Assembly: GCF_001719615.1 (NCBI RefSeq)
Contig: NZ_MDVX01000014.1
Location: forward strand, 1-64,000
Source: Neptunicoccus sediminis
Lineage (GTDB): Bacteria > Pseudomonadota > Alphaproteobacteria > Rhodobacterales > Rhodobacteraceae
Direction of reading: 5' to 3'
DNA: 64,000 nucleotides
The position numbers and the translations under genes are program-made. The notes beneath the pieces were generated by a model. That model was not told the DNA's origin and ran no database searches. It saw nothing but the letters and a program-made list of their open reading frames with translations. Of the stretch, positions 1 through 64,000 are shown in pieces; positions within the stretch are counted from its first letter, which is position 1, and each line of letters opens with the position of its first letter.

Positions 1-2
1 TC

Positions 3-98
3 GACCGAATCCATGATCACAAGATCAACCGACTTGAAGAGTTGTTGCCGTGGAATTGGGAACCGCTCGCCTCAAGAAGTGACACTCAAGCCGCTTAA
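3..98 (+). pseudogene. C-terminal remnant of an IS66-like transposase
   Basis: An open frame enters from the window edge and ends at TAA (96-98). It reads DHKINRLEELLPWNWEP shortly before the stop. The LLPWNW ending resembles the C-terminus of IS66-family TnpC transposases. Only about 30 residues are visible, so the family call rests on one motif. The adjoining 99-213 holds no recognisable gene. Confidence 0.45.
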
Positions 99-213
99 TC
101 CGCGGTATCAATGAGGCGGTTACGAATAAAGAGTAGCCAGCGATATTTGATTTCCATCGCGTGTTGTAGCAACGATGACATCAGACTTAAGCATGTCCTG
201 AATAGTATCCGTC

Positions 214-380
214 TTAATCAAGCGCTGTTTTCGCCCATTTCCGATCGCTCTTAATCAGTAGGTTCGCCAACAAGATTAGTTTACGCATGATAGCGGTAAA
301 GGCGACCTTTGCAGGTTTTCCGGCGTTGATGAGTCTTTCGTAAAACTGTTTCATATCCGGGTTGTGCCGCGCAGCGAACA
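214..380 (-). pseudogene. C-terminal remnant of an IS110-family transposase
   Basis: The minus strand encodes NPDMKQFYERLINAGKPAKV followed by an MRKLILLANLLIKS segment and a stop. This matches the usual last 50 residues of IS110/IS1111 transposases (the FYxRL, GKPxKVA and MRKLL pattern). Nothing of the N-terminal catalytic half is present. The remnant abuts the start of the GSCFA gene, whose upstream region may therefore have been replaced by insertion-sequence DNA. Confidence 0.65.
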
Positions 381-440
381 TCTCTGGACTTGATGCCCCT
401 ACTGGCCTATCACTTTCCCCATAGAAACAGCGCGCTGGGG

Positions 441-1547
441 ATGATGATGACACTGAGCCCGTACTCAAAGCTTCCAGATACAGCCTTTTGGCGGACCGGC
501 GTTGCCGAGATCGATGCACCGATCGACCCTAATATTTATACGCCCAAGTGGGCGATTGATCCGGCGATACAGATTGCAACTGCGGGAAGCTGTTTTGCGC
601 AGCATATCGGTAGCCATCTGAGTGCCGCGGGCTTTGACATCCTCGATGTCGAGCCCGCACCCAGGGACCTGCCCGCGCCGCTGCACATGAAATTTGGCTA
701 CGGTATCTATTCGGGACGGTACGGGAATATCTATACTGTTCGCCAGATGCTACAGTTGGCGCAAGAGGCGCTTGGTGACAGCAACCGCCGCGATTATCTG
801 TGGCGCAAGGGCGATCGATGGTTCGACGGTCTGCGCCCGACAATCGAACCGGACGGACTATCATCGCCGAAAGCGGTGACTTACCACCGTGATTGGCACC
901 TGTCGCAAGTTGGAAAAATGCTGACCTCGATGGATTTGCTGATCTTCACGTTTGGCCTGACCGAAGCTTGGATAGACAAGGAGACCGGCACTGTATTCCC
1001 AGTTTGCCCAGGGACAGTAACTGATAATTTCGATCCCAGAAAGCATGTCTTCCACAATTTCGACTATGCTGAAATCTATGACGATTTCATCGAATTGATG
1101 GCGCTTCTTGCCAAACATCGGCCTGTGGGGAAAAAGCCGCTAAAATATATGCTGACGGTATCACCCGTGCCGCTGACCGCGACTGCCGCCGATAAGCATG
1201 TGCAGGTTGCGACCGTCTATTCAAAATCAGTCCTGCGATCGGTGGCCGGCACCTTGGCCGACCGGTTCCCTGAGGTCGACTATTTTCCGTCCTACGAGAT
1301 TATCACCAGCCCATGGTCGGGTCGGCATTTCTACAGTGCTAACGAGCGTTCCGTTACGGCCGAAGGAGTCGCTTGTGCCATGAGCACTTTCATGTCGAGC
1401 CACAGCAGCGCGGCGATCACCAGCGAACAGGCCCCTACATTGCGATCGAGGCCCCGCGACGAACCTGAAACGCTGGAGGAAGATCTGGAGATGTTGGTCG
1501 CCTGTGACGAGGAGTTGCTGGACGCGTTTGGAAGGAGCAAGACGTGA
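441..1547 (+). CDS. GSCFA-domain protein
   Basis: A 368-residue protein of the GSCFA family, named for its conserved motif, seen here as ATAGSCFAQH near residues 46-55. Later hallmarks are FGLTEAW, the proline- and cysteine-containing FPVCPGT block and LTVSPVPLTAT. As I recall, the family is distantly related to SGNH hydrolases and its biochemical role is unsettled. The start is chosen at the ATG triplet run 441-449, because homologues usually begin shortly before LPDTAFWR. An upstream ATG at 390 lies in the IS110 remnant. The stop overlaps the next ATG by 4 bp, so the pair is probably translationally coupled. A second GSCFA gene lies at 44192-45265. Confidence 0.85.
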   Translation: MMMTLSPYSKLPDTAFWRTGVAEIDAPIDPNIYTPKWAIDPAIQIATAGSCFAQHIGSHLSAAGFDILDVEPAPRDLPAPLHMKFGYGIYSGRYGNIYTVRQMLQLAQEALGDSNRRDYLWRKGDRWFDGLRPTIEPDGLSSPKAVTYHRDWHLSQVGKMLTSMDLLIFTFGLTEAWIDKETGTVFPVCPGTVTDNFDPRKHVFHNFDYAEIYDDFIELMALLAKHRPVGKKPLKYMLTVSPVPLTATAADKHVQVATVYSKSVLRSVAGTLADRFPEVDYFPSYEIITSPWSGRHFYSANERSVTAEGVACAMSTFMSSHSSAAITSEQAPTLRSRPRDEPETLEEDLEMLVACDEELLDAFGRSKT

Positions 1548-2296
1548 AGCTTCTTGTAATCGGAAACTCTCAGGCGGGTGCCATCAAGCGCGCATACGAC
1601 TCCCGCCAGCCCGAGTTCAACACTGGGGGCATCGAGTGGTTTTTTTATGTTGTTCCGGGCGGGTTTGGCCCCGATTTCACGATTGCAGACGGCAAATTGA
1701 TCCTTGGTGCCCGCAGTGAAAAGAGCCCGCCATTCATCAAGCCGAAAGGGACCGAAAAAATACCCTTGGACGAATTCGACGCTGTGTTTGTCAGCGCGCT
1801 CGGGAACACGGTGGGGAGCTATACGTACAACAACTATTTTGTTCAGGCTGGCGTTCTGGCGGAATGCGAACCGCGCGGCCGTGCGCTTTCTCTGCCCCCA
1901 GTTTCAGATCATTGTTATTCGTCAATGATACAAGCCCTGCTCGAACGCCAGTCAGGAATTAAAACGCTTCGGAGGATCTCTGCGGCCTTCGATGGTCCAA
2001 TTTATGTTCAACGTTTTCCGCTATTATCTGACGCCGTCCGCGAGAATCCGGCTTGGCGGCTCAGGCAGTGGTACACAAAGCCGATCAAGGCATATAACTT
2101 TCTCGCGACCGAGTGCGCGATGGCGTTGGCCACGATAGCGAAGGAGACCGGCGCCATTTTGCTCGACTACCCCGACATTGATCACCCGAATGGGATGAGT
2201 CCCCAGGAATTGATGCGCGACGATTGCATCCACCAGAGCGATGTTTACGCGGGCATGATTCTAGACCAGTTGGTGGTCAAGATGTTAGACCGCTGA
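1544..2296 (+). CDS. SGNH-like hydrolase domain protein paired with GSCFA
   Basis: A 250-residue protein that begins MKLLVIGNSQAG, resembling block I of SGNH/GDSL hydrolases with N in place of D. Near the C-terminus it has DDCIHQSD, a DxxH like block V, where the catalytic Asp and His sit. The middle is not recognisable to me. It overlaps the GSCFA gene by ATGA. A gene of similar size and design follows the other GSCFA gene at 43558-44202. This suggests a conserved two-protein unit, perhaps acting on surface glycans. The substrate is unknown and the enzymatic assignment is inference. Confidence 0.6.
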   Translation: MKLLVIGNSQAGAIKRAYDSRQPEFNTGGIEWFFYVVPGGFGPDFTIADGKLILGARSEKSPPFIKPKGTEKIPLDEFDAVFVSALGNTVGSYTYNNYFVQAGVLAECEPRGRALSLPPVSDHCYSSMIQALLERQSGIKTLRRISAAFDGPIYVQRFPLLSDAVRENPAWRLRQWYTKPIKAYNFLATECAMALATIAKETGAILLDYPDIDHPNGMSPQELMRDDCIHQSDVYAGMILDQLVVKMLDR

Positions 2297-2439
2297 ACGT
2301 CGGACAAGCCGCGTTGTTCGTCGCCCATCACCGTTCCTGAACAGGCTCCGGGCGTTTCTTAGAGCGGCGTCCTGAAAATCTGAATCGATAGGATTCCCAC
2401 AAGCCTGATTTTGTGATTCACCATATTTGGAGGTGGATC

Positions 2440-2625
2440 ATGGGCGAATCGCTATCACTGGGCATTCGGGAACGTGTCGTCTCACTGATTAATGAAGGGT
2501 TGTCATGCCACGAAGCCGCACGGCGCTTACGCATATTAGCGGCGAGTGCCGTGCGGATCATGCAGCGCAAGAAGAGAACGGGTGGGGTCAAGGCTGCGCA
2601 GCAAGCTGGATGCGGTCTCGGGAAT
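2440..2625 (+). pseudogene. N-terminal remnant of an IS630-family transposase
   Basis: The frame after TTTGGAGGTGGATC encodes MGESLSLGIRERVVSLINEG, then SCHEAARRLRI and AVRIMQRKKRTG. This is the N-terminal helix-turn-helix of IS630-like transposases. The homology stops near 2625, where unrelated sequence and then an IS3 remnant begin. The DDE catalytic domain is absent. Confidence 0.7.
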
Positions 2626-2673
2626 TCGGACGAGTTGTTAAGGTGGATCGACCTGCGAAAGAGATGATCCAAA

Positions 2674-2970
2674 ATGACGAAACGGAAGAACCATTCGCCC
2701 GATTTCAAGGCCAAGGTTGCGCTTGAAGCGATCCGCGAAGAAATGACAATGGCGGAGCTGTCCATCCTACCCAGATCGGGACATGGAAGCGCGCAGCGAT
2801 AGAGAACATGGCGACTGCCTTTATTCGCAAAGGTTCAGCGCCCGAACGGGTTAGTTCCGCCGATGTCGACAAGCTGCATTCCAAGATTGGGCAGCTTGTT
2901 GTGGAACGGGGTTTTTTGGTCGATGCCTCGCAGCAACTGCTCGGAAGAGAGTATCCGAAACTCTGTGTAT
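2674..2970 (+). pseudogene. Degenerate IS3-family OrfA
   Basis: An ATG at 2674 starts MTKRKNHSPDFKAKVALEAI, the typical N-terminus of IS3 OrfA, but the frame is lost after MTMAEL. From 2769 another frame resumes with TQIGTWKRAAIENMA and continues through HSKIGQLVVERGFL. The helix-turn-helix segment that should join the halves (about ten residues) is missing, so a small deletion or frameshift killed the gene. No OrfB follows. Confidence 0.75.
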
Positions 2971-2998
2971 GAGGCTTAGCCCATGCGAGTTTGGTGGC

Positions 2999-3200
2999 TC
3001 ATTTGTTGAACTGTTCTGGGTATAGAATAGCGAACTGATTTCGGGCAGCAACCCATTCTCTGACGGCCCTGCCTGTCTTTTCAAAACTGCGGATGGCCAA
3101 ATAGATCAGCTTTGTCGCAGCATCATCAGTGGGAAAGCTACCGCGCGTTTTGGTGGTTTTTCGGATGACGCGGTTCAGGCTTTCAATCGCATTTGTAACT
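2999..3200 (-). pseudogene. C-terminal part of an interrupted IS256-family transposase
   Basis: The minus strand reads TNAIESLNRVIRKTTKTRGS, then TDDAATKLIYLAIRSFEKTG and AARNQFAILYPEQFNK before the stop. This is the end of an IS256/Mutator-type transposase. Homology ends at about 3200, exactly in the YTT-NAIE region where the matching upstream part stops at 4783. The two pieces therefore look like one IS256 copy split by the IS110 element between them. Confidence 0.8.
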
Positions 3201-3443
3201 GGTATGGAGAATCTGGTGTCGAAGTTCGGCCCGGATTTTCGGATTTGGGTGTATGGTGCGACCATCCGGGACAGAGGCACCGGGAGCACCAAAGTGCGGG
3301 CAGGCCGATCTATACGATGAGCCGAGAGCTCGAGTTAGTAGCTGGCCGCCTCTGCGACTCGCCCGGTTGCGCCGAGAGCGCGAATCCGTAGTTGTCGTGT
3401 CGCCCGCCGCTCCCGCTTTTTGTCACTGGCAAGGGAGGCGCAC
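3201..3443 (+). other. 5' non-coding end of an IS110 element (candidate bridge-RNA region)
   Basis: About 240 bases without a convincing gene separate the IS256 breakpoint from the IS110 transposase start. In IS110-group elements the left non-coding end is known to encode a structured bridge RNA that specifies target and donor DNA. I infer the same role here from position alone and have not folded the sequence. The downstream transposase is broken, so the RNA may be a relic. Confidence 0.3.
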
Positions 3444-4650
3444 ATGCGACGCGCAATCGGAATCGACATCCACCGCACCTTTGGGGAGGTAGTGATCTGG
3501 GAGAACGGTTTAACGAGGCACGAGGGACGGGTCGACATGACCCGCACGGCCCTGGAGGGGTTTGGTAGACAGCTTCTGAAGACAGACGAGGTTGTGATCG
3601 AGGCGACCGGGAACTGCATGGCGGTGTCGCGCGTCCTGACGCCCCTTGTGAAGCGGGTGGTGATCGCCAATCCGCTTCAAGTGAAGGCTATCGCCCACGC
3701 GCATGTGAAGACCGATAAGGTCGACGCAGCAACGTTGGCGAGTCTACATGCGGCTGGTTACCTGCCGGAGATCTGGACCCCGGATGCGGCGACGGAGCGG
3801 ATGCGTAGGCTCGTTGCGCGCCGCTATCAGGTTGTCCGGCATCGAACCCGGATTAAGAACGAGTTGCATGCCATCCTGCATGCGCATCTGATCCCGAAAT
3901 GCCCGCATGCCGATCTTTTCAACAAGCGTGGCCGCGATTGGCTGACCCGCCAACCGGTGCCGGAGGACGAGCGAGCCGCCATCGTGCGCCATATCCGAGA
4001 ACTGGACCGTCTTGGGGAAGATCTTGCCATGCTCGACGGTGATATCGCTCAAGGTGCCCTGGAAGATGAACCGATCCGGCGGCTGCTTACCATCACCGGG
4101 GTTAATCTGACAGTGGCGGCCGGGCTGATGGCGGCGATCGGCAGCATCGACCGGTTTGGATATCCGCAGAAACTGGTGAGCTACTTCGGGCTAAACCCAC
4201 GGGTGCGCTAATCCGGCCTCGGGCTAGCCTATCATGGCCGGATCAGCAAGGCCGGCCGCAGCCACGCCCGCGCAATGCTGGTCGAGGCGGCTTGGGCAGC
4301 GGCGAAAGCGCCAGGTCCGCTGCGGGGGTTCTTCATCCGTATCCGTGCGCGCCGTGGCCATCAGATCGCCGTCGTTGCGGTGGCACGCAAGCTTACTACG
4401 TTGTGCTGGCATATGCTGACCAAGCAGGAAGATTACCGTTGGGCTCGGCCCAGTCTTGTAGCCCATAAAATCCGGTCCATGGAGTTGGCTGCCGGAGTGC
4501 CGCCGAAGAAAGGTAACAAGCGTGGTGCCAGCTACGCCTATCACATCAAGGAGTTGCGAGATCAGGAAGTGCAGATCGCGGAACGGGCAGGGAAAAGCTA
4601 TGAGCACTTTGTTGCAGCTTGGCGAACGTATCCCCCGAAACGACACGGGT
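3444..4650 (+). pseudogene. IS110-family transposase broken by an in-frame TAA
   Basis: GGGAGG precedes the ATG at 3444. The product starts MRRAIGIDIHRTFGE and shows the DEDD-type residues expected of IS110 (IGID, EATGN and KTDKVDA), then a YFGLNPRVR block. A TAA at 4209-4211 interrupts it, and the same frame continues SGLGLAYHGRISKAGRSHAR to YEHFVAAW near 4610. Relatives usually read NPRVRQSG here, so the stop is most simply a CAA-to-TAA change. The true end is unclear, because the frame runs on into foreign sequence. The element sits inside an IS256 copy. Confidence 0.85.
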
Positions 4651-5101
4651 GTGCGGCCGCCTCAAGCCAGCAGGGACTAAATAGGCTGCCCGGTGACGCT
4701 TCCAGCCGACGCGCCACGCTTCGCCACGAGGTCGACCACACAAGAAAAGATTAGCAGAAATCAGAAGAAAAGTCTTGTCGATCACATCCGTCGTATAGAT
4801 GATTTTGCGCACTGCTGGTGGGAAGGCGAAGAACGGGATGACTTCTTGCCACGCGCGTCGCCAGCTTGGAGCGATTGACGAGTACTTTTGGCCCCATTCG
4901 GCCTCAAAATCAGTAAGGGCTTTCTCCGCCTCGGTGTCATTCGTGGCCTGATAAATCCGCTTGAGGTCTTTTGCGACGTTCTTGCGATCTTTCCATCCGC
5001 AGAAGTTCAGGGAATGGCGCACGAGGTGGACAATGCAGGTTTGGACTGTGGTCTCAGGGAATGCGGCATTGATGGCATCTGGAAAGCCCTTGAGGCCGTC
5101 C

Positions 5102-5142
5102 ATTGCCCAGCAGGCGATTGCAAAGCAATCTGCCGAGAGGGG
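5102..5142 (+). repeat. 41-nt hairpin element, copy 1
   Basis: It begins ATTGCCC and ends CGAGAGGGG. The core is GGC-GATTGC-AAA-GCAATC-T-GCC, a stem-loop with a single bulged T on the 3' side. It interrupts the IS256 transposase between codons for V and D, and excision restores the frame exactly with no target duplication. Two related copies lie at 5317-5357 and 7535-7577. Confidence 0.75.
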
Positions 5143-5316
5143 ACAACGGCGATCAGGATGTCTTCGACGCCGCGATCGCGCAGGTTGTTCATCACCGAGA
5201 GCCAGAACTTGGCCCCTTCGTTGTTGGCAATCCACAGGCCGAGAACCTCGCGTTCGCCCTCGGCGTTGACGCCCAGGGCTACGTAAACGGCTTTGTTCTT
5301 GACCTGACGGCTTTCC

Positions 5317-5357
5317 ATTGCCCGACAGGGTATTGCGCAGCAATGTCCCGAGAGGGG
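5317..5357 (+). repeat. 41-nt hairpin element, copy 2
   Basis: It has the same length and ends as copy 1 (ATTGCCC at the start, CGAGAGGGG at the end). The core is GGG-TATTGC-GCA-GCAATG-T-CCC. The lower stem changed from GGC/GCC to GGG/CCC with pairing kept. It is inserted in the same IS256 gene after the IRDA codons and shifts the frame. TCC precedes the insert in both copies. Confidence 0.75.
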
Positions 5358-5455
5358 GCATCGCGGATTTTGACCCGAAGAGCATCAAGAAAAACAATGG
5401 GATACATCGGCTCCAGAGCCCGGTTCTGCCAGTCTGATACTTCCTCCATCCCAAA

Positions 5456-5795
5456 ATAGGGAATTTACAGGAAGTGTCCCGAGAGTCCGTACATATCTAC
5501 ACCTTCGGCCATACGAGAAGGATGCGACAGAACCTTCATGACAAGCCAAGAACGCGGCATTCAGTTAAACGCTTGGACTTGAAAAGTAATTTTGCATCTG
5601 ATAGCAGGGCACATATTTCTCAGGGCCTACAATCTACTTTGAAATGTCTTCAGATAAGTTGGATATCAATCTTCTAGAGTAGCGGACGGTAGTTTATAGT
5701 TTCCCATGATATAGCAGCAACTTTGGCGTATTTCCATGAGCCAATAATAGCTTTAAAAACCCTTTCGAATATGAAGACGACAATGGGACAAGTCT
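5456..5795. other. Gene-poor spacer upstream of the sulfotransferase-like gene
   Basis: About 340 bases, lower in GC than the surrounding cargo. I see no gene, repeat or recognisable insertion-sequence end here, beyond GTCCCGAGAG near 5477 that resembles the 3' tail of the hairpin elements. The promoter of the gene at 5796 must lie here, but I cannot single out its boxes. Confidence 0.4.
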
Positions 5796-6995
5796 ATGAG
5801 TAACGCGTTTCAAAACAAGGTTGAAAAGGCACGCAATTGCATGCGAACTAATAAATGGCATGCTGCATGCGACCTGTGGGACCAAATCCGATATGAGAAT
5901 CCGTTGCATAGAGGGGCTTATATCGAGGGTATCAATGCTCTGATCCGTGCCTACCGTCACGACGAAATTGATGCCCTAGCCCTACAAGCTCGTGAGATGG
6001 TAGGTGATTACTTCCAGGTGCAGTTTTTTTTGGCTGGACTTGCCTGTCGAAGAGGGCAATGGACCACTTCAGTTAAGGAGTTTGAAGCATTGATCGGAAA
6101 ATTTCCTTCACGGAAGTCCGAGGTAATGAACTCGACCACTTACCGTCAAGCGGTCCTCAACTCAGTGGGAATTATTGCGGGTAACCGCAAACTCGCTCCC
6201 TTATCTCATGCTGAGTTTATGAAATATGACGGCAATAATACTTCCCCTTCTTCTTATGAACTTGAATATGTCTTTGTTTCCGGCATGCCACGGGCCGGAA
6301 CTACTGCACTTGGCCATCTTTTGAACATGTCTCCCGACATAGCCTTATTTACGGAAATACATATTCCATACTTGAACTATAAGCCGAGTTCATTCTCTCA
6401 AGAGATTCTAGAAAAACGTGCTGTACGGCTACCGGCTGGAGCGCCGCCAAAGATAGTTAAAAAATTGAGCCAAGCAAAGCTTATAGGCGATAAACGTCCG
6501 TTGTTCCATTACATGTTGCCACAAACACTACAGGCAATGCGCGAACACAGGGTTACCGTGTTTCAAATTCTACGTTCAGTCCTTAATGTTGCAGTCTCGT
6601 ACCAAAATCGTGCTAATAGTCCTGAGGACCAATGGGATCCCTTACGCAATCTAAATAATGCCATAGATGAATTTAATGTGATGCATAGATTCATTCTAGA
6701 ATGGGAATCACAGGGTGAAATGCAACCGCACCATAAGATATTCTATATTGACTACAGCAAGGTTTTCACGGAAATGAATTGCGCGACGGGACTGTTTGAC
6801 TGTCTTGGTCAGACTGTGGATGAAAACCTCAAACACAGAATAGCCCAGTACATTCAGCATTCAAATAGTATTATGGCCAAAGAACGCAGGGTGGAACCTG
6901 AAGTTCTTGCTCAGATTCGGGATCGAATTGATATGAATGCAGCTTGTGAAGTGGTCAAGCTGACCGGCATAGATGTTATTGATGGATTGAGCTGA
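5796..6995 (+). CDS. Sulfotransferase-family protein with an N-terminal repeat-like region
   Basis: A 399-residue protein. Residues 162-170 read SGMPRAGTT, a match to the 5'-phosphosulfate (PAPS) binding loop of sulfotransferases. ILRSVLNVAVSYQNR near 255-270 fits the 3'-phosphate-binding region. The first 130 residues look helical and TPR-like (paired short helices, for example around ARNCMRTNKWHAACDLW). Such proteins transfer sulfate from PAPS to glycans or other acceptors. The gene is visibly AT-richer than the rest of the window and sits alone between transposase remnants, so separate acquisition is likely. The acceptor is unknown. Confidence 0.75.
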   Translation: MSNAFQNKVEKARNCMRTNKWHAACDLWDQIRYENPLHRGAYIEGINALIRAYRHDEIDALALQAREMVGDYFQVQFFLAGLACRRGQWTTSVKEFEALIGKFPSRKSEVMNSTTYRQAVLNSVGIIAGNRKLAPLSHAEFMKYDGNNTSPSSYELEYVFVSGMPRAGTTALGHLLNMSPDIALFTEIHIPYLNYKPSSFSQEILEKRAVRLPAGAPPKIVKKLSQAKLIGDKRPLFHYMLPQTLQAMREHRVTVFQILRSVLNVAVSYQNRANSPEDQWDPLRNLNNAIDEFNVMHRFILEWESQGEMQPHHKIFYIDYSKVFTEMNCATGLFDCLGQTVDENLKHRIAQYIQHSNSIMAKERRVEPEVLAQIRDRIDMNAACEVVKLTGIDVIDGLS

Positions 6996-7120
6996 ATTAG
7001 TCTCGATGTGATCTGACACCGCCCCCTTCCCAGCAAGCCGGAAAGCCATGCGGCACCACCCCATCGAACGGTCGATCAGTGTTTGAGTCAAACCATCCGA
7101 GAACTGGTTCTTATCATATG

Positions 7121-7727
7121 ACTATCTGTATTCATGATCTTCGGTGGGCCATGTTTGGCGATGGCTTCGTTCAAAGCATCGACGCAGAAGTCGGCATGCA
7201 TCGTATTCGATAGTCGCCAACTCAGGACTTTGCGTGACGCCTAATCCGTGATTGCCACGAGGTACAGGAACCCGTTCTTGACCGGCACGAACGTGATATC
7301 GGCGCACCAGACTTGATTGGGGCGGTCGATCTGCATCTTCCTCAGCAAGTACGGATAGACGGGATGATGTGGGTGCGGCTGACTGGTTCTGGGCCGTTTG
7401 TAGATCGCCTCCAAGCCCATCCTGGCCATCAACCGCCTGACGCGATGACGTCCGACAACTGTGCCTTCTCTTCGCAGATAGGCCGCGATCTGGCGCGACC
7501 CGAAGAACGGATACTTGGTAAAGACCCGGTCAATTATTACCTGACAGTGCATTCGCAAAGCGAATGTCACGAGAGGGCTCTTTCATCATGGCCAGCGTAT
7601 CTGAACCGATGCCAACCGGCGTGTAGTAGAACGCCGACCGCGACAGCTGCACCAGTTTGCATTGCTGGCTGATGCTCAGCTCAGGGTGATCGCGTTTGAT
7701 CATGGCTCGCTTCTTTGCCGGGCTCAC
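7121..7727 (-). pseudogene. IS3-family OrfB, disrupted and truncated
   Basis: The frame starts MSPAKKRAMIKRDHPELSIS, overlapping the end of OrfA as usual for IS3 elements. It is broken after LAMMKE by the hairpin element at 7535-7577. It resumes IDRVFTKYPFFGSRQIAAYL and runs to FLYLVAITD, where TAG replaces what is normally a Trp codon, then VLSWRLSNTM continues. Homology ends after KIMNTD near 7121, so the end of the DDE domain is gone. Three independent lesions mean no active transposase is made. Confidence 0.85.
7535..7577 (+). repeat. 42-43-nt hairpin element, copy 3
   Basis: This copy is related to those at 5102 and 5317. It starts ATTACCTGACAG (from 7536) and ends CACGAGAGGG. The core is GTG-CATTCGC-AAA-GCGAATG-T-CAC, with one extra pair in the upper stem and the lower stem changed to GTG/CAC, again keeping pairing and the bulged T. 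It lies in IS3 OrfB between the codons of MMKE and IDRV and introduces a stop. Confidence 0.7.
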
Positions 7728-7999
7728 TTTTTGAGCCCTTCCGACAAAAAATCATTCTCGACCGCCAACCTCCCGATCTTGGCGTGCAGTTCCTTGACCT
7801 CTGCTTCAGTTGGGCCGCTTTGCTTCCCCCCAGAGAACACATCGGCCTTCCCGTCGATGGCCTGCCGTTTCCATGTGCTGACCTGGTTTGGGTGCAACTG
7901 ATGCTTCGCTGCGATCTCCTGCACAGTCTTGTCACCGCGCAACGCTTCCAACGCCACCTTGGCCTTAAACTGATCTGTAAAATTCCGGCGCTTTGCCAT
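7724..7999 (-). CDS. IS3-family OrfA
   Basis: An apparently intact 91-residue OrfA starting MAKRRNFTDQFKAKVALEAL, with the helix-turn-helix EIAAKHQLHPNQVSTWKRQA and a C-terminal leucine-zipper-like stretch (LHAKIGRLAVENDFL). It is the DNA-binding half of an IS3 transposase and would normally be fused to OrfB by programmed frameshifting. Its OrfB partner is dead. The element's terminal repeat, ending TTCTGGGACCACTTC, lies near 8040-8066. Confidence 0.85.
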   Translation of the reverse strand: MAKRRNFTDQFKAKVALEALRGDKTVQEIAAKHQLHPNQVSTWKRQAIDGKADVFSGGKQSGPTEAEVKELHAKIGRLAVENDFLSEGLKK

Positions 8000-8068
8000 T
8001 CTCGTATCCCTTCAAAGGTTTGGGATACACCTTAACCGACTGCCCAGTTTTCTGGGACCACTTCAAAG

Positions 8069-8205
8069 CTTGGCAACGTGTCAAAAGCCTGCCAGGTGAT
8101 GGGCATGTCACGCGATACGTTCTACCGCTACAAATCGGCGGTTGAGGGCGGTGCTGTCGAGGCGTTGTTTGAACGCAGCCGACGCAAACCCAATCGTAAG
8201 ACCGC
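8069..8205 (+). pseudogene. N-terminal remnant of an IS481-like transposase
   Basis: The plus frame reads LGNVSKACQVMGMSRDTFYR, then YKSAVEGGAVEALFERSRRK. This is the helix-turn-helix and linker of IS481-type transposases. It has no start codon of its own and loses similarity near 8205, with a stop at 8234-8236. It is wedged between the end of the IS3 remnant and the start of the second IS110 remnant. Confidence 0.65.
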
Positions 8206-8298
8206 ATGTCTTTTGTGCGCCGGTTTGATGTTGTGAGGATTTAAGCTGGCTCTGAGAGGGCTGCTTATCCTGCTGCCCTTCATTTTTGGAGGTACGAC

Positions 8299-9118
8299 AT
8301 GAAGGACAAATCAAAAGTAGTTTTTGTTGGGCTCGACGTGGCAAAGGACACGCTGGCAGTTTCTGTTGCGGATGCAGGCCGGGACGGTGAGATACGCGAT
8401 TGGGGGACAGTTTCCACTACACCTCAATCAGTTGAAAGGTTGCTCAAAAAGCTGGCGGCGCGATTTAATAAGGTTGAGGTCTGCTATGAAGCGGGGCCAA
8501 CGGGGTATGGGCTGCATCGACATATTACGGCGTTTGGGTTTTCCTGTAGCGTTGTGGCCCCGTCCTTAATCCCTATACGGGCCGGAGAGCGGATCAAAAC
8601 GGACAGGCGGGATGCGATGCGCCTTACGCGCCTTCTAAGGGCGAGCCCGATCTAGGTGCCCGATGAAATCCATGAAGCGATGCGGGATTTGGTGCGGGCC
8701 CGCGAGAGTGCTGCTGAAGATCAGCGCCACAAGAGACAATTGATCTCTGCTTTTCTTCTGCGTCACGGGCGGATTTATCATCGCACCAAAACCTGGACGA
8801 TGCGCTATCGCCGCTGGCTGCAACGGCAGTCCTTTGACCACCCTGCGCAACAGGTTGCGTTGCAAGAGATGGTTCTGGCTGAGCGCCATGCCGTGGAGCG
8901 GGTCGCGCGGCTGACAACTGGGATCAAGGAGTTGGTGACAGATTGGCAATTGGGGCCGGTTGTTGAGGCATTACAAGCCCTGCGCGGTGTTGCCTTGATT
9001 AGTGCCGTGACATTCATGGCTGAGATCGGCGATGTTTGCCGGTTTGAGGACTCTCGCAAATTGATGGCTGATCTGGGCTTGGTGCCAAGCGAGTATTCCA
9101 CGGGTCAGACGGTAATCC
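8299..9118 (+). pseudogene. Second IS110-family transposase, broken by an in-frame TAG
   Basis: GGAGGT precedes the ATG at 8299. The product starts MKDKSKVVFVGLDVAKDTLA and shows CYEAGPTGYGL and KTDRRDAMRL, the DEDD pattern of IS110 enzymes. A TAG at 8653-8655 stops it after RASPI, and the same frame goes on VPDEIHEAMRDLVRARESAA to SEYSTGQT. Relatives usually have W before VPDE, so TGG to TAG is likely. The C-terminal end is replaced by IS30-like sequence from about 9140. It is distinct in sequence from the IS110 copy at 3444. Confidence 0.85.
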
Positions 9119-9141
9119 CCCCATTTTTAATGGGGGCGGAT

Positions 9142-9400
9142 TCAACCGATCGTCGCAACACCTTCGATCATATCCTGTTTGAGCAGCCGGTCGAGAGCTT
9201 CTGCCGGTGTTTGCCAACCCAATGTCTTTCGAGGGCGCGTGTTCAGTGAGTGCGCAACAGCGCTCAACTCGTCAACGCCATGCTGGCTGAGGTCCGTGCC
9301 CTTGGGAAAGTATTGGCGGAGCAAACCGTTGGTGTTCTCATTGCTGCCACGCTGCCAGGGGTTTTGAGGGTCGCAGAAGTAGATCTCGAGACCGGTATCG
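9142..9400 (-). pseudogene. C-terminal remnant of an IS30-family transposase
   Basis: The minus strand encodes EIYFCDPQNPWQRGSNENTN, GLLRQYFPKGTDLS and RPRKTLGWQTPAEALDRLL. This is the characteristic C-terminus of IS30 transposases, including the last catalytic Glu in SNEN. The upstream part is replaced by an IS3 OrfA fragment near 9410. Confidence 0.8.
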
Positions 9401-9419
9401 ATCCGCAGCTGCACGTGTT

Positions 9420-9545
9420 GGGCCTGCTGGCACCAGGAGCGCAGACTGTCCGGCGAACAACCCAGCTTCGGTGCGATTGCGCGAGTGTTTTACTCTCCGG
9501 TAAACCCGGGGCGGTTCAGAATTCGTCCGTCCGTTTCAGTCCCAT
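9420..9545 (-). pseudogene. IS3-family OrfA scrap
   Basis: An ATG at 9545 (minus) starts MGLKRTDEF and stops at once. A downstream frame gives PKLGCSPDSLRSWCQQAQ, the helix-turn-helix region of IS3/IS51-type OrfA. Most of the gene between these pieces is missing. Confidence 0.55.
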
Positions 9546-9589
9546 AGTCAGTCTCCTTTGTTACAGTAAATGCTATCAAAGGAGCGGCA

Positions 9590-9765
9590 TCAAACCGTGA
9601 CAGGTCCAGTTCTGACATTCCTCAGCCAATAGACCACGGCTGGTGGCCTGCCGCCAAGGGCTGAGTGAGGGCGTTGGTTGTTGAAAAAGGTCATCCATTT
9701 CCGGATGCCTGCCTTCGCTTCTGATCCGGTCTCCCAAGCATGCAGGTCCACAAACCCGCCGATGG
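9590..9765 (-). pseudogene. C-terminal remnant of IS3-family OrfB
   Basis: The minus frame ending at TGA (9590-9592) reads DLHAWETGSEAKAGIRKWMT, then FFNNQRPHSALGGRPPAVVYW. This is the conserved end of IS3 OrfB. Together with the scrap at 9420-9545 it may be one IS3 copy with its middle deleted. It marks the right edge of the insertion-sequence-rich region before the polysaccharide operon. Confidence 0.75.
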
Positions 9766-9876
9766 AATTTTCCGCTTATTCTCAATTTCAACCTTGTGAC
9801 CGTTGTGTCTCTTCACTAAACAGACGGACTGAATGATCGATGACATTTAGTCGCGCAATTATATTGGGAACTTTGC

Positions 9877-10995
9877 ATGAAAAAAGCCCTTATCACCGGT
9901 ATCACAGGCCAGGACGGCTCTTACCTCGCTGAATTCCTGTTGGAAAAAGGCTATGAGGTGCATGGCATCAAACGGCGTGGTTCGACGTTGAACACCCAGC
10001 GGATCGACCATATTTATCAGGACCCCCATGTGGACAGCCAGCGGCTCATTCTGCATTATGGGGATCTGACGGATACCTCCAATCTGGTGCGCATTATTCA
10101 GGAAATCCAGCCTGACGAGATTTACAACCTTGGCGCGCAATCCCATGTGGCGGTCAGCTTTGAATCGCCGGAATATACGGCGGATGTAGACGGCATGGGC
10201 ACGCTGCGTCTGCTGGAGGCGATCCGCCTGTTGGGTCTGGAAAAGAAGACGAAGTTCTATCAGGCTTCTACATCCGAATTATATGGTCTGGTCCAGGAAA
10301 CTCCGCAAAAAGAGACCACGCCATTTTACCCGCGTTCCCCTTATGCGGTAGCCAAGCTCTACTCCTACTGGATCACCGTCAACTACCGCGAGGCTTATGG
10401 CATGTATGCCTGTAACGGCATCCTGTTCAACCACGAGAGCCCGCGGCGTGGGGAGACCTTTGTGACCCGCAAGATCACCCGTGGTCTCGCCAATATCGCG
10501 CAGGGTCAGGAAGAGTGTCTGTATATGGGCAACATCGACTCTTTGCGCGACTGGGGTCATGCTAAAGACTATGTTCGGATGCAGTGGATGATGCTGCAAC
10601 AGGACACGCCCGAGGATTTCGTCATCGCCACCGGCGTGCAGTATTCCGTGCGCGAGTTCATCACATGGTCCGCAGCCGAACTGGGGATCACCGTGGAATT
10701 CACCGGCTCTGACGTGGAAGAAATCTGCACTGTTACCGCAATTGAAGGCGACAAGGCCCCCGCCCTGTCCGTAGGTGATGTCATCATGCGCATTGACCCG
10801 CGCTACTTCCGCCCTGCCGAGGTGGAAACCCTGCTAGGCGATCCGGCCAAGGCTAAAGAGAAGCTAGGTTGGGTGCCGGAAATCACCGTGCAGGAGATGT
10901 GTGCCGAGATGGTGCGCGAGGACCTCAAGACTGCAAAACGTCATGCGCTACTGAAAGAGCATGGTATGGGCATGCCGGTTTCGGTTGAAAACTGA
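9877..10995 (+). CDS. gmd: GDP-mannose 4,6-dehydratase
   Basis: A 372-residue cytosolic enzyme converting GDP-D-mannose to GDP-4-keto-6-deoxymannose. It has the N-terminal nucleotide-binding [10 protein letters not shown], the substrate block [23 protein letters not shown]-like QASTSELYG, and the short-chain-dehydrogenase YxxxK in [28 protein letters not shown] is typical of Gmd. Length is normal. It is the first gene of a plus-strand operon. fcl starts 11 bp after it and manC follows, giving the complete route from mannose-1-phosphate to GDP-L-fucose. The 111-bp gap upstream separates it from insertion-sequence debris and should hold the operon promoter. Confidence 0.97.
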
Positions 10996-11006
10996 GGGCT
11001 AACCCT

Positions 11007-11963
11007 ATGAAAATATACATCGCAGGGCATCGCGGCATGGTGGGCAGTGCCATTTTGCGCCGGCTTCAGGCAGAGGGCGGGCATGATCTTATTACCCGCA
11101 CCAGTTCGGAACTGGATCTGACCAATCAGGCGGCGGTGCAGGAATTCATGGCAGCCGAAAAGCCCGATCAGGTTATCCTGGCGGCGGCCAAGGTGGGGGG
11201 CATTATTGCCAATAACACCTATCCGGCGGATTTCATTTATGAAAACCTGATGATCGAGTGCAATGTGATCCACAGCGCCTACCGCGCAGGGGTGCACAAG
11301 CTGTTGCAGCTCGGCTCCAGCTGTATCTACCCGCGTCTGGCCGAGCAGCCGATGCAGGAAAACGCCCTGCTGACCGGCACGCTGGAACCCACAAACGAGC
11401 CCTATGCCATCGCGAAAATCGCAGGGATCAAGCTCTGTGAAAGCTACAACCGGCAGTATGGCACGGATTACCGTTCGGTGATGCCGACCAACCTTTACGG
11501 CCCCGGTGACAACTTCCACCCCGAAAACTCCCATGTGGTGCCTGCCCTGATCCGCCGCTTTCATGAGGCGACGCAGAACAACACCCCCGAAGTGGTGATC
11601 TGGGGCACCGGCAACCCCATGCGCGAATTCCTGCATGTGGATGATATGGCCGAGGCCTCGCTGTTTGTGATGGGGCTTGATGATGCCACCTATAAGGCGA
11701 ATACCGAACCGATGCTGAGCCACATCAACGTGGGCACCGGCAGCGATGTGACCATTGGCGAACTGGCCCGTATGGTGGCAGAGGTGACAGGCTATCAGGG
11801 TACTATCAGCTTTGACACCAGCAAACCCGACGGCGCCCCGCGCAAACTGATGGATGTCAGCCGGTTGAAAGATATGGGCTGGGTTGCACAAATCGGCCTT
11901 AATGAAGGCTTAACCAATGCCTATGAATGGTATCTGGATAACCAGACTACCCTACGGGGATAA
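11007..11963 (+). CDS. fcl: GDP-L-fucose synthase
   Basis: A 318-residue epimerase/reductase that makes GDP-L-fucose from the Gmd product with NADPH. Its N-terminal loop is [10 protein letters not shown], followed by LGSSCIYPR with the catalytic Ser/Cys region and [11 protein letters not shown] with the Tyr-Lys pair. [20 protein letters not shown] is a family signature. The gene follows gmd after 11 bp and precedes manC, as in many fucose-containing polysaccharide loci. Confidence 0.96.
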
Positions 11964-12023
11964 TGTGATTAAGACGCGCCTGCCGCGGCTGTGACCGCAG
12001 GGCGCTTTAAGGAGTTTTCAGCA

Positions 12024-13457
12024 ATGACTTTAACCATCACCCCCGTTCTTCTCGCCGGCGGCTCTGGCACGCGGCTTTGGCCGTTGAGCCGTAAATCCTA
12101 CCCCAAGCAGTTCTCGCCGCTTCTGGGGGAGGAAAGCCTGTTTCAAGCCTCGGCCAAACGACTGTCGGGGGCGGATTATGCAGCCCCTGTGGTTCTGACC
12201 AACAATGCCTTCCGGTTTATTGTGACCGAGCAGCTGGCCAATGTGGGGATCGAACCGGCGGGCATCCTGATTGAACCCGAAGGGCGCAATACGGCACCTG
12301 CGGTTCTGGCGGCGGCTTTGTCGTTGCAGCAAAAAGATGCGGACGCCCTGATGCTGGTGGCCCCCTCCGATCACGTGATCCCCGATGTGGCGGCCTTTAA
12401 CGCAGCCGTGGCTGCGGCGACCCAGGCAGCACAGGCCGGTGATCTCGTGACTTTCGGCATCACCCCGACACGGCCCGAAACCGGTTATGGTTATCTGGAG
12501 CTGGAGTCCGCGCCCGAAAACGGCGGCGCCCCCCGCCCTGTCAAACTGACCCGTTTCGTGGAAAAACCCGATGCAGAGCGGGCCTTGCAGATGCTCGCCG
12601 CAGGCAACTACCTGTGGAACGCAGGGATTTTCCTGTTTTCCGTCAAGACCATCATCCAAGCTTTTAAAGCCCATGCGCCATCCCTGATGGAACCGGTGCG
12701 CACTTCGGTTGAGAACGCGCAAAAGGATCTCGGCTTTACCCGCCTTGCCCCGGAACCCTGGTCACAGGCCGAGGATATTTCCATCGACTATGCGGTGATG
12801 GAAAAGGCGCAGAACCTGTCTGTGGTGCCTTATGCCAGCGGTTGGTCCGATCTGGGCGGCTGGGATGCGGTCTGGCTGAAAAGCGGACCGGATGAGAACG
12901 GGGTTGCCACCAATGGGGCTGCCACGGCAATTGACTGTAAGGACACCTTCTTACGCTCTGAATCCGAAGAACAAAAGATCGTCGGCCTCGGGTTGAACAA
13001 CGTGGTGGCTGTGGCCATGCCTGATGCGGTTCTGGTGGCGGATAAATCCCGTGCGCAGGATGTGAAAACCGTGGTTGCCGCGCTGAAGGCACAGGGCGCA
13101 AAACAGGCGGAAACCTTCCCCCGCGATCACCGTCCCTGGGGCTGGTTCGAGAGCCTTGTTGTGGGCGAGCGTTTTCAGGTGAAACGCATCGTCGTACATC
13201 CGGGGGCGGCGCTGTCGCTGCAATCCCACCATCACCGCGCCGAACACTGGATCGTGGTGCAGGGCACGGCCAAAGTCACCGTCGACGAAGACGTCAAACT
13301 GGTGAGCGAGAACCAGTCTGTCTATATCCCGCTCGGCGCGGTGCACCGGATGGAAAACCCGGGCAAAGTGCCAATGGTGCTGATCGAAGTGCAAACCGGC
13401 AGCTATCTGGGTGAGGATGACATCATCCGCTATGAAGATGTCTATTCCCGCAGCTGA
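12024..13457 (+). CDS. manC: Mannose-1-phosphate guanylyltransferase / mannose-6-phosphate isomerase
   Basis: A 477-residue bifunctional enzyme. The N-terminal nucleotidyltransferase has LLAGGSGTRLWPLSRKSYPK near residues 8-27 and RFVEKPD. The C-terminal type II isomerase cupin has RPWGWFESL and the metal-binding SHHHRAEHWIVVQG. It forms GDP-mannose for Gmd. The start at 12024 is preferred over 11991 because AAGGAG lies just upstream and the family begins close to the LLAGG loop. It is the third gene of the operon. Confidence 0.95.
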   Translation: MTLTITPVLLAGGSGTRLWPLSRKSYPKQFSPLLGEESLFQASAKRLSGADYAAPVVLTNNAFRFIVTEQLANVGIEPAGILIEPEGRNTAPAVLAAALSLQQKDADALMLVAPSDHVIPDVAAFNAAVAAATQAAQAGDLVTFGITPTRPETGYGYLELESAPENGGAPRPVKLTRFVEKPDAERALQMLAAGNYLWNAGIFLFSVKTIIQAFKAHAPSLMEPVRTSVENAQKDLGFTRLAPEPWSQAEDISIDYAVMEKAQNLSVVPYASGWSDLGGWDAVWLKSGPDENGVATNGAATAIDCKDTFLRSESEEQKIVGLGLNNVVAVAMPDAVLVADKSRAQDVKTVVAALKAQGAKQAETFPRDHRPWGWFESLVVGERFQVKRIVVHPGAALSLQSHHHRAEHWIVVQGTAKVTVDEDVKLVSENQSVYIPLGAVHRMENPGKVPMVLIEVQTGSYLGEDDIIRYEDVYSRS

Positions 13458-13537
13458 GCCCTTGCGTGATAATGTCTGGTTCCAGTGCGCTTTAAAATGC
13501 TCTAACAGGGGGTGAATTCTTAAGGGAGCCACCTCTC

Positions 13538-14074
13538 ATGACCAATAATATCCGTCTTGGACCGGACGCCAATGCCAACCAGATCCTTCGGGTGTTGCGG
13601 GCGGAAAACCCTACCGGGGACATCCGGTGCGACACGCCGATTGCGCCTGGTGTGCTGTTTTCCTTTGATCCGGCAGGCACGCTCAAGGGCAGTCTGCTGG
13701 ACAATGACGGCGCGATCCTGTCGTTTCGCGTCGAGAGCCTGAAAGACAGTCACTGGCTGGCCCTGCATGTGTCTCTCGGGGGCTTTGATCTGGACGGGAT
13801 CGGGGTGATCGGCTTTATCTGCAAAAGCACAGCACCCTCGGCTGTGGCGATGAAAACCTGCATCAGGTCAGGCACAGAAGCAGGGTTTGTGGACTGTTTC
13901 TTTGACAAGCAGGTGGTGTCTTACGCACAGACCAGCACCCATCTTGATGCAATGGACGTGGAAGGACGCAAGAACCTGCCGACGCAGGCGCCTTGGCGGG
14001 ATTTCATCCTGTTTCTGCCGCCGGACCGTCCGGTTGAGGCGACCTTGCAGGACCTGCGTTTCTTTTTCGTATGA
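13538..14074 (+). CDS. Unknown protein in the polysaccharide operon
   Basis: I do not recognise this 178-residue protein. No signal peptide or membrane segment is visible. Alternating hydrophobic residues suggest a mainly beta fold, for example LSFRVESL, LALHVSLGGFDL and DFILFLPPDRPVEATLQDLR. An AAGGGAG ribosome site precedes the ATG. Its stop overlaps the start of the following glycosyltransferase by ATGA, so its expression is tied to glycan assembly. A carbohydrate-binding or accessory role is only a guess. Confidence 0.8.
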   Translation: MTNNIRLGPDANANQILRVLRAENPTGDIRCDTPIAPGVLFSFDPAGTLKGSLLDNDGAILSFRVESLKDSHWLALHVSLGGFDLDGIGVIGFICKSTAPSAVAMKTCIRSGTEAGFVDCFFDKQVVSYAQTSTHLDAMDVEGRKNLPTQAPWRDFILFLPPDRPVEATLQDLRFFFV

Positions 14075-15039
14075 AGCTCTCCCTTGTCATCCCTGTCTTT
14101 AACGATCCCGAAGGGGTGGGTCGGCTGCTGGCGCAGGTGGCGACGCTTGGGCTTTTTGCCGAAGTGGTCGTGATTGACGATGCCTCTGAAAACCGCAGCG
14201 ATCCTGTCGCGCTCGGGCTGGACCCTGCCACCCTGCCCTTCAAGCTGAAATACCACCGCGTGCGCAAGAACCGCGGCGCCGGATATGCCCGTAACAAGGG
14301 TCTGTCCTTGTGCAGCGGCAGCCATGTGATCTTCTTTGACAGTGACGATCTGTTCACGGAGGGGTTCTCGCTGCTGGTTGCACGTCTTCAGGACCGCGAA
14401 TTCGACTTTTGTATCTTCAAACATGTGGACAGCCGCGTGCGGGCGCAGGGCGGTTATGGTCTGTTGCCCAGCGATGAAGAGCGCTGGCAGAATGCCGGGG
14501 CCCGCGGTGCGCTCGGCACGCTGCCCCCAGAGGCTGCACAGATCCTCTGTACGGTGGCGGCTTATCCGTGGAACAAAATCTACCGCGTTGATTTCCTGCG
14601 GGAAAACAATATCCGCTGCACGGAAATTCCGGTGCATAACGATATTGAAATTCACTGGATGGGTTTTTTGCACGCGCAGACCATTCTCTATTCCGATCTG
14701 ATCTGCTGTGAGCATTTCGTTGCTGAAGGCCAGAAACGGCTGACCAACCGGCGCGGACGGGAGCGTTTCGCGGTGACAGAGGCGCTGGTGGAGGTGCAAA
14801 AAGCCCTTGGCACCAACCCGCAGACCCGCAGTTTCATCGTCCCTTTCACCGGCTTTTATGTGGGATTGTTCCACTGGATCGAGGCACAGCTTGTGGAAGA
14901 CCTTCACAGACCCTTCCGCGAATTGATACAGGATTTCCTGCGCCGGAACCTGCCTCTTGAACACTTTATCCGCGTCGTGGACACCGATCCCGAGCTTGGC
15001 TTGCGGATCAACCGGATTCTAAAAGGGCGACGGGCATGA
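14071..15039 (+). CDS. Family 2 glycosyltransferase
   Basis: A 322-residue GT-A-fold enzyme. It begins MKLSLVIPVFNDPEGVGRLL with the GT2 nucleotide-binding strand, then VVVIDDASENRS, a GAGYARNKGL block and the metal-binding DxD as FFDSDDLF. The C-terminal half carries WNKIYRVDFLRENNI, common in capsule-type GT2 enzymes. It should add a sugar to the growing repeat unit on the cytoplasmic face. It overlaps both neighbours by ATGA. Donor and linkage cannot be read from sequence. Confidence 0.9.
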   Translation: MKLSLVIPVFNDPEGVGRLLAQVATLGLFAEVVVIDDASENRSDPVALGLDPATLPFKLKYHRVRKNRGAGYARNKGLSLCSGSHVIFFDSDDLFTEGFSLLVARLQDREFDFCIFKHVDSRVRAQGGYGLLPSDEERWQNAGARGALGTLPPEAAQILCTVAAYPWNKIYRVDFLRENNIRCTEIPVHNDIEIHWMGFLHAQTILYSDLICCEHFVAEGQKRLTNRRGRERFAVTEALVEVQKALGTNPQTRSFIVPFTGFYVGLFHWIEAQLVEDLHRPFRELIQDFLRRNLPLEHFIRVVDTDPELGLRINRILKGRRA

Positions 15040-16163
15040 GCGTTTCCTTTATCATCACCAGCTATAACATTGATCCCTATATCGAAAAATGCCTCAACAG
15101 TGTCGCGGAATCGGCCCGTGCAGGGGATGAAATTATCGTAGTCGATGACGGTTCCAGAGACCGGACCGTCGATATGGTCCGCAGCTTTATGGACCGCGCC
15201 GACCTGCCCGAAGGGGTTGATCTGGTGCCGGTGTTTCTGGGGGCCAATACCTTTGGCGGAGTGGGAATTGCCGCCAATATCGGTCTGGATCACGCCAGCC
15301 GCGATACGGTGTTCTTGGTGGACGGGGATGACTGGCTGAACCCTGCCAGCTTCAACACCTGCCGTGCGGTGTTCGAGCAGCGCGGGGTAGATTTTCTGCT
15401 GGTGAACTATCTGGAATACGACGAGTTGCTGGACGAGATTCGCCCGCCTTCGGATCAGGGGCGCTGGCAATTGTTGGACGCTGGCTTCACCCCGCAGCAA
15501 CGGCGCGATTTTGCCCTGTCGATGATCGCCGTGCCCTGGCGCAAATTTTACCGGCGCGATTTCCTGAAGGGCCATAACCTGCGCTTCCCCGAAGGGGATT
15601 TCTTCTTTGAAGACAACCCCTTCCACTGGGCTGTATGCCGTGCTGCGAGCAATTTCTCTTTCTTCGATCAAGTGATCTGCTATCACCGCGTCAACCGGCC
15701 GGGCCAGACCATGGCTTCCACGGGTGCAGAATTGATGGCGTTTTTCACCCATTACGATCTGATCACTGCCGATCTGCCTGCGGACGATCCGGCGCTGAAA
15801 GTGGCAGCGATGCGCTGGCTGGTGAATAATATGTCTTGGCATTTGACCCGCCTGCGCTCCGCAGTGCTGCAGGCTTACGGGCAAGCCGCCGCCACCCGTA
15901 TCCGCGCCTTTGACGAAAGCCTCTGGAACGATCACATCCTGACCGGATTTTCTCAAAGCCCGATGATTGATGCGCTTTTGTCCCTACGGGCCGGCGATCT
16001 GGCAGGGTTTGTCAGCGGCGTCAAGCTCGACAATCTCCAGCGCCAGCTAGAGACTTTGCACTATCAAATGTTGGAACAGGCAGAGACGGGCGCCGACACC
16101 CGCGCCCAGATCGACAGGCTGCGGGCGGTGCAGGAATTTGACGCGCTGACCCGTAGATCGTAG
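15036..16163 (+). CDS. Family 2 glycosyltransferase
   Basis: A 375-residue GT2 enzyme with SFIITSYNIDPYIEKCLNSV at the N-terminus, EIIVVDDGSRDRT, and the DxD site as VFLVDGDDWLNP. PWRKFYRRDFLKGHNLRFPE parallels the WNKIYRVDF block of the preceding gene, so the two may be related by duplication. The last 60 residues are helical (LDNLQRQLETLHYQMLEQ), perhaps a short coiled coil. It starts inside the stop of the upstream gene. About 146 bp without a gene separate it from the next glycosyltransferase. Confidence 0.9.
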   Translation: MSVSFIITSYNIDPYIEKCLNSVAESARAGDEIIVVDDGSRDRTVDMVRSFMDRADLPEGVDLVPVFLGANTFGGVGIAANIGLDHASRDTVFLVDGDDWLNPASFNTCRAVFEQRGVDFLLVNYLEYDELLDEIRPPSDQGRWQLLDAGFTPQQRRDFALSMIAVPWRKFYRRDFLKGHNLRFPEGDFFFEDNPFHWAVCRAASNFSFFDQVICYHRVNRPGQTMASTGAELMAFFTHYDLITADLPADDPALKVAAMRWLVNNMSWHLTRLRSAVLQAYGQAAATRIRAFDESLWNDHILTGFSQSPMIDALLSLRAGDLAGFVSGVKLDNLQRQLETLHYQMLEQAETGADTRAQIDRLRAVQEFDALTRRS

Positions 16164-16309
16164 AACAGCTCGCAGGGATTGACGTAATGAGCGACGCAGC
16201 TTGCGGAATTTACCTCCCCTGTAAAACCCTTTAGGACAGAAGCGTCCACAACACGCTATTTTGCGGTGTGAGACCACAGCCTAATCATAATGGGAACAGG
16301 GACAAGAAG

Positions 16310-18640
16310 ATGAATTTCCAGAAGATCCAGCGTGCTTATGCGGATATGCGCCGTATTCTCGAGACTGCAAACACGCGCCGCGGTCTGCTGACTGATATAG
16401 AATTAAAAACCCTTTACACAGCCCTTGATGCTACAGAAGAAGCCAATGATTTCGGCGCTATCATCTATCTTTACCAACGTCTGCTGCATCTCGGCGCTAT
16501 ACTGGATGAAGGACCGATGTCCCCCGAACGCCAGCGGTTCCATTTCCGCTATATCCGCGCCCTGCTGAAAACCTGTGACTTTGAAACCGGACTGGCTCAT
16601 CTGAACAGGGCGCTGGAGCGTTTCCCCAGCAGTCTGGACCTGTGGACCCTGCAGCTGCATTACCTCTGGTTCAACCGCCCCTCCGATCTGGTAGAGATGG
16701 CGCGGGCGGGGCGGTTTGATGCACTGCCAAGCACCGGTCTGATCGGACTTTACGGAGAAATTTTTATCCTTGCAGGCCAGCACGATAGGGCCCGCGAGCT
16801 GGTCAACGGGGCCAACGCCGCCGGACAGGGTAGTCCTGACCTGTTGTTCCTGCAAATGAACAGCGAAACCGACTCCGCGCGCAAACTTTCGGCTTTCAAC
16901 AGCTATCTGGCTCAGAACAACCTGCGCCCCCTGATGCTGCGGGACGACAGCCAGCCTATTGGCATCGATAATCTGGTGGCTGCCGACCCCGACGCCGATC
17001 ACACCAGCGACGGGCCTTTAGTAACGGTGATCACCACCGCCTATGAATGTGCCGAGTATCTTGAGGTCTCTGCCCGCTCGATCCTGGACCAGTCTTACCG
17101 CAATATTGAACTGATACTGGTGGATGACTGTTCGGATGATGCGACACGGGCGAAGATTGCGGAACTGGCAGCACAGGATTCCCGCGTGGTGCCGGTTTAC
17201 CGGAGCGAAAACGCTGGCACCTATATTGCCAAATCCGAAGCCTTCCGGCGCGCCAAAGGCGAATTCACCATCTTCCACGACAGTGACGATTGGGCCCATC
17301 CAGACAAGATCCGAAGCGAGGTCAAAGAGTTGCGCGCCAGCCCTAATTTGGTTTGCCTCGGGTCTTGTTGGGTGCGTATCAATGAAGACGCCCATATCCT
17401 GATGCAAATTTCAGGGAACTATGGCCATCCCGATCCGGCCGCCACGATGGTGCACACACAAGCCGTTCTGGAGCGTTGCGGCACGTTTGACCCGATCCGC
17501 ACCGGTGCGGATACCGAATTCAAACGCCGTATCCAGCACACTTTCGGTCCTCGTAGTCTGCGTACAGATAGGCGGGTTCTGGTGCTCGGACGGCAACATG
17601 GGGAATCCCTGACCCAAAGCGGCACTTCCACCATGAAGAATTTTGGCTGGTCGGTGCCCCGTGCGCTCTACCGTGCCAGCTGGTTTGACAATTACGCCAC
17701 CGGAAACCAAGACCGGAACCACTGGTCCCCCCTTGGCGTGCGCAAAATTCCGATTCCGGTGCAATATGATTTCGAGGACCTGCTGAAATTCGATCGGCTG
17801 GCCCGTCTGGGGCTGGACCAGAAATTCGAGGATATGATATTCGTGGTCCGCGGCCAGCATGCTAAACGGCATCTGACCCAGATCCATCGCCTGATCATGG
17901 GGTTGCACCACAACGGCTATCGCGTCGGGCTGTGGTTCGAAGATAAGGAGTGGGCCCATGAAACGTGGCAGGGCAAACACCTGCGCAAAATGGGACATCT
18001 GCACTATTATCACACGCTCGACAATCTGACCGGCAAGCTTTGCCTGTTGCTTGATAGCACCGACACCGGCGTCACTGCGCAAATCGTCGATCCGGACCAG
18101 TTGGAGAAGGATGGCACAGCCGAAGCGCCCCCGCCGCAGACTGTTGAAGGCTTCTCCCGTTTCCTGATTTCGCCCAACTGGACCCAGCATATGGAGACTC
18201 TGCAACAGGTGGCTTCCGTGGATGTTCTTGTATTCTCACGCCCCGATGTGCCCGGAACCACAGCGCTGCAAGGGACGGCTTTTGCCTTTACAACACAGCC
18301 CGCCCCCAAAGGCTGGCGGAATCTGCTGGGCAGCGGCAAAGGGCAGCCTGCCGATACACTGGTTCTGGTCCATGGCGGCTGGAGCGAGGAAGACATGATC
18401 GAAGCCGCAATGCTGGCCCGCCAGTTGGGCCGCCGCTTCCTGTTTGTCGACATCTTCGCAGAGGCTTTGATGAATCACGATCTATCCCGCGAGGGTGATT
18501 TCACCCTCTCCACCCCACTGGAACCGGCTGTTGGGGCCGACCTGATCCAGAAAATTTCCGTAGTGATTGCGGGCGATTATAAGACGGGGCAACCGCTGAA
18601 CACCGGCTTCCGGCTGAACTTGTCCGCAAGGGGACTATGA
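16310..18640 (+). CDS. Large glycosyltransferase with TPR-like N-terminus and C-terminal extension
   Basis: A 776-residue protein. Residues 1-225 look like helical TPR-type repeats. The GT2 domain follows with VTVITTAYECAEYLEVSARS, ELILVDDCSDDATR, GTYIAKSEAF and the DxD site FHDSDDWAHP. The last 270 residues (from about VQYDFEDLLKF) do not belong to GT2, although LVLVHGGWSEED could belong to another Rossmann-type domain. ATG 16310 is preferred over 16268 because the upstream codons are polar and unlike a protein start. The ATP-grasp gene begins directly after its stop. Confidence 0.85.
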   Translation: MNFQKIQRAYADMRRILETANTRRGLLTDIELKTLYTALDATEEANDFGAIIYLYQRLLHLGAILDEGPMSPERQRFHFRYIRALLKTCDFETGLAHLNRALERFPSSLDLWTLQLHYLWFNRPSDLVEMARAGRFDALPSTGLIGLYGEIFILAGQHDRARELVNGANAAGQGSPDLLFLQMNSETDSARKLSAFNSYLAQNNLRPLMLRDDSQPIGIDNLVAADPDADHTSDGPLVTVITTAYECAEYLEVSARSILDQSYRNIELILVDDCSDDATRAKIAELAAQDSRVVPVYRSENAGTYIAKSEAFRRAKGEFTIFHDSDDWAHPDKIRSEVKELRASPNLVCLGSCWVRINEDAHILMQISGNYGHPDPAATMVHTQAVLERCGTFDPIRTGADTEFKRRIQHTFGPRSLRTDRRVLVLGRQHGESLTQSGTSTMKNFGWSVPRALYRASWFDNYATGNQDRNHWSPLGVRKIPIPVQYDFEDLLKFDRLARLGLDQKFEDMIFVVRGQHAKRHLTQIHRLIMGLHHNGYRVGLWFEDKEWAHETWQGKHLRKMGHLHYYHTLDNLTGKLCLLLDSTDTGVTAQIVDPDQLEKDGTAEAPPPQTVEGFSRFLISPNWTQHMETLQQVASVDVLVFSRPDVPGTTALQGTAFAFTTQPAPKGWRNLLGSGKGQPADTLVLVHGGWSEEDMIEAAMLARQLGRRFLFVDIFAEALMNHDLSREGDFTLSTPLEPAVGADLIQKISVVIAGDYKTGQPLNTGFRLNLSARGL

Positions 18641-19507
18641 ATGAACACCCCGACCTATTCGCAATTCCTGAACCGCCGCACAATGATGTGGGCGACAGAG
18701 GCAAACAAGAGCCGGTTTGATGCCCCCACACAGGTGGAATTTGCGCAGTTAATTCATATCAACAGGAAGCACCAAGGCTATGAATTTGCGAAAAAATGCG
18801 GTGTAGCCTGCGTGCCCCATCAGGTGTTTAAAGATATTGACGCGGCCCTCGCCGGCCCACTTCCCGAACGCTTCGTAGTCAAACCCTTGGGCGGACATAG
18901 TTCTGCGGGCGTGTTTCTCATTGAGACCCGTTCCAATGGGCGTCTATGGTGTCACATGACCAATCGGGGCTTTGATACAAAGGAGGCTCTTGCTGCACGT
19001 TACAAAAAACGGCTGGCCAAGTCGGGCAAATTCAAGATGTCCGTGGAAATCCTGCGGGAGGATTATGTGGAAGACAGCCTCGGCTTTGATGTGCCGCTGG
19101 ATTACAAGGTCTACGGGTTTTACACCGGCGCTGTACTGGTGATGCAACGCTATGCGCCGGTCCACTTGCCCTATGATCAATGGGCCTTCGTCATTTATGA
19201 CCGCAACGGCACCGATCAAGGACAAATCCGCTGGAAAACCGACACACATCCGGATGTAAAATTATCCCTGCCCGATAACTTTGACGACCTCATCAAAGCC
19301 ACCGATACGCTGGTCAGACAGGCGCGGGTGTCCTTTGTGCGCACCGATCTCTATTCCACCCCCAACGGGGTGGTTTTCGGTGAATTCACCCCTGTCCCCA
19401 ATGCGGGCAAGGAAAGTTTTACACCGGAATATGAGACCCTACTCGGGCAGCACTGGCAGAACAGTATCGAAGAACTGGGCCTGACCTATTTCAAAAACGC
19501 CCCCTGA
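18641..19507 (+). CDS. ATP-grasp enzyme of the TupA-like type
   Basis: A 288-residue protein with ATP-grasp features: RFVVKPLGGHSSAGVFLI (ATP-binding lysine and glycine-rich loop), DYKVYGFYTG, VRTDLYSTPNGVVFGEFTPV with the metal-binding acidic residues, and PNAG. This matches the TupA-like ATP-grasp family of capsule and teichuronopeptide loci, where amino-acid-like groups are ligated to glycans. It begins immediately after the previous stop and ends the plus operon. The converging sulfotransferase-like gene ends 21 bp away. The ligated substrate is unknown. Confidence 0.8.
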   Translation: MNTPTYSQFLNRRTMMWATEANKSRFDAPTQVEFAQLIHINRKHQGYEFAKKCGVACVPHQVFKDIDAALAGPLPERFVVKPLGGHSSAGVFLIETRSNGRLWCHMTNRGFDTKEALAARYKKRLAKSGKFKMSVEILREDYVEDSLGFDVPLDYKVYGFYTGAVLVMQRYAPVHLPYDQWAFVIYDRNGTDQGQIRWKTDTHPDVKLSLPDNFDDLIKATDTLVRQARVSFVRTDLYSTPNGVVFGEFTPVPNAGKESFTPEYETLLGQHWQNSIEELGLTYFKNAP

Positions 19508-19527
19508 CTTTAGAGACCCACCGCCAT

Positions 19528-20727
19528 TCAGCCCTGTGGACCCTTGCCGAACTGTTCTGCCAGTTCATCTGCGCGGGCCTGCAGGGTTGCAAGTTCTGGC
19601 GTGTATTTGTCTTGCGGGGCTTTCAGTTCCAGTGTGGCGCGGGCCTGTTCTAATTTCTCGCGGGCTATGTTCTTCCGCTTCTCTGCGAAATCAAGGGCGG
19701 CTTCGGCCAGCAGGGCGCGGGCCCGTTCCAGTGCCAGCCCCTGCCGGTAATGGGTCAGCACATGGGCCAGTTGCGCGCCGAACAGGGCGCTGTCGTCCAA
19801 CCGGTAGATATTGGGCACTTCGTCATAGCGGCTCCAGTCTGGGATCAGATCGCCCGCTTCCAGATCATCGCGGCGTTTGACCAGACGGGCGTTGGAACGG
19901 TTGAATCGCTCTTGCACCTCTTGTGCCATGGTAAGGCCGATCTGCAAGGATTCCTCCACCGGGATATTGCGCAGGTCAAGGGCGGCCGTCAGGTTGCCAA
20001 GTTCTGTGCGATGCTCTCCGAGGGCGTTGACCAGCCCCATGGTGCGCCAGTCGATCGCCTCGTTGTGATGGGGAACCGCGTTCAGACCGCTGCGGTCAAT
20101 CCCGATCTCTTCCGCCAGATGAGCGGTGATACTGCTTTGCCGCAGGAAGGGCACGATGCGCAAGTGTTCCGCGCCGAACACCTCTTCCCAACGGGACACG
20201 ATCTGGTCGTAGTTGAAATAGGCACTGTTTTCGCTGACCGATTTGCGGGTCAGGGCCGCAGGGGTCACGGGTTTACCCAGCCGCGCCCGCTGGGAGGCGC
20301 CGGAGACCAGCAGATCCACCTGCGGGCGCAGATGCAGATAGACGGTGATTTCAGTGAAATGGGGCGCAAGGAAATCCCGCACGCGGCGGATCATCCGCAC
20401 TGTGGTAATTTTAGAGTGCAAATGCTCGTTTGAAATCACCCAGTGGCGGGCCTGCGGGTGGGCAGCGACCTCGGCGGCGAACTCTGCTTCAAGGGTCTTG
20501 CGGAAAGCGGCGTGGTCGTCCTTGGTGTGCACACCGTTGCGGCGGAAAGCCTCGTCCGGCTTGTCGCTGTCGCGCCCGTAAACCATCAGCTTGCGGTGGT
20601 TCACCTCGCCAAGGCTCTCGGGATAGATCACGCCTTGCTGCGCCAGCGCCTCACGGTTGCCCGCAAACCAGTGCTGGCAGCTGGTGGTTCCGGTTTTCGT
20701 CGTACCGATGTGCAAAGCAAGCTTCAT
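19528..20727 (-). CDS. Sulfotransferase-like P-loop protein
   Basis: A 399-residue protein beginning MKLALHIGTTKTGTTSCQHW. The KTGTT loop resembles the PAPS 5'-phosphosulfate-binding motif. VYLHLRPQVDLLVSGASQRA sits where the 3'-phosphate contacts are expected. The last 90 residues are highly charged and helical (KRKNIAREKLEQARATLEL), probably a coiled coil. It is the last gene of the minus-strand run from the sugar transferase through galE. Sulfation of the polysaccharide is inferred from context. Similar proteins are often annotated only as hypothetical. Confidence 0.75.
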   Translation of the reverse strand: MKLALHIGTTKTGTTSCQHWFAGNREALAQQGVIYPESLGEVNHRKLMVYGRDSDKPDEAFRRNGVHTKDDHAAFRKTLEAEFAAEVAAHPQARHWVISNEHLHSKITTVRMIRRVRDFLAPHFTEITVYLHLRPQVDLLVSGASQRARLGKPVTPAALTRKSVSENSAYFNYDQIVSRWEEVFGAEHLRIVPFLRQSSITAHLAEEIGIDRSGLNAVPHHNEAIDWRTMGLVNALGEHRTELGNLTAALDLRNIPVEESLQIGLTMAQEVQERFNRSNARLVKRRDDLEAGDLIPDWSRYDEVPNIYRLDDSALFGAQLAHVLTHYRQGLALERARALLAEAALDFAEKRKNIAREKLEQARATLELKAPQDKYTPELATLQARADELAEQFGKGPQG

Positions 20728-20743
20728 GGGAATTCCGTTTCAG

Positions 20744-21592
20744 TTAAAGAGTGTTAAAATCTAGAAAGGTCAGACTGTCATCCGCCTTTATACGCGCCAC
20801 ATCCGCGGCGTAAACATCCGCCAGAACAGGTTTTTCCTCGGGCTTCCAGGGCCAGTAGCCCGGAAAACCCGGACCTCTCGGGTAGGCTTTGACCGCGGCG
20901 CGCACATCCTTGTGCAGCACCTTGCGTTTCTGGCTGAGTTCGCGCAATTCACGGATCGTGCGGTGGGAAAATCCGGGCCGTTCGGTTTTTTCCAGCAGGG
21001 TGAAACTGTCCGGTGCCAGCCCCGTCACACGAGACAACAGCGCCCGTTCGTTCCCTTTGAGATCCTCATACTGATAGACCAGAACCTCTGCCCCGTCGAA
21101 AGCCTCCTGAAGCCCTTTGAGCACAGGATACCACGCCAGTCTGTCCAGCGGGGTGCGCAGGAACTTGCGAAACATTTTGAACGGGGTGGATTTCAGCGTC
21201 TCGCAGTAAAGCGAGGGCAGATAGCTGGCAAAGGGGCGGATGCCGAAAACGATGGTCGGGCGCTCCAGCCCCAGATGATCCGCGAGCTTCCGGCTGCGCT
21301 CCGGCGCGGTGGTATAAAGACCCTCGGGGTGGCAGACATGCTGCACCAGCGCAGGCACATTCTCGTCAAACACCAGATTGGTGCCCTCCCAGTCCTGCCG
21401 GTAAACGCTCTGCCCCAGTTCCATATCCGTGCGCCCGTTCAACAGAGGACGGGTATAATCCGCGCGGAACCGGTCCAGCGCCACATAATGCACCCGCCCC
21501 GCCGCCAACACCTCTTGGGACAGATCAAGGCTCTTTTGCAAGAAGGTGGTGCCGGTTTTATGGGCGCCGAGCCACAGGATATTGCGTGCCAA
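20744..21592 (-). CDS. Sulfotransferase-like P-loop protein
   Basis: A 282-residue protein starting MARNILWLGAHKTGTTFLQK, the same KTGTT loop as its downstream neighbour. TIVFGIRPFASYLPSLYCET fits the second substrate-binding region, and VLVYQYEDLKG is typical of sulfotransferase-fold proteins. It lies 16 bp upstream of the 19528-20727 gene and 87 bp downstream of galE, so the genes are probably cotranscribed. The acceptor is unknown. Confidence 0.75.
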   Translation of the reverse strand: MARNILWLGAHKTGTTFLQKSLDLSQEVLAAGRVHYVALDRFRADYTRPLLNGRTDMELGQSVYRQDWEGTNLVFDENVPALVQHVCHPEGLYTTAPERSRKLADHLGLERPTIVFGIRPFASYLPSLYCETLKSTPFKMFRKFLRTPLDRLAWYPVLKGLQEAFDGAEVLVYQYEDLKGNERALLSRVTGLAPDSFTLLEKTERPGFSHRTIRELRELSQKRKVLHKDVRAAVKAYPRGPGFPGYWPWKPEEKPVLADVYAADVARIKADDSLTFLDFNTL

Positions 21593-21679
21593 CCGTTTAT
21601 GCTCCAGCCGTTTGCATCTGCGTGATACTCTAGAAGAAGTGCCGCTTGCGGGACAAGGTTAATGGGATCAGGGGAAAAC

Positions 21680-22702
21680 TCAGCTTGTGGGGTCCGCCTG
21701 CCCGCTTTCGCGCCAGCTGTCGATGCACATCTCGGCCAGACCGAGTTCTGCCTCAAATTCCAGCACCTCCCGCGCGAGGGTCACATCCGCATAACAGGTG
21801 CCCACATCGCCCGGACGCCGGTCTGCCATCTCGTAAGGCACCTCACGCCCGCAGGCTTTGGCGAACTCGCGGATCATATCCAGAACCGAATACCCCGTTC
21901 CCGTGCCCAGGTTCACCGTATGGCTTTCATTGGTGCGGATCAGCGCATCAAGGGACAGCACATGGCCGCGGCACAGGTCGGTGATGTGGATATAATCCCG
22001 TACGCCGGTGCCGTCAGGCGTGTCATAGTCATTGCCAAACACCATCAGATGGGGCCGCGTGCCCACGGCCACTTCCAGCAGGCGGGGCATCAGGTTTTCC
22101 GGCGGGTTGTTCCCCGATTTCGGGCTTTGATATAGCAGCCCCGAAGGATGCACGCCAGCAGGGTTGAAATAGCGCAGGATGCCGATGGTCCAGTCCGGAT
22201 GGGCCACCTGCATCTGACCCAACATCATTTCCCCCATCAGTTTGGTCAGGCCATAAGGGTTGGTCGCACCCAGCGGGGCTGTTTCGGGGATCGGCTGTTC
22301 TTCCGCATCGCCGTAAACCGTGGCGGAAGAGGAAAACACGATCCGTTTCACATCATGCTTTTCCATGGAGCCCATCAGGTTGATCAGACCGCCGGTGTTA
22401 TTGTCAAAATACATCTGCGGCTTGGCCACAGACTCCCCCACCGCCTTCAGAGCGGCGAAATGAATCACGGCCTCAAAATCATGTTTCTCAAACACCGCGT
22501 CCAGCGCGGCCTTGTCCATCAGATCGCAATCATGGCAGTCCACCTTGCGCCCCGTCAGCTGCGCCAGCCGCGCCGGCGTGTCCTGATCCGCATTGGCGAA
22601 ATTATCCAGAATCACAGGATGATAGCCCGCTTCGTGCAGGGCGACAAACGTATGGGCGCCGATATAACCCGCGCCGCCGGTCAAAAGGATTTTCTGAGTC
22701 AT
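21680..22702 (-). CDS. galE: UDP-glucose 4-epimerase
   Basis: A 340-residue NAD-dependent enzyme interconverting UDP-glucose and UDP-galactose. It has LLTGGAGYIGAHTFVALHEA, HFAALKAVGESV, the catalytic Ser in SSSATVYGD and the Tyr-Lys pair in NPYGLTKLMGE. LRYFNPAGVHPSGLL is typical of GalE. Its product is the substrate of Glf at 61184, so the two genes together supply UDP-galactofuranose. It is the second gene in the minus-strand run. Confidence 0.95.
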   Translation of the reverse strand: MTQKILLTGGAGYIGAHTFVALHEAGYHPVILDNFANADQDTPARLAQLTGRKVDCHDCDLMDKAALDAVFEKHDFEAVIHFAALKAVGESVAKPQMYFDNNTGGLINLMGSMEKHDVKRIVFSSSATVYGDAEEQPIPETAPLGATNPYGLTKLMGEMMLGQMQVAHPDWTIGILRYFNPAGVHPSGLLYQSPKSGNNPPENLMPRLLEVAVGTRPHLMVFGNDYDTPDGTGVRDYIHITDLCRGHVLSLDALIRTNESHTVNLGTGTGYSVLDMIREFAKACGREVPYEMADRRPGDVGTCYADVTLAREVLEFEAELGLAEMCIDSWRESGQADPTS

Positions 22703-22846
22703 GAATTGGATGCCTTGCCTGTTGCCCGAAAGAATATGCTGCTTATATGCTCAAAAACCTGCCGGAGATAAAGAGCCCAGACGCCCCATATAACACCGGA
22801 TCCGTCCGGAGAGGCCCCCTTTGCGGAGAGGCGGATTTTACAGGGG

Positions 22847-23521
22847 TCAGAGTTTGGTTTTGGTGTCCACATTGCACAGCCGCTGGCACACGAAAACCAT
22901 CGTTTTTACAATGATATAGAATTCAAGGCGAAAGCCGGAACGCCGGATATATTCCAGATCCCATTTCAGCTTGCGCGCGGTGCCCACTTCGTCGCTGGTG
23001 TAGCCGTATTTCAACTGGGCCAGTCCGGTGATGCCCGGACGTACCTGCTGGCGGGCGGCATAGCCCGGAATAGCGGCAGTATATTGTTTGTAAAATTTTA
23101 CCTGTTCGGGGCGCGGGCCGACCATGCTCATCTGACCGAGCAGCACATTGAGGATCTGGGGCAGTTCGTCAATGCGTGAGGCGCGCATGAAACGACCCAG
23201 CCGGCGGATGCGGGCCTGTTCTTCGGTGGCAAAACGGGATTCCACGTTTTTGCCTTCCATGGTACGGAATTTATAGATGCGAAAGGTTTCCCCGTCCCGC
23301 CCGACCCGTCTCTGAGAATACATCACCCGTCCGCGATTCAAATAGGGGTTGAGAACAAAGAGAATACAGGCAATCAAAACAAAAATCGGCAGCAGCGCCA
23401 GCGAAAATCCCAGATCCACCAGCCGTTTGACAATCTTGAATTTCAGTGTCGCCGAAGACGGAACTCTGTCGACAACCGGACTTGCGTGCAAAAAATCTGT
23501 ACTGAATTTCTCAATAGTCAA
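22847..23521 (-). CDS. Membrane sugar-phosphate transferase (initiating glycosyltransferase)
   Basis: A 224-residue protein of the bacterial sugar transferase family (WbaP/ExoY/PssY type). It attaches the first sugar phosphate to undecaprenyl phosphate. A hydrophobic segment VDLGFSLALLPIFVLIACIL lies near residues 33-52. The cytosolic catalytic part has FRIYKFRTM, RIDELPQILNVL, SMVGPRPE and RPGITGLAQ. It is the short form, without the N-terminal multi-span domain. It probably starts synthesis of the polysaccharide encoded on both sides of the window, and is the first gene of the minus run. Confidence 0.93.
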   Translation of the reverse strand: MTIEKFSTDFLHASPVVDRVPSSATLKFKIVKRLVDLGFSLALLPIFVLIACILFVLNPYLNRGRVMYSQRRVGRDGETFRIYKFRTMEGKNVESRFATEEQARIRRLGRFMRASRIDELPQILNVLLGQMSMVGPRPEQVKFYKQYTAAIPGYAARQQVRPGITGLAQLKYGYTSDEVGTARKLKWDLEYIRRSGFRLEFYIIVKTMVFVCQRLCNVDTKTKL

Positions 23522-23649
23522 AAAGCACCCTCACGGTTGTGCGTTCCAATAATTTTCACTGGTTCAAGTATGTATTACGGCCCGTTCTATCCGGTGCTTT
23601 ATAACACTTAAACCCTGCTCAGTATGGAATGTTGTTTACGCCCCTGATT

Positions 23650-23664
23650 GTGCTGATTCAGCAC
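23650..23664. repeat. Inverted repeat in the spacer between sugar transferase and gspF
   Basis: GTGCTG-ATT-CAGCAC is a perfect 6-bp inverted repeat with a 3-nt loop, in the 257-bp gap upstream of the sugar transferase (23522-23778). It could be an operator or a weak hairpin after gspF, but has no T-run. I see no other feature in this gap. Confidence 0.3.
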
Positions 23665-23778
23665 GCTCATCTTATCATTCAAATGTGATGTTTCAAGAAT
23701 CTCTGTGATCGGCGTCACTCTACCAGAGGATTTATGCCGAATCCAACCCCTGCCCTGATCTAAAACCTGTTTTCGCAC

Positions 23779-25017
23779 CTACCCGGCGATCACCGATTGC
23801 AGGTCGAAGATGGGCAGCAGAACCGACAGCACAATGACCAGAACCATTGTGCCCACAAACATCATCAGCATCGGGTCCAACAACGCGGTAAAGCGTTTGC
23901 GCGCGTTGCCCGCCCATGTCTCTACCAGATGGGCGGCCCGTTCGGACATACGCGCCAGCCGCGCCGAAGCCTCGCCCGCATTTACCAGTTGTGCCGCCAC
24001 TGGCGGGATCAGGGTCAAATGGCGCAGGGCGCTCGACAGGCTCTCGCCGGAGCGCACGGCCTCGCTCACCAGATCAGCCTGAACCCGGAAACGGGTGATG
24101 GTCATGACTTCGGCCGCATGGGTGGTGGCATCCAGAATGGTCTGACGGCTGGCAATGATCAGCGCCAGCGTGCGCAGGTATTGCGCTGCGGCCGAGAGGC
24201 GGATCAACCGCCCGAGCACCGGCACCCGCAACAATACCCCGTGCCAGCCATCGCGGAACCGGGGCAGGCGCAGGGCCAGACGGAAGGCAACAAGACAGCC
24301 CGCCGCCCCGAGCAGCAACACCAGCCAGTGATCCTGTATCCAGTCGCTGATCCCCAGCATTACCCGCGTAAGTTGTGGCAATTCGCGCCCCGAGACCTCG
24401 AACATCGAGACGATTTCAGGGGCCACATTGATCATCAGAATGGCACAGACCACAATCGACACCGCCGCCACGAAAGCAGGATAAATCAGCGCCGTGGCAA
24501 TCTGGGCCCGATCCGATCCGGCGTTTTCGAGATAGGTGGCCAGTTCTTCAAACACCGCCGCCAGATCACCCGAACTCTCGCCTGCCCGCACAGCGGCAAT
24601 ATAATAGGGCGGCAACCCCATATCGGCCCGCTCCAGCGCATCGGACAGGGGCAATCCTTCCAGCACAGCGGCCTTCAATTCAATCGCGACCGTGTTGACC
24701 GGACCCGCCACGCCCGAGGCCCGCACCGCATCAAGGGCGGCGTCGCTTGGCAGGTCGGCCGCTAACAGCACCGCCATCTGGCGGGTGAACACCGCGCGCA
24801 AATCCGCGCCCAGCCGGTTGCGTTTCGCCCCGAACAATCCGCCACCTGCCTTGCCAGATCCCTTGCCCGCCCGCCGCGCAGGGCGCAATTCGATCTGGCT
24901 GGCAAAGAGGCTCTTTTCTTTCAGCAGACTGGCGGCATGGGACTCGCTCTCTGCGATAATCACACCGTCCTTGCGTTTCCCTGTGTCGGAATAGGCGGTG
25001 TATTTATAAGTGTTCAT
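23779..25017 (-). CDS. gspF: Type II secretion inner-membrane platform protein GspF
   Basis: A 412-residue polytopic protein. It has two copies of the T2SSF domain, with FTRQMAVLLAADLPSDAAL in the first and LRTLALIIASRQTILDAT in the second, and hydrophobic segments near AFVAAVSIVVCAILMI, WLVLLLGAAGCLVAF and the C-terminal MMFVGTMVLVIVLSVLLPIF. GspF forms the inner-membrane platform that couples GspE to the pseudopilus. Its start overlaps the gspE stop by 4 bp. It ends the C-D-E-F block. Confidence 0.95.
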   Translation of the reverse strand: MNTYKYTAYSDTGKRKDGVIIAESESHAASLLKEKSLFASQIELRPARRAGKGSGKAGGGLFGAKRNRLGADLRAVFTRQMAVLLAADLPSDAALDAVRASGVAGPVNTVAIELKAAVLEGLPLSDALERADMGLPPYYIAAVRAGESSGDLAAVFEELATYLENAGSDRAQIATALIYPAFVAAVSIVVCAILMINVAPEIVSMFEVSGRELPQLTRVMLGISDWIQDHWLVLLLGAAGCLVAFRLALRLPRFRDGWHGVLLRVPVLGRLIRLSAAAQYLRTLALIIASRQTILDATTHAAEVMTITRFRVQADLVSEAVRSGESLSSALRHLTLIPPVAAQLVNAGEASARLARMSERAAHLVETWAGNARKRFTALLDPMLMMFVGTMVLVIVLSVLLPIFDLQSVIAG

Positions 25018-26468
25018 ACCGTGTCACCAACCACGCGCAGGGTTTCGGACAGGGTGGTACGCCCCAGCGCAACTGCCTCCATCCCCTGCCCCAGCAGGGT
25101 GAATTGCGGTTCCAGCGACAGGCCCACAAGCTGTTGTTCGGAGGCCCCCTTGTCGATGGCATTGCGCAGGGCTTCGGTGACGGGGACGATTTCAAATATC
25201 CCCACACGGCCCGCATAGCCGCTGTCGTTACAAGCCTCACAGCCCGTTGCATCCCAGACCTGTTCGGGGGCGGCAATCTCGGATGCGTTAAACTGGTCCG
25301 CTTCGGCAGCGGTCGGTTGGCGCGGTGTCTTGCAGCTTTCACACAGGCGGCGCAGCAATCGCTGGGCAATCACACCGCGCAGGGTCGACGCAATCAAGAA
25401 GTCATCAAGCCCGAGATCGCGCAGCCGCACCACCGCCCCGACAGAGCCATTCGCATGGAGCGAGGAAAACACCAGATGCCCCGTCAGCGCAGCCTGTGCC
25501 GCAATGCTGGCGGTTTCCGTGTCGCGGATTTCCCCCACAAGGATCACATCAGGGTCCTGACGCAGCGTGGCGCGCAGTCCGGCGGCAAAGGTCATGCCGA
25601 TGTCAGAGTTGATCTGGCTCTGTGACACACCGGGCAAATCATATTCGATCGGATCTTCCACGGTGACGATGTTGCGCTCGTCCCGATTGGCCAGTTGTAA
25701 CAGGGAATAGAGCGTGGTGGTCTTGCCCGATCCGGTTGGCCCCGTGGCCAGAATAATCCCGTTGGGCAGGGCCGAGAGCCGCTCCAGTATCTCGATATGG
25801 CGGGGTTTTAACCCGAGACCGTCCAGCGGCATCAACCCCGCAGAACGGTCGAGCACCCGCAACACCACCCGCTCGCCATAGTTTCCGGGCAGGGTGGAGA
25901 CCCGCGTATCAATGGCACGGCCCCCCAGACGCAGGGCAATGCGCCCGTCCTGTGGCAGACGGGTTTCGGCAATATCCAGATTGGCCATAACCTTGAGACG
26001 GGAAATCACCCGGCGCACCGGCACGTCATTGCGGTCAAGCACGGTTTGCAGAAATCCGTCGATGCGCAACCGCGCCCGCAAGCCGCCCTCATGGGGTTCC
26101 ACATGCAAATCGGATGCGCCCGATGTCACCGCGCGGCGCAACAACTGGTTCACAAGCTGGATCACGGGGGCCTCGGTGCTGTCTTCCAGCAGGTCGCGCG
26201 GTCCCCCTGTGCCCGCCCCGTCTTCCAGATCGAACAATAACTCGTCGGTGCCGTCATCCACCGCATTGCTTTGGTAAAGGGACGCCAGCCTGCGGTCGAA
26301 TTCTTCCTGTGTCAGGGGATGGGGTTTGGTGGCGGGGGGCGCACGGCGGGCTGCTTCGCGCAGGCCGAACACCGAGGCTTGGGGGCCATAGACCAGTCGC
26401 GCCCCGTCCATCGCCACCTGATGGTCGCGGGCAAAGGAGAACGGCAGGCGGGACGGATCAGCGGACAT
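25014..26468 (-). CDS. gspE: Type II secretion ATPase GspE
   Basis: A 484-residue AAA-type traffic ATPase. Walker A is GPTGSGKTTTLYSLL near residues 243-257, followed by the Asp-box-like VEDPIEYDLPG, Walker B VILVGEIRDTETA and a His-box TGHLVFSSLHANG. The zinc-binding CxxC...CxxC is present as LCESCKTP and CEACNDSG. It powers pseudopilus assembly from the cytoplasm. It overlaps gspF by 4 bp and lies 9 bp downstream of gspD. Confidence 0.96.
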   Translation of the reverse strand: MSADPSRLPFSFARDHQVAMDGARLVYGPQASVFGLREAARRAPPATKPHPLTQEEFDRRLASLYQSNAVDDGTDELLFDLEDGAGTGGPRDLLEDSTEAPVIQLVNQLLRRAVTSGASDLHVEPHEGGLRARLRIDGFLQTVLDRNDVPVRRVISRLKVMANLDIAETRLPQDGRIALRLGGRAIDTRVSTLPGNYGERVVLRVLDRSAGLMPLDGLGLKPRHIEILERLSALPNGIILATGPTGSGKTTTLYSLLQLANRDERNIVTVEDPIEYDLPGVSQSQINSDIGMTFAAGLRATLRQDPDVILVGEIRDTETASIAAQAALTGHLVFSSLHANGSVGAVVRLRDLGLDDFLIASTLRGVIAQRLLRRLCESCKTPRQPTAAEADQFNASEIAAPEQVWDATGCEACNDSGYAGRVGIFEIVPVTEALRNAIDKGASEQQLVGLSLEPQFTLLGQGMEAVALGRTTLSETLRVVGDTV

Positions 26469-26477
26469 GGACCGAGC

Positions 26478-28439
26478 CTATTTGAATTCCAGTCGGGAAG
26501 GCAACGCAGGAAAGGCACGGGTCTGGGCGATACTGTCCACAAACCCCGCATCAAAGGGCTGGTTCAGATCCGCCCCGTCAAAGGGAAATTCCCCGTTCGG
26601 GGTGCGGGGATAGCGCCCGTCGTCCTTGGGCTGGATCACCTTGCTGGCTCTTTTTGCCTCGCGGGCGACTTCACGGGTGATGCGTTTGGCCTCGGCATCC
26701 GAACCGATCACACGGGGACGCAGCAGCACCAGCAAAACCCGCTGGTTCTTGGAGGCATTCTTGCCGCGGAACAAACCACCGATTACCGGCATATCCCCAA
26801 GGCCCGGCACCTTCTGACTGACCGTACCCGAGCCGTCTTCGAGCAGGCCGCCAAGCATGATGACATTGCCATCCCGCACCAGCACATTGGTAGACAGTGT
26901 ACGTTTGGCGGTAATCTCGCCGCCGGCTTGGGACGACGAATTGGTCAGGTTCGACACTTCCTGTTTCACGGCCATCAACACGGTGTTTTCCGCCGTGATC
27001 TGCGGTGTCACCTGTAGGGTCAGCCCCACATCCTGCCGCTCGATAGTCTGGAACGGGGTCTGGGGCACAGCACTGTCCCCGACAGTGGCAAAACTGCCGG
27101 TCACAAAGGGCACATTCTGCGCCACGACGATTTCGGCTTCCTGATTGTTCAGGGTCATGATCGAAGGGGTCGACAGCAGTTTGGTCGAGTTCTTCGAGGC
27201 CACGGCGGTCAGGAACCCGCCGATGCCATTGTCCCCGTTCCGCTTGATCGCCCCGATGCTGCCCCCGTTGCCCGGATCAACCACCGTGCCCGACAGGGCG
27301 CCGCTGACCGCAGAGGTCAGGGTCGGACGGCCCTGCAGCGAAAACTGCACCCCGCCCGCAATGGCATCATCCAGCAAAACACCGAATTGCACCGACAGGT
27401 CCGAGAAATTCTCCACCGACATTTCAAAGATCACCGCTTCGATCAGCACCTGTTTGGGGCGGCGGTCAAGGGCCCGCACCGACAGGACGATGGAATGGAT
27501 CTGGTCTTGCGGGGCGGTGATCAGCAGGGTGTTGGAGCGGGGCTCGGCCACGATGTTCACACTGCCCGTGACGGCTTCATCGCCGTTTTGTGCCACGAAA
27601 GAGGCCCGCACCACTTCGGCCAGAGACGCTGCATTGGCATAGCTGAGCTCGACCACGCGGGTCGCCATAGAGCGTTGCGGCTGGTCCAGTTCGACGACGA
27701 TGTCGCGGATACGGTCACGGAACTGCTGGGGTCCGGCCACCACCAGCGCATTGACCCGCCGGTCCGCCGACAAAGACGCCCCCACAGGGGTGACTTCAAG
27801 GGACTGGATCACCTGCAACAGCTCGGCTGCACTGGCATGGCGCATGCGGATGGTTTCGATCGGCTGGCTGCGGGGCTGGTCGAGCCGTTTGACAAGGGCA
27901 GCAATCCGCAACTGGTTTTCACGCCGGTCCGACAGGATCATCAGACCCGCCCCCGGCACAGTAGAGAGCACCGCTTCTTGTGGCAGCAACGGGCGGATCA
28001 CCTCGGTGACTTCTTCAAGGGGTACATTCACCACCGGCAGCACGCGGGTTTCATACCCCCCGCCGGTCAGCCCTGCCGATTGGCCGGGTGCGAGTTCGCG
28101 GGCGATGCCGATGGGCACGATCCGGTCCGCCCCGACCCCTTCCACGATGGTCAGCCGGTTCAGTTCCAGCACGTTGAGAAAGATTTCATAGATCGCTTCG
28201 GGGGGGACTTCGTTCGGGGCCAGCACCGTCACGGTGCCGTTGATCTGGGGATCAAGAATAAAGCTGCGTCCGGTGGTTTCAGAGACGATTTCAACAAAAC
28301 GCTGCAAATCCGCATCCCGCAGATCCAGCGCCACCTGCGCGCGTGCAGGCATAGGGGCCAGAACTGCAAGTGTCACCACCGCCATCACCGCGCAGAACCA
28401 TGCGGCCGCAAGGGCCGTCACACAACGGGTATATCTCAT
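26478..28439 (-). CDS. gspD: Type II secretion outer-membrane secretin GspD
   Basis: A 653-residue secretin. An N-terminal signal peptide ends near PMPARAQ. An N0-type domain follows (LRDADLQRFVEIVSETTGRS), then repeated N-domains. The secretin core has the conserved VPFVTG and GLTLQVTPQI, then VPGLGDMPVIGGLFRG. The start at 28439 is taken because it gives a clean signal peptide; a longer frame to 28556 adds unlikely residues. GspD forms the outer-membrane pore. A 193-bp gap separates it from gspC, more than elsewhere in the cluster. Confidence 0.95.
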   Translation of the reverse strand: MRYTRCVTALAAAWFCAVMAVVTLAVLAPMPARAQVALDLRDADLQRFVEIVSETTGRSFILDPQINGTVTVLAPNEVPPEAIYEIFLNVLELNRLTIVEGVGADRIVPIGIARELAPGQSAGLTGGGYETRVLPVVNVPLEEVTEVIRPLLPQEAVLSTVPGAGLMILSDRRENQLRIAALVKRLDQPRSQPIETIRMRHASAAELLQVIQSLEVTPVGASLSADRRVNALVVAGPQQFRDRIRDIVVELDQPQRSMATRVVELSYANAASLAEVVRASFVAQNGDEAVTGSVNIVAEPRSNTLLITAPQDQIHSIVLSVRALDRRPKQVLIEAVIFEMSVENFSDLSVQFGVLLDDAIAGGVQFSLQGRPTLTSAVSGALSGTVVDPGNGGSIGAIKRNGDNGIGGFLTAVASKNSTKLLSTPSIMTLNNQEAEIVVAQNVPFVTGSFATVGDSAVPQTPFQTIERQDVGLTLQVTPQITAENTVLMAVKQEVSNLTNSSSQAGGEITAKRTLSTNVLVRDGNVIMLGGLLEDGSGTVSQKVPGLGDMPVIGGLFRGKNASKNQRVLLVLLRPRVIGSDAEAKRITREVAREAKRASKVIQPKDDGRYPRTPNGEFPFDGADLNQPFDAGFVDSIAQTRAFPALPSRLEFK

Positions 28440-28632
28440 CGTATCTTTACCACTCGGTTTTCTGCCTTTCCCCGGTGGTCGGTCACATTGGACAGCAGAC
28501 CCGCCGCGCGCCCCGGGGTTTCCTGCCACTATTCGCGCGTGCCCTTCAAAAAGCAATGAAATTCCCTGTGTGACGGGGGTTTGCCGCTGATCTGTTGCAG
28601 TTTTGGACAGGCGTGGCAGGGGTCAGCCCCGA

Positions 28633-29082
28633 TCAGTTTTCCTCAAAAGCGATCATCTGGCGGCCCTGCGGGGTTTGCAGCTCTACTCCGGCCCGTGTGA
28701 TTTCCTGCACCAGCACACCGCCGGGCAGTTCGTCGCCCTTGCGCAGCAGATGCTCTCCATCCGGTCCGGCCACAATCGCCCAGGCACTGCTGGCGCTCGC
28801 GAACAGACCTGTCAGTGTGTAATCAAGGTTCACCACCACCTCTTCGGGTTCGGGGGGCGGCGGCGGCGCAACCGCATCGGGCACAAAAACCCCAAAGGCA
28901 TCCGGCCAGGGCACTATGTCTTGCGGCGCAACAGCGTCCCGCGCCACGGCAACCCGCTCCGGTGCGATCCGCGCGTCCGCCACGGGTGGGCCGCCTGCAA
29001 ACAGTGTCAGCCCCAAATGCCCAGCCCCATAGCCCGCAGCAATAGCCATCACAAAACCGGTCAGGGTGGAAAGACGTGGGAT
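28633..29082 (-). CDS. gspC: Short GspC-like type II secretion protein, possible AUC start
   Basis: A 149-residue protein if begun at ATC (29080-29082, minus strand). It has one N-terminal membrane segment (LTGFVMAIAAGYGAGHLGLT), a proline-rich linker (APPPPPEPEEVVV) and a homology-region-like domain with LTGLFASASSAWAIVAG and HLLRKGDELPGGVLVQEIT. No PDZ domain follows, so it is shorter than classical GspC. An AAGGAG site lies 7 nt upstream of the ATC codon. The first in-frame ATG (29052) and the GTG before it have no such site and would cut into the membrane segment. GspC links the inner platform to the secretin. The family call rests on position and layout. Confidence 0.75.
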   Translation of the reverse strand: MPRLSTLTGFVMAIAAGYGAGHLGLTLFAGGPPVADARIAPERVAVARDAVAPQDIVPWPDAFGVFVPDAVAPPPPPEPEEVVVNLDYTLTGLFASASSAWAIVAGPDGEHLLRKGDELPGGVLVQEITRAGVELQTPQGRQMIAFEEN

Positions 29083-29209
29083 GGTGTGTCTCCTTTAAGA
29101 CAATCAAACACTTATATCGGGGCGTTCATCCCCTCTTATAGACAGGGCAAACACACCGCTGCTAGGCTTTTGACAACAACAAGGCCCGAAAAGGGCGGAC
29201 GAGGTAAAG

Positions 29210-29788
29210 ATGCAGCAGTTTCCACATACGCCGCGCGGCCCTGTCGCGCCCACAAAATCCGTTTCCGTAAAATCCGTGTCCAACCGCCTGATCGCCTACG
29301 GGCTTGGCGCGGTGGTCCTGTTTACCGCCGCCTGTGCGGTGGAACCCAGTTCCAAAGGCAAGAATTTCAAGGGGCGCTATCTGGTGGCCCGCGATGCGCT
29401 GGAAAGCGGGTCCTATAAGAAAGCCATCAGCAGCTATAAGACCATGATGCCCGAAGCCGGCCCGCTTGAGGCCCGCCTGCGTCTGGAATATGCCCATTCG
29501 CTGCTGCGTTCGGATAAATTCATCGAAGCAGGCCGCGAAGCCCGTCTTGTGGCCGCCAACCAGCAGGGCGACGGCCGTCTTGCCGCCCTTGCCGTGCAAG
29601 GCACCGCAGATCATGAAGCCGCCAAGGCCGCACTGGCCGCAGGACAGAATGATACCGCCACCAAGGCCCGTCTGGCCGCCGCCGGATCCGCTCTTGATGC
29701 GGTGCTGGAACAGGCAGAGATTTTTGACCCCCTTGGCACGCTGGCCAGCCGCCGCGCCGAGATCAAAAACACGCTGGCTGGACTGTAG
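29210..29788 (+). CDS. Exported TPR-type lipoprotein-like protein beside gspC
   Basis: A 192-residue protein with a hydrophobic export segment (LIAYGLGAVVLFTAACAVEP). The Cys after TAA may be a lipidation site, although the -3 residue is not the usual Leu. The mature part is helical with TPR-like pairs (ALESGSYKKAISSYKTMMPE, EARLRLEYAHSLLRSDKFIE). It reads divergently from gspC, inside the T2SS cluster. By position it could be a pilotin or assembly factor for the secretin, but this is inference. A strong terminator follows it. Confidence 0.7.
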   Translation: MQQFPHTPRGPVAPTKSVSVKSVSNRLIAYGLGAVVLFTAACAVEPSSKGKNFKGRYLVARDALESGSYKKAISSYKTMMPEAGPLEARLRLEYAHSLLRSDKFIEAGREARLVAANQQGDGRLAALAVQGTADHEAAKAALAAGQNDTATKARLAAAGSALDAVLEQAEIFDPLGTLASRRAEIKNTLAGL

Positions 29789-29821
29789 GAAAACAACACA
29801 CCTCCCCCCTGAAACAGAAAC

Positions 29822-29867
29822 GGCCGGATCATTGCTGATCCGGCCAAGTCCTGTTGGACTGTTTTTT
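29822..29867 (+). terminator. Intrinsic terminator after the lipoprotein gene
   Basis: Two stems in tandem: GGCCGGATCA-TTGC-TGATCCGGCC (29822-29845), then AGTCC-TGTT-GGACT followed by G and six T (29847-29867). The second has the classic hairpin-plus-T-run form. It ends the plus-strand transcript 34-79 bp after the stop. Confidence 0.8.
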
Positions 29868-29907
29868 AGAACGGCAACGCGATGGGGGGAGGGTATCACG
29901 CACCGTT

Positions 29908-29915
29908 ATTTTTTA
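29908..29915 (+). repeat. Target-site duplication, left copy
   Basis: ATTTTTTA directly precedes the left inverted repeat of the transposon and recurs at 32114-32121. Eight bases is the duplication size expected of IS1595-family elements. Confidence 0.85.
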
Positions 29916-29945
29916 GGGGGTGTCCGTAAACCGTGTTGGTCCGCT
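29916..29945 (+). repeat. Left terminal inverted repeat of the IS1595-like element
   Basis: The 30 bp starting GGGGGTGTCCGTAAACC match the reverse complement of 32084-32113 except for T versus C at position 12. The left end follows the ATTTTTTA duplication directly. Confidence 0.9.
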
Positions 29946-29997
29946 ATGCCGGACGAAGCGGTATTCCGCATCCAAAAGTTCTTTCAATAGGAGAGCG

Positions 29998-30342
29998 CTA
30001 CTCTTCTGGTGTTTGCTGGTGAGCCAGGAGAACCCATCTCCCATCGCTCTTCACATATGTGCTGGCGCAAAGAGCGATGTAGGAATCTTCGCCAACTCTT
30101 TTGCCAGTTGCCTTGTAGGCAAGGACAATTGTATCGCCCAAGCCGGTTTCCGTTTTTTGCTCGAAATCAACAGATAGCCAACGAGGTCCTTTTTTCAGAG
30201 CCTCAACTATTTCGTTGCCTGCGAGAATACCAACCGGAGACGGAAAAACCATTCGGGCATCCGATGCCATCGAGCTTTCGTAGAAGTCCGGTCCATCGAG
30301 CCAGAAGCTGTTCTCCATTTTCCAAAGCGTTTTAAAGTTCAT
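29998..30342 (-). CDS. SnoaL/DUF4440-like passenger protein
   Basis: A 114-residue protein with the layout of the NTF2-like SnoaL/DUF4440 superfamily: an N-terminal helix (FKTLWKMENSFWLDG), then MASDARMVFPSPVGILAGNE with the usual conserved tip, and strands ending RWVLLAHQQTPEE. A GGAGG site precedes the ATG at 30342. Members are small cone-shaped folds with varied or unknown activities. It lies inside the transposon, and nothing in the sequence suggests that it takes part in transposition. Confidence 0.7.
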   Translation of the reverse strand: MNFKTLWKMENSFWLDGPDFYESSMASDARMVFPSPVGILAGNEIVEALKKGPRWLSVDFEQKTETGLGDTIVLAYKATGKRVGEDSYIALCASTYVKSDGRWVLLAHQQTPEE

Positions 30343-30481
30343 TCTCGATCCTCCTTGAAGTGCTGATACCATGCCCATGCCGCGAGCGCATCATGCGACA
30401 AGGCGGGCTCAAGCCGGACTCCGGCTGCGCACGCAAACAAGGCCAGGAGTGAGAGATGCAGCGGGCGTCCCGGCTGCGGAC

Positions 30482-30949
30482 TTAACAGCCGTTCGGTGCG
30501 TGGTCTTTTACGACGTTGATTTTAACGCCGTGTTCGAGCATCGCTTTCGCGGCGACGATCACCTGATTAAAGCCCCCAGTTGAATCGACAGCCTTTGCAG
30601 CGACTTCTTCCAGCGAGCCTTCAAAGCCACTTTCGACAATCTCAAGGAACGTAGTTCCGTCGCTTTGCGGCGTGAATTTCCATTCAACGCGAGTTGATTT
30701 TTCTCCGGCAGTCCATTGTATATCAAGGCGTGCATCCTTCTCAAAATTAACGACTTTTACGTCAATTTTTGGGTCGTCATCGCTTGTCCCCACCTGCCAC
30801 TCAACAGTCGCGCCCTCTTCAAGGCGGCCGCTGCTCTTGGGGAACCAGAATTTGGTCATTTGGTCGGGATTTACAAACGCCTCGAACACCTCGTCGACCG
30901 GACGGCGGATTAGCATTTTTGCAGTAGCTTTGATTTCTTGGTTTGACAT
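30482..30949 (-). CDS. SRPBCC (START/AHSA1-like) passenger protein
   Basis: A 155-residue protein of the SRPBCC fold: KMLIRRPVDEVFEAFVNPDQ, MTKFWFPKSSGRLEEGATVE and TRVEWKFTPQSDGTTFLEIV followed by a long C-terminal helix. This is the Activator-of-Hsp90-ATPase-like pattern seen in many small ligand-binding proteins. A GGAG site precedes the start at 30949. It is the second passenger in the transposon, 139 bp upstream of the SnoaL-like gene. Its ligand is unknown. Confidence 0.8.
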   Translation of the reverse strand: MSNQEIKATAKMLIRRPVDEVFEAFVNPDQMTKFWFPKSSGRLEEGATVEWQVGTSDDDPKIDVKVVNFEKDARLDIQWTAGEKSTRVEWKFTPQSDGTTFLEIVESGFEGSLEEVAAKAVDSTGGFNQVIVAAKAMLEHGVKINVVKDHAPNGC

Positions 30950-31039
30950 GAGGCATCTCCAAATTTCGATGGCATCATAGCACACACATCAAAGAACTGT
31001 AGGTTTGGGCTCGAAGCAGACCTCTGTGCGACACCTTGT

Positions 31040-32029
31040 CTACGAGGCACGGACAATCTCCGCCGGGCGCATACCCGCCAGCCGCACTTCCAGCCAGCGG
31101 ATGTAGCCGCTGAGGTTCTTCGTGGCCGGTCCGCAGAAGGGCTTGATGAATCTTTTGTAGCGGGCATGGAGCGAGTTCACGTTCTGGATGTGATAGCATC
31201 CTGAGGCCACTCGCGTGCCGGGCTTGCTGCCCACCACGAAGTGCTCGAGACCGCCTGCTGCTGCGACGTTCTTGTAGCCGGTGGCGCCGTCGGAACAGAG
31301 CACGGCATCGCTCGGAACCAGCGGCTTCACGGCGCGCTCGAGCGTCACGCTCTTGCGGTTCGGCAGGCGTCGGAAGAGGCGCGTGCCGCCGCGGTCGGCG
31401 ACGGTGAGAATGGGGAGCTGCCACTTCGAGAGGCCTCGCATCATCTTCAGTCCCTGCGTCGTGAAGTCCTCCCACCTGGGGCGGGGCGGCGGTGCGACTT
31501 TCTTCGGATCTGCGAAGTGCCGGACCCATTCGCGAGAACCCTTGCGCGATTCCCGCTGGAAAGTCTCATCCGCCTCCACGATACCAGAGAAGCTCACGGT
31601 TGAGCTGCTGCCAATGATGGAAAACACCAGCATTCGCCAGCGCCAGACCGTGTATTTGTTGAGTCTAAGCCGCCGCGCGAGCTTGCGCACAGACTGCGGT
31701 GCGGCGGTGCCCAGCATATCCCTCAGCGCGACCATGAACAGGTCCGGGCGATGGAGTCGGCCAATGGCGCTGCCCGTTCTGCCCGAATAGGTTTTCCGGC
31801 AGCCAGTGCAGCGGTAGCGCTGGATCTTGGTCCGGGTGCGGCCCCACTTCTGCCGGCGCTCATCGCCGCAGAAAGGGCATTTGAGATCTTGGTTTGTCCG
31901 TGCTTCGATCTCCGAGATCGCCTCGGTCTTCTGACGGAGATCCCTGATCTTCGACTGGGCGTCCTCGATCTGGGCCGGGTTCAGGCGGTCGATTGCATTG
32001 AGAAACCGGCGAAAGTCGTGGTGCAGCAT
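31040..32029 (-). CDS. IS1595-family transposase
   Basis: A 329-residue transposase with an N-terminal zinc ribbon (LKCPFCGDERRQKWGRTRT, YRCTGCRKTYSGRTG), a helix-turn-helix (VRKLARRLRLNKYTVWRWRM) and an ISXO2-like catalytic core. Acidic residues are visible in GIVEADETFQRESRK and LCSDGATGYKN, then NVNSLHARYKRFIKPFCGPA. The frame is uninterrupted and lies 54 bp from the right inverted repeat. It catalyses movement of the surrounding element. Confidence 0.9.
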   Translation of the reverse strand: MLHHDFRRFLNAIDRLNPAQIEDAQSKIRDLRQKTEAISEIEARTNQDLKCPFCGDERRQKWGRTRTKIQRYRCTGCRKTYSGRTGSAIGRLHRPDLFMVALRDMLGTAAPQSVRKLARRLRLNKYTVWRWRMLVFSIIGSSSTVSFSGIVEADETFQRESRKGSREWVRHFADPKKVAPPPRPRWEDFTTQGLKMMRGLSKWQLPILTVADRGGTRLFRRLPNRKSVTLERAVKPLVPSDAVLCSDGATGYKNVAAAGGLEHFVVGSKPGTRVASGCYHIQNVNSLHARYKRFIKPFCGPATKNLSGYIRWLEVRLAGMRPAEIVRAS

Positions 32030-32083
32030 GGGTATCCTCCGCGTAAAGAGCCGAGTGATATAGGCCTTTCTGCGAAATCACGA

Positions 32084-32113
32084 AGCGGACCAACACGGTT
32101 TGCGGACACCCCC
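32084..32113 (-). repeat. Right terminal inverted repeat of the IS1595-like element
   Basis: This is the reverse-complement partner of 29916-29945, with 29 of 30 positions identical. The ATTTTTTA duplication follows it directly. Confidence 0.9.
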
Positions 32114-32121
32114 ATTTTTTA
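32114..32121 (+). repeat. Target-site duplication, right copy
   Basis: ATTTTTTA, identical to 29908-29915, immediately outside the right inverted repeat. Confidence 0.85.
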
Positions 32122-32529
32122 TACGAACCGGATCAATGGGAGGAGATATTGTACCGGTTCGCTTTTGTACCTCCATCCTTTCCGTAGCGCAGCAATGCTG
32201 GCAAGCACTGTAACGCCCCTAGCAAGGGGCTCGCGGCCATTGTGCCGAATATGTGCATAATTTCAGAGCGCTGTACAAAAACCAGGCAGGGAGAGGCCAG
32301 TGCTGCGAATTTTAGAGAATTCATCCGCTGTTAAGCATTTGATAAAAATTAGGCTCAAAACTGCCTGTTTATGAACCGACCCTTAAGTCAGCCCCTCTTG
32401 TCCTAAGGTCCGATAGACCGCCTTACTCTTAAAAAACTGGAACAAACCCGAACCACCCTCAACACTGCTGTCGCCACCCAAAGCAAACAGACACTCCCAG
32501 CCTGAGGCGTTTCAATGGCCCCCAAATAC
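32122..32529. other. Non-coding stretch between the transposon and gspN
   Basis: About 400 bases with no convincing gene on either strand. A small hairpin, GCCCCT-AGCA-AGGGGC, lies near 32214-32229. The rest is of mixed composition. Before the transposon inserted, this DNA joined the lipoprotein terminator to the end of gspN. I see no RNA gene or repeat here. Confidence 0.45.
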
Positions 32530-33318
32530 TCAGAAATCCGGCGCGTCCAGATCCATCCCGGGCGGCAGGGACCAGCCCGCATCCGTTTTCCGCAGGCTTT
32601 GGTTCAAATAGCGCCGCCAGCCCTCTGGCATATCAGGATTTTCCCCGATTTTCCCCTCCAGCGCAAAGACGTTTTGATTCAACCGGCCACGGCCCCCTGC
32701 GGAGAGGTCCAGAACCCCACCATCCGCCGTCACATCGCCCAGCCACTCCCCACCCGCATCATTTCTCAACACCAGCCGTACCTGCCCAAGGTCAAACCCG
32801 TCAAACCGCCCCTCCGCCAGACTGCCGGTCAGCGCCAGACTGCGGAACTGCTTCGCTGTGCCATCCAGCACACCGGACCCGTCCACCACCAGCAGCCGCC
32901 CTGTCAGGGGCAGGCCACGGGGCGCGGCATAGGTCGCTCCAAGGTCAATCACGCCTTCCCCTTGGGAAAACTCCAGCGCCTGCCAGCCTGCGCCAAAAGG
33001 AACCCTCAGACGCGCCTGCAAATCCACAGCCCCCGCCGCATCGGTTAGTGCGACTTTATAGGTCGCACCGGACAGGTCGATCCCGTCAAATTTCCAGCGC
33101 AGATCTACCGGCCCGCCAAAAGGCAAAAGCCCGGTCACATCCGCCAGCCGCCCCGCGCCAAACCCCGCATCGGGCGAAAGCGCACGGCTCCAGACGGGCA
33201 GGCTCTCTCCGGCTAGGGCACGCAAATGACGCATCCGTCCCTCGCCCAGCACCGCAAGCCCGAGCCCGACCAGCAGGCCGGTCACAACCAACAGCCCTTT
33301 CGCGACGCGCCCCGTCAT
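32530..33318 (-). CDS. gspN: Type II secretion protein GspN
   Basis: A 262-residue protein with an N-terminal membrane anchor (AKGLLVVTGLLVGLGLAVLG) and a periplasmic part rich in beta strands (LTGRLLVVDGSGVLDG, LALTGSLAEGRFDGFDLGQV). It fits GspN by position at the end of the G-to-N block and by size. GspN is an optional T2SS component of uncertain role. Its start overlaps the gspM stop by 4 bp. Confidence 0.85.
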   Translation of the reverse strand: MTGRVAKGLLVVTGLLVGLGLAVLGEGRMRHLRALAGESLPVWSRALSPDAGFGAGRLADVTGLLPFGGPVDLRWKFDGIDLSGATYKVALTDAAGAVDLQARLRVPFGAGWQALEFSQGEGVIDLGATYAAPRGLPLTGRLLVVDGSGVLDGTAKQFRSLALTGSLAEGRFDGFDLGQVRLVLRNDAGGEWLGDVTADGGVLDLSAGGRGRLNQNVFALEGKIGENPDMPEGWRRYLNQSLRKTDAGWSLPPGMDLDAPDF

Positions 33319-33815
33319 CGGGCCACCTGCAACAGAAAGCTCGCCGCCACCACACCGGCACGGGGGCTGCTGTCCAGACGGAAGCTCTCTATATCATAGC
33401 CCCAAGTATCAGCACTCTGATCCAGCCACTCCCCCAAAAGCCGGAAATCCACCGTATCAAACCCCAGTTCGACCCCGCCGCCGTCCCGATTGGCCAGTCG
33501 GGTCACACGATCCCGCAGCCCCGCGGCAATCAGACTCTGTTCAATGCCACTGATGCCAAGCGCCACAGGCGCCGCGCTGTCCTGTGCGGGGTTGGCCGCA
33601 TCAAGGGCGGCTTTTTCCTGCGCACGCTCTGCCACCCAAAACCGCAAATCCTGCGCTGCGGCCAGTTCCACCCGCGCCGCCTGCCGTTGTTCCAGCAGGG
33701 GCAGCACCCAGAACATCACCACCGCCAGCGGCAGCACAGCCGCGCAAAGTATACCGATCAGCCAGCGTTCCCGCGGCGCGCGGCCCAGAAGAAATGTCAC
33801 CAGACGGTCCGTCAT
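33315..33815 (-). CDS. gspM: Type II secretion protein GspM
   Basis: A 166-residue bitopic protein: a short cytosolic N-terminus, one membrane segment (LIGILCAAVLPLAVVMFWVL), a coiled segment (EQRQAARVELAAAQDLRFWV) and a ferredoxin-like periplasmic domain (GVELGFDTVDFRLLGEWLDQ). GspM pairs with GspL in the inner-membrane platform. It overlaps gspL and gspN by 4 bp each. Confidence 0.88.
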   Translation of the reverse strand: MTDRLVTFLLGRAPRERWLIGILCAAVLPLAVVMFWVLPLLEQRQAARVELAAAQDLRFWVAERAQEKAALDAANPAQDSAAPVALGISGIEQSLIAAGLRDRVTRLANRDGGGVELGFDTVDFRLLGEWLDQSADTWGYDIESFRLDSSPRAGVVAASFLLQVAR

Positions 33816-35008
33816 TGCACTGCTCCTTTGGCCGCCAGTTCCAGCACCGCTGCAACGCCGCCCGCTTCCGCAGTGCCCGCCGTGGTGATCGCCACCGCCA
33901 GCCCCGCCTGTTCCAAAGCTCCGACCAATTGGTCGAGCGTGGCAAAATCGGGCATCAAGAGATCCACCGTCAACCCGCCTTGGGGCTGGTAGCTGCTGCT
34001 CGTCAGTGCGCCCGGATAGTCTACAATCACCGCGCTGGCCTGTTTCAGCAGATCAAGGGGCTTCGGGCCGTCACCTTCCTGACCGCTCGCGCTGCTCTGT
34101 GCTGCCAGCACGCGGGACACTTGGGCGCGAATGTCCAGCACCGGCCCTGTGGGGACGAAATGGCGGCGCACTTCAGCGACCGTATCCGCCCTGACACTGC
34201 GGGCGGCCTCAATCAGTTCGCGGGTCTGCACCAGCATGCCGCCGGACCAGAACGCCAACCCCAACAGCCCCAACACCACCGGCAAGCGCCAGGCTTTCAA
34301 CCGCTCTGTCAGGGATTCAAATGCGGCGCGGGGATCGCGGGCGAGATCCAGCGAGAGTTCTCCGTGTTCCAGCGCGCGGGGCGGGGCAAAGCCCTTGTCC
34401 ACCAGCGCATCCGCACTTGAAAATACCGGCAGATCAAAACCTTCCAGCCAGTCTTCAACCTGATCATCAAGCGCACCCAGCTTCAGGATTGCCTCTGGCG
34501 GGGCCGCTTTGAAAGCTTTCTCCAGCAGAACCAGCGCCAGTTCACTTGGCGCCGAGAACCCGTCCTCCAGCCCCAGCCGCGCGGTCAGCGTTGTTTCTTC
34601 GGAACGGACAGTGCCCTGATGCAGGGTCCAGACCCGATCCGTCACCGGCAGGGCAAGGTAGTCGGGCAGGATTGCTGCACAGCGCTCCCCCGTTCCGGCA
34701 ACACGGGTGCGCCAGTCCTCAAGCTGTTCGGTGGCGCTGACGATGGCCCGCTGCCATTGGGATTTAGACCCTTTCACCACGAAGGGTCGCAGTTCTGCTG
34801 TTCCTACAGGCAGGCCGGCCATATCCGAAAGCTGCCGCGCCGCCACCCGTTCGCGGGCCTGCCCTTTCAGACCGGCCGGCAGGTCCAGCGGCAGCAGCGG
34901 CGCACGCTGTCCGTCCACCAGCACAATGAACGACCCGCTCAAAGGGAGCGTCTCCCCCTGGTCGAACCGTACCAACGGCAATCCGCTGTCCTTGCCCTGT
35001 TTTACCAT
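33812..35008 (-). CDS. gspL: Type II secretion protein GspL
   Basis: A 398-residue protein with a cytoplasmic actin-like half that normally binds GspE, a membrane segment near residues 242-260 (LPVVLGLLGLAFWSGGMLV) and a periplasmic domain ending in YPGALTSSSYQPQGGLTVDL. Length and architecture are normal for GspL. It lies 12 bp after gspK and overlaps gspM by 4 bp. Confidence 0.9.
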   Translation of the reverse strand: MVKQGKDSGLPLVRFDQGETLPLSGSFIVLVDGQRAPLLPLDLPAGLKGQARERVAARQLSDMAGLPVGTAELRPFVVKGSKSQWQRAIVSATEQLEDWRTRVAGTGERCAAILPDYLALPVTDRVWTLHQGTVRSEETTLTARLGLEDGFSAPSELALVLLEKAFKAAPPEAILKLGALDDQVEDWLEGFDLPVFSSADALVDKGFAPPRALEHGELSLDLARDPRAAFESLTERLKAWRLPVVLGLLGLAFWSGGMLVQTRELIEAARSVRADTVAEVRRHFVPTGPVLDIRAQVSRVLAAQSSASGQEGDGPKPLDLLKQASAVIVDYPGALTSSSYQPQGGLTVDLLMPDFATLDQLVGALEQAGLAVAITTAGTAEAGGVAAVLELAAKGAVQ

Positions 35009-35020
35009 GGCCCCATTGCT

Positions 35021-35950
35021 CTAATTCTCTGCAAAGCGAAATATTGCCTTTGTCTTGCCGGTTTCCCCGGAGCGTTCCAGAACAACCTGTCGCGCCAGAC
35101 GGGTTTGGCCCAGAGTGACAGAAATCCTTGCGCCAAACCAGTGGCTTGAGATGCCGTAGGGGCTGAAATCGAATTCCTCGGATTTTTCCTCCCCCAGCAG
35201 ACGGGCCAGTTCGCCGTGCAGCGCCTCGGTGGTTTCGAACGGGCTGTCGCGGCGGGTCTCTACCAGTCCGGCGATTTCAGAGGCAGAGAGTTCGGCCAGC
35301 ACCGCCGCCAGCACCGCCACAGGGGCGGTGTTCACATTGATCACCCCTTCGGTGCGCACCGCCGTAAACAGTTGCGCAAACCGTGCGTAGGCGGCGGGTG
35401 TCATGCCGCTGACCTGTTGCAACTGGGGCAGGATTTCCACCCCGCCACGGGGGCGCACCGGCGGGGTCTGTTGCAGATAGGGTTGCAGGTCGCGCGGGCC
35501 TTCGACACTGACAAATTCACGGATTTCAGTGCCGAGTTCCGCTGACACCCCCGCAGCCGCCAGCAGGCTGTTATAAGCGTCGATCCCGAACAGAATATCG
35601 CCGCCCGATACCCACCCGAGACTGAATTTCCCCGACAGATCGGTGATGTCATAACGCCCGCGCCCGCGATCTATCGGCACATCGGACCCGCCGGTTTTCG
35701 CCCAAGCCTCCCCCGGATGATCCGCCGGCCCACGGGCACGATCCGCGTCCAGCCGGCTGATTACCAGCAGCTCCAGCCCGTCAAGATAGGCGGTGGCCTG
35801 TGTCACCTCCTGTGTTGTGACCTGCCGCAGCCGGGATCCCTGCGCCAGTTGCAGCAACAGAACCGCCACCGCTGAAAGGGCCGCCACCAGCACCAGCGCA
35901 TTGATCAGCGCCAGCCCCCTGTCAGCCGTGTCATGGATGCGCCGTTTCAT
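35021..35950 (-). CDS. gspK: Type II secretion minor pseudopilin GspK
   Basis: A 309-residue minor pseudopilin. The prepilin cleavage site lies at RG-LALINALVLVAALSAVAV. Position 5 after cleavage is Asn rather than Glu, as expected of GspK, which caps the pseudopilus. The large insert typical of GspK is present (GGDILFGIDAYNSLLAAAGV, GVINVNTAPVAVLAAVLAEL). It overlaps gspJ by 4 bp. Confidence 0.92.
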   Translation of the reverse strand: MKRRIHDTADRGLALINALVLVAALSAVAVLLLQLAQGSRLRQVTTQEVTQATAYLDGLELLVISRLDADRARGPADHPGEAWAKTGGSDVPIDRGRGRYDITDLSGKFSLGWVSGGDILFGIDAYNSLLAAAGVSAELGTEIREFVSVEGPRDLQPYLQQTPPVRPRGGVEILPQLQQVSGMTPAAYARFAQLFTAVRTEGVINVNTAPVAVLAAVLAELSASEIAGLVETRRDSPFETTEALHGELARLLGEEKSEEFDFSPYGISSHWFGARISVTLGQTRLARQVVLERSGETGKTKAIFRFAEN

Positions 35951-36570
35951 GGATAGGCCACCAGAGTATTGATCCGCCCGAAGGCTTGCGTGTCGATCAC
36001 CACATCCACGGCACGGGGCAATCCCGAAGAACTGCCCGCGCCAAGGTTGGGATCTGGGCCGGAGACCCAGTTGCCATCCCCGTCCAGACGGCGCACCTCG
36101 AATCCGGTGATCCCTTCGCCCACCACCACCTGCGGACTTGCAGAGGCGCGGTCCGCAGGGTTCAGCACCGGCCAGCTTTGCCGCGTCAGAACCCCCGCAC
36201 CCCGATCATAACGCCAGATCACACGGCCAAGCCCCGTGACCTGTTCGCCGGGCAAACCATGCCGCCCGCTGATCGAAATGCCCAGCTCGACAGAGCCTTG
36301 GGCAATGTCAAAAGAGGAACGTGTCCGGCCACTTACATCGTGAAACTCAAGCGGGACGGCGGCCTCCAGATCGCTGCGCAGCAGGGCCAGAACGCGGGTG
36401 GTTTGTGCCGTTTGTTCGACCACCCCCGCCAGCCTGTCGCGGGTGCGCAGGGTGCCGGTCATGGCTTGCAGGCTCATGGTGGCCACCAGCGCAAACACCG
36501 CCAGCACCACGATCAACTCGATCAGGGTAAACCCCGCCTGTTGTTCTGTGTCTTTGCCCTGTGCTGTCAT
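35947..36570 (-). CDS. gspJ: Type II secretion minor pseudopilin GspJ
   Basis: A 207-residue pseudopilin with the cleavage and assembly motif AG-FTLIELIVVLAVFALVAT, including Glu at position 5. The C-terminal part has VIWRYDRGAGVLTRQSW and GFEVRRLDGDGNWVS, as in GspJ. It works with GspI and GspK at the pseudopilus tip. It overlaps gspI and gspK by 4 bp. Confidence 0.92.
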   Translation of the reverse strand: MTAQGKDTEQQAGFTLIELIVVLAVFALVATMSLQAMTGTLRTRDRLAGVVEQTAQTTRVLALLRSDLEAAVPLEFHDVSGRTRSSFDIAQGSVELGISISGRHGLPGEQVTGLGRVIWRYDRGAGVLTRQSWPVLNPADRASASPQVVVGEGITGFEVRRLDGDGNWVSGPDPNLGAGSSSGLPRAVDVVIDTQAFGRINTLVAYP

Positions 36571-36959
36571 CGGGGCGGCTCCATCCGTGCATAAGTCACC
36601 AGCTGCGCCCCCGGCCCGCCTTTTGAAGACACCGCCAGATGCACCTCGAACAAGCCGCCTTCGGTTTCCTTGCGCGTGGTTTTAATCCTCCACTCATAAG
36701 GCCCCTGTTGCACGCTGGCGGGCAGGCCCAGCCCCCGTGCCAGACCGTAGATGCGGATTTCCGCCGCGCGGTTGGCGGCCACACTTCGGGCCAGATGGCG
36801 TTGCATCTCGCCGCCGATTTCACGGCGGGACTGATCGAGCGTGCGAAATACCGCAAGTGTGCCGATGGAGAGAACCAATATGGCGATCATCAGTTCCAGC
36901 AGGGTGATACCGCGATCCCGCCGCCCCGTTTTGCCCGCCCGCAGTTTCACAATCCGCAC
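36567..36959 (-). CDS. gspI: Type II secretion minor pseudopilin GspI
   Basis: A 130-residue pseudopilin with RG-ITLLELMIAILVLSIGTL, Glu at position 5, and AANRAAEIRIYGLARGLGLP, the conserved AxNxxAE-type block of GspI. It overlaps gspH by 13 bp and gspJ by 4 bp. Confidence 0.92.
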   Translation of the reverse strand: MRIVKLRAGKTGRRDRGITLLELMIAILVLSIGTLAVFRTLDQSRREIGGEMQRHLARSVAANRAAEIRIYGLARGLGLPASVQQGPYEWRIKTTRKETEGGLFEVHLAVSSKGGPGAQLVTYARMEPPR

Positions 36960-37423
36960 TCCAGCCCTTGCCAGCCGTCACTGCTGCATTGCACCACCTG
37001 ACCGGCATCCGTGAACCGGATGGAAAAGGCGCTGCTGCGCCCGTCGGGCAGAAAAATCACTTCAGGCACCGGAGTTGACGGAACGGGCGCGGAAAGATCC
37101 CGCTGGAACACGGCGGCCCCGTTCCAGCGTACCCGCGGGCCTTCACCCTGCCAGACACCGTTCTGGCGGCGCATCACCTGCCAGCCCGCAGGGTCCAACG
37201 ACAGGGCAACCGGCGTGCGGCTGTGAATGGCACTGTCGCGCAGGGCCGCATACTGGCTTTCAAAACGGCTGGCATCGCGGGGATACCCCCCGGTGCTGCG
37301 CCCCCCAGATAGCGACAGGCTAACCCCGAGCGACAGGATACCGACCACGGCAATAACCACCACCAGTTCCAGCAGGGAAAACCCCGCAGTCCGGCGGGAT
37401 GAAGGCTCTATTCGAGGGTCCAT
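36947..37423 (-). CDS. gspH: Type II secretion minor pseudopilin GspH
   Basis: A 158-residue pseudopilin with AG-FSLLELVVVIAVVGILSL, Glu at position 5, followed by FESQYAALRDSAIHSRTPVA and a C-terminal beta region ending IRFTDAGQVVQCSSDGWQG. It overlaps gspG by 16 bp and gspI by 13 bp. Confidence 0.9.
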   Translation of the reverse strand: MDPRIEPSSRRTAGFSLLELVVVIAVVGILSLGVSLSLSGGRSTGGYPRDASRFESQYAALRDSAIHSRTPVALSLDPAGWQVMRRQNGVWQGEGPRVRWNGAAVFQRDLSAPVPSTPVPEVIFLPDGRSSAFSIRFTDAGQVVQCSSDGWQGLECGL

Positions 37424-37878
37424 GTGCCCAGATCGGCATCGGCCCCGCTGCCCCCCGTCACCCCGTCCGCACCAAGGGTGAAGACATCGAATTCCCCGTG
37501 CACACCAGGGGAAAGATACTGGTATTCATTGCCCCAAGGGTCCACCGGCATCCGGTCGATATAGCCGTTTTCGGCCCAGTTGCGTGGGACGGGTTCACTG
37601 CTCGGGCGGCTGACCAGCGCCCGCAGCCCCTGTTCCGTGGTGGGATAGCGGAAGTTGTCCAGCCGGTAGAGTTTCACCGCGCTCTGGATCACCGCAAGAT
37701 CCGATTGCACCCGCGCCACCCGCGCCTGATCCGGCCGGTCAATGATACGCGGTGCGATCACCAGCGCCAGAATCGACAGGATCACCACAACCACCATCAG
37801 TTCCAGCAGGGAAAACCCTGCATCCTTGCGGCCCGCTTCAGATACAGAAGGCGTTATATTTTCTTGTGAAGTCAGCAT
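37408..37878 (-). CDS. gspG: Type II secretion major pseudopilin GspG
   Basis: A 156-residue major pseudopilin. The motif AG-FSLLELMVVVVILSILAL is followed by VQSDLAVIQSAVKLYRLDNF, RYPTTEQGLRALVSRPSS and the calcium-site region DPWGNEYQYLSPGVHGEFDV. The ATG at 37878 gives a normal leader; a longer frame to 38022 would add unrelated residues that overlap the divergent gspO. It is the first gene of the G-H-I-J-K-L-M-N run. Confidence 0.95.
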   Translation of the reverse strand: MLTSQENITPSVSEAGRKDAGFSLLELMVVVVILSILALVIAPRIIDRPDQARVARVQSDLAVIQSAVKLYRLDNFRYPTTEQGLRALVSRPSSEPVPRNWAENGYIDRMPVDPWGNEYQYLSPGVHGEFDVFTLGADGVTGGSGADADLGTWTLE

Positions 37879-38008
37879 AGATAAACCACGGTTTCCAAAT
37901 CGGTTTCTCCAAAGGTCAATCCAGCGGAGAGTATTCAGAAGGACAATAGCGCAAAATAATGGGTCAGCAACACAAGGATAGCTCCCCGAACCAGAAGGTC
38001 CCCGCCCC

Positions 38009-38752
38009 GTGATCACGCTCACAGGAATAATACTGCTGCTGGTCAGCCCCGCAGTGGGCTCTTTTCTGGGCGTGCTGGTGGACCGGCTGCCCCGCGGGCA
38101 GGATGTGGTGCGCCAACCCTCGGCCTGTCGGGGGTGCGGGGCGAAAATTCCGGCCCGCGATCTGGTGCCGCTGCTGTCCTATTTTCTGTTGCGCGGGCGG
38201 GCGCGCTGTTGCGGCGCGAAAATTCCCGCCCGTTTGCCGCTGCTGGAGGCTGGCGCGTTTCTTGTCGCGCTGCTTATGCTGCTGCTTGCGCAAAGCGATC
38301 TGCAACTGCTGCTGGGGGCCCTGTTCCTGTGGCTGCTGCTGGCGCTTGGTGCCACCGATGCCACGGTGATGCGCCTGCCCGATCCGCTGACCGCCCTGCT
38401 GCTGGCCACCGGTCTGGCGCTGGCTTGGGAAGACCCGTCCCGCAGCCTGACTGCCGCCTGTCTTGCCGCCCTTGGCGCAGCGGCGGTATTTTGGGGCATC
38501 CGCATCGCCTATTTCCACCTGCGCGGACGGGAAGGGCTTGGCTTCGGGGATGTGAAGCTGATCGGGGGGATTGCCGCCGGACTCGGCGCGGCGCAAACTC
38601 CGCTGGCGGTGCTGGTTGCGGCCCTGCTGGCCCTTGGCTTTGCCGCGGCACAAGCCCTGTGGCGGCAAAGCCCGCTAAGCGCCACCACCCCCCTGCCCTT
38701 TGGCAGTTTCCTGTGTCTCGGCGCGGCTCTGGTCTGGTGCATAAGTCTTTGA
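38009..38752 (+). CDS. gspO: Prepilin peptidase GspO
   Basis: A 247-residue polytopic aspartyl protease that cleaves and methylates pseudopilins. The N-terminal cytoplasmic loop carries one CxxC (CRGCGAKIP) and a degenerate CC (RCCGAKIP) where a second CxxC is usual. Catalytic aspartates are in LGATDATVMRLPD and the GxGD motif GLGFGDVKLIGG. It starts with GTG at 38009 and is divergent from gspG across 130 bp that must hold both promoters. Confidence 0.92.
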   Translation: MITLTGIILLLVSPAVGSFLGVLVDRLPRGQDVVRQPSACRGCGAKIPARDLVPLLSYFLLRGRARCCGAKIPARLPLLEAGAFLVALLMLLLAQSDLQLLLGALFLWLLLALGATDATVMRLPDPLTALLLATGLALAWEDPSRSLTAACLAALGAAAVFWGIRIAYFHLRGREGLGFGDVKLIGGIAAGLGAAQTPLAVLVAALLALGFAAAQALWRQSPLSATTPLPFGSFLCLGAALVWCISL

Positions 38753-38840
38753 AGGCTCTAGAAATCCGTTGAATTAACAGCCGCCATAGGGCTAACTGCC
38801 CCAAAGTTCCTGTTCCAGCCCTTTGAGCGAAAGCCCTCTT

Positions 38841-40424
38841 ATGATCCCTGCCCGCCGGTCCGCCCTGATTTGCCCGATCCTCGCAGCGGCACTGGCTTTT
38901 GCCCCGCCTTCACAGGCGCAACAGACAGGGGCGTCCGCTCCGGCACAGATGGAGGCGATCGAAAAAGCCTATGCCGCAGAGGATTACGCCGCCGCCCGCG
39001 CCGGACTGCTGGAACTGGCCACGGCGGGCGATGCGCTGGCGCAGGCCCGTCTGGCCCGCCTGTTGCTGGACGGGCGCGGCGGCCCTGCCGACCCTGCGGG
39101 CGCGGTGGACTGGCTGCAAAAATCTGTTCAGGCTGAAAACGCACAGGCGATGGTGCTGCTCGGGCAGCTTTATCTTTACGGTGCGGCGGGTCTGACAGCA
39201 GACACGAAACAGGCGGTCGATCTGCTGACACGGGCGGCACGGGCAGGCCATCTGTCAGGCATGGTGCTTTTGGGCAAACTCTATCAAAGCGGGCAGGGCG
39301 TGCCGGTCGATCCCGCTTCGGCGGCACGGCTGTTCCAGAAAGCCGCTGACGGGGGCGATGCCACTGCCGCCTTCGAGCTGAGCAAACATCTCTCCCGCGG
39401 GTCGGGGGTAGAGCTGAACACCGCCAAGGCCCTGACCTATCTGAACGCCGCCGCAGAGGCCGGACATATTGAGGCGGCGCTGTTTCTCGGGCTTGCCTAT
39501 ATGACCGGACAGGGCGTGGCACAGGACAAAGCTGCGGGGATCGACTGGCTGTTGCGGGCTGCAGAGGGGCAGAACCCGATGGCGCAGCGCTTGCTCGCCA
39601 CCTCTTATCTGCAAGGGGACGGGGTTGCACAAGACACAGCAAAGGCACTGCACTGGATGACAGCCGCCGCCAGCGCCGGAGAAGCCAGCGCCCAATCCAA
39701 TCTGGGGTATTTCTATGCCACGGGCACCGGTACGGAACAGGACTTCGAACAGGCCTTCCACTGGTATAAAAAAGCCTCGGATCAGGGGTTGTTACGGGCG
39801 ACCACCGCGCTTGCCAATCTTTATGAAGCCGGACAGGGCGTGGCGCAGGATCTGACACGGGCGGGCGATCTGTACCTTGAGGCCGCCGAACAGGGCGAAC
39901 CCCGTGCGCGCGCCCGTTTCGCCCGACTGGTGGGCACCGGCCGGCTGCCCGCCCCCGCCGGTCCGCAAGGCCGCACCATCATCTGGGTGGCGGATCTGTT
40001 ACTGGACAGTGACGCCCCTTCAGGAATTGCAGCAGAAGAAAAAGCCGCGATCCTGTCGTGGTTGCAGGGCCGCGCCGATCCGGAAGGCAACAACCACGCC
40101 ACCGCCCAGTCCCGTCTGGGTCTGATCAGGGTGCAACAGGGCACCGCCGCACAGGATACGGAGCAGCTGGAACAGGGGGTGGCGCTGATCAAAACCGCAG
40201 CCGCACGGGGCGATGCCTTTGGCCAGTACCAGCTTGCCCTGCTCTATGGATCAGGCACCGGAGTGCCGCAGGATTATATTGCCGCCCATGCCTGGGCCAA
40301 TCTCGCAGCCGCACGGGGCATGGCAGAGGCCGGACGCAGCCGCGATCTCTTTGCCAAACTGATGACCCCCGAACAGATTGCCCAAGCCCAGACACAGGCC
40401 CGCACCTATGTGGCAGAGAATTAA
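38841..40424 (+). CDS. Exported Sel1-repeat protein
   Basis: A 527-residue protein with a signal peptide (LICPILAAALAFAPPSQAQQ) and a string of Sel1-like repeats of about 36 residues, for example AMVLLGQLYLYGAAGLTADT, GMVLLGKLYQSGQGVPVDPA and AQSNLGYFYATGTGTEQDFE. Sel1 repeats form alpha-solenoid scaffolds for protein contacts. ATG 38841 is chosen over a TTG at 38823 because it places the signal peptide at the N-terminus. It lies 88 bp after gspO and overlaps the next Sel1 gene, so a role at the secretion envelope is plausible but unproven. Confidence 0.88.
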   Translation: MIPARRSALICPILAAALAFAPPSQAQQTGASAPAQMEAIEKAYAAEDYAAARAGLLELATAGDALAQARLARLLLDGRGGPADPAGAVDWLQKSVQAENAQAMVLLGQLYLYGAAGLTADTKQAVDLLTRAARAGHLSGMVLLGKLYQSGQGVPVDPASAARLFQKAADGGDATAAFELSKHLSRGSGVELNTAKALTYLNAAAEAGHIEAALFLGLAYMTGQGVAQDKAAGIDWLLRAAEGQNPMAQRLLATSYLQGDGVAQDTAKALHWMTAAASAGEASAQSNLGYFYATGTGTEQDFEQAFHWYKKASDQGLLRATTALANLYEAGQGVAQDLTRAGDLYLEAAEQGEPRARARFARLVGTGRLPAPAGPQGRTIIWVADLLLDSDAPSGIAAEEKAAILSWLQGRADPEGNNHATAQSRLGLIRVQQGTAAQDTEQLEQGVALIKTAAARGDAFGQYQLALLYGSGTGVPQDYIAAHAWANLAAARGMAEAGRSRDLFAKLMTPEQIAQAQTQARTYVAEN

Positions 40425-41619
40425 TCCCGCAAGGGCGCTGACCCTTATCGCTGTAGTGTCCTTCCTGTCTGCCGCCCCGCCGGTCCAGAGTCAGGACCAG
40501 CCGCAACCCGTTGTAAGCCTTGCAGAACTGCTAAAGGCTGCACGCGATGGCGACAGTGCGGCGCAGCTTTATCTCGGGCGTCTGTTTGACGAAGGCACGC
40601 AGGTGCCACAGGATTTTGCCCGCGCACGCCAGTGGTACGAACAGGCCGCCACCGCCGGTCTGGCCGCGGCACAAAACAGTCTGGGCCGTCTGCTTGGCGC
40701 GGGTCTTGGCGGCCCTGCCGATCTGCCCCGCGCCTTTGAACTGATGAAACAGGCCGCAGACGACGGCACAGCGGCCCATCTTTATGATCTGGCGCAAATG
40801 TATGAAAACGGCGCGGGCACCCCGCAGGATATGACCCGCGCTGCCAGTCTTTATGAACAGGCCGCAGGGTTGGGCCATAGGGATGCGGCGGTCTCTCTCG
40901 GGGTGCTGTATCAGAACGGCACCGGTGTCGCGCAGGATTTTGCCCGCGCCCGCGCCCTTTATGAACCCGCCGCCACCGCAGGGCACAGCCGTGCGCAAAA
41001 CAATCTGGGGTTGCTCTATACCCGTGGCAGTGGCGTGGTGCAGGACTACGAACGCGCCGCCGCCCTGTTTCAGGCCGCCGCGGCAAGCGGTTTGTCCACC
41101 GCCATGACCAATCTGTCAGTGATGTATGAAAACGGTTTCGGCCTGCCCCAAAGCGATGATCTGGCCGCAGACTGGGCACGACGGGCCAAATCGGACACGA
41201 AAACCGCCTTCCTGTCAGACCCCCGCCTTGGCAGCGCCATCCGCCTTGAGGACACAGCAACCACACAAAAGATGCAAACCGCCGCCCGCGCCGGTGATCC
41301 TCTCTCCGCCTATCTGCTGGCCTTTGCCCTGCTTGACCCTGCCAACCCTGCGCCCGATCCGGTTGCTGCTGCCCGCTTTATGGAACAGGCCGCCCGCGCC
41401 GGCATCCATCTGGCACAGGCCAATCTTGCGATGATGTATTTCGAAGGGGTCGGCCTGCCACAGGACTACGTTCTGGCCCGTGTCTGGGCCAGTCTCGCCA
41501 GCCTCGGAACAGACCCGAGACCGCTTGCGTTGCGGGACCGGATCACCCGAAAAATGACGTCGGGACAGATAAACGAGTCCCAGCAGATCGCGCAGCGCTA
41601 CTGGCAGAGCAAGAGGTAG
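40408..41619 (+). CDS. Second exported Sel1-repeat protein
   Basis: A 403-residue protein with a signal peptide (LTLIAVVSFLSAAPPVQSQ) and several Sel1 repeats (AQLYLGRLFDEGTQVPQDFA, AVSLGVLYQNGTGVAQDFAR, AQNNLGLLYTRGSGVVQDYE). Its start overlaps the end of the preceding Sel1 gene by 17 bp. The two proteins are similar in build, so duplication is likely. About 195 bp of AT-rich DNA follow before the next gene. Confidence 0.88.
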   Translation: MWQRINPARALTLIAVVSFLSAAPPVQSQDQPQPVVSLAELLKAARDGDSAAQLYLGRLFDEGTQVPQDFARARQWYEQAATAGLAAAQNSLGRLLGAGLGGPADLPRAFELMKQAADDGTAAHLYDLAQMYENGAGTPQDMTRAASLYEQAAGLGHRDAAVSLGVLYQNGTGVAQDFARARALYEPAATAGHSRAQNNLGLLYTRGSGVVQDYERAAALFQAAAASGLSTAMTNLSVMYENGFGLPQSDDLAADWARRAKSDTKTAFLSDPRLGSAIRLEDTATTQKMQTAARAGDPLSAYLLAFALLDPANPAPDPVAAARFMEQAARAGIHLAQANLAMMYFEGVGLPQDYVLARVWASLASLGTDPRPLALRDRITRKMTSGQINESQQIAQRYWQSKR

Positions 41620-41814
41620 GCTACCATAGGTTGTTTATACGTGAAAAATCAGCAGCTTTAATTAAATATACCCTTCTAACTTCACAAAAGTTTTGCGCCG
41701 AAATACTTAATAGCTTATAAATTAGTGTAGAAAATCACACTCATAGACGGGCTTTCCACCCAAATTAGAGTATTCGCCATAATTTCGCTCAAACTCTAGG
41801 ATAAGGTCCGGAAG

Positions 41815-42231
41815 ATGTACAAAACAAGCCGAACACTCCCCGCCCTTTTCGTCGGTCTTTTTCTGGCCGGTGCCGCTTTTGCCAATGAACCGGTGGAGCG
41901 CACCGACACCACTACCCTGTGGTTTGAATCTTGGGGCAGCCTGAGCAATGCCACACTGGTAGTCTCCGGCCCTGACGGATTTGTCACCAATATCCTGGCG
42001 GAAAAAGGCTCTCCGAAGTTTTATCTGCGCGATGCGGCGCCGGTGACAGACGGGGTTTACCGCTATGAACTGACCGCCGCCACCACCGAGAAGATCAAGC
42101 TGCGCAACCAGCTGAACAACGGCCGCGGCGAGAACCAGAAAGACGAGATCGCCAAACCCTTCCAGATGGGCGGCAGCTTTGTTGTGTCCCGCGGGGTGAT
42201 CACCAAACAAGAAGACATCGTCGAAGAATAA
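41815..42231 (+). CDS. Small secreted protein of unknown function
   Basis: A 138-residue protein with a clear signal peptide (LPALFVGLFLAGAAFANEP). The mature part looks beta-rich (TTTLWFESWGSLSNATLVVS, GVYRYELTAATTEKIKLRNQ). I do not recognise the family. It is followed after 54 bp by the exported protein at 42286, whose gene is probably cotranscribed. It could be a chaperone-like partner or subunit of that protein. Confidence 0.8.
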   Translation: MYKTSRTLPALFVGLFLAGAAFANEPVERTDTTTLWFESWGSLSNATLVVSGPDGFVTNILAEKGSPKFYLRDAAPVTDGVYRYELTAATTEKIKLRNQLNNGRGENQKDEIAKPFQMGGSFVVSRGVITKQEDIVEE

Positions 42232-42285
42232 CCGCTTAACACCATTCAAAGGGGGCACACGCCCCGCAAACGGGAGATTTGCAAA

Positions 42286-43476
42286 ATGACTTTACTAAGA
42301 ACCACCGCCGCCGCCCTTGCCCTGGGCACAGCCGGTCTGGGCAGCACCGCCTCTGCGGACATCCAGCATCTGGATGATGTGATCATTCGGGGCAGCCTCT
42401 GCGTCGGGCAGGATTGTATCAACGGAGAGAACTTCAGCTTTGACACACTTCGCCTGAAGGAAAACAACCTGCGGCTTCATTTTGATGATACCTCCAGTTC
42501 CGCCAGCTTTCCCAACAATGACTGGCGGCTGACTGCCAATGACTCCTCCAACGGCGGTGGAAATTACTTCGCGATTGAAGATGCCACGGCCGGCAGAACG
42601 CCTTTCAGGGTAGAAGCCGGCGCCCGCAGCAATGCGCTTTATGTGGATAGTCAAGGTGACATTGGCGTTGGCACCAATACACCAGTGACCGATATCCATA
42701 CAAAAACCGGCGATAGCCCGACCTTGCGTCTGGAACAGGACGGATCTTCCGGCTTTACCCCGCAAACATGGGATCTCGCAGGCAACGAAACCAACTTCTT
42801 TGTCCGTGATGTCACCAACGGCAGCCAACTGCCGTTCCGTATCCGCCCGGGCGCGGATTCAAATTCGCTTTTTATAGATTCTAACAACGATGTGGGTGTC
42901 GGGACGGACAGTCCGGACACTAACCTCCATGTACGAACAACCGCAGCGGGTGGTGTTGTTGCCGCCTATGACCCCTCCGATCTGGGGCATTTCGCCGTTG
43001 AAAACGTCAATGGAACCACCGCAATCCGTACAATGGCCGCCCTGAAGAATAACGGTGACATATCTTTGAATTTCATCAACACGGCCAGAAGTGAGGTCTG
43101 GAAATTAGCCTCTCTCGGCGGTGCCTTCACAATCCTCTCCCCTGTAACCGGCGGCAACGAGTTTTCCCTTTCCAACGACGGAAACCTTACCATTACCGGC
43201 GACTTCATTTCAGGGACCGATACGCTCAACGTGCCCGATTACGTATTCGAAGATAGCTACGAATTGCGTCCTCTCTCCGATGTCGAGGCCTTCATTGTGG
43301 AAAACAGCCACCTGCCGGACATCCCCTCCGCCAAGGAAATCGGCGCCAAGGGTCTGAACGTGGGCAAAATGCAAATGGCCCTGCTGCGCAAGATCGAAGA
43401 GCTAACCCTTTATACACTCGATCAGCAAAAGACTATCACGGCGTTGAATACCCGTCTGGACATGCTGGAAAAATAA
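42286..43476 (+). CDS. Exported repeat protein with an endosialidase-chaperone-like tail
   Basis: A 396-residue protein with a signal peptide (LLRTTAAALALGTAGLGSTA). Internal repeats include FRVEAGARSNALYVDSQGDIGVG matched by FRIRPGADSNSLFIDSNNDVGVG (shown here in parts: SQGDIGVGT and SNNDVGVGT). The C-terminus has VPDYVFEDSYELRPLSDVEA, NSHLPDIPSAKEI and a coiled coil LLRKIEELTLYTLDQQKTI. Such tails occur on phage tail fibres and on bacterial surface proteins, often as trimerising self-chaperones. Its site beside the T2SS suggests an exported surface fibre. Confidence 0.78.
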   Translation: MTLLRTTAAALALGTAGLGSTASADIQHLDDVIIRGSLCVGQDCINGENFSFDTLRLKENNLRLHFDDTSSSASFPNNDWRLTANDSSNGGGNYFAIEDATAGRTPFRVEAGARSNALYVDSQGDIGVGTNTPVTDIHTKTGDSPTLRLEQDGSSGFTPQTWDLAGNETNFFVRDVTNGSQLPFRIRPGADSNSLFIDSNNDVGVGTDSPDTNLHVRTTAAGGVVAAYDPSDLGHFAVENVNGTTAIRTMAALKNNGDISLNFINTARSEVWKLASLGGAFTILSPVTGGNEFSLSNDGNLTITGDFISGTDTLNVPDYVFEDSYELRPLSDVEAFIVENSHLPDIPSAKEIGAKGLNVGKMQMALLRKIEELTLYTLDQQKTITALNTRLDMLEK

Positions 43477-43504
43477 ACCGGCCTTCCAACGGGCCAAACA
43501 AAAA

Positions 43505-43538
43505 CCGGGTGGCGCAACGAAACTGTTGCGCCGCCCGG
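43505..43538. terminator. Bidirectional hairpin terminator between convergent genes
   Basis: A 14-bp stem with one G-T wobble: CCGGGTGGCGCAAC, loop GAAACT, GTTGCGCCGCCCGG. It lies between the plus gene ending at 43476 and the minus gene ending at 43558. It has no long T-run, so it may act mainly as a transcript-end hairpin for both. Confidence 0.65.
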
Positions 43539-43557
43539 TCCGTTTCAGACGATACGA

Positions 43558-44202
43558 TCAATCCGTCTGGCGGGCTGCCCATAAATCCAGGACGATCTGC
43601 CCCCATCCGGCATTTGCATGAATTGTATCCTCTGGCAGGGCAAACTCCGGCAAGAGACCTTGCGCATTTGCTGTCCCAGGGCGTGCATCCAGAAAAACTG
43701 CACCCGTTGCAGAAACCGCATCAATCAGTATGGTTTCGGCCTCTCTGAGCACCTCCAACTCCGGAAGCGGAACGCGCTGGGGGGAACAGGTAAAGAAAAC
43801 CTTCCGCCCCGCATCTGCGAGCATCCGGTAAAATTCCAGCGCCACGGCCCGCGCATCCAGCACACAGGCGGCAAAGACATCCCCCGACATCATCTCGGAA
43901 TAATGGGCAACACCCTGTGTTCTGTATAGTGCGGTAAATTGTGCCGCGAGACGATGTGAATTGAACCCGACCGTGCTGATGACCGGCGCTGAACTGCGGA
44001 GCAAATCGTGAAACAGGGGCCGGATTGGCCCGCTGCCCTCCAGAGTGATCTCGAAACGGTCTTGCTCAATCCGGTAAAAAGGTTCTTCCAGAAACCGTCC
44101 CGCAGAAACCGGCCCGCCCTGATACCCGAGACCTGTGGCTTTCGCCGCCTGTGCGATTGCAATTACGAATGAATCGCCAACCAGAAAAACCTCATCCGGC
44201 AT
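43558..44202 (-). CDS. SGNH-like protein paired with the second GSCFA gene
   Basis: A 214-residue protein starting MPDEVFLVGDSFVIAIAQAA, with GDS as in block I of SGNH/GDSL hydrolases. A C-terminal EDTIHANAGWG gives the DxxH of block V. VISTVGFNSH near the middle could be a block III-like site with Asn. Its start overlaps the GSCFA stop by 11 bp, so the two are translationally coupled. It has the same order and size class as the pair at 441-2296. Hydrolase or acyltransferase activity on surface glycans is inferred only. Confidence 0.65.
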   Translation of the reverse strand: MPDEVFLVGDSFVIAIAQAAKATGLGYQGGPVSAGRFLEEPFYRIEQDRFEITLEGSGPIRPLFHDLLRSSAPVISTVGFNSHRLAAQFTALYRTQGVAHYSEMMSGDVFAACVLDARAVALEFYRMLADAGRKVFFTCSPQRVPLPELEVLREAETILIDAVSATGAVFLDARPGTANAQGLLPEFALPEDTIHANAGWGQIVLDLWAARQTD

Positions 44203-45265
44203 TATAGAAATCCAGGATCATTTCATCACATACCAATTCGCCGTCCGCGGCGCTGTCGCTTCGGTTCGCTTCCTGACCCGGGCCGATTTCTTCTGCATGA
44301 GAAAAACATTTGAAGAAATGCTTCATTACAAAATCGATCCCCTCTTTTGTGATCGTGCGCGCGTTCGGCGCATAGAACATCCCGCGAAAAGACGGTGCTG
44401 TCAGAAGTTCGTAAGAAGGAAAATAGTCCACAAAATTGTGGCCGTTGGCCATATCCCCAGCCACGGCACGCAGGGTTGATTTGGTGTAGGTGTTTGCCAC
44501 AAGCGCATGCTCCTCCGCCTTGGCTGTTGCTGTCAGTGGAACCGGAGAGACCGTCAACAGAACCTTGATCGCCGGATTTTCGCGGCGCAACAACTCCAGA
44601 ACCGGCATCATGTCCTCGCGGATCGGCATGTAGGAAAAATCGATCATTTCATGCAGTCCGCCGTCGAACTTTCCCTTCTGGGTCCCCGGGCACATTGGGT
44701 AAACCAGCCCGGTCCGGTTATTCACCCAAGTCTCTGTTTGTCCGAGGGTAAATACAAAAACCTGCGCCTGCTGCACCGCGCTGCGAATAGCAGCCAATGT
44801 CCTTGCGCGGGCATCAAAAACCTCTTTGCGGGACGCAAATCCGTTCGGTTCAATAACAGGCCGGACGGGATCAAAGAACCGACCATCCTCAAACCAGACC
44901 TCATCGCTCTGTTGCAAGTCCCCGAAAGCCCATTCCAGCCACTGACGCAACAGCGCAACCGAATAGATATTCCCTGTCCGGAAGGAAAACACATCATAGT
45001 TGAACCGGCGGACATTCTCAGGAGAGAGAAACTGTGGCGCAGGTTCTGCATTGAACCAGTGGTAACCTTTGTTCTGCAACGCCCGTCCGACATTCTGCGC
45101 AAAGCAGGAACCGGCGGTTACAATCTTGTCAGACTGTGAAATCCTGAATTTGGCGCGGTGGATGCCAAAGACCCCAAAGGGTCCCGATTCTGCGATGGCT
45201 GTCCGCCAGAAATTCCTTGCACTCAAGGTTTTATAAGGATTGTCATGCACTTTTTCTGGGGGCAA
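44192..45265 (-). CDS. GSCFA-domain protein (second copy)
   Basis: A 357-residue protein with the family motif in IVTAGSCFAQNVG near residues 48-60, FTLGQTETWVNNRTGLVYPM with CPGT, and VLLTVSPVPLTATAKAEEHA. It is clearly homologous to the protein at 441-1547, including FVDYFPSYELLTAPSFRGMF. It is divergent from the permease fusion across 121 bp of AT-rich DNA. Having two diverged copies of the GSCFA/SGNH-like pair on one replicon is unusual. Confidence 0.87.
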   Translation of the reverse strand: MPPEKVHDNPYKTLSARNFWRTAIAESGPFGVFGIHRAKFRISQSDKIVTAGSCFAQNVGRALQNKGYHWFNAEPAPQFLSPENVRRFNYDVFSFRTGNIYSVALLRQWLEWAFGDLQQSDEVWFEDGRFFDPVRPVIEPNGFASRKEVFDARARTLAAIRSAVQQAQVFVFTLGQTETWVNNRTGLVYPMCPGTQKGKFDGGLHEMIDFSYMPIREDMMPVLELLRRENPAIKVLLTVSPVPLTATAKAEEHALVANTYTKSTLRAVAGDMANGHNFVDYFPSYELLTAPSFRGMFYAPNARTITKEGIDFVMKHFFKCFSHAEEIGPGQEANRSDSAADGELVCDEMILDFYNAG

Positions 45266-45386
45266 GATAGAAAACTCCGCAAGGAAAAAAGGGTTTGAAA
45301 ATATCTATTTTCTCCATCATATTATCGCCATTAATATCTTGAATTAAAAGTATTTTCAACGCGTTCCTGCACAGAATGAGTACGAC

Positions 45387-48300
45387 ATGCAAACCCTCGT
45401 CACACCGCCTTTTCAGAAACGTGCTTTTTTCACCCTGTTGCTGATCGTCGGTCTTGCGGCGGTTTTCTGGACGCAGTCGCGCTATCCGGCGCTGGATGAA
45501 AAGGCGATGATGTCGGGTGCGATCCAGCTCGAGGATTCCTTAAGCTTTGAGGCGAAATACCCCATTCTTGACTCCATGCCGGTCTGGGAAAAGATCGGGC
45601 TTTCGACGCTGAACTGGCTGCACACCAATAAGAATGGCATGACCTTCGGGCTGTTGTTCGGGGCGGCGATGCTGACGTTTTTCGGTTATCTGCGCCAACG
45701 CAGTTTCAAGGGCGGGTATCTCAATTCCCTGCTCGGGCTGTTCATCGGCGCACCGCTCGGGGTTTGTGTGAACTGTGCTGCGCCCATTGCCAAGGGTCTT
45801 TATGCGGCCGGAATGCGGGCGGAAACCACGCTTTCAGCCATGGTCGCGTCTCCGACGCTGAATGCGGTGGTGATGACCATGCTGATTTCCCTGCTGCCGC
45901 TTTATATGGTGGTGACAAAAGTGGTACTGAGCCTGTTTGTCATCCTGATCGCCGTTCCGCTGGTCTGCCGGTTGTTGCCGCGCAGCCAGCTTGAAGTGCC
46001 CCCGCCGGTACCCGCGACAGGCTGGGATCTGCCCGATACAACCCCGCAAAGCGAGCCGCTGCTGGCCGCTTTCCTCGGCTTTGTCAAAGCCTATGCCGTC
46101 AATCTGTGGTTCATCCTGCGCACCACGGTGCCTTTGATGCTTCTGGCCGGATTCCTCGGGGCGATTGTGGGCACATTGATCCCGCCCGAGACCCTTGAAG
46201 GTATGTCTTTCAGTGTCTTTATCGTCGTGGCCGTGGCCCTTGTGGGGCTGTTCCTGCCGGTGCCGATTGCCTTTGACGTGGTGCTGGCCGGGGCGTTGTT
46301 GTCTGCAGGTCTTGCGCCGGGATATGTGATGGCGCTGCTGTTTACGCTTGGCATTTTCTCGATCTATTCCTTCTTCATCGTGGCGGGCAGTATTTCCCTG
46401 CGCGCCGCCCTGTTGATGAGCGGGGTCATCATGGTGCTTGGCATCGGCGCGGGGATCGGCACGCAAAGCTATTACAACTGGCAGAGCAAACGGGCGCTGA
46501 ACATCCTGCTGTCCAAAGACCACAGCGCCCCGTTTTCCCTGATCCCGATAGCCCATGCACAGGAAGCCACGGCAGATATTACAATCACCAAAATGCCCTT
46601 CACGCCGCCCTCGCCTGCCGCCGAGACCCCCTTCACCCGACTGGAGGGCTGGGAAATCGGCATCGACAAACCCATCGAGTTTTCCTTTCAGGATATGTGG
46701 CCCCCGTTCTGGGAAGGGCGCAGCCTGTCTTCGGGGGATGTGGACGGGGACGGGGACATGGACCTGTTGATCGCCTCCACTTACGAGGGGCTGTATCTTT
46801 ATGACAATGACGGTGCGGGGCAATTCACCCGCCGAGCGCTTGATCTCGGGCCACTGGCCTCGGCGCCTGTGTTTAACGCGGCCCTTGTGGATCTGGACGG
46901 CGACGGCTGGCTTGATATTTTTGTCACCACCTACCGGCAGGGAAATTTCCTGATCACCAGTGACCGCGGAGATTTCAGCGCTGTTGGCATCACCCCTGTG
47001 GCCAACCGCGAAGATGCGATCCTCAGCCTTGCGCTGTCTTTTGCGGATTTGGATCGGGACGGAGATCTTGACGTGGCTTTGGGCAACTGGGCCGCAGGCT
47101 GGTACCGCCGCATCCCGGGCGAGGAATCCCGCAACCGTATCCTGCTGAATGACGCAGGCACGTTGGACGGCAGCCGCTTTACCGATTTGCCCGGTATTCC
47201 GGGCGAAACCCTGTCGATCCTGTTCAGCGACATCAACGGCGACGGGACCAGTGATCTGCTGGTGGGCAATGACTTTGAAATCCCCGATTACTTTTACCTT
47301 GGGGATGGTAAAGGCGGGTTTGAGGCCATCACTTACGCGCAGAACATCATCCCCCATACCACCACCACAACGATGGCCATAAAAACCGCCGACCTGTTGA
47401 ATGACGGCACGCCGGAAATCTACCTTGCGCAGATTGCAGGACGCTCTTCGGGGGTGTCTTCGACCCTGAAGATGCAGCCGCTGGAGCAGTATTGCGACGG
47501 GATCAAACGGGCAGAGGATAAAGAAACCTGTGCGCGGAATATGGCGATCAAGACATGGTATAAATCGGGCAACAACTTTGACCCCAGCTATGCCGCCCGC
47601 TGCGCCACACTGGTTGGGCGCGACCAGCGGGAGTGCAAAGGGATGCTGGTGAAGGATCTGGCGATCCAGCAGAACGATCCGGCTGTCTGCAATCTGATCC
47701 CTGCGGACCAGAGCCTTGCCAAAGCCTATTGCACCGCCCATTTCCGACCTATCCGCCAACCCACACAGGCAGAAGCCGACGCCGCGATCCAGCAGATCCT
47801 GCGCTCTAACGTCTTGCTGGAACAAAACGGGGCGCAGGGCTTGCGCTTTGAGGACACCGCCGAGACCCGTGGCCTTGATGTGGGCGGCTGGAGCTGGGAC
47901 ACGAAAATCGCGGATTTTGACAATGACGGGGCGCAGGATGTCTATATCGTCAATGGTACATGGGTCCCGAATGAGGTCAGCCCCTCAAATCTTTTCTTTC
48001 ACAATCAGGGGGATGGTAGCTTTGTTGAAAGCTCGGGCCCCTTCGGGCTGGAAGATTACCTGATGACGGCCACCGCAACTGCCTTTGATATGGATGGGGA
48101 CGGTGATCTCGATATGGTTGCGCATCCGGTGAACGGGCCGCTGACTGTGTTTCGCAACAACAGCCAGGAGGGTAATGCCATCGCCTTCAGGTTGGAGGAT
48201 CACACCAAAAAGAACCGCTTTGGCATCGGGGCGGTGGTGCAGGTCACCACGCAGGATGGCAGCACCCAAAGTCGCGAGCTGCAACTGGGTGGCGGGTTCA

Positions 48301-48440
48301 TGTCCTTTGATGCGCCCGTGGCCCATTTCGGGCTGGGGGCGCAGACGGGGATTACCTCTGCCCGCATCCGCTGGCCGGATGGCCGCGAAAGCGAAACCGG
48401 CCCGCTTACCGCCGGGGCCACCTACAGGGTGATCCGTTAA
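45387..48440 (+). CDS. Fusion of an ArsP-type permease and an FG-GAP/ASPIC propeller
   Basis: A 1017-residue protein. Residues 1-370 are a polytopic permease of the DUF318/ArsP type, with FIGAPLGVCVNCAAPIAKGL, ASPTLNAVVMTMLISLLPLY and a second half from LWFILRTTVPLMLLAGFLGA. After a short linker (IAHAQEA) comes a propeller with six DxDxDG-type calcium loops, for example DVDGDGDMDLL, DLDGDGWLDIF, DINGDGTSDLL and DMDGDGDLDMV. A Cys-rich insert lies near residues 700-785. The C-terminus is an ASPIC/UnbV domain (NRFGIGAVVQVTT, ARIRWPDGRE). The frame is uninterrupted. The propeller should be periplasmic or outside. Its ligand is unknown. Confidence 0.88.
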   Translation: MQTLVTPPFQKRAFFTLLLIVGLAAVFWTQSRYPALDEKAMMSGAIQLEDSLSFEAKYPILDSMPVWEKIGLSTLNWLHTNKNGMTFGLLFGAAMLTFFGYLRQRSFKGGYLNSLLGLFIGAPLGVCVNCAAPIAKGLYAAGMRAETTLSAMVASPTLNAVVMTMLISLLPLYMVVTKVVLSLFVILIAVPLVCRLLPRSQLEVPPPVPATGWDLPDTTPQSEPLLAAFLGFVKAYAVNLWFILRTTVPLMLLAGFLGAIVGTLIPPETLEGMSFSVFIVVAVALVGLFLPVPIAFDVVLAGALLSAGLAPGYVMALLFTLGIFSIYSFFIVAGSISLRAALLMSGVIMVLGIGAGIGTQSYYNWQSKRALNILLSKDHSAPFSLIPIAHAQEATADITITKMPFTPPSPAAETPFTRLEGWEIGIDKPIEFSFQDMWPPFWEGRSLSSGDVDGDGDMDLLIASTYEGLYLYDNDGAGQFTRRALDLGPLASAPVFNAALVDLDGDGWLDIFVTTYRQGNFLITSDRGDFSAVGITPVANREDAILSLALSFADLDRDGDLDVALGNWAAGWYRRIPGEESRNRILLNDAGTLDGSRFTDLPGIPGETLSILFSDINGDGTSDLLVGNDFEIPDYFYLGDGKGGFEAITYAQNIIPHTTTTTMAIKTADLLNDGTPEIYLAQIAGRSSGVSSTLKMQPLEQYCDGIKRAEDKETCARNMAIKTWYKSGNNFDPSYAARCATLVGRDQRECKGMLVKDLAIQQNDPAVCNLIPADQSLAKAYCTAHFRPIRQPTQAEADAAIQQILRSNVLLEQNGAQGLRFEDTAETRGLDVGGWSWDTKIADFDNDGAQDVYIVNGTWVPNEVSPSNLFFHNQGDGSFVESSGPFGLEDYLMTATATAFDMDGDGDLDMVAHPVNGPLTVFRNNSQEGNAIAFRLEDHTKKNRFGIGAVVQVTTQDGSTQSRELQLGGGFMSFDAPVAHFGLGAQTGITSARIRWPDGRESETGPLTAGATYRVIR

Positions 48441-48496
48441 ACGCCCCCGTCTGTTGAACGCCCCCGCCCGTTAAACATCCGCGCCGGTTAAACGAT
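48436..48496. repeat. 17-bp tandem repeat spanning two convergent stop codons
   Basis: Units start at 48436, 48453, 48470 and 48487 and read GTTAAACGCCCCCGTCT, GTTGAACGCCCCCGCCC, GTTAAACATCCGCGCCG and a partial GTTAAACGATG. The first contains the TAA stop of the permease fusion. The last contains the stop of the minus-strand metalloprotease. Confidence 0.7.
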
Positions 48497-49993
48497 GTTG
48501 AAATCGGTAAAGTCGATCAGGCTCTCGTCCACGCCAAGCAGTGTGACCTGCCCTTTGGTCCAGACCACGATAGTATCATCGCCTTCGCCAAACCAGGAAA
48601 AGCTGTCGCCCCCGGCGATTTCGATCATATCCTTACCCTCCTCAAAATCGGTGATCTTGTCCTTGCCCGATTTTACGGTGGTGTCGAAATGGAAGGTATC
48701 CGCGCCCTTGCCGCCGGTGTGTTTGTCATTGCCCTTGCCGCCGAAGAAATCGTCGCGCCCGTTGCCGCCCTTCAGCCGGTCGCGGCCGCCCCCGCCGGTA
48801 AGGTCGTCATTGCCGCCGCCGCCAATCAGCTTGTCCCGTTTGGCGCCGCCGATCAGATCATCCGCCCCGCCAAAGCCGTAGAGCCAGTCCTTACCGCCGC
48901 CGCCTTTCAGCATGTTCTTGGCGCTATTGCCGTAAATCCCGTCATCCCCGCCGCCACCAATGGCATTTTCGATCAAAGAGCGTTTATCCCCTTCAAACTG
49001 TAAGGCGTTGTAAAGATTTCCTTTTGCATAGACGACAGCCGCATCTCCGACAAAGATCTCGTCGTCGGCATAGCCGTCGTTCAGCTCGGCCCGCTGGCGG
49101 GTGCCATGATAATCAAAGGTGCTGTACAATCCGGGTTCCAGATCAATCAGCAGGGCCGTGTCATAGTTGGACAGGTCATAAGTATCCTTGCCGCCACCGT
49201 CCCAGATGGTGCGCAGCACGATGTTCTCACCGGGTGTGCCCTGCCCTGTGCCGTTCACAAACATCTCGCCGGTTTCGGTGGAAAACTTGTAGGTGGTATT
49301 GCCGCTGTTGGTGTCAAAATTTGCGCCATACATGCGCTGCAAGGCGGCAATATCCAGCATCATATAGCTTTGCGGGTTATGCCCCGGCGCATTGGTCAGG
49401 AAACGGATACTGTCAGGCTGACCAATATAGCTGTGATAGGTCATCACCGTATATTCATGGCTGTCGTGATGGTCCTCTATCAGCCCTGTGCCATCCTCTT
49501 CTTCATGGGCGTGTTTCAATCCCATCGCATGGCCGATTTCGTGCAATATTCCGGCTGTGAATGCGTAAGAGCCGATGAAAGGGTCTTCGTACTGGCCGTC
49601 TTTGAAGGCCATATCTCCGGCGGCTTCGTCGAGGTAGGGGTAAAACCCGTAAGCGGTGTAAAGCCCCTCAAAATCCCCGAACCGCAGGGTGCCGTCGGCG
49701 TTGTTTTCTCCCGGATCATCCCCGATTTCGTCAAATGTGACGAGCGCCAGTTCCGCCAGCATAGAAAACGCCAGCTCTGCGGCGGCGATCTGCTTGCTGT
49801 TAAACCCGTTGGCAAAACTCAGCCCTTGGGTGTCATAAGAAATATCCGCGGCTTCGTCGATAAAGCTGTAGGTGATCAGCGTGTTGCTGCTGGTGTCCCA
49901 TTTTTGCCCTTCCAACAGCGCGTCAATGCTTTGGTCCGCATCACCCGTATTGGTGTCTACGCTAAAGGGAATATAGGCGCGTTCTCCGGCCAT
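48488..49993 (-). CDS. Serralysin-like RTX zinc metalloprotease
   Basis: A 501-residue protein. Residues 151-161 are HEIGHAMGLKH, the HExxHxxGxxH zinc site of metzincins, followed by the Met-turn YTVMTYHSY. The C-terminal 170 residues hold glycine- and aspartate-rich RTX calcium repeats (LIGGGGNDDLTGGGGRDRLK, FGGKGNDKHTGGKGADTF). There is no signal peptide, so secretion by a type I exporter through the C-terminus is expected; no such exporter is in this window. It converges with the permease fusion and lies 105 bp downstream of another RTX gene. Confidence 0.9.
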   Translation of the reverse strand: MAGERAYIPFSVDTNTGDADQSIDALLEGQKWDTSSNTLITYSFIDEAADISYDTQGLSFANGFNSKQIAAAELAFSMLAELALVTFDEIGDDPGENNADGTLRFGDFEGLYTAYGFYPYLDEAAGDMAFKDGQYEDPFIGSYAFTAGILHEIGHAMGLKHAHEEEDGTGLIEDHHDSHEYTVMTYHSYIGQPDSIRFLTNAPGHNPQSYMMLDIAALQRMYGANFDTNSGNTTYKFSTETGEMFVNGTGQGTPGENIVLRTIWDGGGKDTYDLSNYDTALLIDLEPGLYSTFDYHGTRQRAELNDGYADDEIFVGDAAVVYAKGNLYNALQFEGDKRSLIENAIGGGGDDGIYGNSAKNMLKGGGGKDWLYGFGGADDLIGGAKRDKLIGGGGNDDLTGGGGRDRLKGGNGRDDFFGGKGNDKHTGGKGADTFHFDTTVKSGKDKITDFEEGKDMIEIAGGDSFSWFGEGDDTIVVWTKGQVTLLGVDESLIDFTDFNIV

Positions 49994-50098
49994 TGTCGGA
50001 CTCCTGTCGAAATATCTGGCAAGCCTCTCGGGGGGGCATGCGGCTGGCTATGACGGATAGCACAGCTCCTCCGACAGCACAGCCAGCCCTAACGTATA

Positions 50099-51082
50099 TT
50101 AAAAGAGAAAATCTGCTTCTGTTGTATCCGAAAGACTATGCCCGACCAGTGTGATGCGGGTGCCCGAGGGTAAAACCACCAGCGTATCTGTCGACTCTGC
50201 GCCTGTAGCCTCCAACTCCAATGCGCCAAAGGATTCGCCTTTCACCTGCAAGCGGTCCACGCCTGTGGTGAAATCTTCTATCCGGTCGCGGCCTTCGGAT
50301 TTGCTGGCGTTAAAGACAAACACATCCGCCCCCGCGCCCCCCGTCAGCAGGTCATTGCCCTTTCCCCCGTTGATCCGGTCCGCGCCATCGCCTCCCGACA
50401 GGGTATCCCCTTTGCCACCCCCCGCCAGCAGATCGCTGCCCGCGCCGCCATAGATCTGGTCGCCCCCCGCCCCGCCGTAAAGCCAGTCGTTGCCGGAGCA
50501 ACCAAACAGGATGTCCTTGCCGGTCTGCCCGTAAAACTGCGCCCGCGCCGGTCCTGCGGTTGAGATCACATCACCGCCGCCGCCGCCGTAAACCGTGTAG
50601 TCTTCGCCGCTGCCTGCACTGATCCGGTCCGCACCCCCGCCCCCATAAACCAGACTGCCCGGGCCTTTGCCTGTCGCATCCGGCCCGATGATCCGGTCCG
50701 CGCCACGGGTGCCGGCAATCAAAAGGGACTGTCCGCTTTCAGGCTGTAGATCGGTGGTCAGGGTCAGGGGGGGTGACAGATCATCCTTACTGCTGCCAAA
50801 GCGCAGGGTTTCAATCTTGGGCGCACCCGCCCCGTTCAGCGGGATTGCAATGCGCCCGACACCAGCCCCGTTCCAGACCAGCGCCCCGTCCTGCACCAGC
50901 ACCCATTTCGCCGCCCATTTCCCATCACTATCAAGGATCGCCAGTTCGTCTGCCGCCCCGCCCCTGTCTTCCAACTCCAGCGTCTTGTAGCGCAGCCGGT
51001 CCAGATCCACGCGGTAGCTGTCCGACCCCACCGTCCCCTTCAGCACATCGCCCTTGCCCTTTTTATAAACCCGTATCGCCAT
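50099..51082 (-). CDS. RTX calcium-binding repeat protein
   Basis: A 327-residue protein with no enzymatic domain that I can see. From residue 125 it is built of RTX nonapeptides (LVYGGGGADRISAGSGEDYT, YGGAGGDQIYGGAGSDLLAG, DRINGGKGNDLLTGGAGADV) and ends with FTTGVDRLQVKG, typical of the type I secretion end. The N-terminal 120 residues are beta-rich and unrecognised. Upstream of the metalloprotease on the same strand, it may share its transcript. A surface or matrix role is plausible. Confidence 0.85.
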   Translation of the reverse strand: MAIRVYKKGKGDVLKGTVGSDSYRVDLDRLRYKTLELEDRGGAADELAILDSDGKWAAKWVLVQDGALVWNGAGVGRIAIPLNGAGAPKIETLRFGSSKDDLSPPLTLTTDLQPESGQSLLIAGTRGADRIIGPDATGKGPGSLVYGGGGADRISAGSGEDYTVYGGGGGDVISTAGPARAQFYGQTGKDILFGCSGNDWLYGGAGGDQIYGGAGSDLLAGGGKGDTLSGGDGADRINGGKGNDLLTGGAGADVFVFNASKSEGRDRIEDFTTGVDRLQVKGESFGALELEATGAESTDTLVVLPSGTRITLVGHSLSDTTEADFLF

Positions 51083-51196
51083 AGGGCTGCACCCTAACGG
51101 GCCGGATCAAAAAAGCTGCTACAGAGTAGCTGGCATTTTAGGCAAAGGGGGGGCAAAAAAGGCCGCTAAGGGTCTAAAACCCCGCCCGACCATACC

Positions 51197-51229
51197 AAAA
51201 AGCCCCGTGGAGGGGTCCACGGGGCTTTT
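51197..51229. terminator. Strong hairpin terminator
   Basis: AAAAAGCCCCGTGG, loop AGGGGT, CCACGGGGCTTTT: a long GC stem with A-run and T-run flanks. The form works in both directions. It lies between the SH3/DUF1236 gene and the RTX gene, both on the minus strand, and fits as terminator of the SH3/DUF1236 gene ending at 51257. Confidence 0.88.
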
Positions 51230-51256
51230 CATTAGGAATTAAATCTGCGGGGATAT

Positions 51257-51937
51257 TTAGCGGATTACACGTACAATTTGATTTGTTTCCGCATCCACAA
51301 CCACCGCCTGATTATTCACATTCAGGTAGCGGAATTCCGACTGGGGCAGCTCATAGGTTTTAACTGCTTCGGGCACACCGGCGCCTACAACCACTTCGCC
51401 GTCCAGATACACGGTCTCTACCGGATTGGAACTGATATAGGTGATGGTTTCTTCCTCAGGCTCTGCTGCGGCTGTACCGGCAGCCCCGCCCAGAATACCA
51501 CCGGCAATGACGCCGCCGATCGGACCCCCAAGGGCAACACCTGTCAGTGCGCCGAGCGTTGCGCCAACGGCTGCGCCTTCGTTCTCATTCTTCTTGGTGC
51601 CTTCGGCGTCTTCATAGGTCACGGTTTTGACATTGTAGGACTGCGGGCGGGTCGTCAGAGCCACCGCTTTTTCCTCTACATTCACGGCCAGATAGTCAGA
51701 GCTTGACCAGCCTGTGACATCACCGAATTTCACCTGACACCACGATGTTGACTCAAGACAGCCCTCGACACTGGCTTCCTTGCCACCGGGGATTACACCC
51801 ACCACAGAATGGTGCGGGCCGGGGCCGGAGCGGATGTTGAGGTCGGTGGCTGCAACCGCTTCGACTGTTTGCGCCACTGCGGGCAGCGCGGTAGAGATGA
51901 GAAGACTCGAGATCAGGCCTGTTTTTACCAGATTCAT
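51257..51937 (-). CDS. SH3b and DUF1236 periplasmic protein
   Basis: A 226-residue protein with a signal peptide (LISSLLISTALPAVAQ). A bacterial SH3 domain follows (ATDLNIRSGPGPHHSVVGVI, WCQVKFGDVTGWSSSDYLAV), then a glycine-rich zipper-like stretch (ALGGPIGGVIAGGILGGAAG) and a C-terminal DUF1236 segment (VYLDGEVVVGAGVPEAVKTY, VVDAETNQIVRVIR). The start at 51937 has a GGAGG site. A longer frame to 52132 lacks such a site. These proteins are common in alphaproteobacteria and their function is unknown. SH3b domains often bind cell-wall material. Confidence 0.88.
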   Translation of the reverse strand: MNLVKTGLISSLLISTALPAVAQTVEAVAATDLNIRSGPGPHHSVVGVIPGGKEASVEGCLESTSWCQVKFGDVTGWSSSDYLAVNVEEKAVALTTRPQSYNVKTVTYEDAEGTKKNENEGAAVGATLGALTGVALGGPIGGVIAGGILGGAAGTAAAEPEEETITYISSNPVETVYLDGEVVVGAGVPEAVKTYELPQSEFRYLNVNNQAVVVDAETNQIVRVIR

Positions 51938-52276
51938 TTTATGTTCCTCCGTATAATTCATAACTTCGGTTTCATTCCGGTGCCGCCCGGACGGTAAGGG
52001 CACTGGGAAGAGCACCCCGTCCGCCAGCCGGCAACATTCCACTAACGGCAAGCAGCGGATGAAGTTCCTTGAACGGATGGAGAAAAAATGCGGCCCCGCA
52101 GGACCGGCATTTTTACGCCGTTCGGGGCGCACTTACCGGCACTATCCTGCCGGCCTGCGGGAAATAGATCCGGTGAAAACAGACCGGTGCGTCATGAAAC
52201 AGACACTAAATCCGGCCGGACCGGAACTAAATCGGGCGTGTTGCGTTTTCCCTTCACAAAACACAAGGAGCAAAAC
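51938..52276. other. Intergenic region between divergent small genes
   Basis: About 340 bases holding the promoters of the minus SH3/DUF1236 gene and the plus small-protein genes. The AAGGAG site of the plus gene is at 52265-52270. Short GC-rich inverted words such as CCGGCCGGACCGG near 52210 are visible. I see no additional gene or RNA. Confidence 0.4.
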
Positions 52277-52450
52277 ATGTCCGATAGAGATACAACAGTC
52301 GTAACGACAGGTGGCAACGGCGGGAGCTGGTTCCTGATCGGTGCTTTGGTCGTGATCGTCGCGGTCGGTGCCTATTTCTTCTTAGGTGGCGATGCTTCGG
52401 GCCCTGACAAGGACGTGAATGTGTCCATTGAAAACCCTGTAAGCGAATAG
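52277..52450 (+). CDS. Small single-span membrane protein
   Basis: A 57-residue protein starting MSDRDTTVVTTGGNGGSW, then one membrane segment (FLIGALVVIVAVGAYFFLGG) and a short acidic tail. AAGGAG lies 6 nt upstream of the ATG. Small proteins of this layout are common in alphaproteobacteria next to stress or envelope genes, and their function is unknown. It is followed after 13 bp by another tiny membrane protein. Confidence 0.75.
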   Translation: MSDRDTTVVTTGGNGGSWFLIGALVVIVAVGAYFFLGGDASGPDKDVNVSIENPVSE

Positions 52451-52463
52451 AACGGGAACAGCC

Positions 52464-52616
52464 ATGAGCACTGTACTTCTTGTCATTCTCATCCTGCTGC
52501 TGATCGGGGCACTGCCAACATGGGGGTACAGCCGGTCCTGGGGATATTTCCCGTCAGGTGCTTTGGGCATCATCCTGATCATCGTGATCGTGCTTGCCCT
52601 GACAGGGCGCATGTAG
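52464..52616 (+). CDS. DUF3309-type tiny membrane protein
   Basis: A 50-residue protein reading MSTVLLVILILLLIGALPTW, then GYSRSWGYFPSGALG and a second hydrophobic stretch IILIIVIVLALTGRM. The PTWxYSxxWGYxPSG core is the signature of the DUF3309 family. It follows the 57-residue protein closely and is probably cotranscribed. Its function is unknown. Confidence 0.85.
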   Translation: MSTVLLVILILLLIGALPTWGYSRSWGYFPSGALGIILIIVIVLALTGRM

Positions 52617-52798
52617 GGTACCGTGCCGGTCAGACCGTATCTCCACATTAAAGGACCCGTGCCATCAGGCTGCGGGTCTTTTGGTGTCAGAACGAGCAAA
52701 AGCAGCCCCCTGCGTTTGTCGGGTTTTTGCGCGAATAATGTGGCGGGCATCTACGGGGCGCGGTAGCGTCGTTTTCACATACAAGCGGCGAGGGATAT

Positions 52799-54616
52799 AT
52801 GGCGGCAGCAGAAACAGCAGGGTTGGCCCCGGTCATGGCATTTGCCCTTGTGGGGGCCCTTGGCGTGGGGAGCCAGTGGCTGGCCTGGCGTTTGCGAATG
52901 CCCTCTATTGTACTGATGCTGGTGGCGGGGCTGATTTTCGGCCCCTTCCTTGGCATTCTCGATCCTGCGGGACAGTTCGGAGATATGCTCGGGCCGATGA
53001 TCGCCATTGCGGTGGCAATCATTCTGTTTGAGGGCGGGCTGACCCTAAACTTTCACACCCTGCGGGACGCGGCTACCGGCGTCAAACGGCTGGTGGTTCT
53101 CGGGGCGCCGCTTGGCTGGCTCGCCTCTGCGCTGACGCTGCATTATGTGGCAGGGCTGAGCTGGGCTGCCTCGGCGGTGTTTGGCGGCATCATGATTGTC
53201 ACCGGCCCTACGGTCATCGCGCCCCTGCTGCGTCAGGCCAAACTGCAAAAACGCCCTGCTGCCCTGTTGCAATGGGAAGCCATCGTCAACGATCCGGTGG
53301 GGGCACTGGCAGCGGTGCTGGCCTTTCAGGTGGTGATCGTGCTTGAAACGGCCAGTTCGGCCGGTGCCGCCGCGCAGGATCTGACTATTGGCATCAGTGT
53401 CGCCACGCTGCTTGGCATTGCGGGGGGATGGGGCATCGCGCGGGCCTTCCGGCTGGCCTATGTGCCTGAATATATGAAAGTGCCGGTTCTGTTCGTGGTG
53501 CTGCTGAGTGTCTTTGCCCTGTCTGACGGCGTGTTGCATGAATCCGGATTGCTGGCGGTGACGATCATGGGCATCTGGGTCGCGAACGCCCGTCTGCCCA
53601 GCTACACAGAGCTGCGCCGCTTCAAAGAACACGCCACCGTGCTGCTGGTCTCCGGCGTGTTCATCCTTCTGGCCGCCAATATGAGCTGGGCCTCGCTGCG
53701 CTCGCTGGACCTGACGGCGCTGTTGTTTGTGCTGGCGGTGATCCTGATCGCCCGCCCCCTGCCCGTTCTGGCGGCTCTGTCCTTTTCCGATGTGACCTGG
53801 CGCGAGCGTTTGCTGGTGGCCTTTACCGGACCGCGCGGTGTGGTGCTGGTGGCGGTTGCGGGGCTGTTCGGGGAACGGCTGGTGCAGATCGGGATTGCGG
53901 ATGCCGACCGGATCGCGCCGCTTGCCTTTGCGCTTGTGGCGGCGACTGTCGTTTTGCACGGGTTTACCCTGACGCCTATGGCCAGAGTGCTGGGGCTGAC
54001 GGCGTCTTCCACCACGGGGGTGATCATTCTGGGCGGGTCACGCTGGTCTGTGGCGCTGGCCGAGGCGTTACAGAAGATGGGCCTGCAGGTGATTATCGCA
54101 GATCCCAACCACGCCCATCTGCGCGGCGCAAGGGATGCGGGTATAGAAACCTTCTTTGGCGATATTCTGTCAAAGGCCGCCGAGGAACGGATCAACCTTG
54201 TCGCCTATGAGAAACTGATCTGCGCCACGGACAATGATGCCTATAACACGCTGGTGGCCACCGATCTGGCGCCCGAATTCGGTCGGGACAATGTGTTTCA
54301 GGTAAAACGGGTGCGCGAGGCCAGTTCCCGCCACGCCCTGCCCGCCACATTGGGGGGACGCGTGATTGGCGGCGGCAAAACCTACTTTGAGGCCAACGCC
54401 CTGATCTCCCAGGGCTGGGAGTTCCGCGTGACCGGATTGTCCGAAGAATTCACGCTGGATCAATGGCGCGAGAAACATCCCGAAGCCATCCTGATTGCAG
54501 AACTGGGCAAAAGCGGCACCCTGCGTTTCCTTGAGCCGGAGTCAGACCCGAAAAACACCGTGGACGTAGAACTGTTGTCACTGATGCCGGTAAAACCGAA
54601 GCGGCGGGAGAACTGA
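52799..54616 (+). CDS. Cation:proton antiporter with a C-terminal RCK-like domain
   Basis: A 605-residue protein. About a dozen hydrophobic segments form a CPA1-type antiporter, with FEGGLTLNF and the ion-site EAIVNDPVGALAAVLAFQVV (an ND pair). Residues from about 400 form a TrkA-N/RCK-like Rossmann domain (GVIILGGSRWSVALAEALQK, LICATDNDAYNTLVATDLAP), which could sense NAD(H) or other ligands and gate transport. It exchanges Na+ or K+ for H+. It converges with repA, whose gene ends 9 bp further on. Confidence 0.9.
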   Translation: MAAAETAGLAPVMAFALVGALGVGSQWLAWRLRMPSIVLMLVAGLIFGPFLGILDPAGQFGDMLGPMIAIAVAIILFEGGLTLNFHTLRDAATGVKRLVVLGAPLGWLASALTLHYVAGLSWAASAVFGGIMIVTGPTVIAPLLRQAKLQKRPAALLQWEAIVNDPVGALAAVLAFQVVIVLETASSAGAAAQDLTIGISVATLLGIAGGWGIARAFRLAYVPEYMKVPVLFVVLLSVFALSDGVLHESGLLAVTIMGIWVANARLPSYTELRRFKEHATVLLVSGVFILLAANMSWASLRSLDLTALLFVLAVILIARPLPVLAALSFSDVTWRERLLVAFTGPRGVVLVAVAGLFGERLVQIGIADADRIAPLAFALVAATVVLHGFTLTPMARVLGLTASSTTGVIILGGSRWSVALAEALQKMGLQVIIADPNHAHLRGARDAGIETFFGDILSKAAEERINLVAYEKLICATDNDAYNTLVATDLAPEFGRDNVFQVKRVREASSRHALPATLGGRVIGGGKTYFEANALISQGWEFRVTGLSEEFTLDQWREKHPEAILIAELGKSGTLRFLEPESDPKNTVDVELLSLMPVKPKRREN

Positions 54617-54625
54617 GCCGATCCC

Positions 54626-55624
54626 TCACCCCGCCGTTTTGCGTTTCACCCACCCCAGAAACGCGCCGTCGGCGCTGCGCAGTTTCTGGCGCCCGCTGCC
54701 CGCCCACCAGGCCACCCATTCGGATTCCAGCGCATAGATGTCCCAGTCGGGCGCAAGGGCGCGGGCCTGTTCAAGAGCAGCGGCAGAGATCACCGGCTTC
54801 TCGCTTGGCTCCAGCACCACGTTGCGCGGGGCGACGCGGATGATGTCGCCCTCATCCTCGAACAGTTGATAGTCGGGCAGATGGTCGGCGGCGATCATAT
54901 CGCGGATCATCTTGCGAAACACACGGCGGGGCGAATTGGACCCTGATTTCTTCAGCAGGGTTTCCAGACCCACCCGCCATTCCCGCTGGCGCCCGCAATG
55001 TTTGCGCGCGATTTCATAGATGCGCCGCTCCAGCGGTTTGCGCAGGCGGAAGTAATCCCGCGACAGGGTCAACACGGATTTCGAGGCGATAGCGCGGAAC
55101 AGCCAGTCCGACAGTTTCACCGACACGCTGACCATCCGCCCCCGTCCCGTTTTGCGCACGATCTCCCAGCTTTCGATCAGGCCAAAGCCGCTGGTGGTTT
55201 CCAGATCACCAGTGACGATGTTGGTGGTGATGCGGGTGCCTGCCAGACGCTCAAAAGCTTCGCGCAGACGTTTGTAACCATCCCCTGATGTTTCGCGGTT
55301 TGTGGCCACCAGCAGGTCATGGGCCTTGAGGTGCAACACCTGACTGACCGCCCGCCCCGCGTTGATGCCCGCCATAAGCTGGCTCATGCAGTAGATCAGG
55401 ATGTCCTTGTCATGAAGCGTGGCCAGACCGCGCACCGACGGGGTAATCTCGATCACGCTCTCGCCGTGTTCATAGCGCAGGATGCGCCGGTCCGGACGGG
55501 TGGAAAGGGAAAACAGCGGATGCTCCATCGAGGCAAGATCGCTTTTGGGAAGTGCGTCAAACACATCGCACAGGAAAAAATCCGCGGTGGGATACCGGTC
55601 CGGTAACAGCCCTGCTGTTGTCAT
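54626..55624 (-). CDS. repA: RepA-type plasmid replication initiator
   Basis: A 332-residue protein of the replication-initiator family used by roseobacter RepA plasmids. It shows FFLCDVFDALPKSDLASMEH, PLFSLSTRPDRRILRYEHGE, LLVATNRETSGDGYKRLREA and a winged-helix-like centre (RDYFRLRKPLERRIYEIARK). ATG 55624 is chosen because a longer frame to 55801 would run toward the iterons. It is transcribed away from parAB. It should bind the 22-bp iterons at 55809-55874 and open the adjacent AT-rich DNA. Confidence 0.9.
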   Translation of the reverse strand: MTTAGLLPDRYPTADFFLCDVFDALPKSDLASMEHPLFSLSTRPDRRILRYEHGESVIEITPSVRGLATLHDKDILIYCMSQLMAGINAGRAVSQVLHLKAHDLLVATNRETSGDGYKRLREAFERLAGTRITTNIVTGDLETTSGFGLIESWEIVRKTGRGRMVSVSVKLSDWLFRAIASKSVLTLSRDYFRLRKPLERRIYEIARKHCGRQREWRVGLETLLKKSGSNSPRRVFRKMIRDMIAADHLPDYQLFEDEGDIIRVAPRNVVLEPSEKPVISAAALEQARALAPDWDIYALESEWVAWWAGSGRQKLRSADGAFLGWVKRKTAG

Positions 55625-55786
55625 AATACTGCCTGCCTGCGCGCCCTTTTCTGGTCGGGCTTTGCGCGTTATTGTTCTGCTCTGCTCGCTCAACCACAAC
55701 CGTCCGCTTGTCTGCGCCGCCCCTGTTTTCAGGATCCAGTGCGCGAATCTTATCGTGGTTTTAATGACACCCACGCTAGGGGGGCC

Positions 55787-55795
55787 TGTGGATAA
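55787..55795 (-). promoter_or_regulatory. DnaA box
   Basis: TGTGGATAA on the plus strand, so TTATCCACA on minus, is a perfect consensus DnaA-binding site. It lies 13 bp before the first iteron, where host DnaA would help RepA open the origin. Confidence 0.75.
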
Positions 55796-55808
55796 AAGCA
55801 ACCGAAGC

Positions 55809-55874
55809 CAACGTGGTATCGGAATCGCCTGAACGTGGTATCAGAGTCACCTGAACGTGGTATCAGATTCACTG
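55809..55874 (+). repeat. Three 22-bp iterons
   Basis: Three directly repeated units start at 55809, 55831 and 55853, each with the core AACGTGGTATCRGARTC (third unit ATTC). The exact 22-bp period, two helical turns, puts all sites on one face of the DNA. They lie about 185 bp upstream of the repA start and are the likely RepA-binding sites. Confidence 0.85.
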
Positions 55875-56118
55875 CTGTATTTGGAAAGCCGGATTCCTGA
55901 CTTAAAACCAGCGCTTTACCGAAAGACAGAAAGTCCCGTAACTTATAAATAACAGGATTCTTAACTAAGTCTTTTTGCAATGGTGATAAATTTGCCAGCG
56001 TAACCCCTGCTGAACCCCCTGTATTTGCTTAGAAAAATAAGGTTTTTGTGCGGATAATCCTTTCATGTGCTTCGTTTTTGGGTATATTGGGAAAAAAGCA
56101 GCACATACAGGTAAACTC

Positions 56119-57507
56119 ATGGCACAGGCAGCCCTTCCCCCCTATTTCAACATCTCGGCCGATGACGCGCTGGCGGAACTTGGCGACCCCGTAGCCACAT
56201 CGGATTTTGCCCATGTAGCGCAGGTCTGCACACGGGGGCGGGAGGATCTGATGTCTCGCGGTCATGTGGTGGATGGCAAGAAATCCCTGCGGCTGTTTTC
56301 CACCTGGGAGATCACCAAATATCTGATCCCCGTGGCCACCCCCCATTTTCGCCGCGTGCTGAAAGCCAACCCGAACCTGCCCCAGGGCGAGAGCGAAACC
56401 GAAGGCGGGGCGAAGTGGTTTACACTGGACGAGGTGCTGCGCCTTCGCGCCCATTTCGCGACCGAAGGATCGAAGTCCAAGGAATATACCCCCTACCGTC
56501 CCAAGGGCCTGCCCGCCAAAATTGCCGCTGTGGCGAATTTCAAGGGCGGTGTGGGCAAGACCAGCACGGCGGCCCATCTGGCCATGTCAGCGGCGCTGGA
56601 CGGCTACAGGGTGCTGGTGATTGATCTGGACAGCCAGGGCTCCATGACCTCGATCTTCGGCGGCACGGTGCGGGATGAATGGGACACGGTGTTTCCGCTG
56701 ATCGCACGGGATTACGCCACCGACCTGCAGGCAGAAAACCGGCGCCGTGCGGATCGGGGCGATGCGCCCCTGCCCCTTGATGATACCATGACCGAGGCAC
56801 TGGGGATCACGGCACAACAGATTACCCAGAAAACCCACTGGCCGAATATTGATCTGATCGGGGCGCAGCTGAACCTCTACTGGGCGGAATTCCAGATCCC
56901 CGTCTGGCGCATGGGGCTCAAAAGCTGGAAGCTCTGGGATGCGCTGACCAATGCGCTGGAACGGGACGGGGTGCTTGATGATTACGATCTGGTGATCCTC
57001 GACACCCCCCCTGCCCTTGGCTATCTGACCATCAACGGGCTGACTGCGGCGGATATTCTGATGGTGCCCATGGGGGCGTCTTTCCTTGAATTTGATTCAA
57101 CGGGGCGGTTCTTTGACATGCTGCACGCCACGTTCAATTCCATTGAGGAAGGCGAGAACATGGCGGCCCGCGCCCTCGGGCGGGACGAGATCCGTTTTGA
57201 ATGGGATGCAGTGCGCACGGTGATCACACGGTTTGACAGCGGCCAGCAGGCGGAACTGGCCGCGCTGATTCAGGCCTATATGGGGCGGTTTATGACCCCC
57301 TACAGGCAGGATTACACTGCTCTGGTGGGGCAGGCCGGCGAACAGGTCAACGGCATCTACGAGGCCGATTACCGCGATTTCAACCGCGAGACCTATGCCC
57401 GCGGTCGGGAAACCTTTGACCAGACCTATGCGATGTTCAAAAAACTGCTGATCGGAAGCTGGCGGCGGGACGAACTGGAGGCGCAGGGCGCTGCGAGCAA
57501 ATCCTGA
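56119..57507 (+). CDS. parA: ParA-type partition ATPase
   Basis: A 462-residue ParA/Soj-type ATPase with an N-terminal helix-turn-helix-like extension (type Ia size). The deviant Walker A KGGVGKTS lies near residues 142-149, followed by VIDLDSQGSMTSIFGG and Walker B DLVILDTPPALGYLTI. The ATG at 56119 is preferred over 56065 because it gives the normal start MAQAALPPYF. ParA drives plasmid segregation with ParB, whose gene follows after 69 bp. It is divergent from repA. Confidence 0.93.
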   Translation: MAQAALPPYFNISADDALAELGDPVATSDFAHVAQVCTRGREDLMSRGHVVDGKKSLRLFSTWEITKYLIPVATPHFRRVLKANPNLPQGESETEGGAKWFTLDEVLRLRAHFATEGSKSKEYTPYRPKGLPAKIAAVANFKGGVGKTSTAAHLAMSAALDGYRVLVIDLDSQGSMTSIFGGTVRDEWDTVFPLIARDYATDLQAENRRRADRGDAPLPLDDTMTEALGITAQQITQKTHWPNIDLIGAQLNLYWAEFQIPVWRMGLKSWKLWDALTNALERDGVLDDYDLVILDTPPALGYLTINGLTAADILMVPMGASFLEFDSTGRFFDMLHATFNSIEEGENMAARALGRDEIRFEWDAVRTVITRFDSGQQAELAALIQAYMGRFMTPYRQDYTALVGQAGEQVNGIYEADYRDFNRETYARGRETFDQTYAMFKKLLIGSWRRDELEAQGAASKS

Positions 57508-57576
57508 TGGCGCACTGTCATACACCCGAGGCATTTCCCGCGTTTTCTTTGTCCTGCGACAGAAAGGAATAACATC

Positions 57577-58590
57577 ATGGCCCGCAAGAGACTGGCTCCG
57601 GCCAAACCGGATTTCCTGACACAGGACGGCCCTGCCCCCGCGACTGAAACCGCCCCGGAAGCGCCGCGCATGTCTGGCCCGCCAATTGCGCAGGTGGCTG
57701 CCGAGGCTTCGGCCCACAGCGCCCTGCAGGGGCTGGCGGATGATGTCAGCCGCGCCCGTGCTTCTGGTAAGATGATCCTTGATATACCGCTCGATCATAT
57801 TGCGCCGGACCATCTGGCACGGGATCGTATCCGGCTCGACGGTGAGGAGATGAAGGCGCTGATGGATTCCATCCTGCGTCACGGTCAGCGCACCCCGATC
57901 GAGGTGATGGAAATCGAGGGAAGCCAGAAATACGGGCTGATCTCGGGCTGGCGGCGTCTGATGGCGCTGGAGTTCCTGCGCAAGGAAAACCCTGAAAACG
58001 ACCGTTTCGCCACGGTGCAGGCACTGCTGCGCAAACCCGATGCCTCGGTGGATGCCTATGTGGCCATGGTCGAGGAAAACGAGATCCGTGTCGGTCTGAG
58101 CTATTACGAGCGGGCCAGCGTGGCCGCCGAAGCGGTAAAACACGGGGTATTCGGGACTGAGAAACAGGCGCTCTTGTCCCTGTTCGCCACCGCCAGCCGC
58201 CCGAAGCGGTCCCGCATTCGCTCTTTCATTGAAATCTATCACGCCCTTGGGGATGTGCTCAGCTTTCCGGGGCATATTCCCGAACGACTTGGCCTGTCGT
58301 TGGTGGACGGGCTGCGGCGGGATCCCGAACTGGCTGACCGGATCAAGCGCAGCCTGCGGGAGAAACAGCCTAAAACGCCTGATGCAGAGTTGGCCCTTCT
58401 GACGCCATTTGCAGCACCGCCCAAAGAACCAAAGTCTGCGCCCGCAAAAAAAGACGCGCCGGTCCGGCAAAAACTTGGCAACGGGCTGGAAGTGTCTTTG
58501 AAACAGGGGCGCATTGAAATAAAAGGGGAAAATCTGGACGAAAAGACCCTTACGCGGATTGCAGAACTGCTGGAGCAAGAGTCTTTTTAG
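57577..58590 (+). CDS. parB: ParB-type partition protein
   Basis: A 337-residue centromere-binding protein. The N-terminal ParB nuclease-like/CTPase region has RIRLDGEEMKALMDSILRHG, QRTPIEVMEIEGSQKYGLIS and GWRRLMALEFLRKE. Then comes VEENEIRVGLSYYERASVAA with a helix-turn-helix near ALLSLFATASRPKRSRIRSF. The Lys/Pro-rich linker and C-terminal ENLDEKTLTRIAELLEQESF suit dimerisation. It should bind the 16-bp palindromes at 58611 and 59893. Confidence 0.92.
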   Translation: MARKRLAPAKPDFLTQDGPAPATETAPEAPRMSGPPIAQVAAEASAHSALQGLADDVSRARASGKMILDIPLDHIAPDHLARDRIRLDGEEMKALMDSILRHGQRTPIEVMEIEGSQKYGLISGWRRLMALEFLRKENPENDRFATVQALLRKPDASVDAYVAMVEENEIRVGLSYYERASVAAEAVKHGVFGTEKQALLSLFATASRPKRSRIRSFIEIYHALGDVLSFPGHIPERLGLSLVDGLRRDPELADRIKRSLREKQPKTPDAELALLTPFAAPPKEPKSAPAKKDAPVRQKLGNGLEVSLKQGRIEIKGENLDEKTLTRIAELLEQESF

Positions 58591-58610
58591 CGGCTTTCCC
58601 CTGTTGGGAT

Positions 58611-58626
58611 GTTCCGCATGCGGAAC
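58611..58626. promoter_or_regulatory. parS-like palindrome, copy 1
   Basis: GTTCCGCATGCGGAAC, a perfect 16-bp palindrome 20 bp after the parB stop. The outer GTT...AAC is shared with known parS sites. It is nested in a wider inverted repeat, CCCCTG (58598-58603) and CAGGGG (58630-58635). An identical copy is at 59893-59908. Confidence 0.8.
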
Positions 58627-58880
58627 AATCAGGGGCGGAAAACTTATGGGCGCGGTGCGGCGATCATTCCGCTGCCGCGCCCTTGTTTTTAAGGGAGGAT
58701 GGCCGGAGTATTTCCTTCACAGCAGCGGTTTTAACCGTTAGACAGGTTCAACGGCAGCGCGGTACCCCGTCTGCATTTCAGAACTTGCAGCAAAAAGGGG
58801 AACGTTGTGGGGCAACATATGAAACAGGACTCCGTGTTCTTGGAACAGGGACGAGTCTTTTGGACGTTGTAAGGAGCCGT

Positions 58881-59861
58881 GTGCGCTGGGATCTGGATAA
58901 CGACAAGGCGATTGCCGCAGCGGTGCGCCATGCGCGTATTCCGCTGTGTATTTCCGATCCGAACCTGCCGGACAATCCGATCGTCTTTGCCAATGCCGCC
59001 TTTATGGAACTGACAGGCTATTGCGAAAGCGAAGTAATCGGGCGCAACTGCCGGTTTCTGCAGGGGCCGGAAACCACCCCCGAAAGTGTGCAGGCAGTGC
59101 GGGATGCGATTGAATCCTGCCGGGTGGAAACCGTCCAGATCATCAATTACCGCGCGGATGGGACGCGGTTTGACAATGCCCTGCAGATCGGGCCGATACT
59201 GGATGACGACGGCAATGTTGTGTTCATTTTCGGTTCCCAGCTGGATGTAACGGAAAAACGCCGACAGGAAGAGCAGGCGCGGGCGCTGGCCAATGAGGAA
59301 TTGATCCACCGGCTGCGCAATATCGTCAATGTGATGTCCGTTGTCATCAAGATGAGCGCGCGGGAAGAGCCGGACAGCAAAACGCTTGGCGCGTTGGTGA
59401 CACAACGATTGCAGGCCCTGAGCGATGCCCATTTCAGGGCTATTACCCAGCCGGTGGATGTGGGTGTGAACCTTGGCGAACTGGCAGAGGGCATTCTGGC
59501 GGCCTATGCCCCGAAGGGTCCGATGCAATTTGATCTGCAGGGGCCGCAGGTGGCTTTGAAGGGGCATCTGCTGTCTTGCATGTCGCTGGGCCTGCATGAA
59601 TTTGCCACCAATTCCGTCAAACACGGCGCGCTCGGCGCGGAGACGGGCAGGATTGCGCTGAACTGGACGGTAGAGGCCGGTGAAGGCGATGCCCGTCATC
59701 TGGTGCTTCACTGGGCAGAGAGCGGCGGCCCGAAAGTGGTAAAGCCCGAGCGGCGCAGCGGATCGAAAATCGTCAATGACCTGTTTGTGGCTGTGGGGGG
59801 CGCGATCACACTGGATTGGGCTGAAACCGGCCTTCAGGCCCGTGTCAGCTTTCCGCTGTAG
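58881..59861 (+). CDS. LOV-domain HWE histidine kinase
   Basis: A 326-residue blue-light-type sensor kinase if begun at GTG 58881, which follows AAGGAG by 4 nt. An in-frame start at 58683 would add 66 poorly conserved residues. The LOV domain carries the photoactive motif GRNCRFLQG with Cys at about residue 57 and INYRADGTRFDNALQIGPIL. The kinase is of the HWE type: ELIHRLRNIVNVMSVVIKMS (phospho-His), LGLHEFATNSVKHGALG and HWAESGGP. There is no transmembrane segment, so it is cytosolic. No response regulator is adjacent. It lies between the two parS-like palindromes. Confidence 0.9.
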   Translation: MRWDLDNDKAIAAAVRHARIPLCISDPNLPDNPIVFANAAFMELTGYCESEVIGRNCRFLQGPETTPESVQAVRDAIESCRVETVQIINYRADGTRFDNALQIGPILDDDGNVVFIFGSQLDVTEKRRQEEQARALANEELIHRLRNIVNVMSVVIKMSAREEPDSKTLGALVTQRLQALSDAHFRAITQPVDVGVNLGELAEGILAAYAPKGPMQFDLQGPQVALKGHLLSCMSLGLHEFATNSVKHGALGAETGRIALNWTVEAGEGDARHLVLHWAESGGPKVVKPERRSGSKIVNDLFVAVGGAITLDWAETGLQARVSFPL

Positions 59862-59892
59862 ACTCTGATCAGACTCTGATCCGGTGCAAAAT

Positions 59893-59908
59893 GTTCCGCA
59901 TGCGGAAC
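59893..59908. promoter_or_regulatory. parS-like palindrome, copy 2
   Basis: GTTCCGCATGCGGAAC, identical to 58611-58626, flanked by AT on the left and AT on the right, so symmetry extends to 20 bp. It lies between the LOV kinase and the convergent DUF2793 gene. Confidence 0.8.
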
Positions 59909-59924
59909 ATTTGCCCCCCCTGCC

Positions 59925-60899
59925 CTAGAGTCCGCCGATGAAGGTGTAGGAATAGGTCCACGGGTTGGTATAACGGTTCTCGATCTGGAGTTGGCCAGTC
60001 TTGACCGCAATACTGCTGGTGTTCACTGATCCGGTTGTTCCGTCCAGCACCGCCGTACCCAGATTGGCAAAGCTGCTGCCTGTATAAATCGTATCACAGG
60101 CCAGCGAGCCGCCGGTGTCATAGCAGAAAATCCCGCTGTGACTGCTTTGGGGATAGGTGGCATGGACCACGGTGATCAGCACAAATCCCCCCGCGCCCGG
60201 CGTGTCGATCAGCCCGACATTGTCCGCAGCCACCGTCAGCTTGCCGCTGGACAGGCATTTGGCCTGTGTGGTCGCGCTGGCCGGATCAAAGGACAGTGCG
60301 GTGTCAAAACTGCTTCCATCCGCGCTGACCTTGATGCGAAAACTGTCATCCCCGGCCAGCCCCATCTCTGCCCGCCCCGACCAGTTGCTTTGATAAAGCA
60401 GGGAGGCGGTGTCGCTGCTGCCGGCTTTGTTGATCTTGAGCTGATGCCCTGCCCCGTCATGGCTGAGCAGCGTGGCATCCCCCGATACGGCCAACGGATT
60501 AGTGGCATCCGATGCGGTGTTAATGCCAAGGCCGCTCAGGTTTTGCAGGATCACGCTATTGCCCCAAACGCTGCCGTCAAAGGTAATTCCCGCCGCCTCG
60601 TCCAGCGCATAGGCGCGCCAGCCGGCCTGTGGCGGGGTAAAAGCCCAAGCCGTTCCTTGCCAGACCGCCAGAGCGCCCTCCTGCCCCTCCCAGTCGCCGC
60701 TGGCTGGGGCGGGCACTACATAACAATCCCCGATGGCAGGGCTGGCAGGGGGGCTGGTAATGGTGCGGCTGATCACAGTCAGTTGCACCAGCAGGTCGAG
60801 CATGCGGATCGATTCATTATGGGTGACATGTTTTTGCGCCTGTGCTGACAGAATATAAGGCAGGCCGAGGATCGGGGAGGTGTCTGGGAAAGCGGTCAT
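59925..60899 (-). CDS. DUF2793-domain protein
   Basis: A 324-residue protein beginning MTAFPDTSPILGLPYILSAQ, then AQKHVTHNESIRMLDLLVQL, the signature of DUF2793. It continues with PAIGDCYVVPAPASGDWEGQ, and a beta-rich C-terminal part (GLGINTASDATNPLAVSGDA, GNSVILQNLSGLG). DUF2793 proteins in Rhodobacterales often accompany gene transfer agent or phage-like clusters and may be receptor-binding or fibre parts. No phage genes are present here, so its role on this replicon is open. The end of the gene is 16 bp from parS copy 2. Confidence 0.85.
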   Translation of the reverse strand: MTAFPDTSPILGLPYILSAQAQKHVTHNESIRMLDLLVQLTVISRTITSPPASPAIGDCYVVPAPASGDWEGQEGALAVWQGTAWAFTPPQAGWRAYALDEAAGITFDGSVWGNSVILQNLSGLGINTASDATNPLAVSGDATLLSHDGAGHQLKINKAGSSDTASLLYQSNWSGRAEMGLAGDDSFRIKVSADGSSFDTALSFDPASATTQAKCLSSGKLTVAADNVGLIDTPGAGGFVLITVVHATYPQSSHSGIFCYDTGGSLACDTIYTGSSFANLGTAVLDGTTGSVNTSSIAVKTGQLQIENRYTNPWTYSYTFIGGL

Positions 60900-61108
60900 G
60901 GGCGGGCTCCGGTTTTGGGTAATATTCGCGCCAGACTAGCCGGAATATCTCAACCACTCCTAAAGCGGGCGTCCGGTACTGGCAGGATTTTTTAACCTTT
61001 ACCCCACCCGCGCCCCCGCAATGGGCGAAGGCTTGCCCGGACAGGGAAAACAGGTATCACAGAACTGCGGAATATGGCCCCAGCCTTGACCAGAGGGCCG
61101 CAATATGA

Positions 61109-62338
<1,230 letters not shown>

Positions 62339-62342
62339 GACA

Positions 62343-63356
62343 ATGGTAGCGGACGGGCAGCATATCCTGCTGGACCAGCGGCTGGTGGCGGTTGTGGCCA
62401 CCTTCAACCGTTCTGCCGCGCTGCAAAAAACCATCGCCCGTCTGCTGGATGAACCCTGCGAAGCCATCGTGGTGGTGGACAACGGATCGACGGATGGCAC
62501 GCGGGAGTGGCTGCACGACCAGACCGATGCGCGGATTTATCCGGTGTTTCCCAAGGACAACCTTGGCGGGGCAGGGGGGTTCGAGCTGGGCATGCATGTG
62601 GCGATGGAGCAATTCGACCCCGATTGGGTGGTGGTCATGGACGATGACGCCCGCCCCGATCCCGGTGCCTTTATCCGCTTTGTCGATGCGGCCCATCATG
62701 GCTGGGACGTATTGGCGGCGGCGGTCTATTACCCCGATGGCAGCATTTGTGAGATGAACCGCCCCTCGCGCAATCCCTTCTGGCATGCGCGCGAAGCCCT
62801 TGGCACCATCTGGGGCACCCTGCGGGGGCAGGGGCGGCAGGGGTTTCATATTCCCGATACCGCCTATACCGGCGCGGATGTGCTGCCGGTGGATGCGGCC
62901 TCTTTCGTGGGGATGTTTGTGTCCCGTGCGGTGATCCAGAAGATCGGTCTGCCTGATGGCAAGATGTTCATCTACGGCGACGATGTGGGCTACAGCCTGC
63001 GGGCACGGCAGGCGAATTTCAAAATCGGCTTTGCGCCCGATCTGCGCTTTGAGCATGAATGCTCCACCTTCATCGAAAAAAAGGTCTACCGGCCCTATTG
63101 GAAGATCTATTACAACTACCGCAACGGGTTGATCAATTACCGCGCGGCAGCAGGAATCTATTTCTGGTTCGTCGCCCCTGTGTTCATCGCGAAATGGTTC
63201 CGCAATGCAAAGCATTACGGCGAAGATAAACATATATTTCTCAATCTGTTACGCCGCGCAATTAAAGACGGTTTTGCCAACCGCAGAGAGGTCAGCCACA
63301 CAGAGGTTCTGGCCCTTGTAGAAGCATTAAAAACAAAGGATAGGCCCGCGCCATGA
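62343..63356 (+). CDS. Family 2 glycosyltransferase, possibly a galactofuranosyltransferase
   Basis: A 337-residue GT2 enzyme with VAVVATFNRSAALQKTIARL, IVVVDNGSTDGTREWL, NLGGAGGFELGMHVAMEQFD and the metal site VVVMDDDARPDPG. Later IYGDDVGYSLRARQANFKIG fits the catalytic-base region. This pattern resembles the galactofuranosyltransferase-like GT2 group, and the gene starts 5 bp after glf, so UDP-galactofuranose is the likely donor. The stop overlaps the next ATG by 4 bp. Confidence 0.88.
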   Translation: MVADGQHILLDQRLVAVVATFNRSAALQKTIARLLDEPCEAIVVVDNGSTDGTREWLHDQTDARIYPVFPKDNLGGAGGFELGMHVAMEQFDPDWVVVMDDDARPDPGAFIRFVDAAHHGWDVLAAAVYYPDGSICEMNRPSRNPFWHAREALGTIWGTLRGQGRQGFHIPDTAYTGADVLPVDAASFVGMFVSRAVIQKIGLPDGKMFIYGDDVGYSLRARQANFKIGFAPDLRFEHECSTFIEKKVYRPYWKIYYNYRNGLINYRAAAGIYFWFVAPVFIAKWFRNAKHYGEDKHIFLNLLRRAIKDGFANRREVSHTEVLALVEALKTKDRPAP

Positions 63357-64000
63357 CCTGTGAACTCGTATTCCATCTCGGGGACCGGAAAACCGGCAGC
63401 ACCTCGATCCAGAAGACCCTGACCGATGGCTTGTGGAACAGCGACAGCCGGTCCCTGTATTATACCGCCAACGGGCATAACGGGCCGCTCGCCAAGGCGC
63501 TGGCTACAGGGGCGAATGCCGACATGATCCAGCAGCGTTTTGCCAATCTCGGCCAGCGGCTGACCCGTCACGCATCAGAGGCAGATGTGGCGGTGGTCTC
63601 CAGCGAAGGCTTTGAGGATGTCGCCCCCAAGACCCTGAAACTGGCGCTTGAGGCTTATCTGCCCGATTATGCAGACTCCGTCCGCCTGATTGCCTATGTG
63701 CGACCCCACGGCGCGCGGGTGCTGTCGGGGTATAGCGAGCAGGTCAAACGGGGCCAGAGCGTGGGGAGTCTTGAGTCCTATTTCAGCGAAGGCATGGCGC
63801 TGGGGCGGTTTGATGCCTTTCCGCGGCTGTCTGAATGGCGCGATGTTTTTGGCGCGGCCTTCACCCTGCGCCCGATGATCCGCGAGGGGCTGTATCAGAA
63901 CTGTGTCGTGCAGGACTTTCTGCGCTATGCCCTGCAAAGCGAGGATTTCTCCCTGTCATGGCAGCCGGATTCGAACCCGTCTCTCTGTTCACAAGACATC
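63353..64000 (+). CDS. Sulfotransferase-like P-loop protein, cut by the window end
   Basis: The frame starts inside the previous stop (ATGA) and is still open at 64000, giving at least 216 residues. It begins MTCELVFHLGDRKTGSTSIQ; the KTGST loop matches the KTGTT loops of the proteins at 19528 and 20744. VRLIAYVRPHGARVLSGYSE fits the second substrate-binding region. It belongs to the glf-GT2 operon and again points to sulfation of the glycan. The C-terminus is not visible. Confidence 0.75.
   Translation, partial: MTCELVFHLGDRKTGSTSIQKTLTDGLWNSDSRSLYYTANGHNGPLAKALATGANADMIQQRFANLGQRLTRHASEADVAVVSSEGFEDVAPKTLKLALEAYLPDYADSVRLIAYVRPHGARVLSGYSEQVKRGQSVGSLESYFSEGMALGRFDAFPRLSEWRDVFGAAFTLRPMIREGLYQNCVVQDFLRYALQSEDFSLSWQPDSNPSLCSQDI

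Follow-up and report, generated by a model that had tools for sequence, protein, structure and literature searches.

Elements of the IS200/IS605 family insert 3' of a tetranucleotide and produce no target duplication. In IS608, the hairpin carries an unpaired T (T17) that is contacted by the transposase (PMC8266576). GTAG-tagged REPs and REPINs (PMC8266576, PMC6006769, PMC3116915) are short imperfect hairpins with conserved irregularities that are probably non-autonomous and moved as a single strand, and the bulge is required in the REPs of E. coli (PMC8266576). The CGTC-tagged REPs (dRS3, RPE-4 and RPE-6), most of which occur in alpha-Proteobacteria, have CGTC or TGTC beside the hairpin, and the 2013 survey that describes them reports that no dedicated transposase was found (PMC3733652). 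The same survey describes the Rickettsia palindromic elements, which are inserted inside genes (PMC3733652). They lie in frame, in genes whose proteins are likely functional. Small mobile hairpins are also described for organelles, as repetitive hairpin elements and as mobile DNA of yeast mitochondria (PMC2800124, PMC4478555).

The window, a stretch of 64,000 nucleotides of Neptunicoccus sediminis DNA, carries three copies of a hairpin that works like a REP-type mobile hairpin and has the GTAG and CGTC REPs as its nearest described kinds. The copies and their host genes are as follows.

4700..5480 (extent approximate), - strand: broken IS256-type transposase gene with copies 1 and 2 (PF00872, plasmid relatives)
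5101..5141, + strand: hairpin copy 1, 41 nt, host gene an IS256-type transposase encoded on the - strand
5316..5356, + strand: hairpin copy 2, 41 nt, sharing the IS256-type host gene of copy 1
7100..8030 (extent approximate), - strand: broken IS3-type transposase gene with copy 3 (HTH_21 and rve)
7535..7577, + strand: hairpin copy 3, 43 nt, host gene an IS3-type transposase encoded on the - strand

The first-pass annotation had reported three copies on one strand within IS256 and IS3 transposases. All three are present on the same strand, the coordinates given for the first two being off by one, and the domains agree with the hosts named: PF00872 (Transposase_mut) is found in two frames of the IS256-type gene, whose plasmid relatives are annotated as IS256 transposase, and HTH_21 and rve are found in the IS3-type gene, whose best IS3 relatives are 79-83% identical across 96-100% of the query. 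As had also been observed, pairing is kept while the bases differ, with lower-stem pairs of GGC/GCC, GGG/CCC and GTG/CAC in copies 1 to 3 and one bulged T in each; in the stem of copy 2, T is paired once with G. When each is folded by itself as DNA, copies 1 and 3 outdo shuffled sequences (z -2.3 and -4.2); copy 2 does so only weakly (z -1.4) and has a different minimum-energy fold. A covariance model built from the three copies (R1) found just these three in the organism's own genome at E <4, and a fourth, shorter copy lies on contig C13 (L334, 29 bits). With a later and better model (R2), copies 1 and 2, both in its training set, score 63.4 and 64.3 bits; copy 3, which is outside the training set, still matches at E 1.4e-4, and chance is therefore excluded for the window hairpins. 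No Rfam match was found within window positions 4000-9000 and no description of the hairpin was found in the open-licence literature searched, so within these searches the statement that it belongs to no described family stands.

Each window copy is a clean insert when compared with relatives of its host gene. Copy 1 is a 41-nt insert relative to three IS256 genes that are empty at that position (L037, L038 and L041), and copy 2 is a 41-nt insert relative to two of these (L037 and L041), the empty IS256 relatives being from Pseudosulfitobacter and Paracoccus plasmids. The third gene (L038, on a Sulfitobacter plasmid) lacks a hairpin at the first site and carries one that differs from copy 2 at the second. 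Copy 3 is a 43-nt insert relative to IS3 genes on two Sulfitobacter plasmids (L039 and L040). No target duplication is present at any of the three sites when they are compared with these empty relatives, in agreement with the first annotation. The intact IS256 and IS3 relatives that were aligned do not have the insert, so that it was not seen as a normal part of them.

The hairpin is widespread in the bacterial family to which N. sediminis belongs. Of 61 genomes sampled first, 27, with the organism's own among them, had an R1 match at E <=0.1, and outside the family only two weak matches (E 0.007 and 0.07) were obtained, from 24 genomes of other families. Among 296 genomes of the family, representing 295 genera, 116 have an R2 match at E <=0.001, and the many dispersed copies that had been named as support are thus found; these counts are lower bounds because at most 22 candidates were scored per genome. 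When more candidates were scored in six rich genomes, 18 to 37 matches were obtained, 37 being the highest number for a single genome. When named genome contigs were scanned with a pattern that does not constrain the stem, at least 120 stretches were obtained, from which 132 hairpin matches were extracted; most of the 80 records listed by title from that scan are from Rhodobacterales. Single-stranded phages were considered as a source and rejected. Twelve IMG/VR contigs matched and the flanks of all 12 were examined; the three with frames examined resemble tailed-phage or host sequence, and by eye four of the matches (L316, L321, L324 and L326) lack a clear hairpin. A phage record collection had no match to window positions 5060-5400.

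The family consensus is C-RY-TGCCC-GRCA-GG-(variable hairpin, often with one bulged T)-CC-GAGA-GGG. Conservation of GRCAGG and CCGAGAGGG in the alignment of the copies (A7) is imposed, since the scan pattern fixes these letters and leaves the inner pairs alone free. Counts of length, Pfam domains, recurrence and orientation are for 128 copies, excluding four matches without a hairpin (L078, L079, L083 and L179). Lengths of 41 nt (75/128) and 43 nt (22/128) predominate, with 39 or 45 nt in 8/128, and the peaks at 41 and 43 nt are as expected from the addition of one base pair per step. In 58 distinct 41-nt copies, 97.8% of the cells are paired, versus 82.4% after shuffling and at most 50.4% when the sequences are slid; the score for covariation reaches 0.335, against 0.080 and at most 0.049, respectively. 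Of the five measures of covariation, two are hardly above the shuffles: 6 pairs are changed on both sides versus 4.7 in shuffles (reached by 58 of 500), and there are 11 further pair types versus 9.1 (reached by 29 of 500). The ends of the hairpin are fixed, and its stem varies through compensating changes.

Insertion occurs at a characteristic target. Among the 128 copies beginning with C, two of which (L083 and L179) are chance hits, the insert is preceded by C in 81 at position -4, A in 79 or G in 34 at -3, T in 93 at -2 and C in 102 at -1, and G is found at +1 in 101 of 127 copies. CRTC precedes 54/128 sites, as compared with 1.2% of positions in the same loci, and CRTCG frames 47/128 copies, as compared with 0.4% of positions. 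Since the empty relatives carry CRTC as well, the motif belongs to the target and not to the element. The closest filled and empty pair consists of an IS3 locus (L088) and a Leisingera plasmid annotated as carrying an IS3 transposase, which are 95.4% identical and differ by exactly 41 nt at the hairpin; the same span difference is seen for four Phaeobacter plasmid records (93.4% identity to L088), one of which was aligned. This pair at 95% identity confirms the ends of the hairpin.

In one IS3 family, hairpins with three different stems occupy a single position (site A), one stem in L091, one in L207 and one in the group of L246, L252 and L271. Four members (L096, L244, L069 and L201) are empty there, and L069 has a hairpin at another site. 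The tree places the empty L096 closest to L091 (support 0.99). The pattern implies that site A has been filled more than once or has been cleanly emptied, and clean loss may have occurred there as well as repeated gain. Target duplication is absent from all of the resolved filled and empty pairs (the three window sites, site A and L088). At these sites insertion is precise and takes place without duplication; in general it falls 3' of a tetranucleotide like CRTC, with G usually following.

One rival possibility is that the hairpin is a minimal MITE moved by a double-strand DDE transposase or an IS110-type transposase of a resident IS family. The hosts are IS elements, as such a model would have it, and IS110 elements need no long duplication. 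MITEs of DDE transposons, however, have terminal inverted repeats and a target duplication, whereas the hairpin has no duplication at resolved sites and no terminal inverted repeat beyond the hairpin itself, and no separated pair of matching ends was recognised by eye in 1.58 Mb of loci. An origin as a minimal MITE is rather unlikely.

The hosts of the hairpin in Rhodobacterales are mostly repeated mobile DNA, above all IS transposase genes. The sequence around the insertion recurs around copies in other loci for 107/128 copies, as compared with 9, 2 and 4 of 122 in three control draws; a few of the 107 recurrent regions are noncoding repeats or rRNA spacers. A Pfam scan of longest-frame translations beside the 128 copies, which counts families rather than copies, gave 25 families, mostly transposase, integrase-core and helix-turn-helix IS domains. 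At 121 control points in the same loci 80 families were found, and the best 25 of these are ordinary genes except for rve (one member) and phage integrase (two members). The Pfam outcome was the same when frames were chosen by recurrence (106 scanned). In a random sample of 30 of the 128 copies, with a single frame on one side considered for each, 15 adjoin a transposase-type Pfam domain, one lies beside an ordinary gene, that for an ornithine cyclodeaminase (L104), and 14 have nothing or a doubtful match. Searches with a small transposase set without IS5 gave a match within or beside 41/128 sites and within 600 nt of 54/128. Stretches of about 1 kb can carry two to four hairpins.

Some copies have other surroundings. 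Six are in a noncoding repeat (L108, L110, L146, L151, L153 and L174), of which L108 also has an empty copy, and two are in the 16S-23S rRNA spacer beside tRNA genes (L076 and L095). By eye, a further copy follows a groEL-like 3' end (L085). Weaker relatives of the hairpin look intergenic by eye. The copies in the rRNA spacer and after the groEL-like end, together with the intergenic look of the weaker relatives, would suit a structured RNA or RNA-processing hairpin with a cellular role that was secondarily copied into mobile DNA. Most copies, however, are in recurrent mobile sequence and occur in both orientations, as 37 are sense and 51 antisense relative to the 88 host frames that span them (p 0.17). 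Insertion is also exact with a fixed target, and the Rfam search of the window region found no match, which makes a cellular RNA an unlikely origin. The strand of the hairpin has a weak bias relative to local GC skew (34/90 positive; p 0.026 in a sign test and 0.15 in a test of the mean).

Copies within IS elements appear to have been carried along with them. One genome (that of L093) has an IS3 element bearing two hairpins in three copies, two of which are identical over 1279 nt with the third nearly so, while other full-length relatives are 78-80% identical and one 195-nt match is at 95%. By eye, an in-frame stop is common to the three copies, and a dead IS can thus have multiplied with its hairpins; such an element was presumably mobilised in trans. 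Multicopy IS elements of this kind, with repeated spacings suggesting more of them, could alternatively mean that the hairpin is tolerated in the transposase gene through its removal from the mRNA or through translational skipping, and removing the hairpin does restore a conserved protein at many sites. Bypass or RNA removal is nonetheless very improbable because the hairpin occurs in both orientations; the multicopy IS examined is also interrupted by the stop, and no matching take-off and landing codons are seen by eye at the site of copy 1.

Local amplification of one hairpin inside a genome was considered and rejected. For 43 distinct sites in six genomes, identical cores were found in 1/170 comparisons within genomes and 7/733 between genomes (p 0.82), so that two copies from one genome resemble each other no more than two from different genomes do. 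Recent copying inside a genome thus has no support from the comparison of cores, and the pattern of similarity is easier to reconcile with hairpins that came in on IS elements than with hairpins copied inside the genome. The hairpins seem to ride on other mobile DNA.

No enzyme that moves the hairpin was found in the positive genomes searched. The suggested link to a TnpA-REP/RAYT-like gene found no support, as Y1_Tnp is absent from 96 of the 116 positive genomes, four of the six rich genomes among them, and the hairpin has no GTAG tag. Y1_Tnp was found in 20/116 positive and 14/180 negative genomes (p 0.015), Y2_Tnp in 18/116 and 18/180 (p 0.20), and either of the two in 34/116 and 27/180 (p 0.005), in tests that take no account of the overall load of mobile DNA; both are absent from 82/116 positive genomes. 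The link of the hairpins to HUH enzymes is weak. A Y1 transposase as mobiliser, sought in the samples of 61 and of 296 genomes, was rejected on the weak association and the rich genomes without Y1. An IS91-type Y2 transposase was rejected as well; 18 of the 36 genomes having Y2 are positive, which is not significant. Where the ends of repeated copies of IS91-type elements were resolvable, they do not look like the hairpin, although hairpins lie close to or inside some of these copies.

If the hairpins were REP elements moved by a Y1 enzyme, TnpA-REP (RAYT) or another, that is resident or was lost recently, this would account for the bulged hairpin, the tetranucleotide target and the absence of duplication, and would agree with the slight Y1 excess in positive genomes. 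A hairpin match at E <0.01 is also found in 3/53 Y1 loci (L290, L044 and L048), and in L290 a strong hairpin upstream of the Y1 gene is accompanied by a weak one (E 0.13) downstream. That upstream hairpin has almost the same flanks in L165, a locus in which the search gave no related Y1 gene, and by eye the Y1 genes of L044 and L290 resemble ordinary IS200 types next to hairpin-carrying IS sequence; in L048 the hairpin adjoins a Y1 fragment that may be its host. With no Y1 match in the genome of N. sediminis, in G017 or in G268, G115, G338, G068 and G034, the last five having 13-37 hairpin matches each, and with the GTAG tag absent, a RAYT or other Y1 enzyme is an unlikely mobiliser. No longer, gene-carrying version of the hairpin was recognised in the 1.58 Mb of loci, far half-sites being judged by eye. 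No clear guide was found among 123 copies, for which the strongest links between element and target are modest, being those of position -4 with element positions 15 and 10 (z 4.7 and 4.2, uncorrected).

The hairpin resembles GTAG REPs and REPINs in being short and imperfect, with conserved irregularities, and in being probably non-autonomous and moved as a single strand. It differs in that the consensus of 58 copies lacks GTAG at the hairpin foot, and in location, GTAG REPs being mostly extragenic and the hairpin being mostly inside mobile coding sequence. In RAYT systems the TnpA-REP gene is flanked by repeats, whereas the few Y1 loci with a hairpin have IS-like surroundings. CGTC REPs have CGTC or TGTC at the 5' end; CRTC stands before 54/128 hairpins here, but empty sites carry it too. 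CGTC REPs have a stem of 8-9 bp that starts with paired AT and a CCA tail, neither of which is seen in alignment A7, and unlike them the hairpin has CCC/GGG as its outer stem and GRCA/GAGA as an internal loop. Because defining features of both groups were looked for and were absent, the hairpin is filed as neither a GTAG nor a CGTC REP. Like IS200/IS605 elements, it inserts 3' of a fixed tetranucleotide without duplication and has an unpaired T, but it is a single gene-less hairpin with no linked TnpA found and no clear guide. With the Rickettsia elements it shares the presence of palindromes within genes, but the 75/128 hairpins of 41 nt break the frame, lengths of 39 or 45 nt are found in just 8/128, and the hosts are mostly transposases or other mobile sequence. 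Organelle mobile hairpins are similar in small size and mobility, belong to other genomes, and are likened here by description rather than by sequence.

Taken together, these observations make it rather probable that this is a mobile hairpin of some 41 nt, REP-like and non-autonomous, that is inserted precisely by a single-strand enzyme acting in trans and travels as a passenger of IS elements. Mobility as such, proposed in the first-pass annotation, is upheld by the many dispersed copies, the clean empty sites and the conserved pairing. The trans-acting HUH/REP-type enzyme that it suggested agrees with the lack of duplication, with CRTC as target and with the bulge of the hairpin; a specific connection with TnpA-REP/RAYT is not supported. 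An enzyme working in trans would recognise the hairpin while it is folded as single-stranded DNA and join it in that form, much as HUH transposases do, a mechanism suggested by the absence of duplication, the tetranucleotide target, the retained irregular hairpin and the parallels with IS608 and E. coli REPs. The hairpin would spread chiefly aboard IS elements, some of them already dead, and these carriers may themselves be mobilised in trans and transferred between genera. It is possible, though with less confidence, that the hairpin is a dedicated 41-nt single-strand transposon that targets transposons, with an enzyme that inserts it at CRTC/G and with spread by the IS elements that it has broken.

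These hairpins may rank among the smallest mobile DNAs. For gene-less hairpins of the CGTC REP kind, the 2013 survey reported no dedicated transposase (PMC3733652). For the hairpin described here, the clean filled and empty pairs (at up to 95% identity), the sharp target, the fixed ends and the strong covariation mean that the enzyme can be searched for by direct assay. The concentration of copies in mobile DNA suggests that such tiny elements can use IS elements as vehicles while disabling them, which bears on the decay of IS families.

Other genes lie near the window copies of the main hairpin family, the probably mobile hairpin of about 41 nt that in Rhodobacterales is found mostly in repeated mobile DNA, IS transposase genes above all:

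3420-4754, IS110-type transposase interrupted near 4209 by a single in-frame stop; its first part has matches to IS110 families and its second part was assigned by eye
5796-6995, reading frame of 399 aa between the two broken IS (IS256-type and IS3-type), putative sulfotransferase type

The latter looks sulfotransferase-type because of its FVSGMPRAGTTALGHLL stretch, which we take to be a motif of such enzymes.

Hosts of other kinds were found among further loci that carry hairpins. A noncoding repeat with CGCGG..CGCGCATC/GCC carries the main-family hairpin in L108, L110, L146, L151, L153 and L174, and L108 holds two copies of this repeat, one filled with the hairpin and the other empty. Hairpins of main-family design are also present in the 16S-23S spacer, next to tRNA genes, in L076 and L095. 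In three sources, L009, L010 and L318, of which one is a phage contig, the hairpin occupies an identical place in a shared gene that looks, by eye, like the toxin gene of a bacterial toxin-antitoxin pair. By eye, two main-family hairpins stand in tandem in L116 (approximately 240-335) with a spacing of about 17 nt.

The filled IS3 relative L207 has a clean extra insert in orfA at 1871 (+), which is a second hairpin unrelated to the main family. Its core, ACAGTCC-N3-GGACTGT, is enclosed by GAAAA..TTTTC, and it is also present in L147 at 5905 (+); minus-strand matches in the search coincided with the plus-strand ones, giving these two sites in all. Since the second hairpin is a clean insert in the IS3 orfA and recurs at another locus, the IS elements that host the main family may be used by more than one hairpin family.
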